This document shows positions 1 through 40,260 of a DNA stretch of 40,260 nucleotides, in pieces. The notes beneath the pieces are model-generated. The model saw only the letters and a list, made by a program, of their open reading frames with translations, was not told where the DNA came from and searched no databases. The DNA is from Erysipelotrichaceae bacterium (GTDB lineage Bacteria > Bacillota_I > Bacilli_A > RFN20 > CAG-449): NCBI GenBank assembly GCA_015059045.1, contig SVBD01000014.1, positions 1-40,260 of the forward strand, written 5' to 3'. Positions within the stretch are counted from its first letter, which is position 1. The number at the start of each line of letters is the position of its first letter. The position numbers were made by a program, and so were the translations under genes.

Positions 1-77
1 GAATATACGTATCATTCCTCTTGTAATTATATTTATTTTTAATTTTTTATACTGTCTACTTGACAGGTATCAGTTCA
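1..77 (-). repeat. Left copy of 77-nt terminal inverted repeat (IS3-like end)
   Basis: Bases 1-77 are the exact reverse complement of 40184-40260; the match stops at base 78. Read outward (leftward) the repeat begins TGAACTGATACC, resembling the TG-starting ends of IS3-family elements of the IS150 group. It contains a small palindrome, CTGTC-N5-GACAG, at 52-66. The transposase itself would lie outside the window, so the IS assignment is inference from the terminus only. Confidence 0.75.
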
Positions 78-130
78 CTAAGTAGGTCTTTTTTACTAAA
101 AATTTATTAATAGATTATTTATTAAGATAA

Positions 131-139
131 TGTTATAAT
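131..139 (+). promoter_or_regulatory. Extended -10 promoter of the small membrane protein
   Basis: TGT-TATAAT (TG at 131-132, -10 hexamer 134-139) is a good extended -10 element about 30 nt before the ATG at 169. No convincing -35 hexamer lies 17 nt upstream. Confidence 0.5.
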
Positions 140-168
140 TATTTAAAGTCCCTAATAAAGGAGAAAAA

Positions 169-453
169 ATGGAAAATAATCAAAAGAAAGTATTAATGAA
201 TAAGATATTTATTACATTAACTATCGTTTTAGCCTTAGTTATTGTTTTTCTTGCGTTATTTATTCTTTTAGATACTTGGAATGATTTTTCCGATTATTTT
301 CTTTTATTAATTGGAGCATTAATGATTGCTATTGGACTTGTTACTATAAAAAATAGAAGGATATTAAGCATAATATATTTAGCATCTGGAATAATAGTAA
401 TAATCGGATTTTTTATTGCATTATTTATCAATCCATCATTTATAATTGGTTAA
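169..453 (+). CDS. Small three-TM membrane protein
   Basis: This is a 94-residue hydrophobic protein of unknown function. Three membrane segments are visible at about residues 13-34, 43-60 and 66-87, joined by short polar loops; the loop KNRR at 61-64 suggests a cytoplasmic turn. The start is well supported by AAAGGAG at 157-163, five bases before the ATG. It is monocistronic: its own extended -10 promoter lies upstream and a short hairpin with a T tract follows the stop codon. It stands between an IS-like terminus and the riboflavin transporter, and neither neighbour suggests a role. I recognise no family motif. Confidence 0.75.
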   Translation: MENNQKKVLMNKIFITLTIVLALVIVFLALFILLDTWNDFSDYFLLLIGALMIAIGLVTIKNRRILSIIYLASGIIVIIGFFIALFINPSFIIG

Positions 454-454
454 G

Positions 455-475
455 AAGTACGTAATGTACTTTTTT
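455..475 (+). terminator. Short rho-independent terminator
   Basis: AAGTAC (455-460) pairs with GTACTT (466-471) around a 5-nt loop, and the T run continues to 475. It directly follows the stop codon of the small membrane protein. The stem is AT-rich, so its efficiency is uncertain. Confidence 0.5.
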
Positions 476-477
476 AT

Positions 478-506
478 TTGACAATAAGTAATAATTTACT
501 TATTAT
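478..506 (+). promoter_or_regulatory. Sigma-A promoter of riboswitch-ribU
   Basis: TTGACA at 478-483, a 17-nt spacer, then TATTAT at 501-506: a perfect -35 with a near-consensus -10. It sits about 20 nt before the FMN riboswitch. Confidence 0.8.
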
Positions 507-526
507 ATAAGTGAACAAGGCAACTT

Positions 527-632
527 GTTCTTCAGGGTCAGGTGAAATTCCTTCCCGGCGGTATACCCCGCGAGCGAAAGCAGAACTTGTGAGATTCAAG
601 TGGCGACAGTAAAGGCTGGATGAAAGAAGAAC
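527..632 (+). ncRNA. FMN riboswitch (RFN element)
   Basis: The leader carries the conserved RFN sequence blocks: TTCAGGGTCAGGTGAAATTC, CCCGGCGGTAT, GCGAAAGC and GGCGACAGTAAAGGCTGGATG. The closing stem P1 is GTTCTT (527-532) with AAGAAC (627-632). It lies between a sigma-A promoter and a terminator before ribU. FMN binding is therefore expected to terminate transcription and shut off riboflavin uptake when flavin is plentiful. Confidence 0.95.
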
Positions 633-658
633 AATTATTTTTAATAATAATTTTTCTA

Positions 659-679
659 CCTGAACTTCAGGATTTTTTT
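659..679 (+). terminator. FMN-riboswitch-controlled terminator
   Basis: CCTGA (659-663) pairs with TCAGG (667-671) over a 3-nt loop, followed by A and seven T (673-679). It ends 20 nt before the ribU start, the standard place for the expression platform of an FMN riboswitch. The arm TTCAGG also occurs in the aptamer at 531-536, so mutually exclusive pairings are possible. Confidence 0.8.
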
Positions 680-699
680 ATTTATAAGGAGGATTTTAT

Positions 700-1515
700 A
701 TGGAAAATTCTAAGTTAGGTAAATACCAAGCAATTATAATTTCAAGTCTTTTATTATTACTAGGACTTACTTCAGTAGTTTTAGTAATTTTAGAATCACT
801 TCTAAAGTGGGAATGGCAAAGTGTATGGGTATTTATTATCGCTATTGCTGGAGCGATAGCGTTATTTGTTGGCATTAATATGCTTTATACAACACTTTCA
901 AAGAAAGTGAGAAAATTATCAGTTAAAGAAATGACTATGATTGCTTTGCAATCTTCAATTACTGTAATTCTTTACTATTTTGTCAAATTCAATCTACCAT
1001 TTTTCCCACCGTGGTTAGACATTCAAATTTCAGAAGTACCTGCATTAATTACTGGATTTGCATATGGACCATATGCTGGATTCTTAGTAATTTTAATTCG
1101 CTTCATTATCAAATTACCAGCGACAATTACTGCTGGAGTTGGTGAATTAGCAGATCTTATTTTAAGCGGTTGTTTAGTCATCGTTTCATCATTAATTTAT
1201 CGTAAAAATAGAACATTAAAGGGAGCATTATTAGGTACAATTTTCGGTATTGCAATTAGTACTGTTTTATCCGTTTTTGTTAACTGGTTAATTTTAATTC
1301 CAGCATATATTAATATTGCTCACTTCCCATTAAGTGCATTAGTTGGAATGATGAACTATATTCCTTCTTTAACAGTTACGGAAGATAATTTCATGTTAGT
1401 ATATATTTTAGTTGGTGTAATTCCATTTAATTTATTTAGATATTTTATCGTAGCCCTTGTTACTTTCTTGCTATATAAAAAGACACATATTTTACTAAAA
1501 CGATTAACTAAATAA
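700..1515 (+). CDS. ribU: Riboflavin ECF transporter S component RibU
   Basis: This is the substrate-binding S component of an ECF transporter and imports riboflavin across the cell membrane. It is multi-TM, with the family motif DIQISEVPALI at 107-117 (other RibU proteins have a D-x-S-(E/D)-VPAL sequence here), followed by the glycine-rich stretch GFAYGPYAGF. At 271 residues it is longer than the usual 190 or so: about 70 extra N-terminal residues add two TM segments (near 11-32 and 42-63). The start follows AAGGAGG. The FMN riboswitch upstream confirms the substrate. The shared EcfA/EcfA'/EcfT energising module is not in this window and must be supplied from elsewhere. Confidence 0.93.
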   Translation: MENSKLGKYQAIIISSLLLLLGLTSVVLVILESLLKWEWQSVWVFIIAIAGAIALFVGINMLYTTLSKKVRKLSVKEMTMIALQSSITVILYYFVKFNLPFFPPWLDIQISEVPALITGFAYGPYAGFLVILIRFIIKLPATITAGVGELADLILSGCLVIVSSLIYRKNRTLKGALLGTIFGIAISTVLSVFVNWLILIPAYINIAHFPLSALVGMMNYIPSLTVTEDNFMLVYILVGVIPFNLFRYFIVALVTFLLYKKTHILLKRLTK

Positions 1516-1540
1516 TAATTTATCTATTAATTTATCCAAT

Positions 1541-1558
1541 AAACATTGTATAATGTTT
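1541..1558 (+). promoter_or_regulatory. Palindrome overlapping -10 before GH3 gene
   Basis: AAACATT (1541-1547) and AATGTTT (1552-1558) form an inverted repeat with a 4-nt centre. The -10 hexamer TATAAT (1549-1554) lies inside it. A similar ACATT...AATGT palindrome occurs before gpmI and pnp. It could be an operator or simply a chance AT-rich palindrome. Confidence 0.4.
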
Positions 1559-1571
1559 ACAGGTGATTGAT

Positions 1572-3923
1572 ATGAAAACTGCAAAAGAAATTTTATTAGC
1601 GTTAACACTAGAAAAAAAAGCTAAGTTATTCGCAGGTAAAAATTATTGGGAAATAGAAGAAATAGATGGAAAAAACGTCTTTATGAGCGATGGTCCTCAT
1701 GGCTTAAGAAAAGAAGTTTTTGATGCAAAAAATAAAAAATCAATTGTTAAAGCTATTTGTTATCCTGCTGCGTGTTTAAGCGCATGTTCTTTTGATGTGA
1801 ATTTATTAAATCAACTTGGAAAAGAATTAGCAAGTGAATGCATTCATCACAATGTAGATATTTTACTAGGCCCAGGGATTAATATTAAAAGAAATCCATT
1901 ATGTGGAAGAAACTTTGAATATTTTTCAGAGGATCCTTTATTAAGTGGAAAACTTTCTAGTGCTTATATCAATGGAGTTCAAAGTAAAAATGTTGGAGTA
2001 TCATTAAAACATTATGCTTTAAATTCTCAAGAACTAGGACGTTTTGTAAATGATTCAATTTGCGATGAAAGAGCAATGAGGGAAATTTATTTAAAAGCTT
2101 TTGAAATTGCAATTAAAGAAAGTTCTCCTTGGACAATTATGGCTAGCTATAATGTAGTAAATGGAGTTCACGCAACAGAAAATAGACATTTACTTACTGA
2201 AATTGGAAGAAATGAATTTGGTTTTAAAGGTGTTTATATTTCTGACTGGGGAGCTTTATATCATCAAGTAGATAGTTTAAAAGCTGGCTTAGATTTAGAA
2301 ATGCCGGGTACTAGTAAAGGTAGTACTTATAGAATTTTAGAAGCAATTAAAAATAAAGAATTAGATGTAAAAGTTCTAGATGAACAAGTTTTAAGATTAA
2401 TTGAATTAAGCTTAAAAACTAGACAAGAAAAGAAAGATGACTTCTCAATAGAAAGAAGTTTAGAACTCGCTAAAAGGATTAATGATGAAAGTATTGTTTT
2501 ATTGAAAAATGAAAATAATATTCTTCCTTTAAGAGAAAATAGTAAATTAGCGTTAATTGGTAGTTTTGCAAAAACTCCTAGATATCAAGGTGGTGGATCA
2601 AGTAATATTAATCCGTTATACGTTGATAATCTTTACGACGAATTTAAAAAAGCTAATTTAAATTTTGAATACGCTGAAGGTTATGGAGTTGACTCAATTA
2701 AGGCAAATAAAAAGAAAATTAAAGAAGCATGTAAAATTGCTAAAGATAAAGATGTAGTAGTTATTATGTGTGGATTACCTAAGGTAATTGAAAGTGAAGG
2801 CTATGATCGTCTTGATTTAAAAATGCCTGAATCACATATAAAATTAATTGAAGAAGTTAGTAAAGTTAATTCTAATGTAGTTGTTGTATTACAAAATGGT
2901 TCACCTATTGAAATGCCTTTTATTGATGATGTAAAAGCAATATTAGAAGCTTACTTAGGTGGAAGTAAACACGCAAGTTCAATATGTGATATTTTACTTG
3001 GAAAAGTAAATCCTTCGGGTAGATTGTCTGAATCGTTCCCAATTAAATATGAAGATGTTGTTTCTTCTAGATACTATTTAGAAGATGGGTTATATAGTCA
3101 CTATAAAGAATCTATTTATGTTGGATATCGTTACTATACAAGTGCGAATAAAAAATTATTGTTCCCATTTGGATATGGATTAAGCTATTCGAATGTATCT
3201 TATCATGAATTCATTTTAGATAAAGAAGATGATGAAAAATTATATTTCAAATGTAAGGTAACTAATAATAGTGATTTATCATGTAAAGAAGTTATTCAAA
3301 TTTATGTAAGTCATTTAGATAATAAAGTCTTTAAAGCAAAAAAAGAATTAAAAGCATTTACTAAAATTAATTTATTACCAAAAGAAACTAAAGAAGTGGA
3401 ATTAATTATTAGTAAAGAAGATTTAAGATATTATTCATTAAGTCAAAATAAATGGTTATTAGAACAAGGTGCTTATCGTTTCTATTTAGCAAAACATTGT
3501 GAAGATGATTCTTCATATATCGATGTATTTGTAAGTTCAAATGATGTTTGTAATGAAGAAAGAATTGAATCTTATTACAATATTGAAAATGAAATTACTA
3601 TTGAAGATTTTGAAAAGTTAATTGATAGAAAAATTGAATATAACAAGAAAATAAAACCATTTACTGTTGAATCTCCAATAGCGCATTACTATCGTTCGGT
3701 ATTAGGATTTATTGTCTTTAAAACTGCAGCGTTCTTTATGGTTTTATTTACAAGAGATAAGATGCAAAAGAAAATGCTTAAAAAAGTTATCCCTTACCAA
3801 CCGCTGAGATCACTTCAAACCACGACAAAATTAACTAAAGAAAATTTAGAAGGTATTGTAGATATAATGAATTTCCATCCAATGCGTGGATTAAGAAAAT
3901 TAATGTCTAGAAAGGAAAAATAA
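1572..3923 (+). CDS. Family 3 glycoside hydrolase (beta-glucosidase-like)
   Basis: This is a retaining exo-beta-glycosidase of family GH3, 783 residues. The N-terminal barrel shows SDGPHGLR (39-46), the substrate-binding KH pair (146-147) and the nucleophile motif SDW with Asp225. The alpha/beta sandwich and fibronectin-III-like domains follow, with FPFGYGLSY near 531-539. No signal peptide is present. The C-terminus is odd: after the normal end there are about 150 extra residues with a hydrophobic segment near 709-726 and then a basic tail, suggesting membrane association on the cytoplasmic side. The ATG at 1572 is preferred to the in-frame GTG at 1563 because AGGTGA (1561-1566) is its ribosome binding site. 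It heads an operon with the next three genes. The sugar specificity cannot be read from sequence. Confidence 0.9.
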   Translation: MKTAKEILLALTLEKKAKLFAGKNYWEIEEIDGKNVFMSDGPHGLRKEVFDAKNKKSIVKAICYPAACLSACSFDVNLLNQLGKELASECIHHNVDILLGPGINIKRNPLCGRNFEYFSEDPLLSGKLSSAYINGVQSKNVGVSLKHYALNSQELGRFVNDSICDERAMREIYLKAFEIAIKESSPWTIMASYNVVNGVHATENRHLLTEIGRNEFGFKGVYISDWGALYHQVDSLKAGLDLEMPGTSKGSTYRILEAIKNKELDVKVLDEQVLRLIELSLKTRQEKKDDFSIERSLELAKRINDESIVLLKNENNILPLRENSKLALIGSFAKTPRYQGGGSSNINPLYVDNLYDEFKKANLNFEYAEGYGVDSIKANKKKIKEACKIAKDKDVVVIMCGLPKVIESEGYDRLDLKMPESHIKLIEEVSKVNSNVVVVLQNGSPIEMPFIDDVKAILEAYLGGSKHASSICDILLGKVNPSGRLSESFPIKYEDVVSSRYYLEDGLYSHYKESIYVGYRYYTSANKKLLFPFGYGLSYSNVSYHEFILDKEDDEKLYFKCKVTNNSDLSCKEVIQIYVSHLDNKVFKAKKELKAFTKINLLPKETKEVELIISKEDLRYYSLSQNKWLLEQGAYRFYLAKHCEDDSSYIDVFVSSNDVCNEERIESYYNIENEITIEDFEKLIDRKIEYNKKIKPFTVESPIAHYYRSVLGFIVFKTAAFFMVLFTRDKMQKKMLKKVIPYQPLRSLQTTTKLTKENLEGIVDIMNFHPMRGLRKLMSRKEK

Positions 3924-3924
3924 T

Positions 3925-4800
3925 ATGATTGATTTATTTGAAATTGATGTAAATAATTTGGAGCAAAGTAGATATAAAAGATTTGTATCTAAAGTAATTG
4001 ATAATTCTAAATTCCAAGAGAAAATAGAAAAGGCAGATAAGGATTTCCAAGAAACAGTCAATAAATATATTGCGCCAAAACAAAAGAAAGTAAATTTATT
4101 TTACTATCTTTCAATGATTTCCATTTTTTTAACTTTGATTTTTGTTTTATTATTTGTTCAAGAATTAGATAAGGAACAATTTCCTACTTTACAATTAGTA
4201 TTACTAATTGTATCTGTTATCGCTGCTGTTGTTGCGTCTATCTTACAATATCGCTTCAAGAAGGCGTTAGATAAAGCAATGAAATCTGATGAAGTTAAAA
4301 AGGCTACCGAAAAGAATCGCGAAGTAGAAGCTCTTTTAGTTAAAGAACTTGGTATTCCTGAAGGAACAACAAAAGTTGATGTGTTTGTTCGTCAAGTTTA
4401 TCAAAAAGGTGAAAATTACTATAACGCAATAAAACAAAGTTATGCAAATTATGCTTTGTATGCTTATTCTAAAAATGAAAAAGTTTATTTTTCTGATACT
4501 TACGAAGTAATTGAATTTAAATTATCTGAAGTTAAGGCTGTAAGATTGTTTAAACAAAAGATCACTTTTGATCATTGGAACAAAAAAGAACATATTAGAG
4601 ATCCAAAATTTAATGAATATGGAATTAGAATCAGCGCTAGAAGTGGTCTTTTAGTTAATTGTTTCTATCAAATTGAAGTTGAAAGAAATAATGTCATGTA
4701 TAGATTGTGTCTTCCAGGATATGAAAAAGAATTTGTTGAATCTTTATTTAATAAAGAAGAAATAATTATTGAGGATAAGAAAAATGAAAATAAACAATAA
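3925..4800 (+). CDS. Two-TM membrane protein of unknown function
   Basis: This 291-residue protein has a charged N-terminal helical part (1-55), two membrane segments (57-79 and 89-108), a lysine/glutamate-rich coiled stretch, and a soluble C-terminal domain from about 140 rich in Tyr and beta-type sequence. Both termini are probably cytoplasmic. The layout recalls DUF3137-type proteins, but that resemblance is too weak to use as a name. The ATG comes one base after the GH3 stop codon, and AAAGGAAAA inside the GH3 end serves as ribosome binding site. The gene is thus translationally tied to the GH3 glycosidase, and its 3' end overlaps the HAD gene by 17 nt. Confidence 0.7.
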   Translation: MIDLFEIDVNNLEQSRYKRFVSKVIDNSKFQEKIEKADKDFQETVNKYIAPKQKKVNLFYYLSMISIFLTLIFVLLFVQELDKEQFPTLQLVLLIVSVIAAVVASILQYRFKKALDKAMKSDEVKKATEKNREVEALLVKELGIPEGTTKVDVFVRQVYQKGENYYNAIKQSYANYALYAYSKNEKVYFSDTYEVIEFKLSEVKAVRLFKQKITFDHWNKKEHIRDPKFNEYGIRISARSGLLVNCFYQIEVERNNVMYRLCLPGYEKEFVESLFNKEEIIIEDKKNENKQ

Positions 4801-5446
4801 TGAAATCAAAATGATCATCTTTGATTTAGATGGGACATTATTAGATTCTTTAAAAATTTGGAAGGATGTTGATATTAATTTCTTCGCTAAAAGAAATCTA
4901 GAAATGCCTAGTGACTATGGTCAAAAGATTGCTCATATGGGTTTGGAAAAAGCTAGTCAATACACTAAAGAAAGATTTAATTTGCCTGAATCTCCAGAAG
5001 ACATTTTGAAGGAATGGGAAGATGCTGTTTATTTTGAATATGCAAATAATGTAGTTCTAAAAGATTACGCTAAAGAATTTTTAGAAATTTGCAAGGCAAA
5101 TAAATTAATTTGTTCAATTGCAACAGCTAGTCAAGAAAGTTGTTACGTTCCTTGTTTAAAAAGAAATTTGATTTATGATTACTTTGATAACATTATTAAT
5201 GTTTTAAATTATCCTGAAGGAAAGAATAGTCCTCAAATTTATTTGGACATCGCCCAAAAAAATGCAATCGCACCAAATCAAATCTTAGTAATTGAAGATA
5301 TTGTTACAGCTTTAAATAGCGCTAAAAAAGGCGGATTTAATGTTTGTGCAATCTATGATGAAACTTCTAGTGAAGAAGACGCTAAAAGAATGATTTGCGA
5401 TGTTTATATTAGATCATTTAAAGATTTAGTCAAATATATGGATTAG
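4784..5446 (+). CDS. HAD-superfamily hydrolase (beta-phosphoglucomutase/phosphatase type)
   Basis: This is a cytoplasmic haloacid-dehalogenase-like phosphatase or phosphomutase of 220 residues. Motif I is IFDLDGTLLDS with nucleophile Asp14 and acid/base Asp16. An alpha-helical subfamily-I cap follows, with motif II at IATASQ and motif IV near VIEDIVTAL, where the usual GD/DD signature is ED. The ATG at 4784 is chosen over an upstream TTG because GAGGAT (4771-4776) lies seven bases before it. Translation is coupled to the preceding membrane protein by a 17-nt overlap. The substrate is unknown; in this operon, beside a glycosidase and a glycosyltransferase, a sugar phosphate is a reasonable guess. 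Confidence 0.85.
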   Translation: MKINNNEIKMIIFDLDGTLLDSLKIWKDVDINFFAKRNLEMPSDYGQKIAHMGLEKASQYTKERFNLPESPEDILKEWEDAVYFEYANNVVLKDYAKEFLEICKANKLICSIATASQESCYVPCLKRNLIYDYFDNIINVLNYPEGKNSPQIYLDIAQKNAIAPNQILVIEDIVTALNSAKKGGFNVCAIYDETSSEEDAKRMICDVYIRSFKDLVKYMD

Positions 5447-5456
5447 AGGTGTAAAT

Positions 5457-6476
5457 ATGAAAGTATTAATTTATGAACAAAACGCTAATATGCAAAAGCG
5501 TTCAGGAATTGGTAGAGCTCTTCGTCATCAAAAAAGAGCGTTAGAATCAAATGGTATTGAAACTACATTCGATAAGAAAGACACATATGATTTAGTTCAT
5601 ATTAATTCTAGTTTTAAGAAGTCATATAAGTTTATGAGACAACTACAAAAGAAGAAAATTCCAGTTGTAGTTCATGGACATTCTACATATGAAGATTTTA
5701 GAGATTCTTTTAGAGCGTGGAAGTTAATCGAACCTTGGTTTGATAATAATTTGACTAGATTATATAAAGATGCTGATTATATTATTACTCCAACTAATTA
5801 TTCAAAGCATTTAATTGAAAATTATCCATGTACTAAATGTCCAGTTGAAGCAATTAGCAATGGAATTATGATTGAAGATTATGCTTTTGATCAAGAAAAA
5901 GTAAATAAATATCGTAAACACTTTAATCTTAAAGAAGGTGAAAAAGTAGTTATTGGAATTGGCCTTCTTTTCAAAAGAAAAGGTCTTCATGATTTTATGG
6001 AAATAGCTAGAAGTTTTCCAGATATTAAATTTATTTGGTTTGGATCATTACAAAAAATTCTATGTACGCCATTTATCAATAAGGCAATTAGAAATAAGCC
6101 AAGTAATGTCATAATGCCAGGATATATTGATGGAGATGTTATTAAAGGGGCTTTACAAGGAGCGGATTTATTCCTTTTCCCAAGTTATGAAGAAACAGAA
6201 GGAATTGTTGTATTAGAATCTTTAGCGTCTAAAACCCCATTAATTGTAAGAGATATTCCTGTATATGAGGATTGGCTTACAGATGGAGTAAATTGTTATA
6301 AAGCAAAAGATAATAACGAATTTATCGAAAAAATTAAATTTGTTTTAAATAATGATAACTCAAAAGTAATTGAAAATGGATATAAGATTGCTCTGGCAAG
6401 AGATACTAAAATTATTGGAAAACAATTAATTGAAGCATATGGTAGAGTAATTGAAATTACCAAAAATAAAAAATAG
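5457..6476 (+). CDS. GT4-family glycosyltransferase, possibly glycolipid-forming
   Basis: This is a GT-B fold glycosyltransferase (group 1/GT4) of 339 residues. The N-terminal acceptor domain opens with the glycine-containing loop SGIGRALRHQ, and the C-terminal donor domain carries the EX7E motif (Glu246 and Glu254 in EETEGIVVLE). No TM helix is present. Basic and aromatic surface stretches fit a monotopic enzyme at the inner membrane face. The SGIGRA-HQ-AL start resembles, from memory, Gram-positive glycosyl-diacylglycerol synthases of the CpoA/LafB kind. That more specific role is inference. It is the last gene of the GH3 operon, 10 nt after the HAD gene. Confidence 0.82.
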   Translation: MKVLIYEQNANMQKRSGIGRALRHQKRALESNGIETTFDKKDTYDLVHINSSFKKSYKFMRQLQKKKIPVVVHGHSTYEDFRDSFRAWKLIEPWFDNNLTRLYKDADYIITPTNYSKHLIENYPCTKCPVEAISNGIMIEDYAFDQEKVNKYRKHFNLKEGEKVVIGIGLLFKRKGLHDFMEIARSFPDIKFIWFGSLQKILCTPFINKAIRNKPSNVIMPGYIDGDVIKGALQGADLFLFPSYEETEGIVVLESLASKTPLIVRDIPVYEDWLTDGVNCYKAKDNNEFIEKIKFVLNNDNSKVIENGYKIALARDTKIIGKQLIEAYGRVIEITKNKK

Positions 6477-6478
6477 TG

Positions 6479-6497
6479 AACATTATCTTATAATGTT
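6479..6497 (+). promoter_or_regulatory. Palindrome between GT4 gene and gpmI
   Basis: AACATTAT (6479-6486) and ATAATGTT (6490-6497) form a perfect 8-bp inverted repeat with a CTT centre; a TATAAT hexamer (6489-6494) lies within it. No T run follows, so an operator or alternative promoter is likelier than a terminator. Confidence 0.4.
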
Positions 6498-6507
6498 ATA
6501 TATCGTT

Positions 6508-6516
6508 TGATATAAT
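6508..6516 (+). promoter_or_regulatory. Extended -10 promoter of gpmI
   Basis: TGA-TATAAT (6508-6516) is a perfect extended -10, 27 nt before the ATG. The region at the -35 position lies in the palindrome at 6479-6497, which would let a bound regulator block RNA polymerase. Confidence 0.55.
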
Positions 6517-6543
6517 AATTGAGGAATAAAGGAGAATATAAAA

Positions 6544-8115
6544 ATGAAAAAACCAATTTTATTAGTAATTATGGATGGTGTAGGTTTCTCTAAGACAGGA
6601 CTTGGAGATGCAGTTACACTTGCAAACACTCCAACATTAGATCGTTTCTTAAAGAATTATCCTAATGCTCGTATTAAAGCTCATGGACCTGCTGTAGGTT
6701 TACCAAGTGATGATGATATGGGTAATAGCGAAGTAGGACATAACGCTTTAGGTTGTGGACAAATTTATTCACAAGGTGCCAAATTAGTAAACGAATCAAT
6801 TTTAAGTGGTAAGATCTATACTTCTACTTCTTGGAAAGAAGTAGTTAGTAATGTTAAAGATAACAACTCAACATTACACTTCTTAGGATTATTATCTGAT
6901 GGTAATGTTCATAGTAACATCTCTCATTTAATCGCTATGATTAAAGAAGCAAAAAATGAAGGTGTTAACAAAGTAAGAATTCATATTCTTTTAGACGGAA
7001 GAGATGTTCCTGCTACTAGCGCTCTTCAATATGTTGAAGAATTAGAAAATGTATTAAACGAATTAAATGATTCTACATTTGATGCATGTATTGCTTCAGG
7101 TGGTGGAAGAATGAAAATTACAATGGACCGTTATCAAGCTAACTGGAAGATGGTTGAAGAAGGTTGGCACACTCATGTACTTGGTGAAGGAAGAATGTTT
7201 GAAGATAGTAAAACCGCTATTGAAACATATCGTAATGAGTTAGGAGTAATCGACCAAGATTTACCAGCATTTGTCATCGCAAAAGATAATAAACCAGTCG
7301 GTAAAATTGTTGATAACGATTCAGTAGTATTATTTAACTTCCGTGGAGATCGCGCTATTGAAATTTCTATGGCGTTCGATATGGAAGATTTTGACAAATT
7401 TGATCGTGTAGTATATCCAAAAGTTGTTTATGCTGGATTACTTCAATATGATGGAGATTTAAAATTACCAAGACGTTTCTTAGTTAATCCACCAGAAATT
7501 AAAGATACTTTAACTGAAGTATTAGTTAATAATGGAATCAACGAATATGCAATTAGTGAAACTCAAAAATATGGTCACGTTACTTATTTCTGGAATGGTA
7601 ATAGATCAGCAAAAGTATCTGAAGAATTAGAGACATGGGTTGAAATTCCTTCTGATAATGTTAGTTTCGATCAAAGACCATGGATGAAATCTGCAGAAAT
7701 TACTGATTTAGTAATCGAAGCATTAAAATCTAAGAAATATCAATTCTTAAGATTAAATTATCCAAATGGAGATATGGTTGGACATACTGGTTCATTAGAT
7801 GCAACAATATGCGCTATGGAAGGCGTTGATCTTGCTTTAGCTAGACTTGAAAAAGTTTGTAAAGAAGAAGGTTATACAATGTTAGTCACTGCAGATCATG
7901 GTAACGCTGATGAAATGTTAGAGAAAAACAAAAAAGGTGTGGTTCAAATTAGAACTGCTCACTCATTAAACCCAGTTCCATTCATTATTGTTGATGATGA
8001 AGTAAAATATGAAATTGCTGAAGGAGAATTTGGTTTAGCTAACGTTGCTCCAACAGTAGTTAAAATGTTAGATTTAGAAGCACCAGCTTCTTGGGAAAAA
8101 CCAATTATTAAATAA
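6544..8115 (+). CDS. gpmI: 2,3-bisphosphoglycerate-independent phosphoglycerate mutase
   Basis: This cytoplasmic glycolytic enzyme interconverts 3- and 2-phosphoglycerate using two Mn ions. At 523 residues it has the family length of about 510. It shows the alkaline-phosphatase-fold metal site: Asp11 in VIMDGVG, the phosphorylated Ser62 in DDDMGNSEVGHNA, and the C-terminal metal motifs NYPNGDMVGHTG and TADHGNADEM. The start follows AAAGGAG (6528-6534) at good spacing. It is monocistronic, with an extended -10 promoter before it and a strong terminator after it. In Bacillus gpmI belongs to a glycolytic operon; here it stands alone. Confidence 0.97.
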   Translation: MKKPILLVIMDGVGFSKTGLGDAVTLANTPTLDRFLKNYPNARIKAHGPAVGLPSDDDMGNSEVGHNALGCGQIYSQGAKLVNESILSGKIYTSTSWKEVVSNVKDNNSTLHFLGLLSDGNVHSNISHLIAMIKEAKNEGVNKVRIHILLDGRDVPATSALQYVEELENVLNELNDSTFDACIASGGGRMKITMDRYQANWKMVEEGWHTHVLGEGRMFEDSKTAIETYRNELGVIDQDLPAFVIAKDNKPVGKIVDNDSVVLFNFRGDRAIEISMAFDMEDFDKFDRVVYPKVVYAGLLQYDGDLKLPRRFLVNPPEIKDTLTEVLVNNGINEYAISETQKYGHVTYFWNGNRSAKVSEELETWVEIPSDNVSFDQRPWMKSAEITDLVIEALKSKKYQFLRLNYPNGDMVGHTGSLDATICAMEGVDLALARLEKVCKEEGYTMLVTADHGNADEMLEKNKKGVVQIRTAHSLNPVPFIIVDDEVKYEIAEGEFGLANVAPTVVKMLDLEAPASWEKPIIK

Positions 8116-8141
8116 AAAAAGAGGTATTTCCCTCTTTTTTT
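8114..8141 (+). terminator. Rho-independent terminator after gpmI
   Basis: AAAAAAAGAGG (8114-8124) pairs with CCTC and the following T run (8131-8141) over a TATTTC loop. It starts at the gpmI stop codon and ends just before the ribosome binding site of the next lipoprotein gene. Confidence 0.85.
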
Positions 8142-8154
8142 GGAAGGAATAATT

Positions 8155-9870
8155 ATGAATAAATTTGTTAAATTTTTATTTTTGTTATTGTCATTTTGCT
8201 TGTTTGGGTGCCAAACTCCCACTAACGACACCACTACTATTTCTTCGTCAGAAATTCCTAATAGTTCTTATACAGAATCTGAATTACATGTGATGTTAAA
8301 AAATGATTTTGAAGAATTTTATGCTAAAACAAATAATGCGACCAATTATATGTATTCACTTGTAGAATTAGATGGTTATAACAGTAGTAAAAAAATGAAG
8401 TATTGTGCTGATCCATTTTATTATGAATACAATGATGGAAACAATAGAACTATTTATATTATTGAGGATAATCGTATTTTTTCATATAAGTTTTATCAAA
8501 ATTATTATTTAAGATTTGAAAAACATTTTTATACTAACAATGTTGAAGAGTTCTTTTCAAAAAATAAGATTAATTATTTCGAAAAATTAAATTCGTTTTA
8601 CGTCCCTTCTAATTCTACTATTTATATGGAAGAAGATTCTTATATAATTAAAACCAAGTTCAAATACATCCATTCAGAAGAAATTGCTTCTGAAGCAAGA
8701 ACATTACTAAGACGTGCTTCATATACGAATTTTACTATTGATGATGCGTATGTGTTATTTACTATAAAGTTTTCGGAAAGCGATTGTCAATTTACTATTA
8801 AGGTTAACGAAGATCATTATAATACAGAATTATTTACTACTGAGTTTGAGAAAGTTGATGTTTTTAATTATAAATCATCACTTCCAAGTTGTCCTGATGA
8901 CGTAATTGAGATGACAGACTTAAGCAAACCGATATTTATAGATCATAGAAGAGAATCGCTTCATTATGTCAAAGGATTTATTAAAAAAGGAATATATGCT
9001 CCGTATGATGTTGAAACAGATGAAATTTTTAATTTTTCTCCTATCGAAGTTTGTGATGAACAAAAACATAAATTACCTAGTTTAAGTGGATATGCAAATA
9101 TTGATATTTATTCTATTTTTAATATTCCGGAAGATGGATACTATTATTTAGGGATTCCTCTATCATCGTATGATAAAACTATTGTTATAAAAAATATTGA
9201 AGAACTATGTCAATTTGATATATTTAATCCTAAAGATTTATTCGATGATGGATTTAAAGGAAAATTGATAAGTTCAATAGATTTTCATTTTTTTGTATTT
9301 GAAAGTGATAAAGAACAAGTGATCAAACTGAATAATAATACCGAGTATGTATTTTCCATTTATTCCAATAAAACAGATAATTCATTTGATTTGAATAATT
9401 TAACATATATTCGTCAAGGTATATATTATTTAAGAGTATTAAAGGGGATAAATTACTTTAATCTAGATATTTTAGACCGTCACTTGATAGAAGAATCGGA
9501 TTATCCGATTGAATATGATTTTAAAGTGGAGTTGTTCGATTATGAATTGTCTTTACAAAAACCTTTTGAGGAACTAGAAAAAATAACAACTGAACCAAGT
9601 AAAAAAGTTTATGCATCTGGATACGGATATGAATATCAATATCTAGCGTTCACAGCTGAAAAAGATGGCCATTATCATTTTCATACTGATGTTATTGGAG
9701 GAGAAAATATAGGTCATCAATTTCTTTTATTAAAAATGGATGGAAGTTATATTTATCCTTCAATGCATGGTTGTTTTGAAATTGAACAAGGCGATTATTA
9801 TGTGATTATTTATCAAAATGATCATATTTTTACAACAGGTAATATTTGGTATGAATACATTGATAATTAG
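8155..9870 (+). CDS. Large lipoprotein of unknown function
   Basis: This is a 571-residue predicted lipoprotein. A lysine-containing N-terminus and hydrophobic core lead to the lipobox LFGC with Cys19, followed by a short Thr/Ser linker. The mature part is rich in Tyr, Phe, Asp and Asn, with mostly beta-type sequence and no recognised domain; a C-terminal region near 480-565 has repeated GxYxYxxF-like beta strands typical of carbohydrate- or ligand-binding sandwiches (my impression, not a family match). The ATG at 8155 follows GGAAGG; the longer reading from a TTG at 8140 would destroy the signal peptide. It is probably co-transcribed with thiI, 19 nt downstream. Confidence 0.75.
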   Translation: MNKFVKFLFLLLSFCLFGCQTPTNDTTTISSSEIPNSSYTESELHVMLKNDFEEFYAKTNNATNYMYSLVELDGYNSSKKMKYCADPFYYEYNDGNNRTIYIIEDNRIFSYKFYQNYYLRFEKHFYTNNVEEFFSKNKINYFEKLNSFYVPSNSTIYMEEDSYIIKTKFKYIHSEEIASEARTLLRRASYTNFTIDDAYVLFTIKFSESDCQFTIKVNEDHYNTELFTTEFEKVDVFNYKSSLPSCPDDVIEMTDLSKPIFIDHRRESLHYVKGFIKKGIYAPYDVETDEIFNFSPIEVCDEQKHKLPSLSGYANIDIYSIFNIPEDGYYYLGIPLSSYDKTIVIKNIEELCQFDIFNPKDLFDDGFKGKLISSIDFHFFVFESDKEQVIKLNNNTEYVFSIYSNKTDNSFDLNNLTYIRQGIYYLRVLKGINYFNLDILDRHLIEESDYPIEYDFKVELFDYELSLQKPFEELEKITTEPSKKVYASGYGYEYQYLAFTAEKDGHYHFHTDVIGGENIGHQFLLLKMDGSYIYPSMHGCFEIEQGDYYVIIYQNDHIFTTGNIWYEYIDN

Positions 9871-9889
9871 AATTAATTAGGAGCAAACT

Positions 9890-11089
9890 ATGGAAAAAGA
9901 ATTAATCATGGTCCGATATGGAGAATTATCCACTAAAGGAAAAAATCGTAATGATTTTATTAATTTACTCGCGGACAATATTAGAAGAATGCTAAAAAAA
10001 TTCACTAAACTTACTTATGAAGTTAGAAGAGATCATACTTATATTCATCTTCATGGTGAAGATTATGAAGAAATTAGTAAGGTCTTAAAAGATGTTTCAG
10101 GAGCAAGTAGTTTTTCTCTTGTATATAAAGTGAAAAACGACATTGAAGAAATGAAACAAGCTTGCTTAAATTTATGTTTAGAAGAGAATAAAAAGACTTT
10201 TAAGGTAAAAGCAAGAAGAGCAGATAAAGTATTCCCTATGGTAAGTGATGAAATTAATAGAGCAATCGCGTCCCATATTTTAAAGAATTCAGATTATAAA
10301 GTAGATGTTCATAATCCTGATGTACTAGTTAGTTTAATTGTTAGACAAAATGAAACATACATCTTCACTAGCGAAGTAAAAGGTGCGGGTGGATATCCTT
10401 TAGGTATTGCTGGAAAAGGGTTAATGATGATGTCTGGAGGAATTGATTCTCCAGTCGCTTGTCAATTAATGATGAAAAGAGGAATCAAAATGGAATGTAT
10501 CCACTTTGCTTCTCCTCCATATACTTCTCAAGCTGTTATTACAAAAATTACAGACCTTTTAAAAGTATTAAGTAAATATCAAGGACAAATTAAACTTTAC
10601 ATTGTTCCTTTCACTAAACTACAAGAAGAAATTTATAAGCACGCTAAAGAAAGTTATGCAATTACTATCATGAGAAGAATGATGTATCGTATTGCTACTA
10701 TTGTAGCTAAAAGAAGTAATTGCCTAGTTATTGCTAATGGTGAATCAATTGGACAAGTTGCTTCTCAAACTTTAAAGAGTATGTTAGAAATTGAAAATGT
10801 TACAAATTTACCAGTAATTAGACCTTTAGCAATTTTTGATAAAGTAGATATTATTAAAATTAGTAGAGATATTGGAACATATGATATTTCTATTCGCCCA
10901 TATGAAGATTGTTGTACAATTTTCGATCCAAAAAATCCAACTACGCAACCTCGTAAAGAAACTATTGATAAAATTGAAGAAAGTTTCAATTATATGGAAT
11001 TAGTAGAGGAGTGTTGTAACAATTTAGAAGTAATTAAAGTTGATGAAGAATATTCATCTAGTGAAGAAAATTTTGATAATTACTTATAA
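9890..11089 (+). CDS. thiI: tRNA 4-thiouridine synthase ThiI
   Basis: ThiI adenylates and thiolates U8 of tRNA and can serve in thiazole synthesis. The protein has 399 residues, as in Bacillus, without the C-terminal rhodanese domain of enteric ThiI. The order is an N-terminal ferredoxin-like domain (VRYGELSTKGKNR), a THUMP domain (about 60-165), then the PP-loop ATPase with SGGIDSPVA starting at Ser182. The late cysteines in YEDCCTIF match the conserved DCC(S/T) region of short ThiI proteins. The start follows TTAGGAG. The sulphur donor desulphurase (IscS/NifS type) that normally lies next to thiI in Bacillus is absent here; its neighbours are a lipoprotein and sporulation-type genes. Confidence 0.95.
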   Translation: MEKELIMVRYGELSTKGKNRNDFINLLADNIRRMLKKFTKLTYEVRRDHTYIHLHGEDYEEISKVLKDVSGASSFSLVYKVKNDIEEMKQACLNLCLEENKKTFKVKARRADKVFPMVSDEINRAIASHILKNSDYKVDVHNPDVLVSLIVRQNETYIFTSEVKGAGGYPLGIAGKGLMMMSGGIDSPVACQLMMKRGIKMECIHFASPPYTSQAVITKITDLLKVLSKYQGQIKLYIVPFTKLQEEIYKHAKESYAITIMRRMMYRIATIVAKRSNCLVIANGESIGQVASQTLKSMLEIENVTNLPVIRPLAIFDKVDIIKISRDIGTYDISIRPYEDCCTIFDPKNPTTQPRKETIDKIEESFNYMELVEECCNNLEVIKVDEEYSSSEENFDNYL

Positions 11090-11133
11090 AATAAATTAAT
11101 TTGTAAACAATAACCTTGGAAAGAGGTGAGTTT

Positions 11134-11322
11134 ATGAAGAAGGCACAAAATAAAAAACAAAATCAATCTAGTGTAAAAAATCAAAAACAAACTAGAACAT
11201 CTTCTAAACAAGAAGAATATGGACAAGAAAAAGCAACTAGCACGAATAACAATCATCAACGTTCAAGAGCTGGTTCCGCTAAAAATTGTTCAACAAGAAC
11301 TAGAAGAACAAGTGACAAATAG
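11134..11322 (+). CDS. Small basic Gln/Asn/Lys-rich protein, gamma-SASP-like
   Basis: This is a 62-residue, low-complexity hydrophilic protein with no hydrophobic stretch. The ATG follows AGAGGTGAG, a strong ribosome binding site. Two sequence blocks resemble gamma-type small acid-soluble spore proteins such as SspE: KKQNQSS near the start, and EEYGQEKATSTNN, comparable with the SspE repeat QFGTEFASETN. It then ends in a basic tail with one Cys (KNCSTRTRR). The likeness is short and could be compositional. Its position directly before the YtfI-GerW sporulation pair supports a spore role. It is followed by a strong terminator, so it is not co-transcribed with that pair. Confidence 0.6.
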   Translation: MKKAQNKKQNQSSVKNQKQTRTSSKQEEYGQEKATSTNNNHQRSRAGSAKNCSTRTRRTSDK

Positions 11323-11328
11323 TTAAAT

Positions 11329-11356
11329 ATAAGAGCCTATTGGCTCTTATTTTTTT
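11329..11356 (+). terminator. Strong rho-independent terminator
   Basis: ATAAGAGCC (11329-11337) pairs with GGCTCTTAT (11342-11350), loop TATT, then a T run. It separates the small basic protein from the YtfI-GerW pair. Confidence 0.9.
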
Positions 11357-11376
11357 ATAAAAAAACAAAAAGCAAA

Positions 11377-11383
11377 CATAATA
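11377..11383 (+). promoter_or_regulatory. Possible sigma-G/F-type -10 before ytfI
   Basis: CATAATA at 11377-11383 fits the Bacillus sigma-G -10 pattern CATNMTA. An ATA-containing TTATA lies 17 nt upstream (11355-11359), which matches the sigma-G -35 pattern only in part. The ATG is only five bases further on, so a transcript from here would be nearly leaderless. Tentative. Confidence 0.3.
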
Positions 11384-11388
11384 GTATT

Positions 11389-11874
11389 ATGGTATTATAT
11401 TATATTTTCCTGTTAATTTTATTTTTAGTATATTTCTTCTTCGCGTATGATTTAACTCTTCGTTTAGAAATTGATTTTAATTCGATAAAAGTAAAAGTTT
11501 TTTATATAACTATATTCAATAAAAAAGGAGATAAATACTATAAGTTCTTACAAAAATTCATTCCAAAAGATCAAAATCAAATTAAAGAAGAAATTGATAT
11601 GACTTCTTTAATTACTCTGATTCATATCAAATACCTTTCTATAAATATTGATAAAAAGATAAGTGATTATTTAAATTACGCATATCTAGTTCAAATTACT
11701 AGCATTTTAAATTATATTTTCTCTCCATATATAAAAGATTATGTTGAGCATTATAAATTTAAAGTTGATGAAAATGAACAAAATAATTTGAAAGTTAAAA
11801 GCATTTTTAAATTTAATGTGGGCATTATATTAATAAATATGTGGATCATTAAAAGGAGATATAAACATGTTTAA
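11389..11874 (+). CDS. DUF2953 (YtfI-like) sporulation-associated membrane protein
   Basis: This 161-residue protein has one N-terminal membrane segment (residues 2-22) followed by a beta-rich domain beginning LTLRLEIDFNSIKVKVFY, the usual opening of DUF2953 proteins. In Bacillus and many clostridia a DUF2953 gene (ytfI) sits immediately before gerW/ytfJ, exactly as here, which is the main reason for the name. It is shorter than typical members (about 220 residues), with a reduced C-terminal part. No ribosome binding site is visible before the ATG at 11389, so translation may be leaderless. Its end overlaps gerW by 8 nt. Confidence 0.72.
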   Translation: MVLYYIFLLILFLVYFFFAYDLTLRLEIDFNSIKVKVFYITIFNKKGDKYYKFLQKFIPKDQNQIKEEIDMTSLITLIHIKYLSINIDKKISDYLNYAYLVQITSILNYIFSPYIKDYVEHYKFKVDENEQNNLKVKSIFKFNVGIILINMWIIKRRYKHV

Positions 11875-12253
11875 AAGACCGATAAATGAAATGCTAACTT
11901 CTTCTTTAGATTCTTTATCTAGTTTAGTAGATACAAGTAAAATTATTGGTAAGCCAATAGAAGTAGGAGAAGATAAATTTATTATTCCAATTAGTAAAGT
12001 AACACTAGGTTTTGGTGTTGGGGGAAGTGAATTTGAAATTAATAAAAAGGATAGGAAAAATAAAAATGAGTTATCCTTTGAAATAAATGAAGAAATATAT
12101 CCTTATGGAGGAGGAGAACTTGGAGGGATGAGTTTAAACCCTGAAGCCTTTTTGATAGTTTCAAAAGAAAAGTCGGAAATTATCTATTTTGATAAAAATC
12201 CGACTATATTTTCTAAAACATTAGATTTAATTAAAGAAGTTTTAAAGAAATAA
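11867..12253 (+). CDS. gerW: GerW/YtfJ family sporulation protein
   Basis: In Bacillus, GerW (YtfJ) is made in the forespore and is needed for normal germination. This 128-residue protein matches the family through its length. The matching sequence blocks are an N-terminal amphipathic helix (PINEMLTSSLDSLSSLVD), IIGKPIEVGEDKFIIPISKV, the glycine motif GFGVGGSEF, PYGGGELGGMSLNPEAFLIV and a final segment on which a hydrophobic helix ends. AAAAGGAG (11851-11858) is its ribosome binding site, and it overlaps the upstream DUF2953 gene by 8 nt, implying translational coupling. It is a strong marker that this organism, or a recent ancestor, makes spores. Confidence 0.93.
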   Translation: MFKRPINEMLTSSLDSLSSLVDTSKIIGKPIEVGEDKFIIPISKVTLGFGVGGSEFEINKKDRKNKNELSFEINEEIYPYGGGELGGMSLNPEAFLIVSKEKSEIIYFDKNPTIFSKTLDLIKEVLKK

Positions 12254-12278
12254 AAAAGACCAATTTTTCAATTGGTCT
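12252..12278 (-). terminator. Terminator of infC-rpmI-rplT operon
   Basis: AGACCAATT (12257-12265) pairs with AATTGGTCT (12270-12278), loop TTTC. On the minus strand the stem is followed by a T6 run (A6 at 12252-12257), so it terminates the ribosomal operon. The plus-strand side lacks a T run, so it would be weak for gerW. Confidence 0.85.
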
Positions 12279-12291
12279 ATATTAAGTTAAA

Positions 12292-12648
12292 CTATTTAGC
12301 TAATGCTTTTTTTGCTGTAGCAACTAATGAAGCAAATGCGTTTTCATCAGTGATTGCCATTTCAGATAACATTTTTCTGTTAATATTGATTCCAGCAACT
12401 TTTAAACCGTGCATTAATGTTGAGTAGTTGATATCGTGATTTCTGCAAGCTGCATTAATTCTTACGATCCATAATTTACGGTAGTCAGATTTTCTATCTC
12501 TACGTGATACATAAGCGTAGTGTAATGAGTGTAATACTTGTTCATTAGCAGTTTTAAATAAAGTATGTTTTGAACCAAAGTAACCTTTTGCTCTCTTTAA
12601 AATTTTCTTTCTTCTTGCGTGTGTAACTGTTCCGCCTTTAACTCTCAT
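12292..12648 (-). CDS. rplT: 50S ribosomal protein L20
   Basis: L20 is a primary 23S-rRNA-binding protein needed early in assembly of the large subunit. The 118 residues match the family length, with the hallmark N-terminus [18 protein letters not shown] and the C-terminal globular part [18 protein letters not shown]. The gene is last in infC-rpmI-rplT. Its ribosome binding site AAGGAGG overlaps the rpmI stop codon region, so the two are translationally linked. In Bacillus L20 represses its own operon through the leader RNA, and a matching leader is visible upstream of infC here. Confidence 0.98.
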
Positions 12649-12662
12649 GGTTCTCTACCTCC

Positions 12663-12857
12663 TTATTTTTGAATAAGAATTCTAACTCTCTTAACGTCAG
12701 AATTACTCATTGTATTTGGCATTCTTAAATGTCTTTTTTGTTTTGTTGATTTGTTGTGTGATAAATGGCTAACGTGTGAATGGAAAATTTTGATTTTTCC
12801 TGAGCCTGTGACTTTACATCTTTTTAGTAAAGCTCTTTTTGATTTCATTTTTGGCAT
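12663..12857 (-). CDS. rpmI: 50S ribosomal protein L35
   Basis: This is a 64-residue basic ribosomal protein. It has the diagnostic start MPKMKSKRALLKRCKVTGSGKIK, abbreviated here as the MPKMKS-KR-KVTGSGK pattern, and the H-HLSHN-TKQKRHLR block. It is the middle gene of the infC-rpmI-rplT operon. The infC stop codon TAG forms part of its ribosome binding site TAGGAGG, so translation should be coupled to infC. Confidence 0.98.
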   Translation of the reverse strand: MPKMKSKRALLKRCKVTGSGKIKIFHSHVSHLSHNKSTKQKRHLRMPNTMSNSDVKRVRILIQK

Positions 12858-12869
12858 GATTTTGTCCTC

Positions 12870-13430
12870 CTATTTTTTATGCTTTGATGCTAAAATGCTA
12901 GTTAAGAGTTTTCCATCGAGTTTTGCAGGTTTTTCAACGATGCAATTTTCTTGACATCCTTCGATGAAACGATTCATTACTTCTTCACCAACTTCAACGT
13001 GTGAAAGTTGTCTTCCTCTGAATCTTAATGCTACTTTTACTTTGTCTCCTGCAACAAGGAATTTGTTAGCGATTTTGATTTTTGTATCCAAATCGTGTTG
13101 ACCAATAACTGGTGTTAATTGAATTTCTTTAATTTCAATTTCCTTAGCTTTTTGATTTTTCTTCATTTCTTTTTGTTTCTTTTGTAATTCGAAACGATAT
13201 TTTCCATAGTTTAGAATTTTACAAACTGGTGGATTAGCATCTTTAGAAACGCATACTAAATCAAGATTGTAAGTTTCAGCTACTTGTAGAGCTCTTAGTC
13301 GAGGCATAACTCCTAATGAAGTTCCATCTGGACCGATAACTCTAACTTGAGGGAAGCGAATGCTTTCATTGACCAAATCTTCGTTTTCGTTTTTCTTTGG
13401 ATAAGGTCTTGGTTCGTTGTAGTAAATAAT
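12870..13430 (-). CDS. infC: Translation initiation factor IF-3, AUU start
   Basis: IF-3 binds the 30S subunit, prevents subunit joining and rejects non-canonical start codons. The N domain (LVNESIRFPQVRVIGPDG), the lysine-rich linker helix (KYRFELQKKQKEMKK) and the C domain are all present. No in-frame ATG or GTG exists at the N-terminus. A TTG at 13376 has no ribosome binding site, whereas AAGGAGG (13444-13438) lies seven bases before an in-frame ATT at 13430. Starting there gives 186 residues beginning IIYYNEPRPYPKKNENED, which restores a normal Bacilli-type N-terminal extension. ATT codons at 13433 and 13427 are also in frame. AUU initiation of infC is known from Escherichia and Geobacillus and allows IF-3 to repress its own synthesis. 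Confidence 0.93.
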   Translation of the reverse strand: MIYYNEPRPYPKKNENEDLVNESIRFPQVRVIGPDGTSLGVMPRLRALQVAETYNLDLVCVSKDANPPVCKILNYGKYRFELQKKQKEMKKNQKAKEIEIKEIQLTPVIGQHDLDTKIKIANKFLVAGDKVKVALRFRGRQLSHVEVGEEVMNRFIEGCQENCIVEKPAKLDGKLLTSILASKHKK

Positions 13431-13442
13431 AATTAATCCTCC

Positions 13443-13573
13443 TTAAAATAAAATGGGCACAGAATCCTGCGCCCATAAAAAAGTCATAATTTTAATAAGT
13501 GACATTGAGTACCAATCTAATAAATCAGATCTGGTGAGAAGCGGGCGCCTCTTCTTTCCACAAATTTATTTGC
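13443..13573 (-). ncRNA. L20-type ribosomal leader with attenuator
   Basis: The minus-strand leader of infC holds a terminator hairpin: ATGGGCGCAG (13476-13467) pairs with CTGTGCCCAT (13462-13453), then TTTTATTTT. One pair is G-U on the minus RNA but would be an A-C mismatch on the plus strand, so the hairpin is selected as minus-strand RNA. Upstream, GCGCCC (13548-13543), in the block GCGCCCGCTTCTCACC, can pair with GGGCGC (13474-13469) of the terminator arm and form an antiterminator. This is the arrangement of the Firmicutes L20 leader, where L20 binding favours termination. Confidence 0.85.
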
Positions 13574-13579
13574 ATTACT

Positions 13580-13608
13580 ATAATACATATTATATGAAAC
13601 TAAGTCAA
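13580..13608 (-). promoter_or_regulatory. Sigma-A promoter of infC operon
   Basis: On the minus strand TTGACT (13608-13603), a 17-nt spacer, and TATTAT (13585-13580). Transcription would begin near 13573, giving a leader of about 140 nt before the infC AUU codon. Confidence 0.8.
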
Positions 13609-13701
13609 CAATTATTTTATTAAAATATATATTTTTTTAACAGTAGTTATTCTAGATAATAAATTAATTTATTAATGAACCTAAAAGAGATTTTTGCTAT
13701 A

Positions 13702-13730
13702 TTGCTTATTTGTTTTATCTTTGATAAAAT
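13702..13730 (+). promoter_or_regulatory. Promoter of structured ncRNA
   Basis: TTGCTT (13702-13707), a 17-nt spacer and TAAAAT (13725-13730) preceded by TGA, an extended -10. The expected start point near 13737 falls exactly at the first base of the long closing stem of the ncRNA. The stretch 13609-13701 between this promoter and the divergent infC promoter shows nothing further that I can identify. Confidence 0.7.
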
Positions 13731-13736
13731 AAATTT

Positions 13737-13900
13737 GTCTAGATGGTGTACGCGGATCCTACATTAATATTAAGGGAATTCTTTTCATCTCTATGGTGTT
13801 GAAGGCCGGAATTAAGTTTATTCGGAATCCTAAAGTAGAGAAAGAATGCCCACTTGGTCAGGATAGGATGATCCTGAAACCATCTAGATCATATTTTTTT
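13737..13900 (+). ncRNA. Free-standing structured RNA, possibly 6S-like
   Basis: A roughly 160-nt RNA is predicted from an aligned promoter, a closed fold and a terminator. TCTAGATGGT (13738-13747) pairs perfectly with ACCATCTAGA (13879-13888), and a T7 run follows. Inside, GGG-ATTCTTT pairs with AAAGAAT-GCCC, then TCTCTA with TAGAGA, AGG with CCT, and CCG-AAT with ATTCGG, making one long rod. A separate hairpin, TCAGGAT-N6-ATCCTGA, sits on the 3' side next to a large open region. A rod with closing stem, central asymmetric bubble and 3'-side hairpin is the architecture of 6S RNA, but I see no sequence proof. No TPP, T-box, SRP or RNase P motif is present. A tkt leader element is the alternative. 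Confidence 0.65.
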
Positions 13901-13955
13901 ATTTAATATTTATATAAATATTTTTTTATGTCAAAAAATATGAAGGGAGAACTTT

Positions 13956-15923
13956 ATGAATATTGAACAATTATCTGTTGCCGCAATTAGATCATTAGTT
14001 ATTGATGGAGTTAATAAAGCAAACTCTGGGCATCCTGGTATGGCACTTGGAAGTGCACCAATTCTTTACACACTATATACTAAACATTTAGTAAGTGATC
14101 CAACTAATCCTAACTGGATTAATAGAGATAGATTTGTATTATCTGCCGGCCATGTATCAATGTTACTATATACAATGTTACATTTAGGTGGATATAAAGT
14201 ATCAATGGATGATATTAAACATTTTAGACAATTAGAGTCTATTACTCCTGGACATCCAGAACTTGGAGTAACTCCTGGAGTTGATGCATCAGCTGGTCCA
14301 TTAGGTCAAGGTATCGCTCAAGCTGTAGGTATGGCTGTAGCAGAACAATCACTTCAAGCATTATATCCACATGGAGATAGAATTATTGACCACTACACAT
14401 ATTGTTTATGTGGTGATGGTTGTTTACAAGAAGGTATTTCTCAAGAAGCAATCTCTTTTGCGGGAAGACAAAAATTAAATAAATTAATTTTAATTTACGA
14501 TGCAAACGATGTTACTTTAGATGGCGCTTTAGAATTAAGTTTCCACGAAGATGTTAAGAAGAGATTTGAAGCTAGTGAATGGAATGTTTTAGAAGTTAAA
14601 GATGGAAATGATATTTCTTCGATAGATAAAGCTATTAAAAAAGCAAAGAAAAGTGAAGAAAAACCTACATTAATCATTGTTCATACAATTATTGGTTATG
14701 GTTCAATTAATCAAGGATTAAGCAAAGTTCATGGCGCTCCTTTAGGAAAAGAAGATGGTTTAAGAGCTAAAAAGTCTTATGGATATAACTATGATGAATT
14801 TACAATCCCTCAAGAAGTTTACGATCACTTTAAAAAGAAATTTATTAACCGTGGTAAAAAAGCATTTAAAGAATGGAATGGATTATTCAATGCTTATACA
14901 TTAACATATCCGGAAGAAAGTGCAAAATTTGTTTCGGTTATGAAAAATGATGTTTCAACTTACGTCTATGATAAAGGTCCAGAATTTGAAGAAGGATTTA
15001 ACGAAGCTACAAGAAAGACAAGTCAAACACTATTAAATATTTTAAATAAATCGGTATTTAATTTAATTGGTGGATCTGCTGATGTAGCAGGAAGTGTTAT
15101 GACATCAATTAAAGGAGAAGTTGATTTCACTCCAATGACTAGACATGGAAGAAATATTAACTTTGGTATTAGAGAATTCGCTATGGCATCAATTCAAAAT
15201 GGTATGTTAATTCACGGGGGATTAAGAACATATGCTGGTTGCTTTATGGTTTTCTCTGACTATTTAAAGCCTGCAATTAGAATGGCTTCATTAAGTAATT
15301 TACCTGCTATTTATTTATTCTCTCATGACTCTATCGCAGTTGGAGAAGATGGACCAACTCATCAACCTATTGAACAATTTGCAATGTTAAGAAGTATTCC
15401 AAATAACTATCTATATAGACCATGTGACGCAAATGAATTAAAAGTTGCTTGGAAACAATCATTATTAAGTGTTGATCATCCAAGTTGTATTATTCTTTCT
15501 AGACAAAATCTTCCACTTATTGAAGGATCAAGAAGTGAAGATGTAGAAAAAGGTGGATATATCATTTCTAAAGAAAGACAAGGAGAACCTGCATTAACCT
15601 TAATTGCTACCGGTAGTGAAGTAAGTTTATGTATTGAAGTTCAAAAAGAATTATTGATGGAAGGAATTGATATCCGCGTTGTTTCAATGCCTTGTCAAGA
15701 ATTATTCTTAAAACAAGATGGTGCATATATTAAAAAAGTTTTAGGCAACAATTACGAAAGAAGAATGGCAGTAGAAATGGCATCGACTTTTGGATGGCAT
15801 AGATTTGCTCCTCACGTAATGGGATTAGATGAATTTGGTAGATCCGCTCCAGCTAAAGATGTAATTAATTTCTTCAAATTTAATAAAGAAGAAGTTATTA
15901 GAAGAATTAGAGAAATTATCTAA
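13956..15923 (+). CDS. tkt: Transketolase
   Basis: This cytoplasmic thiamine-diphosphate enzyme of the pentose phosphate pathway transfers two-carbon units between sugar phosphates. Its 655 residues match the family. Motifs are KANSGHPGMALG (21-32), HVSMLLY, GPLGQG (115-119), the ThDP/Mg motif GDGCLQEG (153-160), and in the second half the pyrimidine-domain stretch NFGIREFAMAS and DSIAVGEDGPTHQPIEQ. The start follows AAGGGAG. It has no obvious strong promoter of its own; the ncRNA terminator lies 55 nt upstream, so read-through from the ncRNA promoter or a weak local promoter is possible. A terminator follows. Confidence 0.97.
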   Translation: MNIEQLSVAAIRSLVIDGVNKANSGHPGMALGSAPILYTLYTKHLVSDPTNPNWINRDRFVLSAGHVSMLLYTMLHLGGYKVSMDDIKHFRQLESITPGHPELGVTPGVDASAGPLGQGIAQAVGMAVAEQSLQALYPHGDRIIDHYTYCLCGDGCLQEGISQEAISFAGRQKLNKLILIYDANDVTLDGALELSFHEDVKKRFEASEWNVLEVKDGNDISSIDKAIKKAKKSEEKPTLIIVHTIIGYGSINQGLSKVHGAPLGKEDGLRAKKSYGYNYDEFTIPQEVYDHFKKKFINRGKKAFKEWNGLFNAYTLTYPEESAKFVSVMKNDVSTYVYDKGPEFEEGFNEATRKTSQTLLNILNKSVFNLIGGSADVAGSVMTSIKGEVDFTPMTRHGRNINFGIREFAMASIQNGMLIHGGLRTYAGCFMVFSDYLKPAIRMASLSNLPAIYLFSHDSIAVGEDGPTHQPIEQFAMLRSIPNNYLYRPCDANELKVAWKQSLLSVDHPSCIILSRQNLPLIEGSRSEDVEKGGYIISKERQGEPALTLIATGSEVSLCIEVQKELLMEGIDIRVVSMPCQELFLKQDGAYIKKVLGNNYERRMAVEMASTFGWHRFAPHVMGLDEFGRSAPAKDVINFFKFNKEEVIRRIREII

Positions 15924-15935
15924 AAATATAAAAAT

Positions 15936-15970
15936 ACTCCTATTATAAATAATAATAGGAGTTTTATTTT
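15936..15970 (+). terminator. Terminator after tkt
   Basis: ACTCCTATTAT (15936-15946) pairs with ATAATAGGAGT (15952-15962), loop of five, then TTTATTTT. Confidence 0.88.
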
Positions 15971-15986
15971 GCAAAAATGCAAAAAT

Positions 15987-16015
15987 TTGCTTATTTATTT
16001 AATTTTTGATATAAT
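15987..16015 (+). promoter_or_regulatory. Promoter of CBS-domain gene
   Basis: TTGCTT (15987-15992), a 17-nt spacer and TATAAT (16010-16015) preceded by TGA. Same -35 hexamer and extended -10 layout as the ncRNA promoter at 13702-13730. Confidence 0.75.
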
Positions 16016-16031
16016 TAAATTGGTGATAAAA

Positions 16032-16442
16032 ATGAACATATTTAACTATTTAACATTAAAGGCAGATACATTTTATTTAGATCATAAATGTACCATTCGA
16101 CAAGCTTTAGAGAAACTAGATTATTATAAATTTACAATCATTCCTTTGATTGATAAAAATGGTCGTTACGTATCTACAATTTCTGTAGGTGATATTTTAA
16201 GATTTATCAAAAATAATTGTAATTTTGATCTTTCTTTAGCGGAAAATATTACTTTAAATAAAGTTGAAAAGTATAGACCATATAAACATTTAACTATTAG
16301 TTCTAAATTAACTGAAGTTTATAATTTGTCTCTAGAACAAAACTTTATTCCTATTGTTGATGATAGAAATATGTTTATTGGAATTATTAAAAGAAAAGCT
16401 GTAATTAAATACATCTATGAAAAATATCAAGTTTTAGATTAA
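16032..16442 (+). CDS. CBS-pair domain protein
   Basis: This small cytoplasmic protein of 136 residues is made almost entirely of two CBS motifs: the first covers about 14-65 (TIRQALEKLDYYKFTIIPLID, YVSTISVGDILRFI), the second about 75-133 (LTEVYNLSLEQNFIPIVDDR, FIGIIKRKAVIKYI). CBS pairs usually bind adenine nucleotides, including c-di-AMP in some Bacillota such as the CbpB/DarB type, a similar stand-alone CBS-pair protein that this one could represent. The start at 16032 follows TGGTGAT. A longer reading from 15969 would run over the promoter and the preceding terminator and is rejected. Confidence 0.87.
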   Translation: MNIFNYLTLKADTFYLDHKCTIRQALEKLDYYKFTIIPLIDKNGRYVSTISVGDILRFIKNNCNFDLSLAENITLNKVEKYRPYKHLTISSKLTEVYNLSLEQNFIPIVDDRNMFIGIIKRKAVIKYIYEKYQVLD

Positions 16443-16469
16443 AAAAAGTAAGCATTAAGCTTACTTTTT
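16443..16469. terminator. Bidirectional terminator
   Basis: AAAAAGTAAGC (16443-16453) pairs with GCTTACTTTTT (16459-16469), loop ATTAA. A and T runs on both sides let it serve the CBS gene (plus) and the mreB-like gene (minus). Confidence 0.85.
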
Positions 16470-17447
16470 ATTTGACATTAAATGGATATAATTTTTAATA
16501 CCATTTACTACAGTATAAGCTGGATCAGAAGCCAATCTTACCGTGATATTTAAATGACTTTCTAGATAATCTCTAATACCACCTAGTAGAGAAGAACCTC
16601 CACAAATGATAATACCTGATTCGATGATATCTGCCGCTACTTCTGGATTTTTTAATTCTAAGCAATCGGTAATTGATTCAAGTAGAGTAACTGGTGTGGA
16701 AGAAATCGCTTGTTTGATTTCCATAGTTGAAATAATAACTGATTTAGGAAGTGCTGTAACAATATCTCTTCCTGATACTTCAATTAGTCTATTTTCAGGG
16801 AATTGTTCTAAAGAACCAATCTTCATTTTAATATATTCACTAGTTTTATCACCAATAATTAATTGGTGTTTTTTTCTTAAGTGTCTAGTGATTGCTAAAT
16901 CAATTTGACGACCTGAGAAACTAGATGATTTTGAAATTAATACTTTATTTCCTGATGCGATTAATATGTCAGAGTATCCTCCTCCAAGGGTAATAATCAT
17001 ATTTCCTCTTGAAGTTGTTTCAATATTTCCGCATCCTAATAAGGCAAGGTATGATTGAGAAACTAACTCAACACCTCTTGCTCCTAAGTTATTAAATATT
17101 TTTTTAATAGCTAAAATATTTACTTCGCTTAATTCACTTGGACAAGAAACAACTACTTTAGAGTTTTTAAATAGACCTTTTTTCTTCTTTTCTTTTAATA
17201 CATGTTTGATTAATAAAGTCTGCTTGCTAATTGAAGTTACAACCCCGTTTGCAATTGGGCGAGTAACTTTAACACCATTTTGTTCTTTACCAAGCATTTT
17301 TAATGCTAAATAACCAACAGAAACAACCTTTTTTTCGATTTGGTTATAAGCAACGATATTAGGTTCGTTAAAGATTATTCCTTTATTTGGAACATAAATT
17401 AGGATATCAGAAGAACCTAAATCAACACCAATCATTTTGTTTTTCAT
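16461..17447 (-). CDS. MreB/Mbl-family actin-like protein
   Basis: This is a bacterial actin homologue that directs cell-wall elongation at the inner membrane. The 328 residues match MreB length (330-345). The phosphate-1 motif is GVDLGSSDILIY, where most MreB proteins have DLGTANT. NEPNIVA, the phosphate-2 region MIITLGGGYSDI and the adenosine motif ICGGSSLLGGI follow. These deviations, and a position away from mreC/mreD, suggest a secondary paralogue like Mbl or MreBH rather than the main MreB. The start at 17447 has AGGTGAT before it; a longer reading to 17474 lacks a signal. It stands alone, with an extended -10 (TGA-TAGAAT) on the minus strand upstream. Confidence 0.9.
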   Translation of the reverse strand: MKNKMIGVDLGSSDILIYVPNKGIIFNEPNIVAYNQIEKKVVSVGYLALKMLGKEQNGVKVTRPIANGVVTSISKQTLLIKHVLKEKKKKGLFKNSKVVVSCPSELSEVNILAIKKIFNNLGARGVELVSQSYLALLGCGNIETTSRGNMIITLGGGYSDILIASGNKVLISKSSSFSGRQIDLAITRHLRKKHQLIIGDKTSEYIKMKIGSLEQFPENRLIEVSGRDIVTALPKSVIISTMEIKQAISSTPVTLLESITDCLELKNPEVAADIIESGIIICGGSSLLGGIRDYLESHLNITVRLASDPAYTVVNGIKNYIHLMSNKK

Positions 17448-17540
17448 ATTTATCACCTGTAGACATTCTATCAAAAAGAATATTAAAAAACTATATTAAT
17501 AATCAAAAAAATAGTTATGGAAAGAAAAATAAATCACATA

Positions 17541-17564
17541 ATTAAAGATTTTCTTTAATTTTTG
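17541..17564 (+). other. Hairpin in the pnp upstream region
   Basis: ATTAAAGA (17541-17548) pairs with TCTTTAAT (17552-17559), a 3-nt loop, then TTTTT. Between divergent mreB-like and pnp genes it could be a weak terminator or part of a pnp leader. A further palindrome, TACATT-ATAA-AATGTA (17592-17607), overlaps a TATAAA -10-like hexamer just before the pnp ribosome binding site. Confidence 0.35.
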
Positions 17565-17631
17565 AATAAATTAACTATACATTTGAAAATTTACATTATA
17601 AAATGTATTTTGTTGAAAAAGGAGAAAAGAA

Positions 17632-19827
17632 ATGCCAAAGAAAGTTTTTGAATTAGACTTTGAAGGAAAAAAATTGAGCGTTGAAGCTGGCGAAATTGCA
17701 AAACAAGCAGATGGTGCTGTTTTAGTTCGCTTGAATGATACCGCGGTTTTATCCACCGTCTGTGCATCGGACGAACCAAAAGATGCAGACTTCTTTCCAT
17801 TAACAGTAGGATATGAAGAAAAACAATACGCTGTAGGAAAGATTCCAGGAAGCTTCTTAAGAAGAGAAGGTAGACCTGGAGAACACGCAACATTAACTGC
17901 TCGTTTAATTGATAGACCAATTAGACCAATGTTCTCAGATGGATTTAGAAATGAAGTCCAAATTGTTAACACAGTTATGTCTGTAGATTTAGATTGTACA
18001 CCAGAAATGACAGCTATGTTTGGATCATCATTAGCATTAGGAATTAGTGATATTCCATTTGATGGACCAATCGCAGGTGTTTATGTTGGTAGAGTTGATG
18101 GAAAATTAATCATTAACCCAACAGTTGAAGAAAAAGCAAAATCAGATTTAAATTTAGCAGTTGCAGGTACAGATACTGCAATTAACATGGTTGAAGCAGG
18201 AGCTCAACAATTATCTGAAGAAGAAATGTTAGATGCAATCATGTTTGGTCATGAAGCAATTAAAAAATTATGTCAATTCCAAAAAGAAATTATTGTTGAA
18301 ATCGGTAAAGATAAAAGACAAGTTTCTTTATATCAAGTATCTGAAGAAATTGAAAACGATGTTCGTTCAAGAGGACAAGATCGCTTAATTAAAGCTGTAT
18401 CTATCGTTGATAAATTAGAAAGATATGCTGCAATTGATGCAATTAATAATGAAATTCGTGCTACATACGAAGAAAAACAATACAAAGATGAAAAAGAAAG
18501 AAAATCAACAATGATGCAAGTTAACGATATTTTAGAACAAATCGTTGCTGATGAAGTAAGAAGATTAATCACTGTTGATAAAGTACGTCCAGATGGAAGA
18601 AAAGTAGATGAAATTCGTCCATTAGACGCTCAAATTGATTTATTCGCTAGAACTCATGGATCTGCTATGTTCACTCGTGGACAAACTCAAGTTATCTCAG
18701 TTACAACTTTAGGTCCTTTAGCAGATGAACAAATTATTGATAACTTAACTGATGAAGATTCAAAACGCTTCATGCACCATTATAACTTCCCACCATATTC
18801 AGTTGGTGAAATTGGAAGAATGGGTTCACCAGGAAGAAGAGAAATCGGACACGGTGCTTTAGGTGAAAGAGCATTAAGCTATGTTATCCCATCTGAAGAA
18901 GAATTCCCATACACAATTAGATGTGTAAGTGAAGTTGTTGAATCAAATGGTTCATCTTCACAAGCTTCTATTTGTGCTTCTACTATGTCATTAATGGCAG
19001 CAGGTGTCCCAATTAAAGCTCCAGTAGCAGGTATTGCAATGGGATTAATTACATCTGGACCAATTGATGAAGATCATCCATATACAATCTTAACTGATAT
19101 TCAAGGTATGGAAGACCACTATGGAGATATGGACTTTAAAGTAGCAGGTACTGATAATGGTATTACTGCTTTACAAATGGATATTAAGATTAAAGGTATC
19201 ACTAAAGATATCTTAAGAGAAGCTCTTGCTCAAGCTCACAAAGCTAGAGAAGAAATTATGAAAGTCTTAAAAGGCGCAATTAGTAAACCAAGAGAAGATG
19301 TTGGTAAATACGCTCCAAAATTAGCACAAACAAGAATTCCAGTTGATAGAATTAAAGATGTCATCGGTTCTCAAGGTAAAGTCATTAATGATATCATCGA
19401 AAGATGTGACAATGTTAAGATTGATATTGAGGACGATGGAAGAGTTATTATCTACCATATGGATAGAGAACCAATTAATAAAGCTTTAGCAATCATTGAA
19501 GAAATAGTTAGAGAAGCTAAAGTTGGCGAAGTATTCGAAGGTAAAGTTGTTAGAATCGAATCATTTGGTTGCTTCGTAAATCTATTTGGTAACGTTGATG
19601 GAATGTGTCACGTTTCTCAACTTGCTCATGAAAGAGTAAATCATCCAAAAGATGTCGTTAAATTAGGTCAAACATTAAAAGTAAGAGTTACTGAAATTGA
19701 TGAAAAAGGAAGAGTTAACTTAACACATAAAGAATTTGCTCCTAAGGTTGAAAAGAAAGTTGAACCAAAGAAGACTAAAGAAGTAAAAGAAGAAAAAGTT
19801 GAAGAAACTAAGGAAGTTGCTGAATAA
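17632..19827 (+). CDS. pnp: Polynucleotide phosphorylase
   Basis: PNPase degrades RNA 3' to 5' by phosphorolysis and is part of the degradosome-like network; it works as a trimer. The 731 residues show the first RNase PH-like domain ([33 protein letters not shown]), a helical linker, the catalytic second RNase PH domain ([40 protein letters not shown], and the [19 protein letters not shown] block carrying the catalytic Asp residues), a KH domain (near 565-620) and an S1 domain (near 630-700). The tail is a Lys/Glu-rich low-complexity stretch of about 30 residues. The start follows AAAGGAG. A terminator follows the stop; the usual rpsO neighbour is absent. Confidence 0.98.
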
Positions 19828-19842
19828 GCAACTTCTTTTTTT
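19813..19842 (+). terminator. Terminator of pnp
   Basis: GAAGTTGC (19813-19820) pairs with GCAACTTC (19828-19835) across the stop codon, then seven T. The 5' arm lies inside the coding region. Confidence 0.88.
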
Positions 19843-19844
19843 AT

Positions 19845-19880
19845 TAATAAAAAAAGTTGCATATTACCTATGCAACTTTT
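19845..19880 (-). terminator. Terminator of CNNM/CBS gene
   Basis: AAAAGTTGCATA (19852-19863) pairs with TATGCAACTTTT (19869-19880), loop TTACC; on the minus strand TTTTTATT follows. It shares the GCAACTT core with the pnp terminator, so both convergent terminators can also pair with each other. Confidence 0.85.
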
Positions 19881-19883
19881 ATC

Positions 19884-20936
19884 TTATTCAATTGGTTTAT
19901 TTTCTTCATCGATTACGATAACTTCTTCGCTTTGATTTAACTCTTCGATCGAATCTCTTTCTTCATCGTATTCGTCTTCGATTTCCCCAACTAATTCTTC
20001 AAGGATATCTTCCATTGTGATGATACCGGCAACTTTGTTATTTTTGTTTTTAACAATTGCCATGTGAATTTTTTCTTTTTGTAAAGTTTTTAATAATCTT
20101 GAAATTTTAATTTTCGTTTTTGTAAATAATGGTTCCATGACAATTGATAGAATATCATTAGAGTCATTTAATAACATTTCATAGAATTCTTTTTGGTAAA
20201 CAACTCCAAAGATACCATTGACATTTTCAGTTTTAGAAATTGGTAATCTAGAGTAATTGTAAGTTTCAAATAATTCTTGTATATGTTCAAGAGTATCAGA
20301 TTTTTTAATAAAGATTACATCTTTATTCTTAGTCATAATGTCTCCGACTAATAAATCACCATATTCTAAGGTGTTTAATATAATACTTTTTTCAATTCCG
20401 TTTAGAGTTCCTTCTTCATGAATTTCATCGACTAGAATTTCAAATTCTTCTTCAGTCATTGTACCTTGATCTTCAAATTTAAATAGTCTCATTAGACCTT
20501 GCTTGATTTTTTCAAAAAACCAAGAAACTGGTAAGAAGATAAAATAAAGTAGATATAAAGGATAAACAGCAATTTTGGCAAAAGTTTCAGGCATCATTTT
20601 AGCGAATGTTTTTGGAAATATTTCACCAAAAATTAATACCGCTACAGTGACAATAATTGTACCGATGCTTGTTGAAAAACTTATCGCAATAAAAAGAATT
20701 GTCGCAAGAGTTGTTCCGACAATATTAACGATATTATTTCCTATTAAAACTGTGGATAAAAATCTATCGTAATTCCCTTTGAGTTTAAGGGCTAATCTTG
20801 CAGAATTGCTGGTTTTAGCTAGTTTTTTCATTCTTATATCAGAGAATGAAGTAAACGCAGTCTCACTAGCTGAGAAGAACGCGGACATTAGTAATAAAGC
20901 TACTAGACAGATAATCAGAATACTGGGGTGATCCAT
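19884..20936 (-). CDS. CNNM/CBS-domain membrane protein (HlyC/CorC family)
   Basis: This is an integral membrane protein of the CNNM-CBS type, a family linked to magnesium/cobalt efflux. Of its 350 residues, 1-165 form the CNNM (DUF21) transmembrane domain with the characteristic SAFFSASETAFTSFSD near the start; two CBS motifs cover about 190-310 (VGDIMTKNKDVIFIKKSDTLEHI and its second copy ending ITMEDILEELVGEI). The protein stops in an acidic tail, EDEYDEERDSIEEL, and lacks the usual C-terminal CorC_HlyC domain of about 80 residues. The ATG at 20936 is 12 nt from AGGAGG, a slightly long spacing. It is monocistronic, with a promoter and terminator of its own. Confidence 0.92.
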   Translation of the reverse strand: MDHPSILIICLVALLLMSAFFSASETAFTSFSDIRMKKLAKTSNSARLALKLKGNYDRFLSTVLIGNNIVNIVGTTLATILFIAISFSTSIGTIIVTVAVLIFGEIFPKTFAKMMPETFAKIAVYPLYLLYFIFLPVSWFFEKIKQGLMRLFKFEDQGTMTEEEFEILVDEIHEEGTLNGIEKSIILNTLEYGDLLVGDIMTKNKDVIFIKKSDTLEHIQELFETYNYSRLPISKTENVNGIFGVVYQKEFYEMLLNDSNDILSIVMEPLFTKTKIKISRLLKTLQKEKIHMAIVKNKNNKVAGIITMEDILEELVGEIEDEYDEERDSIEELNQSEEVIVIDEENKPIE

Positions 20937-20974
20937 TTTAGATAATTTCCTCCTATAAATATAATGTAATATGC

Positions 20975-21003
20975 ATATTATCATAAAATTTATCTAATTT
21001 CAA
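20975..21003 (-). promoter_or_regulatory. Promoter of CNNM/CBS gene
   Basis: On the minus strand TTGAAA (21003-20998), a 17-nt spacer, TAATAT (20980-20975), with TGA just before the -10. Confidence 0.7.
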
Positions 21004-21049
21004 ATTAATAGACACAATTTTGAAAAAGTATATTATCTTGCCGTTTTTT

Positions 21050-21063
21050 TTAAAGCGCTTTCA
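21050..21063 (+). promoter_or_regulatory. cre-like operator before pullulanase operon
   Basis: TTAAAGCGCTTTCA matches the CcpA cre consensus TGWAANCGNTNWCA at all defined positions but the second. It lies about 45-57 nt before the expected transcription start. CcpA or another LacI-family regulator (for example a MalR type) could bind; from this position, either repression or activation is possible. Confidence 0.65.
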
Positions 21064-21091
21064 AATTTTACTTTAATATTATTAATATCTA

Positions 21092-21100
21092 TGATATTAT
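21092..21100 (+). promoter_or_regulatory. Extended -10 of pullulanase operon
   Basis: TGA-TATTAT (21092-21100) 20 nt before the start codon; the -35 region (TTTAAT) is poor. This would give a short leader and leaves room for regulation from the cre-like site. Confidence 0.55.
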
Positions 21101-21120
21101 AACTTTAATTGGAGGTATTT

Positions 21121-23862
21121 ATGAAAAAGAGAACTTTATTATTAGTCCTATTTGCTGCTGTATTATCTTCATGTAGTGCTGCAGATTTAGGAAATACTAG
21201 TGGAGTTGGAAACAAAGGTGATTTAGATTCGCCAGTAACTGAAACACCTAAAAAAGATGCTGACGGTGAGACAGGAGAAATGTCTGCTGTTGAAACATTA
21301 AGAATCCACTACGCTAGAAGTGCTCAAGATTATACAAACTGGGGCGCTTGGGTATGGCAAAAATTACCTAAACCAACTGATGGTAAAATGTTTATGTTTA
21401 CTCAATCTGATGGAGGGGTATATGGAAACTATACTGACATTACTTTAGCTAATGAACCATCTTTAGCAGGAGCTGAAGAAATCGGGTTCTTGCTAAAACA
21501 ACATACTGGTAGTGATCCAACTGCATGGACAGATGGAAATAGAGACGTATCTCAAGACCGTTTCATTACAGTTCCAGCAGAAGCACCAAATGGTATGCTT
21601 GAAATTTGGTTATATGAAGGTGTTGCTGATGTAATGACTTCATTAGAACAAGCATTAAAAGATAAGATCGTATCTAGTGATTTCTTGACAAAGAAAACAA
21701 TTACTACAAATGTTATTTTATCTGCAGATGTAAGTGAAATTACCCAAGATATGTTCCACTTATATGAAAACGGTGTAAAAGTTGATAACAAAATCGCTCA
21801 ATTTAGTTACAACAATAAAAAGATCGATATCACATTAAGCGAAGAAGCTGATATTACAAAGACATATCACGTTGAAGTTGATTTCCCATCTGGAAAATTA
21901 ACAATGGATTGTGGAATTTCATGTTTCTACAGCGATCAAGCATTTATTGATAACTTTACATATTATGGTGATGATTTAGGTGTTACATTCAATAAAGAAA
22001 AAACAACTACAACATTTAAATTATGGGCTCCTATTTCTTCAAAAGTAGTCTTAAATTTATATGACTCAGGTACACCAAGTGCTTACCAAGATGCACCATC
22101 TCTTCCAGAAGATGAAAAAATCCAAGACTTCCCAACTCGTAAATTAGAAATGAGAAAAGGAATTCAAGGTGTTTGGGAAATTACAATTCCTGCATACTTA
22201 CATGGACGTTACTATACATATTCAGTAACTAATGGCGCTACAACTAAAGAAGTAGTTGACCCATATGCAAAAGCTTGTGGTATCGACGGATTAAGAGGAC
22301 AAGCAGTTGACTTCGATGTCATTAATGAAGAAATGAATTGGAGCGAAGTTAAACGTCCAAATAGAATCGTTGATGCAACAGACGCTACAATTTATGAAGT
22401 TCACGTTAGAGACGTTACAATTGATCCTTCTTCAGGAGTAAGCGATAAGAATAGAGGTAACTTCTTAGGCTTAACTGAAAAAGGAACAAAATTTACAAAG
22501 AACAATGTTACAGTTTCAACAGGTTTAGATAGTATTAAAGAATTAGGTGTTACTCACGTACAATTACAACCACTTTATGACTATAGAACAGTTGATGAAG
22601 CTTACGATGATTTAAAATATAACTGGGGTTATGACCCATTAAACTACAACTGTTTAGAAGGTTCTTATTCTACAAATCCATATGATGGATTAGTTAGAAT
22701 TAGAGAATTCAAAGAAATGATGGCTACTTTCTGCGAAGAAGGTATCAACGTTAACTTAGACGTAGTTTATAACCATACAGCAGTTACTGCTGACTCAAAC
22801 TTTGAATATATTATTCCAGGTTACTATCACCGTATGACACCTACTGGAGAATTCTCTGATGGTTCAGGTTGTGGTAATGAAATGGCTACAGAAAACTATA
22901 TGTATCGTAAATTTGTTGTTGATTCATGTAAATTCTGGCTTGGTGAATATAACGTATCAGGTTTCAGATTTGACTTAATGCAATTATTAGATACAACAAC
23001 AATGGAAACTGTTTACTTACAATGTAAAGATATTTATAACGAAGTAATGGTTTATGGTGAACCATGGAAATCATTCTCGCCATCTACAGATACTTACATT
23101 GGTACAACTCAAGAAACAATGCAAGGTATCCAAGGTGTTGGTGGATTCAACGATAAATTCAGAGATGCAGTTAAAGGTGGAAACGACTTATCAAAAGGTT
23201 GGGTTCAAGGTAATGCATCTGATGAAATTGTTTGTAAAATTGGACAAGGTATCTATGGTCAATTTACAGAACACTTAAAGAACCCATCTAAGACTGTTAA
23301 CTATGTAACATGTCACGATAACTATGCGTTATTTGATTTAATCGATAAATCTCAACCAGGTGTTGCAATGAGCCGTAAGATTGAACAAGTTGAACAAGCT
23401 CAAGCAATGGTATTCTTCGCAAACGGTATTGCATTTATGCACGGTGGTGAAGAAATGTTAAGAACAAAACAAGCTGGTACTGAACAACAAATTCATAACT
23501 CATACAATGCTGGTGATCATGTTAATAGATATGATTATTCTAGAAAAGTTGATTACTTATCAACATATAACTTCATGAAAGATGCAATTAAGATTAGAAA
23601 TGAATTCAAAGGATTTAGATTAGCAACAAATGGTGAAGTAGAACAAGCATTAAAGATGAATTCACCATGGTCTTCAACATTATTAATCGATTATGAAATT
23701 ACATATAATGGACAAACATATAGAGTAGTTTCTAATGCTGGTAATTCTGCAAATGTTTCTGGTCTTTCTGGTTATACACTAGCTGTAGCTAACTGGAATG
23801 CTAATTTCTCAGGAAGCTCTATCACAGTTCCACAAAATGGTATCTGTGTATTAAAGAAATAA
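21121..23862 (+). CDS. pulA: Type I pullulanase, lipoprotein
   Basis: This cell-surface debranching enzyme hydrolyses alpha-1,6 bonds of pullulan and starch. It has 913 residues and a lipoprotein signal, LSSC with Cys18. A CBM41 starch-binding module follows (near 55-165, with WGAWVW), then a pullulanase linker domain, a CBM48 (near 285-395, FKLWAPISSKVVLNLYD), and the GH13_14 catalytic domain with the type I signature YNWGYDP. Catalytic residues are Asp618 (FRFDLM), Glu647 (MVYGEPW) and Asp733 (VTCHDN), with LDVVYNHT as region I. The start at 21121 follows GGAGG. It is the first gene of an operon with a putative binding lipoprotein behind a cre-like site, pointing to regulated starch use. 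Confidence 0.95.
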   Translation: MKKRTLLLVLFAAVLSSCSAADLGNTSGVGNKGDLDSPVTETPKKDADGETGEMSAVETLRIHYARSAQDYTNWGAWVWQKLPKPTDGKMFMFTQSDGGVYGNYTDITLANEPSLAGAEEIGFLLKQHTGSDPTAWTDGNRDVSQDRFITVPAEAPNGMLEIWLYEGVADVMTSLEQALKDKIVSSDFLTKKTITTNVILSADVSEITQDMFHLYENGVKVDNKIAQFSYNNKKIDITLSEEADITKTYHVEVDFPSGKLTMDCGISCFYSDQAFIDNFTYYGDDLGVTFNKEKTTTTFKLWAPISSKVVLNLYDSGTPSAYQDAPSLPEDEKIQDFPTRKLEMRKGIQGVWEITIPAYLHGRYYTYSVTNGATTKEVVDPYAKACGIDGLRGQAVDFDVINEEMNWSEVKRPNRIVDATDATIYEVHVRDVTIDPSSGVSDKNRGNFLGLTEKGTKFTKNNVTVSTGLDSIKELGVTHVQLQPLYDYRTVDEAYDDLKYNWGYDPLNYNCLEGSYSTNPYDGLVRIREFKEMMATFCEEGINVNLDVVYNHTAVTADSNFEYIIPGYYHRMTPTGEFSDGSGCGNEMATENYMYRKFVVDSCKFWLGEYNVSGFRFDLMQLLDTTTMETVYLQCKDIYNEVMVYGEPWKSFSPSTDTYIGTTQETMQGIQGVGGFNDKFRDAVKGGNDLSKGWVQGNASDEIVCKIGQGIYGQFTEHLKNPSKTVNYVTCHDNYALFDLIDKSQPGVAMSRKIEQVEQAQAMVFFANGIAFMHGGEEMLRTKQAGTEQQIHNSYNAGDHVNRYDYSRKVDYLSTYNFMKDAIKIRNEFKGFRLATNGEVEQALKMNSPWSSTLLIDYEITYNGQTYRVVSNAGNSANVSGLSGYTLAVANWNANFSGSSITVPQNGICVLKK

Positions 23863-23876
23863 GGAGGTAAATAAAA

Positions 23877-25502
23877 ATGAAAAAATTATTAGTTTTAAGT
23901 TTATCTCTATTTACAGTTCTTGCTCTAGCTAACTGTGGTCAAGGAAATAATCCTACATCACAACCAAGTAGTGAACAACCTTCTACTAGTGAAAATGTTA
24001 GTAGTGAAGACAAATCAAGCGAAGAAGTTTCTTCTGAAGCTAAAAAACCTTATACTCATAAAGTTGTAGGTGAAAAAACTGCAACATCTCATACAGTATT
24101 ATTCTATGTTAACTTACCAGATGATAATGGTTTATATAGAACATATTATGTAGAAGATGGACAAAAAATCGAAGCATTTAGATGTGTTATCTCTGGATAC
24201 TACGGATCAGATTGGTATTATGATCAATATGGTGCTCACGCATTTGACTTCGAAAACACTCCAATTACTGAAGATTTAGAACTTTATGGTTATCCTCAAT
24301 CAAGAAAGAATAATCCGGGAGTTACTGAATACGAAGAAGAAGCAAAAGAATACACAATTTCTTGGAAACCTGGAAACAACACTTCATTTGTACACGAAGA
24401 TGCAGGAATTCTTCCTTTATCAGCAAACGCAAATGAAAAAGTTTCATTCAGAGTTGCATATGCATTAAACACAAAGAAAGATGCAGAAGTAAAAGTTAAT
24501 GATGAAATCATTACTGCTGATGCAAATGGTGTATATTCATTCGTCGTTACTGAAAATGTTACAGTAACAACAAGTGATGTAAAAGTATATAATCCAAATG
24601 ATAAATATGATTACTACTTATACATCAATTCAACAAAACACGACATGGTAATTAATCCAAACAACCAAAGTGAATATATGGTTGAAGGCGTTATGTTAAA
24701 TGTTGGAGACACATTCTATGTTGAAAAAACTGATGGAACAACAACATTAAAATATGATGACAGATTAACTGGAAACGGAACAGAAAAATTCGTTTGTAGC
24801 GAAGCTGGTGAATATGGATTCTACTTCAATTACAATATCGGTGGTACATGGATTGCTGGACCATTAAAGACATTTACATTTACAGATGTTCCATCTGATA
24901 TGATTGCAAATGGTAATAGAGTATTTGCATGGGCATGGCCAACTGGCGGAGAAGGTAGCTGGATTGAAGCAAATGTTGATGTAACAAATAGCACATTAAC
25001 ATTAAAAATGGATGCTACATTAACTAACATCTTATTCACAGTTTACAGTGCTTCAGATAATACTGCTCCAAACTGGGATAGCAAATTATCTCAAACAGCT
25101 GACTTAGCTTTACCAAGTGGTTCAACAACTATTTCATTCAATGATTTAGGTGCTGGTGGAAATGGTGGAGGATCAACAACTCCAAGTCCAGATGCTCCAA
25201 CAACTGGTTATGCATTAGTAATCAATGGAACAACTTACGTACCATTAACTCATAATCCAAATTATACTGGAGAAGGTGAAGAATGGTTTGCAAAAGGTGT
25301 TACAATCAACGCTGGTGATGTTGTTACTATGTATAATGGTGATGCAGGTGAAGGTTGGGTAATTCAAACACCAGATAGCTGGTCTACAGGTTCGTGGACT
25401 GGTGGACCAAATGGTATCACATGTAATCAATCAGGTACATTTGATGTCTATTGTAAAATGATTTATCAAAACGATAACATCTACTTTGGCGCAGCTGCAT
25501 AA
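23877..25502 (+). CDS. Surface lipoprotein, likely starch-binding partner of pullulanase
   Basis: This is a 541-residue lipoprotein: lipobox LANC with Cys20 (Asn before Cys is unusual), then a Ser/Glu/Thr/Gln-rich linker to about residue 55. Next comes a Listeria-Bacteroides-repeat-like module (near 60-140, ending DLELYGYPQ). Then follow three or four Tyr/Trp-rich beta modules; one (NGNRVFAWAWPTGGEGSW, near 345) recalls CBM25/26 starch-binding domains, and others (DKYDYYLYINST, GYALVINGTTYVPL) look like repeats of one type. A Gly/Ser/Pro linker lies near 425-440. No catalytic motif is seen. It starts 14 nt after pulA with AAGGAGG, so it is co-transcribed. Binding starch for PulA is inference. 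Confidence 0.75.
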   Translation: MKKLLVLSLSLFTVLALANCGQGNNPTSQPSSEQPSTSENVSSEDKSSEEVSSEAKKPYTHKVVGEKTATSHTVLFYVNLPDDNGLYRTYYVEDGQKIEAFRCVISGYYGSDWYYDQYGAHAFDFENTPITEDLELYGYPQSRKNNPGVTEYEEEAKEYTISWKPGNNTSFVHEDAGILPLSANANEKVSFRVAYALNTKKDAEVKVNDEIITADANGVYSFVVTENVTVTTSDVKVYNPNDKYDYYLYINSTKHDMVINPNNQSEYMVEGVMLNVGDTFYVEKTDGTTTLKYDDRLTGNGTEKFVCSEAGEYGFYFNYNIGGTWIAGPLKTFTFTDVPSDMIANGNRVFAWAWPTGGEGSWIEANVDVTNSTLTLKMDATLTNILFTVYSASDNTAPNWDSKLSQTADLALPSGSTTISFNDLGAGGNGGGSTTPSPDAPTTGYALVINGTTYVPLTHNPNYTGEGEEWFAKGVTINAGDVVTMYNGDAGEGWVIQTPDSWSTGSWTGGPNGITCNQSGTFDVYCKMIYQNDNIYFGAAA

Positions 25503-25516
25503 AAAATAAATAAATC

Positions 25517-25547
25517 AGAGGTTTGCATTTGCAAGCCTCTTTTTTTG
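25517..25547 (+). terminator. Terminator of pullulanase operon
   Basis: AGAGGTTTGC (25517-25526) pairs with GCAAGCCTCT (25531-25540) with one wobble pair, loop ATTT, then seven T. Confidence 0.9.
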
Positions 25548-25605
25548 CATTCTTTTGTTTATTGTCTAATTTCTTTTTTTGTTTAATTTTAGAAGATATA
25601 TTTAA

Positions 25606-25634
25606 TTGTTTTTAATTATAAAATATTTTATAAT
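25606..25634 (+). promoter_or_regulatory. Promoter of ABC exporter operon
   Basis: TTGTTT (25606-25611), a 17-nt spacer, TATAAT (25629-25634), 29 nt before the ATG at 25663. Confidence 0.65.
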
Positions 25635-25662
25635 AAAAAAAGTTTTTAGAAGGAGGGATTTT

Positions 25663-27453
25663 ATGAAGCAAATTATTAAGTCTATTAGATGTTGCTTGAA
25701 AGAAACTATTTTAACTCCTATTATGATGGTTTGTGAAGTTTTAATGGAAGTATTAATTCCTTATATAGTCAGTTTGATTTTAGGTTTTTTATATATTCTT
25801 AATGGAAATCCTGCGCAAGCAAATGAATTAACACTTAATCTATATGATAAATATATTGATGTTTTAGGACCAATTGGATTAATTTCAATCGCAGGATTGT
25901 TAATTGTTATTTGTTCTGCTGTTTCGTTAGTTTTTGGAGTTTTAGGAGCAAGATTTGGAGCAAGGGCAGGTGCAAAATTCGCGGAAAATTTAAGAGAGAG
26001 AATTTATTACAATGTTCAAACATTCTCTTTTGAGAATATTGACAAATTCCAAACTGCTAGTTTGATTACTAGATTAACAACTGATGTTACTAATGTTCAA
26101 AATGCTTTTGTAATGATTATTAGAATGTTTGTTCGTTCTCCAATTATGTTTGTGCTTTCATTAATTATGTGTTTGAATACAAATGTTGAACTATCAATCA
26201 TATTAGTTATTGCTATTCCTTTATTGATAGTCAGTTTACTTCTTATCGTTACACATGTTCATCCATATTTTGTAAAAATGTTTGAAAGATATGATGCAAT
26301 GAATAAGAGATTACAAGAAAATTTAATTGGCATTCGTGTAGTTAAATCTTTCAACCGTGAAGATTATGAAATTGAAAAATTTAAAACTGCAACTAAAAAT
26401 TTAAAAGATATTGGCGTTCATGCTGAAAAAATTATGGCTTTTAATGGCCCAATTATGAATCTTATTATGTATGGAGTTACTATTGCGGTAATCTATTTTG
26501 GAACTACATTTTATATTTTAGATGGTAAAATGGTAATTCCTGATTTGAACTTATATATCTCATATTGTACTCAAATTCTTGGTTCATTGATGACTGTATC
26601 AATGATGTTTGTTATGGTTGTAATGTCAAGAGCTAGTATTAGAAGAATTAGTGAAGTTATTTCGGAAAAAACTACTTTAACAAATAAAGAAAATCCTGCT
26701 TTCGAAGTAAAAAATGGTGATATTGATTTTGAAAATGTTTCATTTTCATACGCTAATGATAGTAATAATTTAAATTTAGAAAGTATTAATCTACATATTA
26801 AATCAGGAGATATGATTGGTATTATTGGAGGAACTGGATCTAGTAAAACTACTTTGGTTAACTTAATTCCTCGTCTTTATGATGTTACAAGTGGAACAGT
26901 TAAAGTTGGAGATATCGATGTAAGAGACTATGATTTAGAAACATTAAGAAATAATGTTGCGGTAGTATTACAAAAGAATGTTCTTTTCTCTGGAACAATT
27001 AGAGATAATTTAAAATGGGGAAAAGAAGACGCTACTGATGAAGAAATTCTAGCGGCTTGTAAGAATGCGCAAGCATATGATTTCGTTATGAATTCATTAA
27101 ATGGATTAGATACTGATTTAGGTCAAGGTGGATGTAATGTTTCAGGTGGACAAAAACAAAGACTTTGTATTGCTAGAGCTCTATTAAAAGATCCTAAAGT
27201 GTTAATTCTAGATGACTCAACTAGTGCTGTTGACACTAAAACTGATGCTTTAATTAGACAAGCTTTAAGAGAAAATGTTCCTCATATTACTAAAATTATC
27301 ATTGCTCAAAGAGTAAATTCTATTCAAGATGCTGATAAGATCATTGTATTAGATGAAGGTAAGATTAATGGAATAGGAACTCATGATGAATTATTAAAAA
27401 CAAATAAAATTTACCAAGAAGTTTATTCTTCTCAAATGAAAGGAGATGAATAA
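25663..27453 (+). CDS. ABC exporter subunit with degenerate ATP site
   Basis: This is a half-transporter of the type I exporter fold: six TM helices in the first 330 residues, then the nucleotide-binding domain. It has 596 residues. The Walker A is GGTGSSKTTL, with Ser in place of the Gly before Lys. The ABC signature VSGGQKQR is intact. The Walker B ILDD has Asp518 in place of the catalytic Glu, and the H-loop His is replaced by Gln549 (IIAQRV). This is the pattern of the non-catalytic partner in heterodimeric exporters such as LmrCD or TM287/288. The start at 25663 follows AAGGAGG. The next gene, two bases downstream, is its partner. The substrate is unknown; drugs, lipids or peptides are all possible. 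Confidence 0.93.
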   Translation: MKQIIKSIRCCLKETILTPIMMVCEVLMEVLIPYIVSLILGFLYILNGNPAQANELTLNLYDKYIDVLGPIGLISIAGLLIVICSAVSLVFGVLGARFGARAGAKFAENLRERIYYNVQTFSFENIDKFQTASLITRLTTDVTNVQNAFVMIIRMFVRSPIMFVLSLIMCLNTNVELSIILVIAIPLLIVSLLLIVTHVHPYFVKMFERYDAMNKRLQENLIGIRVVKSFNREDYEIEKFKTATKNLKDIGVHAEKIMAFNGPIMNLIMYGVTIAVIYFGTTFYILDGKMVIPDLNLYISYCTQILGSLMTVSMMFVMVVMSRASIRRISEVISEKTTLTNKENPAFEVKNGDIDFENVSFSYANDSNNLNLESINLHIKSGDMIGIIGGTGSSKTTLVNLIPRLYDVTSGTVKVGDIDVRDYDLETLRNNVAVVLQKNVLFSGTIRDNLKWGKEDATDEEILAACKNAQAYDFVMNSLNGLDTDLGQGGCNVSGGQKQRLCIARALLKDPKVLILDDSTSAVDTKTDALIRQALRENVPHITKIIIAQRVNSIQDADKIIVLDEGKINGIGTHDELLKTNKIYQEVYSSQMKGDE

Positions 27454-27455
27454 TT

Positions 27456-29384
27456 ATGCCACCACATGGATTAAGAGGTGTAGGTAAACCTAAAGATGCG
27501 AAGAAAACTTTCGCTCGTATTATGAAGTATTTCTCAAAATATATGTTGTTATTTGCAATTGTTGTAATAACTATTTTACTTCAATCGGCGGCAACACTTG
27601 TATCAGTTGAGTTTACTCAACAATTATTTGATAAAGGTATTCCTAATTTAGTTGAAGCACATATGATTGGTCTTAGTGGACCAATTAAAGAAGCAACAAC
27701 TCAATTTGCTGGATTGATCTTTACTTTAATTGGAATTTATCTATTAGTTATATTATGTATATATATACATAATATTTCGATGGTATTTATTTCTCGTGGT
27801 ATTTTAAAAGATATTAGAGATGATTTATTCATTCATATGGAAAAACTACCAATTAAATATTTTGATTCTAGAACTCATGGTGAATTAATGTCTCACTATA
27901 CTAATGATGTTGATGCGATTAGACAAATGTTATCTCAATCAATTCCGCAAATTATTTCAAGTGTAATTACAATTGGTTCAACATTTATTTTTATGATTAT
28001 TAAATCGATAGAGTTGACTTTAATCTGCGTAGTTATGGTTGTTGTCATTATGATGAGTTCAAGTTTAGTTGCAAAACGTTCTGGAAAATATTTCGTCAAG
28101 CAACAAATCAACTTAGGACAACTAAATGGTTATATTGAAGAAATGATTGAAGGACAAAAAGTAGTTAAAGTATTTAATTACGAAGAAAAAGCAAAAGAAA
28201 GATTTAGTAAAATCAATCATGATTTAGCTAATAGTTATGCAAAAGCTAATGGTATGGCATTTAGTTTTGGTCCGATGACTAATAACTTAAATCACATTCA
28301 CTATGCATTGACTGCTTTAGTTGGCGCAATTATGATTGCTACAGGATTTAGTATTATTCCATCTCAAACTATGTCAGCAGGTTTATTAATCGCATTCCTT
28401 ATTTTAACTAAACAATTTGGTATGCCATTAAGTCAAATCGCTCAACAATTTAACTCAATTATTATTGCTCTTGCTGCATCAGAAAGAGTATTCTCAGTTA
28501 TTGATATGGAACCAGAAAAAGATGAAGGTTACGTAACAATGACTTATGGTGAAAAAGATGAAAATGGAAATGTTGTTGAAGTTGATCACAAGACAAGCTT
28601 GTTCTTATGGAAACATCCTCATAGCGATGGAACTATTACTTTAGAAGAAGTAAAAGGTGATGTAAGATTCTTTGATGTTGACTTTGGCTATAATGATGAA
28701 AAGATGGTTCTTCATGATGTAAGTTTATTTGCTAAACCTGGTCAAAAGATTGCTTTTGTTGGTTCAACCGGCGCAGGTAAAACAACTATTACTAACTTAA
28801 TTAATCGTTTCTATGATGTTCAAGATGGAAAGATTAGAGTCGATGGAATTAATATTAATAAGATTAAAAAAGCTGATTTAAGAAGAACGCAATCAATCGT
28901 ATTACAAGATACTCATTTATTCACTGATACTGTTATTGAAAATATTCGTTACGGTAGATTAGACGCTACAGATGAAGAATGTATTAAAGCGGCAAAACTT
29001 GCTAATGCACATTACTTTATATCTCACTTACCTGAAGGATATAATACGATGTTAGTTAATGATGGAACTAACCTTTCTCAAGGACAAAGACAATTAATTG
29101 CAATTGCTCGTGCCGCAGTAGCGGATCCTGCTATTTTAATTCTTGATGAAGCAACTTCTTCGATTGATACACGTACAGAAATGTTAATTGAAAAAGGTAT
29201 GGATGAATTAATGAAGGGTAGAACCGTATTTGTTATTGCTCATAGATTATCAACAGTAAGAAACTCTCAAGCAATTATGGTATTAGAAAATGGTCGAATT
29301 ATCGAAAGAGGAGACCACGAAGAATTAATTAAGCAAAAGGGTAAATATTATCAACTTTACACTGGTGCATTCGAATTAGACTAG
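27456..29384 (+). CDS. ABC exporter subunit with catalytic ATP site
   Basis: This is the partner half-transporter, 642 residues, with an N-terminal proline/glycine-rich leader (MPPHGLRGVGKPKDAKKT), six TM helices and a nucleotide-binding domain. The Walker A GSTGAGKTT, the Walker B ILILDEATSS with Glu565 and the H-loop VIAHRL are all canonical. Its signature is LSQGQRQ rather than LSGGQ. In a heterodimer this signature faces the degenerate site of the other subunit, so both defects fall in the same composite site, as the family requires. An insertion of about 45 residues (near 350-395, acidic) precedes the ATPase domain. The ribosome binding site AAAGGAG lies within the end of the previous gene. 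Confidence 0.94.
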   Translation: MPPHGLRGVGKPKDAKKTFARIMKYFSKYMLLFAIVVITILLQSAATLVSVEFTQQLFDKGIPNLVEAHMIGLSGPIKEATTQFAGLIFTLIGIYLLVILCIYIHNISMVFISRGILKDIRDDLFIHMEKLPIKYFDSRTHGELMSHYTNDVDAIRQMLSQSIPQIISSVITIGSTFIFMIIKSIELTLICVVMVVVIMMSSSLVAKRSGKYFVKQQINLGQLNGYIEEMIEGQKVVKVFNYEEKAKERFSKINHDLANSYAKANGMAFSFGPMTNNLNHIHYALTALVGAIMIATGFSIIPSQTMSAGLLIAFLILTKQFGMPLSQIAQQFNSIIIALAASERVFSVIDMEPEKDEGYVTMTYGEKDENGNVVEVDHKTSLFLWKHPHSDGTITLEEVKGDVRFFDVDFGYNDEKMVLHDVSLFAKPGQKIAFVGSTGAGKTTITNLINRFYDVQDGKIRVDGININKIKKADLRRTQSIVLQDTHLFTDTVIENIRYGRLDATDEECIKAAKLANAHYFISHLPEGYNTMLVNDGTNLSQGQRQLIAIARAAVADPAILILDEATSSIDTRTEMLIEKGMDELMKGRTVFVIAHRLSTVRNSQAIMVLENGRIIERGDHEELIKQKGKYYQLYTGAFELD

Positions 29385-29394
29385 GAGGTAAATT

Positions 29395-30303
29395 ATGCTA
29401 GTTAAAATATCTCAAGAAGTTCAAGAAGCATTAAAAAATAATATTCCAGTAGTAGCCTTAGAATCGACTATTATCTCTCATGGAATGCCATATCCTAAAA
29501 ATGTTGAAACAGCATTAAATGTTGAAAAGATTATTAGAGAACAAGGTGCAGTTCCTGCAACAATTGGTATTATTGAAGGAGTTCCAGTAGTTGGAATGAG
29601 TGAAGAAGAAATTGAATTGTTTGGTAAAAAACAAGGTATATTAAAAGCCTCAAGAAGAGATCTTCCAGTAATTATGAGTAAAGGTTTATGGGGAGCAACA
29701 ACTGTTGCTACTACAATGATTTTTGCTCAATATGCTGGAATTGAAGTATTTGTTACAGGAGGAATCGGAGGAGTTCATAAAGAAGCTCAACAAACATTTG
29801 ATATCTCTGCTGATTTACAAGAACTTGCAAATACAAATGTAACAGTTGTCTGCGCTGGAGCTAAGGCAATTTTAGACTTACCTTTAACTTTAGAATATTT
29901 AGAAACCTTTGGAGTCCCAGTTTTAGGATATAAATCTAAAAACTTAGGTGCTTTCTATTCAAGTGATTCTTCTTTACCACTAGATTATGAGATGGATAGT
30001 GAAGAAGAAATTGCTAAAGCAATTTATTATAAACGTAAGTTAAACTTAAAAGGTGGAATTCTAGTTTCTAATCCAATTCCAAAAGAGTATGAAATTCCTA
30101 ATGAAGAGATTAATGTTTATATTAATAAAGCTATTGAAGACGCTAAAAAGGAAGGAATTAAAGGAAAAGATACAACTCCTTTCTTATTAAAACATATTAA
30201 AGAACATACTGAAGGTAGATCGCTAGAAGCAAATATTAAATTAGTTTATAACAATGCTTTAGTTGGAGCAAAGATTGCTAAAGAATATGCAAAATTAAAA
30301 TAG
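29395..30303 (+). CDS. psuG: Pseudouridine-5'-phosphate glycosidase
   Basis: PsuG cleaves pseudouridine 5'-phosphate into uracil and ribose 5-phosphate in the cytoplasm, with a Mn ion and a lysine Schiff base. The 302 residues match the family, with the characteristic ALESTIISHGMPYPKNVETA near the start, TIGIIEGVPVVGM, and FVTGGIGGVHKEAQQTFDISADL containing the conserved catalytic region. The kinase PsuK and a pseudouridine transporter, which often flank psuG, are not in the window. It starts 10 nt after the ABC exporter with AGGAGG, so it is probably co-transcribed, although no functional link is evident. A strong terminator overlaps its stop codon. Confidence 0.96.
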   Translation: MLVKISQEVQEALKNNIPVVALESTIISHGMPYPKNVETALNVEKIIREQGAVPATIGIIEGVPVVGMSEEEIELFGKKQGILKASRRDLPVIMSKGLWGATTVATTMIFAQYAGIEVFVTGGIGGVHKEAQQTFDISADLQELANTNVTVVCAGAKAILDLPLTLEYLETFGVPVLGYKSKNLGAFYSSDSSLPLDYEMDSEEEIAKAIYYKRKLNLKGGILVSNPIPKEYEIPNEEINVYINKAIEDAKKEGIKGKDTTPFLLKHIKEHTEGRSLEANIKLVYNNALVGAKIAKEYAKLK

Positions 30304-30329
30304 TTCGGGTTTTCCGAACTATTTTTGTT
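30300..30329. terminator. Terminator after psuG, also usable from the minus strand
   Basis: ATAGTTCGG (30300-30308) pairs with CCGAACTAT (30314-30322), loop GTTTT, then TTTTGTTT. On the minus strand the stem is followed by TTTAATTTTG, so it can end both convergent genes. Confidence 0.88.
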
Positions 30330-31319
30330 TTATAAATGCTTTTCTAAATATTCTTTTATAAATTTAAATTCTTCTTTTGATGATTTGTTTCTTAAGTCCT
30401 CTAAGGAAGAAGAACTCATTCCTTCGATTTTATCTTTATAGAAACTCTCAGTAATTACATATTTACCATTTTGTTCTTCAATTACATCGTTTACAAATAC
30501 ACACATGTCAATTTTTTTACCATTTTCGTATGTTACAAATGAAGGGACTCTTCCTTCTCTATATGAATCAAATTCAAACTCCTTTTTAAAATTATCCCAT
30601 TCTTGATCATTTTCTCTTAAAGAAGAAACTTCAAATACATATAGATTATTTTTATTATTTTCCATATATGGATCTAAATAATCATTTAGTAATATGCAAT
30701 CAGGGCATTCAAACCAAGAGTAAAGAATAGTTACTTTACTTTTGCTATTTACTAATTCTTTTAAATTATTCTTACTACTTAAATTCTTTTTATACATTAC
30801 ATCTTCCTCATTCATATATTTGATTTTTTCAAAATCATTAATCATAGTATAACCAGATATACTAACACCACGCTTAGTTAATTCTTTAGTAAAATTGCTA
30901 ACTATAGAATATAACTTATCATTATAGTTAATGTGGTGAATATCTTTTCCTTCATCAAATAAAACTAATGTCGCGGAGTAATTTACTGGCTTTAATGAAT
31001 AGTCTTTATCATCTTGAAGTAAAGAAACGCATTTTTTATATTCACTAGTTTCAATCCAATAGAATGGGGTATTATTATCTTTAATATATTCTTTGATAAT
31101 CGGTTTGACTCTTTCACAAGATTCACAACCTTTTAGCCCTAACATTAAAGCAAAATCTTTTTTAGAAGAAATTACATCTAATAACTCATTGGAATCAATA
31201 TAGATAAAACTATCTACTTTATAACTTTGTTCTAAATGAATAGAACTTTTATTTGAACATGATGAAAAAGTTAATAAAGAAAATAGTAATGGTATAATTA
31301 ATAATCCTTTTTTCATCAT
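30330..31319 (-). CDS. Lipoprotein with two CXXC thioredoxin-like domains
   Basis: This is a 329-residue extracytoplasmic lipoprotein with signal peptide and Cys21 in TFSSC. Two thioredoxin-like domains follow. The first (about 35-160) has LKGCESCERVKP with CESC at 65-68. The second (about 185-290) has YSWFECPDC with CPDC at 205-208, and a proper cis-proline segment, RVPSFVTYENG. The first lacks a clear cis-Pro. A charged helical tail (SSSLEDLRNKSSKEEFKFIKEYL) ends the protein. Thiol-disulphide exchange at the outer membrane face is the natural prediction; the partner is unknown. Two adjacent ATG codons (31319, 31316) follow GAGGTGA. It is convergent with psuG and downstream of the OB-fold lipoprotein, but a terminator separates them. 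Confidence 0.83.
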   Translation of the reverse strand: MMKKGLLIIPLLFSLLTFSSCSNKSSIHLEQSYKVDSFIYIDSNELLDVISSKKDFALMLGLKGCESCERVKPIIKEYIKDNNTPFYWIETSEYKKCVSLLQDDKDYSLKPVNYSATLVLFDEGKDIHHINYNDKLYSIVSNFTKELTKRGVSISGYTMINDFEKIKYMNEEDVMYKKNLSSKNNLKELVNSKSKVTILYSWFECPDCILLNDYLDPYMENNKNNLYVFEVSSLRENDQEWDNFKKEFEFDSYREGRVPSFVTYENGKKIDMCVFVNDVIEEQNGKYVITESFYKDKIEGMSSSSLEDLRNKSSKEEFKFIKEYLEKHL

Positions 31320-31334
31320 CTTCACCTCAAAGAA

Positions 31335-31343
31335 ATTATAACA
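31335..31343 (-). promoter_or_regulatory. Extended -10 of the dual-CXXC lipoprotein
   Basis: On the minus strand TGT-TATAAT (31343-31335), 15 nt before the first ATG. The terminator of the upstream gene overlaps the -35 region. Confidence 0.55.
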
Positions 31344-31362
31344 TAATTTATTTATTAATAAA

Positions 31363-31389
31363 GAAAAAGGAGTTACATAGCGTAACTCC
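31363..31389 (-). terminator. Terminator of OB-fold lipoprotein gene
   Basis: On the minus strand GGAGTTAC (31389-31382) pairs with GTAACTCC (31376-31369), loop GCTAT, then TTTTTCTTT. Confidence 0.9.
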
Positions 31390-31406
31390 ATTAATTTTAA
31401 TTTAAA

Positions 31407-33548
31407 TTAATTGTCAAAGTTTAATGTATTAACAATTGTAGTTGTTCCATCAGTTGCAGAAACTATACATCCACGATAATAGTTTTTATCATTCCAGTTA
31501 CATAGCATAATTTCTAAAGTAACTTCTTTGTTTGCTAGGTCGAAGAATTGAGAGAATTGACCAGCACCAGAACAATAAAGATTTAATTCTGCTTCTCCAT
31601 CTACGCTTGAAATTTTAATATTTGTGTAGTAAGGAGTTTCTACTAATTCAATAATACCTTGAACTACAAATACTTTTGTTGTCCAATCTTCTGCAGGATC
31701 AGTATTATATAAATCTGCGATAGACATATTTGTTACGTAGTGATTTTCTGGGATTTCATGTTCGCCATAATTGTTGACAACTAATGTAGCGTCGCTAATA
31801 CATGTTTGACCATTGATTGCAGTACTTGTTTCTTTCTTCCAGTGTGTTTTTGTACCTTTAATTACAACGTGATTACCTGGAGCTAAATCTTTTAATGCAT
31901 CAGCATCCATTAATACTGCAACAACACCAGTTTCATCAATGATATAGAAGCCAGATCTGTTGACTAATGAAGAAAGAACGATACCTTCAACTTGAACTTC
32001 ACTTCCATCTTCTGAATCAATTGCTTCTTTAACAGAAATACCATTTGCTACAATTTTTGGCTCAACTAAAACTTTAACTTCTTTAGTTGTATCTGTTCCT
32101 TTATAAGTTGCTTTAATTGTAATTGTAACTTCTGTTTTTGAAGAAACTTCATTTACTTTTAAGACTACTTTACCTTCAGTTTCTTGGAAATAGATTACAT
32201 CTGTATTGTTAGATGTGTAATTTAATGTAACATTATCAATTCCTAATAATTCGTTAGATACTGTTGTAACTAATTCAGTATCAGGGCTAGCATTATATGA
32301 AGGTTTAAATTGATCTTTTGCATGATATTCAATAGCGTATTCACCAGATTTTGTTAAATCAAATTTATATGAATCATCTTGAACATATACAGGAACAAAT
32401 CTATAGAAAGCACTTGAAGCAGTTGATTTAGCATTATGTGCTGCTAGATAAACAGTGCAGATTTTACCATCGAATTCATCTAACCAAGAGAAGTCATTTC
32501 CACTTGCTTGAGAGTATGAATATTGTCCTGTAACACCATCGATATCGTTGATGTAATAGTTAGTAAATCCAGATCCTTCTACTTTATTGATAAGTGCGTT
32601 AACTTTATAAATCTTTGTTGTGATGTCATCACTAAAAGGAGTATTAAGAATTTCTTTAACTGTTGATTCTTCAATCCAAGATTTATTGAAATCTGTAGTC
32701 CCCTTATCATTTTCTAATAAAATAGGATTAGAAATTTGATTACATCCTCCATAACCAAACTTTTTAGCGTTTCCTTGTTCACTTTCTAAAATCCAATAAT
32801 CTTTTTCACCAGCGACAGTAATAGTGTTGCCTTTTTTTACTTGTCCGGCTAAATCTTGTCCATAAACATAGATTGAACTTGTTTCATCAACTAAGTAAAC
32901 GCCATTAGGAATCATTCCATCAGCATATGTGATAGTAGCAACTACACCAGTTAGTTTAACTTTAGTTCCTTTTGCTGCGCTTCTTGCATTTAAAATAGTA
33001 GTTTCTTGATAATCTTCAATATTGATTTCTGGTTCATTATGGACAAATTCCATAATCCAACCAGATTTAACTTGAGGACTATCGTTATATGTACTTAATA
33101 GGGCATAGATAACTACATCATCACCTGCAACAGGCTTTTCATCTAATTCAGAATATCTAGCTTCTCCATCGCTTCCATATGTTCCATATACATAGATTGA
33201 ATGAGTTCCATCTGTAATTGTCATTTCGCCATATGTAGGATTAGATACTGTTTCAATTCTTCCATAGATATAGTATCTTTCACTTGTTCCACTACTTCCA
33301 GCTTGAGTAGCAAGAGATAAAGCTTCTTCAATAGAAATACATTCGTATTTATCTTTTAAAGAAGATGAAGTAACTTCACTAGATTCTTCTGAAGTAACTT
33401 CTTCACTAGTAGGTGCTTGTTCACTAGTTGTAGGTGTTTCACTACTTGGATTAGAAGTAGGTGTGTTGTCATTTCCACAGCTAGAAAGACAAGGTAAAAG
33501 TAAGCTTAATGATAATACGCTTAGTGCAATTAATTTCTTATTTTTCAT
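31407..33548 (-). CDS. Large lipoprotein with repeated OB-fold-like domains
   Basis: This is a 713-residue lipoprotein: lipobox LSSC with Cys24, then a Ser/Thr/Glu-rich linker to about residue 66. At least four modules share the outline 'helix-AL/A..., xVxVxGxV, xxxYLVDExSxIYVYG, VxxGdxVxVxG', an OB fold of the YhcR/DUF5689 kind. Clear copies begin near SIEEALSLATQ (74), ETTILNARSAAKG (190), a fainter one near 290 and VKEAIDSEDGSEVQVEGIV (500), with a last one near 620. A bacterial Ig-like stretch (VTLNYTSNNTDVIYF..., near 430-490) separates them. No nuclease or hydrolase motif is seen. It is probably a surface binding or scaffold protein. The start follows AAAGGAG; it is monocistronic. Confidence 0.78.
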   Translation of the reverse strand: MKNKKLIALSVLSLSLLLPCLSSCGNDNTPTSNPSSETPTTSEQAPTSEEVTSEESSEVTSSSLKDKYECISIEEALSLATQAGSSGTSERYYIYGRIETVSNPTYGEMTITDGTHSIYVYGTYGSDGEARYSELDEKPVAGDDVVIYALLSTYNDSPQVKSGWIMEFVHNEPEINIEDYQETTILNARSAAKGTKVKLTGVVATITYADGMIPNGVYLVDETSSIYVYGQDLAGQVKKGNTITVAGEKDYWILESEQGNAKKFGYGGCNQISNPILLENDKGTTDFNKSWIEESTVKEILNTPFSDDITTKIYKVNALINKVEGSGFTNYYINDIDGVTGQYSYSQASGNDFSWLDEFDGKICTVYLAAHNAKSTASSAFYRFVPVYVQDDSYKFDLTKSGEYAIEYHAKDQFKPSYNASPDTELVTTVSNELLGIDNVTLNYTSNNTDVIYFQETEGKVVLKVNEVSSKTEVTITIKATYKGTDTTKEVKVLVEPKIVANGISVKEAIDSEDGSEVQVEGIVLSSLVNRSGFYIIDETGVVAVLMDADALKDLAPGNHVVIKGTKTHWKKETSTAINGQTCISDATLVVNNYGEHEIPENHYVTNMSIADLYNTDPAEDWTTKVFVVQGIIELVETPYYTNIKISSVDGEAELNLYCSGAGQFSQFFDLANKEVTLEIMLCNWNDKNYYRGCIVSATDGTTTIVNTLNFDN

Positions 33549-33577
33549 ATTTACTCCTTTATTTGCGTCTTTATTGT

Positions 33578-33606
33578 AATATATTTTATATATTAAATAG
33601 AATCAA
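33578..33606 (-). promoter_or_regulatory. Promoter of OB-fold lipoprotein
   Basis: On the minus strand TTGATT (33606-33601), a 17-nt spacer, TATATT (33583-33578). Confidence 0.65.
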
Positions 33607-33616
33607 AATTTTCATA

Positions 33617-33645
33617 TTCACAAAAATAATTTTTTATTTTATTAT
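33617..33645 (+). promoter_or_regulatory. Promoter of acyltransferase operon
   Basis: TTCACA (33617-33622), a 17-nt spacer, TATTAT (33640-33645), only 19 nt before the ATG. It diverges from the OB-fold lipoprotein promoter 11 nt away. Confidence 0.6.
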
Positions 33646-33664
33646 TAAGTAAGAGGATTATAAT

Positions 33665-34933
33665 ATGTCAAAGTTAAATAATGAACAAAAAATGTATAAA
33701 AGAAAAATTAAAAGACCAGGTATTGTCTATCTTCTTTTAGGTGGTATTTGGAAACTTTTAATGTTTAAAAAATATCATGTAAAAGTCACTTTTAAAAAAG
33801 ATTTTAGAAAGGAAAAAGGGCCATATCTACTAGTAAGTAACCACGCATCTAGAATGGATTATATTTTTATGGGTGTTCCCGTTTATCCTAATAGATTTAA
33901 TTTCGTGGCAGGATATAATGAATTTTATCGTTCGCATTTACAACTTGTTTTTAAAATGCTTAAAGTAATTCCAAAGAAAAATTTTGTTCCTGATGTATAT
34001 ACTATTAAAGAAATGAAAAGAATTGTTAGAGAGAAAGGCAAAGTAGTTATATTCCCAGAAGGAATGAATTCAATTTCTGGAGCTAATCAACCAGTTGCTA
34101 TTGGAACAGGCAAATTAATTAAACACTTAAATATTCCAGTTTATTATTCTCTTATTCAAGGTGGTTATTTGACATCACCAAAATATGCTCTTGATGAAAG
34201 AAGAGGAAGAGTTGACGTTACTTATGATCAATTATTCACTTTAGATGAAATTAAAGAATTATCAGTTGAAGAAATCGAAGATAAAATGAATAAAGCATTA
34301 TATAATGATGATTTCGAATGGAATAAGATTCACAAATATAAATATAACATTAAGGATAAAGGAGCAGAGAATTTACATCACTTATTATTCTATTGTCCAA
34401 AATGTCATAAGCAATTCACTATGAAAGGCGAAGGAAATAAGATTTATTGCTCTAATTGTGGTAATGGGGCTAATATGGATCAAACTTATACTTTAACTCC
34501 TTTTGATGAAACTTGTGTAATTCCAGATACTCAAACTAAATGGTTTAATATGCAAAGAGAAGTAATCAAAGAAGAAATTAAAGATCCTAATTTTACTTTT
34601 AGTGCGAAAGTTAAACTAGGAATGTTACCTAAATATAAATATTTAAAAGATTTAAAAACTTCGGAAATTGTAGGTGAAGGAGAAGTTATTATCTCTCATC
34701 AAGGTTTGACTTATAAAGGCACTAAAGGTAATGAAGAATTCAATTTTAGTATCAAGTCTGAAGATTTACCAACATATGGAATGTGTACTGATATGACAAG
34801 ATTTTATACTTTCTATAAAGGGGAATTTGTTGAATTTTATCCAGAAGAACCAGTTGTTGAAAAAATCTTCTTAGCAACCGAAGAAATCCATCGCCTTAAT
34901 GGTGGTAGATGGCAAGATTTTAAAAAAGATTAG
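33665..34933 (+). CDS. PlsC-like acyltransferase with C-terminal zinc ribbon
   Basis: The N-terminal 210 residues are a membrane-associated glycerolipid acyltransferase: NHASRMDY holds the HX4D catalytic pair (His60, Asp65), FPEGMNS the substrate motif, and YLLLGGIWKLLMF near 22-34 a membrane-embedding helix. Unlike PlsC (about 240 residues) the protein has 422 residues. It continues with a zinc ribbon, CPKC (244-247) and CSNC (262-265), and a beta-rich C-terminal domain of about 140 residues. The most likely substrate is lysophosphatidic acid or another glycerolipid, but the extra domain leaves room for another acceptor. The start follows AGAGGA. It heads an apparent operon with a phosphoesterase and a dehydrogenase. 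Confidence 0.87.
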   Translation: MSKLNNEQKMYKRKIKRPGIVYLLLGGIWKLLMFKKYHVKVTFKKDFRKEKGPYLLVSNHASRMDYIFMGVPVYPNRFNFVAGYNEFYRSHLQLVFKMLKVIPKKNFVPDVYTIKEMKRIVREKGKVVIFPEGMNSISGANQPVAIGTGKLIKHLNIPVYYSLIQGGYLTSPKYALDERRGRVDVTYDQLFTLDEIKELSVEEIEDKMNKALYNDDFEWNKIHKYKYNIKDKGAENLHHLLFYCPKCHKQFTMKGEGNKIYCSNCGNGANMDQTYTLTPFDETCVIPDTQTKWFNMQREVIKEEIKDPNFTFSAKVKLGMLPKYKYLKDLKTSEIVGEGEVIISHQGLTYKGTKGNEEFNFSIKSEDLPTYGMCTDMTRFYTFYKGEFVEFYPEEPVVEKIFLATEEIHRLNGGRWQDFKKD

Positions 34934-34983
34934 TCTATAGTTTATTTATGAAAGGAAATTAATAATTAGTATTTGTAATTTGT

Positions 34984-36264
34984 ATGAGTAGAAAAAGTAG
35001 AAATGTAATCGTTATAGGTGCAATGTTTCTTTTTGGTGTGTGTTCTTGTTCTAAAGATCAACCTATTATTGAAAAGATTGGAACACCATTAAAGATTTTT
35101 GTTGCAACAGATACTCATTTACTTTCAAATAATCTTGTTTCAAAAGAAGGTAAATATACCAAAGATAAATTAACTAGTGATGGTAGGGTTCAAGAATATG
35201 ATTATCAAATATTAGAATCATTAATTAATGTAATAAACGAAGAAAAACCATCCTTCTTTATTATCACTGGTGATTTGACATTTAATGGGGAAAAGTATTC
35301 TCATTATGAATTAGTTTCATTATTAAGTAAAATAGATAGTCAAACGAAAGTTTTGGTTATTCCTGGTAATCATGATGTGTATAATACAAAAGCATTTACA
35401 TATGTAAATGAAAATATTATTTATACCGATTCAATTACTGATGAAGAGTTTAAAGATATTTATAAGGATTATGGATATCAAAATGCAATAAGTTACGATT
35501 TGAATTCATTAAGTTATATTTATGAATTAGATGATAAAACTCTTGCACTTATGCTTGATACAAATTTATTTGAATTTAATTATGAATTTGGTGATAATTT
35601 TATATCCGGTTATCTTGATGAAGAAACATTAGTGTGGATTGAAAATAATTTAAAAAAAGCACAAGAGGAAAATAAAAAAGTAATTAGTTTTTCACATCAC
35701 AACCTTATTACACATAATGAATTATTCGATTCTATGTATACTCTTCAAAATAATCAAGAACTATTATCGTTATTTTCTAAATATGATGTGAAATTAAATT
35801 TTTCTGGTCATTTACATATTAAAAACAATCAAAAAATAGAAGTAGATAATAAAACAATTTATGATATTTCTAATGGTTCTTTACTTGATTATGGTAATCG
35901 ATATACTGAATTGAAAGTGTATAATAATTGTTATGAAATTAGTAGTAAAAAATATCAAATAATTGTCGAGGGAATAGAAGATTTTAATAAATATTCATTT
36001 GATGTTTTCCATTCAAAATTCTATGATAAACAAAAACTGTATTTTGAAAAAAAGTATGAAAGTAAAGGACTAGATTTGTTAGATATTAGTTCTAAAATTA
36101 ATTGTTATTATTTTGATGGGGATTATTTAAAAATCAAATCATTATTAAAAGAGAATAGATCATTAAAAAGATTTATGAATAGCAAAAAGTTTGAAGAAAA
36201 ATACATTAAATCATTAATAGATGTTGATTATGTTGATCAAAATAAAATAGATATTTATTTTTAA
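34984..36264 (+). CDS. Calcineurin-like metallophosphoesterase, probable lipoprotein
   Basis: This is a 426-residue binuclear-metal phosphoesterase. All five family motifs are visible: ATDTHL (DxH), TGDLTFNGE (GDxxxNG), PGNHDVY (GNHD), SFSHHN (H) and FSGHLHIK (GHxH). A basic, hydrophobic N-terminus ends in VCSC with Cys22 as a probable lipid anchor, so it acts outside the membrane. The C-terminal 100 residues (from about 325) are helical and charged. The ATG at 34984 has no ribosome binding site close by; AAAGGAAA lies about 30 nt upstream. The gene sits 50 nt after the acyltransferase. The substrate is unknown; family members act on nucleotides, phospholipids or cell-wall phosphodiesters. 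Confidence 0.88.
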   Translation: MSRKSRNVIVIGAMFLFGVCSCSKDQPIIEKIGTPLKIFVATDTHLLSNNLVSKEGKYTKDKLTSDGRVQEYDYQILESLINVINEEKPSFFIITGDLTFNGEKYSHYELVSLLSKIDSQTKVLVIPGNHDVYNTKAFTYVNENIIYTDSITDEEFKDIYKDYGYQNAISYDLNSLSYIYELDDKTLALMLDTNLFEFNYEFGDNFISGYLDEETLVWIENNLKKAQEENKKVISFSHHNLITHNELFDSMYTLQNNQELLSLFSKYDVKLNFSGHLHIKNNQKIEVDNKTIYDISNGSLLDYGNRYTELKVYNNCYEISSKKYQIIVEGIEDFNKYSFDVFHSKFYDKQKLYFEKKYESKGLDLLDISSKINCYYFDGDYLKIKSLLKENRSLKRFMNSKKFEEKYIKSLIDVDYVDQNKIDIYF

Positions 36265-36279
36265 AAAGGAGGAAATAAT

Positions 36280-37056
36280 ATGAAATATACATTAATTACT
36301 GGAAGCGCAAATGGGTTAGGAAAAGAATTTGCAAAATTATATGCAAGAGATAACAACAATCTTCTTTTAGTGGATGTTGATGAAAAAGCATTATTACAAG
36401 TTAAAGAAGAACTAATTAAAGAGTGTCCTAATATTGAAGTAAAGACTTTAGTTTGTGATTTGTCTTTAAAAGAAGAGTTATATAAAGTTAAAAAATATGT
36501 AGATGAAAATGGTTTATTTATAAATAATTTAGTTAACTCTGCAGGGTTTGGAGATAGAAAAGATTTTTTAGATATGGATATAGATTTCCAAATGAAAATG
36601 ACTGATGTAGATTGTAATGCGTTATTATATTTTACAAGAGTATTTGTAGAAGATATGGTTAAAAATAATGAAGGTCATATTATTAATGTGGCTTCTATTG
36701 CAGGATTCTATCCTGGACCATATATGTGCACATATCATGCGTGTAAAGGATATGTACTTCTTTTAGGAGAAGCGATTTCTTATGAATTAAGAAAAACTAA
36801 TGTAAAATTATTAACTTTATGTCCAGGACCATTCATGTCTAAGTTTGTAGAAAAAGCTCATAATGATTATACTTTCTCAAAAATTAAACCAATAAGCGCG
36901 AAGGAAGTTGCAGAGTTTGGATATAAAAAATCATTAAAAGGAAAAACTCTTGCAGTAGTTGGTTTTAAAAATAAAATGACGATTTTCGCTTCTAGATTTG
37001 CCCCAAGAAAATTTGTTGCAAAGACATCTGCAAAGATGATGAAAAAAGGTGGATAG
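36280..37056 (+). CDS. Short-chain dehydrogenase/reductase
   Basis: This classical SDR oxidoreductase has 258 residues. The cofactor motif TGSANGLG (7-14) suggests NADP(H) or NAD(H), NSAGFG is the NAG-type motif, and the catalytic Ser (ASIAG, near 139), Tyr152 and Lys156 (YHACK) are in place. The C-terminus is basic and has a possible membrane-binding stretch (MTIFASRFAPRKFVAKTSAKMMKK), resembling DltE-like and other lipid-linked SDRs. It begins 16 nt after the metallophosphoesterase with AAGGAGG, so it is part of the same operon. The substrate is not evident; the acyltransferase neighbour suggests a lipid or acyl compound. Confidence 0.93.
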   Translation: MKYTLITGSANGLGKEFAKLYARDNNNLLLVDVDEKALLQVKEELIKECPNIEVKTLVCDLSLKEELYKVKKYVDENGLFINNLVNSAGFGDRKDFLDMDIDFQMKMTDVDCNALLYFTRVFVEDMVKNNEGHIINVASIAGFYPGPYMCTYHACKGYVLLLGEAISYELRKTNVKLLTLCPGPFMSKFVEKAHNDYTFSKIKPISAKEVAEFGYKKSLKGKTLAVVGFKNKMTIFASRFAPRKFVAKTSAKMMKKGG

Positions 37057-37059
37057 AAT

Positions 37060-37083
37060 TTCCAGTTTTTGGAAGTTTTATTT
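37060..37083 (+). terminator. Weak terminator after SDR gene
   Basis: TTCCA (37060-37064) pairs with TGGAA (37070-37074), loop GTTTT, then GTTTTATTT. The stem is only five pairs. Confidence 0.4.
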
Positions 37084-37099
37084 ACTAATATTTCCATAA

Positions 37100-37123
37100 T
37101 ATAATCTTGAGTTAAATCTCAAG
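37100..37123 (+). promoter_or_regulatory. -10 and operator-like inverted repeat before small gene
   Basis: TATAAT (37100-37105) is followed at once by CTTGAG (37106-37111), six bases, CTCAAG (37118-37123). Transcription from this -10 would start near 37112, inside the repeat. It is therefore placed as a DNA operator rather than a full RNA hairpin. The ribosome binding site AAAGGA follows directly. Confidence 0.45.
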
Positions 37124-37135
37124 AAAGGAACAATT

Positions 37136-37324
37136 ATGGAATATAGAAGAAAAGTAACTTGTAGACCATGTAAAGAAAAAGGCGATTGGGAAATTGAAAC
37201 ACCAAATGGTGAAGTATTAACAAGACACTATCAAAATAAATACGAATGTGTTAGTGAAGGTCGTCGTTTAGCTGAAGAATATGGTTGTGAGTTAGACGTT
37301 CAAGATTATTTTGAAGGTAAATAA
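37136..37324 (+). CDS. Small DUF2188-like protein
   Basis: This cytoplasmic protein of 62 residues begins MEYRRKVTCRPCKEKGDWEI. The outline (beta strand with GDWEIETPNGE, a second strand, helix with SEGRRLAEEYG, then CELDVQD) follows the beta-beta-alpha-beta plan of DUF2188 proteins, which carry 'GWxVKxxG...A...A...LA..N...LxIHGxDG'. It has three Cys, two of them in a CRPC motif that could bind metal, which most DUF2188 proteins lack. The ATG follows AAAGGAA. It is monocistronic with its own promoter and a good terminator. No function is known. Confidence 0.75.
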   Translation: MEYRRKVTCRPCKEKGDWEIETPNGEVLTRHYQNKYECVSEGRRLAEEYGCELDVQDYFEGK

Positions 37325-37333
37325 CAATCTAAG

Positions 37334-37360
37334 CCTCTAAAGAAATTTAGAGGTTTTTTA
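37334..37360 (+). terminator. Terminator with GAAA tetraloop
   Basis: CCTCTAAA (37334-37341) pairs with TTTAGAGG (37346-37353), GAAA loop, then six T. Confidence 0.92.
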
Positions 37361-37487
37361 ATGATTAAAAAATATACAATTTTATAGTTTTTATAAAGTT
37401 ATCTCTATTTTTTTATAAATAAATAAAAAAAATAATCGTATTTTAAAAATTCATAAAGTAAGATATAAAGATAAAGGAGGAATTAGT

Positions 37488-40160
37488 ATGCTTAAACTCG
37501 TTAATATTAAAAAAGATTATTACGTAGGTGATGGTGTTGTTAATGCTTTAAAAGGTATTAACCTTACTTTTAGAAATAGTGAATTTGTATCAATTTTAGG
37601 CCCTTCAGGATGTGGTAAAACAACATTATTAAATTTAATTGGTGGATTAGATCATTATACTGATGGTGATTTAATTATAGATAATATAAGTACAAAGAAA
37701 TATGGTGATAGAGATTGGGATACATATCGTAATCATCGCATTGGATTTATCTTTCAAAGCTATAATTTAATTCCTCATCAAACTATTTTAGAAAACGTTG
37801 AATTAGCATTAAATATTTCTGGAATTGAAAAATCAGAAAGAATTAGAAGAGCTAAAGAAGCTTTAGATGAAGTAGGATTAATAAATCAATACAACAAAAA
37901 ACCAAACCAATTATCTGGTGGACAATGTCAAAGAGTAGCTATTGCTCGTGCTCTTGTTAATGAACCAGATATTCTTTTGGCGGACGAACCAACTGGCGCT
38001 TTGGATACAGTTACTTCGGTTCAAATTATGGATTTAATTAAGAAAATTGCTGAAAAACGTTTAGTAATCATGGTTACTCATAACCCTGAATTAGCAGAAA
38101 GTTATTCTACTAGAATTATTAAATTATTAGATGGTGAAGTAATTTCTGATTCAAATCCTGTTAAAGATAATGAAAAGGTTAAAGTTATTGAAGAAGGTAA
38201 AACTAAAAAATCTAAATTAGGATTTTGGTCTGCATTTAAATTATCTGCAAGAAATTTAAAATCAAAGTTTAAGAGAACTTCAATGGTCTGTTTTGCAGGA
38301 TCGATTGGTATCATTGGCGTATCAATGGTTCTAGCGGTATCAAACGGTATTCAAGGTTATATCACGAAGATGCAAGATGATATGTTATCAGGGAATCCAA
38401 TTACTATTTCTGAAGAAACATATGATTTATCTAAGTTAATGGATATGGCTGATTCTTCGCAAAAAAATGAGATCATTGAAGAAACGTTGAAGGAAGGTTA
38501 TGTTAACGTAGATAAAATTGTAGAAACATTAGTAAAAACTGGTGATGCTATGGAAAGCATTATGGTAAGAAATGAAATTACTCAAGAATACATTGATTAT
38601 GTCTATTCAATGCCGCAAGAATATTATTCAGCAATCATTTCTTATTATGGAATTGATGTTTCAAATAACATCTATACAAATGCTGATTTTAATGATAGTG
38701 ATGAAGAACAAATGATATCACTAAGTGCAATTTTGACAAAGTATTATACAATGCTTCAAATGACCCAATATAAAGACTTGTCTCAATATTTATCTATTTT
38801 AGGTGATACATTTAGACAAGCTCCAGATAGTGAAGAATTTATTTTATCTCAATATGATATTATGTCAAATCCTGAAACTAGTAGAGTGGCAAAAAACAAA
38901 AATGAAATTATGATTGTTATAGATAGAGAAGATAAATTAACTGATTTACTTCTTGCACAACTTGGTTATTATTCTCAAGATGAATTCTTCAATGTTGTTT
39001 ATAAAGCAACAGAAGATCCAGAATATAATGTGTCAAAAGATAAGTATAGTTTCTCATATGATGAATTGCTTGGTAAAAAGTTTGTTTGGTATCCAAATAA
39101 TACAATTTATACAAAAACAAGTGAATTAAATCCTCTTGCTAAATTAAATCCGTTCACTTACACTCCAATTGCTTCTAGTGAGTGGAAAGATGGAGTAGAA
39201 CTTGAGATTACTGCAATTTTAAAACCAAAAGAAAATATTCAATATGGTTGTTTGACTAGTGGATTCTACTATACAAAAGAATTTACAAATATGGTTATTG
39301 AATCAAGCGTTAATTCAGAAATTGCTAATTTTATTCGTGAAAAAGACGATCAAGTAATAAAATCTTGTGAATATAATGGAATACCAACTGGTATTACTTA
39401 CAAATATGATATCGAATATACTTATCAAGGTAATGTTACTTCATTAAAAGATCAAGTTGGTTATGTAGGAAAAGTTAATCAAATGACTTCTTTCATGGCT
39501 GCTTTATTAGGAGTGCCATCAACATATGATTTGTCATTAAGAGATGTTGGAGGAAAAGATTTACCAAATTCAATTTCAGTTTATCCAGTCGATTTTGAAC
39601 TAAAAGACAATGTTACAAAATATTTAGATGTCTGGAATGATGAGAAAAGTGATGTAACAGTTAATGAAATCATTATCAAAGGCGAAGATAGAAAAGAGAT
39701 TTCTTATTCAGATAATCTATCTATTATTATTGGATTAATTAAAACTATGATTGATATCATCACATATGCATTAGTTGCATTTACATCATTATCACTAGTT
39801 GTATCAACTGTAATGATTGCAATTATTACTTATGTTTCTGTTATTGAAAGAGTAAAAGAAATTGGTGTTATTAGAGCTCTTGGTGGTAGAAAGAAAGACG
39901 TATCAAGATTATTCAATGCTGAAACATTTATCATTGGATTAATTTCTGGATTAATTGGTATTGGTATTACTTATTTATTATCTGCAATTATTAATTTAAT
40001 TATCGGATCGTTATCAGGAATTTACACAATCGCATCTCTTCCAATTAGTAGTGCAATTGTAATGATTGTTATTAGTATATTGTTAACTCTTGTTTCTGGA
40101 TTAGTGCCTGCTAAAATAGCGGCTAAAAAGGATCCTGTTGACGCTTTAAGAAGTGAATAA
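37488..40160 (+). CDS. MacB-type ABC transporter, ATPase fused to FtsX-like permease
   Basis: This is an 890-residue single-chain type VII ABC protein. Residues 1-225 are the ATPase: Walker A GPSGCGKTT (38-46), signature LSGGQCQR, Walker B ILLADEPTGALD and a His switch MVTHNPE. After a linker comes TM1 (near 265-290, GSIGIIGVSMVLAVSNG), a long extracytoplasmic domain (about 290-745), then three TM helices (about 755-885) with the FtsX/MacB-like ERVKEIGVIRALGGRKKDV and PAKIAAKKDPVDALRSE at the end. Such mechanotransmitters do not transport across the bilayer in the usual way; they extrude peptides or lipoproteins or signal peptide stress. The ATP domain comes first, as in MacB. The start follows AAAGGAGG. 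No partner gene is inside the window. Confidence 0.93.
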   Translation: MLKLVNIKKDYYVGDGVVNALKGINLTFRNSEFVSILGPSGCGKTTLLNLIGGLDHYTDGDLIIDNISTKKYGDRDWDTYRNHRIGFIFQSYNLIPHQTILENVELALNISGIEKSERIRRAKEALDEVGLINQYNKKPNQLSGGQCQRVAIARALVNEPDILLADEPTGALDTVTSVQIMDLIKKIAEKRLVIMVTHNPELAESYSTRIIKLLDGEVISDSNPVKDNEKVKVIEEGKTKKSKLGFWSAFKLSARNLKSKFKRTSMVCFAGSIGIIGVSMVLAVSNGIQGYITKMQDDMLSGNPITISEETYDLSKLMDMADSSQKNEIIEETLKEGYVNVDKIVETLVKTGDAMESIMVRNEITQEYIDYVYSMPQEYYSAIISYYGIDVSNNIYTNADFNDSDEEQMISLSAILTKYYTMLQMTQYKDLSQYLSILGDTFRQAPDSEEFILSQYDIMSNPETSRVAKNKNEIMIVIDREDKLTDLLLAQLGYYSQDEFFNVVYKATEDPEYNVSKDKYSFSYDELLGKKFVWYPNNTIYTKTSELNPLAKLNPFTYTPIASSEWKDGVELEITAILKPKENIQYGCLTSGFYYTKEFTNMVIESSVNSEIANFIREKDDQVIKSCEYNGIPTGITYKYDIEYTYQGNVTSLKDQVGYVGKVNQMTSFMAALLGVPSTYDLSLRDVGGKDLPNSISVYPVDFELKDNVTKYLDVWNDEKSDVTVNEIIIKGEDRKEISYSDNLSIIIGLIKTMIDIITYALVAFTSLSLVVSTVMIAIITYVSVIERVKEIGVIRALGGRKKDVSRLFNAETFIIGLISGLIGIGITYLLSAIINLIIGSLSGIYTIASLPISSAIVMIVISILLTLVSGLVPAKIAAKKDPVDALRSE

Positions 40161-40183
40161 TTTAAAAAAATAAGGCTATACTT

Positions 40184-40260
40184 TGAACTGATACCTGTCA
40201 AGTAGACAGTATAAAAAATTAAAAATAAATATAATTACAAGAGGAATGATACGTATATTC
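40184..40260 (+). repeat. Right copy of 77-nt terminal inverted repeat (IS3-like end)
   Basis: Exact reverse complement of bases 1-77. Read rightward it begins TGAACTGATACC, has the palindrome CTGTC-N5-GACAG (40195-40209), a TATAAT hexamer at 40230-40235 and a GAGG at 40241-40244, as expected for the left end and transposase leader of an insertion sequence. The transposase gene is outside the window. Only 23 nt separate it from the MacB-type gene, with no terminator visible between them. Confidence 0.75.

What the first reader, a model, noticed from the sequence alone, without database searches (positions are those of the whole stretch)
13737..13900. Free-standing structured RNA with its own promoter and terminator before tkt, candidate 6S-like or new ncRNA
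A promoter with extended -10 is placed so that transcription starts at the closing stem; 10 perfect pairs close the molecule and a T7 run follows directly. The interior folds into one long rod plus a 3'-side hairpin with an asymmetric open region. This resembles 6S RNA architecture, but I recognise no family sequence, and known riboswitch, T-box, SRP and RNase P motifs are absent.
Basis: partly seen in the sequence, partly recalled or inferred. Interest (0 to 1): 0.62.

Follow-up and report, generated by a model that had tools for sequence, protein, structure and literature searches.

The report
6S RNA gene upstream of tkt
This is an ordinary 6S RNA gene, a widespread small RNA that binds and holds RNA polymerase; standard annotation would miss it here by 0.2 bits, and in this group of uncultured Bacilli it sits just in front of the transketolase gene.

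Summary
Window 13737-13889 (+) is the single 6S RNA (ssrS) gene of this 1.44-Mb Bacilli-type genome. Rfam's 6S model RF00013 scores it 46.2 bits, E 2e-8, against a gathering cut-off of 46.4, so default annotation drops it. A sister genome and named Faecalibacillus species carry the same RNA upstream of tkt with 51-63 bits, above the cut-off. Fourteen homologues share the architecture: closing stem, open 5' central bubble, 3' bubble hairpin, apical arm. Over 28 tested pairs, 97.4% of cells pair and 20 pairs show changes on both sides; none of 500 shuffles does as well. A TG-extended -10, 17-18-nt spacer and 6 nt to the first G precede the RNA in all 15 homologues examined. The most likely mechanism is the known 6S one (inferred): it mimics an open promoter, sequesters sigma-A RNA polymerase, and is released by templating a short pRNA. 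The less usual point is synteny: 6S lies directly upstream of tkt in all 15 family members checked and in three other families, often with only 17-34 nt between, so tkt may be read through from the 6S promoter (inferred).

The parts
13702..13730 (+). sigma-A type promoter: TTGCTT, 17-nt spacer, TG-extended -10 TAAAAT
   Evidence: Sequence; same -10, TG, 17-18-nt spacer and 6-nt distance to +1 in 15 homologues
13737..13889 (+). 6S RNA (ssrS) gene
   Evidence: RF00013 46.2 bits E 2e-8; family model R1 152 bits; covariation
13738..13747 (+). closing stem, 5' strand (pairs with 13879-13888)
   Evidence: 8 of 10 pairs with changes on both sides
13879..13888 (+). closing stem, 3' strand
13749..13762 (+). 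predicted template for product RNA, giving 5'-GUAGGAUCCGCGUA if synthesis starts at 13762 (inferred)
   Evidence: Part of a long conserved block, consensus ATGCG.TTCCTACAT; alignment by eye to the B. subtilis pRNA GUUCGGUCAAAACUA
13760..13773 (+). 5' side of central bubble, unpaired, A/T-rich
   Evidence: RF00013 alignment and consensus fold
13774..13783 (+). apical arm, lower helix 5' strand (pairs with 13842-13851)
   Evidence: 5 of 9 pairs with changes on both sides
13788..13793 (+). apical arm, upper helix 5' strand (pairs with 13836-13841)
   Evidence: 5 of 6 pairs with changes on both sides
13806..13825 (+). terminal hairpin of apical arm (13806-13808 with 13823-13825)
   Evidence: 100% paired, 2 of 3 pairs with changes on both sides
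13858..13877 (+). hairpin in 3' side of central bubble (13858-13864 / 13871-13877)
   Evidence: A hairpin of differing sequence is predicted at this place in all 15 homologues
13894..13900 (+). T7 run; with the closing stem a possible weak terminator
   Evidence: Sequence; not recognised by the terminator scan; not conserved in all homologues
13956..15923 (+). tkt, transketolase, downstream neighbour
   Evidence: ORF; conserved neighbour in relatives

Best explanation
It is the 6S RNA gene of this bacterium. A sigma-A promoter makes a ~153-nt RNA that folds into a rod with an open central bubble, looking like a melted promoter. Shown here: family membership, covarying structure, conserved promoter, single copy. 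Inferred from established 6S biology: it binds the sigma-A holoenzyme when growth slows, competes with promoters, and on nutrient return serves as template for a ~14-nt pRNA starting near 13762, which opens the neighbouring helix and frees the polymerase. Also inferred: some transcripts read on into tkt.
For: RF00013 46.2 bits, E 2e-8, only significant Rfam family. A genus sister scores 51.5 and a genome of another family of the order 46.5, Faecalibacillus 62-63 bits, all over the cut-off, the latter also upstream of tkt and matched by R1. R1, built only from this family's sequences, finds RF00013-positive loci across the class, including strong 6S genes of 74-103 bits. Covariation: 20 of 28 pairs, 0/500 shuffles. 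Promoter and 3'-bubble hairpin conserved in 15 genomes. The invariant columns include the 5' bubble and the presumed pRNA template.
Against: The RF00013 score is 0.2 bits below the curated cut-off and the Rfam match is local (model 39-148 of 187), omitting the closing stem. No expression, RNAP-binding or pRNA data exist here. The pRNA start is placed by alignment only.
Confidence: 0.97

Rival explanations
1. A cis-acting leader of tkt (riboswitch or attenuator) that controls transketolase, not a trans-acting 6S RNA.
For: Same strand and directly upstream of tkt in all 15 family members with the flank available; gaps of only 17-34 nt to tkt in several genomes.
Against: RF00013 match and class-wide recognition by R1; in families f4 and f25 no tkt lies within 1.5 kb of the RNA, so tkt is not required; no Rfam riboswitch match.
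Confidence: 0.02
2. A divergent 6S descendant that has lost polymerase binding and only serves as a stable 5' end or processing signal for tkt mRNA.
For: Sub-threshold Rfam score; close coupling with tkt.
Against: The bubble and the presumed pRNA template region are among the best conserved parts, and both arms keep covarying, as expected if polymerase binding is still selected.
Confidence: 0.01

Closest known systems
6S RNA / SsrS, Rfam RF00013 (E. coli SsrS; B. subtilis 6S-1/BsrA and 6S-2/BsrB)
   Same: Rod with closing stem, asymmetric central bubble and apical arm; shares the conserved core GGTGTTGAAGGCC...GGAATCCTAAA with the RF00013 consensus; 3'-bubble hairpin of the B. subtilis 6S-1 type (PMC8876501).
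   Different: Shorter (about 153 nt against 187 model positions); 0.2 bits under the Rfam cut-off; next to tkt; one copy rather than the two of B. subtilis.
6S RNA of Faecalibacillus intestinalis/faecis (L048, L050)
   Same: Same fold and sequence signature, also upstream of tkt; over the Rfam cut-off.
   Different: A small ORF lies between 6S and tkt there.
6S RNA of lactic acid bacteria (PMC8414754)
   Same: Canonical 6S with family-level synteny and a 3'-bubble hairpin.
   Different: Flanked there by rarA and uspA, not tkt.

Membership tests
6S RNA (RF00013) | Match to the family covariance model at the curated cut-off | tested here: inconclusive
   46.2 vs 46.4 bits, E 2e-8; orthologues in the genus and related 6S genes in other families pass: 51.5, 46.5, 62-63 bits
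6S RNA (RF00013) | Closing stem, large central bubble and apical arm, conserved by covariation | tested here: met
6S RNA (RF00013) | 3'-bubble hairpin of Firmicutes 6S-1 type | tested here: met
   Hairpin predicted in all 15 homologues with differing sequence; feature described in PMC8876501
6S RNA (RF00013) | Own sigma-A promoter, discrete ~150-200 nt RNA | tested here: inconclusive
   Promoter conserved; the RNA itself was not observed
6S RNA (RF00013) | Binds housekeeping RNAP holoenzyme and templates pRNA | not testable with these tools
   Needs biochemistry or small-RNA sequencing
Riboswitch / cis leader of tkt | Match to a known riboswitch class | tested here: not met
   Only RF00013 and a chance U6atac hit up to E 10
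Riboswitch / cis leader of tkt | Association with the regulated gene across homologues | tested here: not met
   tkt adjacent in families f1, f2, f5 and f20, but not within 1.5 kb in f4 and f25

The most novel reading that the evidence does not exclude
6S RNA and tkt form a conserved two-gene unit in these Bacilli: transketolase is made by read-through from the 6S promoter, tying the level of the polymerase-sequestering RNA to the pentose phosphate pathway that supplies nucleotides.
Probability: 0.35. Interest if true: 0.35.

Novelty: new member of a known kind. Interest (0 to 1): 0.17.

Why it matters
It settles an unannotated intergenic RNA as the 6S gene of a poorly studied Bacilli lineage and shows that the Rfam cut-off misses many 6S genes there: in the order sample RF00013 finds 17 of 196 genomes (2 over the cut-off), the family model R1 finds 36. 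The 6S-tkt neighbourhood is a small testable lead.

Tried and rejected
Single-sequence folding energy as proof of structure: weak (z -1.9) and the reverse strand is more unusual. U6atac hit: chance (E 2.8). Riboswitch or T-box: no match. A second 6S copy in the genome: none, with R1 at E up to 10 or with RF00013. Consensus promoter/terminator scan: did not list the 6S promoter or a terminator, so these rest on conservation, not on the scan. Literature for a 6S-tkt link: searches on 6S RNA with transketolase or tkt listed no paper whose title or abstract describes one (the full texts were not read).

Full report
What is there. The stretch 13737-13889 (+) lies between the divergently oriented infC operon and tkt. 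The closing stem is exact, and the promoter reads TTGCTT-17-TAAAAT with TG before the -10 and 6 nt to G13737. The T7 run begins five bases after the stem.

Rfam. At the default threshold the window gives only an FMN riboswitch at 524-635. With E-values, the stretch gives RF00013 (6S) at 46.2 bits, E 2e-8; the gathering score is 46.4. In the whole genome this is the only RF00013 match.

Homologues. A DNA search of 58 relatives found the RNA in most genomes of the genus and family. Fourteen sequences were aligned (A1). With the structure named from the window sequence, 97.4% of cells pair (shuffled 82.1), 20 pairs have changes on both sides (shuffled 11.2), and the covariation score is 0.571 against 0.240; none of 500 shuffles reaches these, and sliding one column drops pairing to 50-54%. 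The closing stem alone has 8 of 10 pairs with changes on both sides. The RNAalifold consensus agrees and adds UCC/GGA pairs on the closing-stem side of the central bubble, as in the RF00013 structure line.

Membership. The model R1 built from A1 finds the gene and nothing else at E up to 10 in the own genome, matches in 36 of 196 genomes of the order and in 55 of 149 of the class. Of 17 such loci from the order and class, 12 are recognised independently by RF00013 at E below 0.01, 4 of them over the cut-off. Five further loci from another family carry 6S genes of 74-103 bits that R1 also finds. Named Faecalibacillus records carry it upstream of tkt at 62-63 bits, over the cut-off.

Promoter and bubble. 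In 15 homologues the -10 hexamer, the TG, a 17-18-nt spacer and 6 nt to +1 recur, and the 3' side of the bubble folds into a short hairpin in each although its sequence differs. B. subtilis 6S-1 has such a hairpin in the free RNA (PMC8876501). The conserved block ATGCG.TTCCTACAT corresponds to the region that templates pRNA in B. subtilis (pRNA GUUCGGUCAAAACUA, PMC12005410); by analogy the pRNA here would be GUAGGAUCCGCGUA (inferred; the exact start could differ by a base or two).

Neighbourhood. tkt follows the RNA in all 15 loci of family f1 where the flank was long enough, and in families f2, f5 and f20; it is not within 1.5 kb in f4 and f25 (the one f6 locus has too short a flank to tell). 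The distance from the RNA's 3' end to the tkt start is 17-34 nt in several genomes and 66 nt here, leaving little room for a separate tkt promoter, and two genomes (G009, G012) lack a T run. Read-through or processing from a common transcript is likely but unproven. Literature searches for 6S with transketolase or tkt listed no paper whose title or abstract describes this. 6S synteny in lactic acid bacteria is with rarA and uspA (PMC8414754).

Host. The genome encodes seven proteins with sigma-70 region 2, so a housekeeping sigma factor for 6S to sequester and alternative ones to benefit are both plausible; their types were not assigned here.

Verdict. An ordinary 6S RNA gene, well supported; low interest apart from the sub-threshold annotation gap and the tkt linkage.

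Noticed in passing
window 13439-13562 (-): L20 leader (RF00558) upstream of infC, 54.6 bits, E 1.9e-10, just under its cut-off of 58.7; another element missed at default thresholds.
   Followed up: partly
window 524-635 (+): FMN riboswitch, 101 bits.
   Followed up: no
L152 2836-4426 (genome G238): Four tandem 6S RNA genes within 1.6 kb (82-103 bits) with a conserved core; tandem pairs in G216, G227, G205 and G254 of the same anonymous genus. That is more copies than the two described for B. subtilis (PMC8414754) or the B. cereus group (PMC7726162).
   Followed up: partly
order sample: 6S detection is patchy in family f4: most listed small genomes (about 0.8-1.4 Mb) have no match, while several of genus g22 and one g29 genome do. 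Loss or divergence beyond the model was not resolved.
   Followed up: no
window 13890-13899 and 13933-13942: Perfect 10-base inverted repeat CATATTTTTT / AAAAAATATG between the 6S 3' end and the tkt start; an almost pure A/T hairpin is possible. Seen by eye.
   Followed up: no
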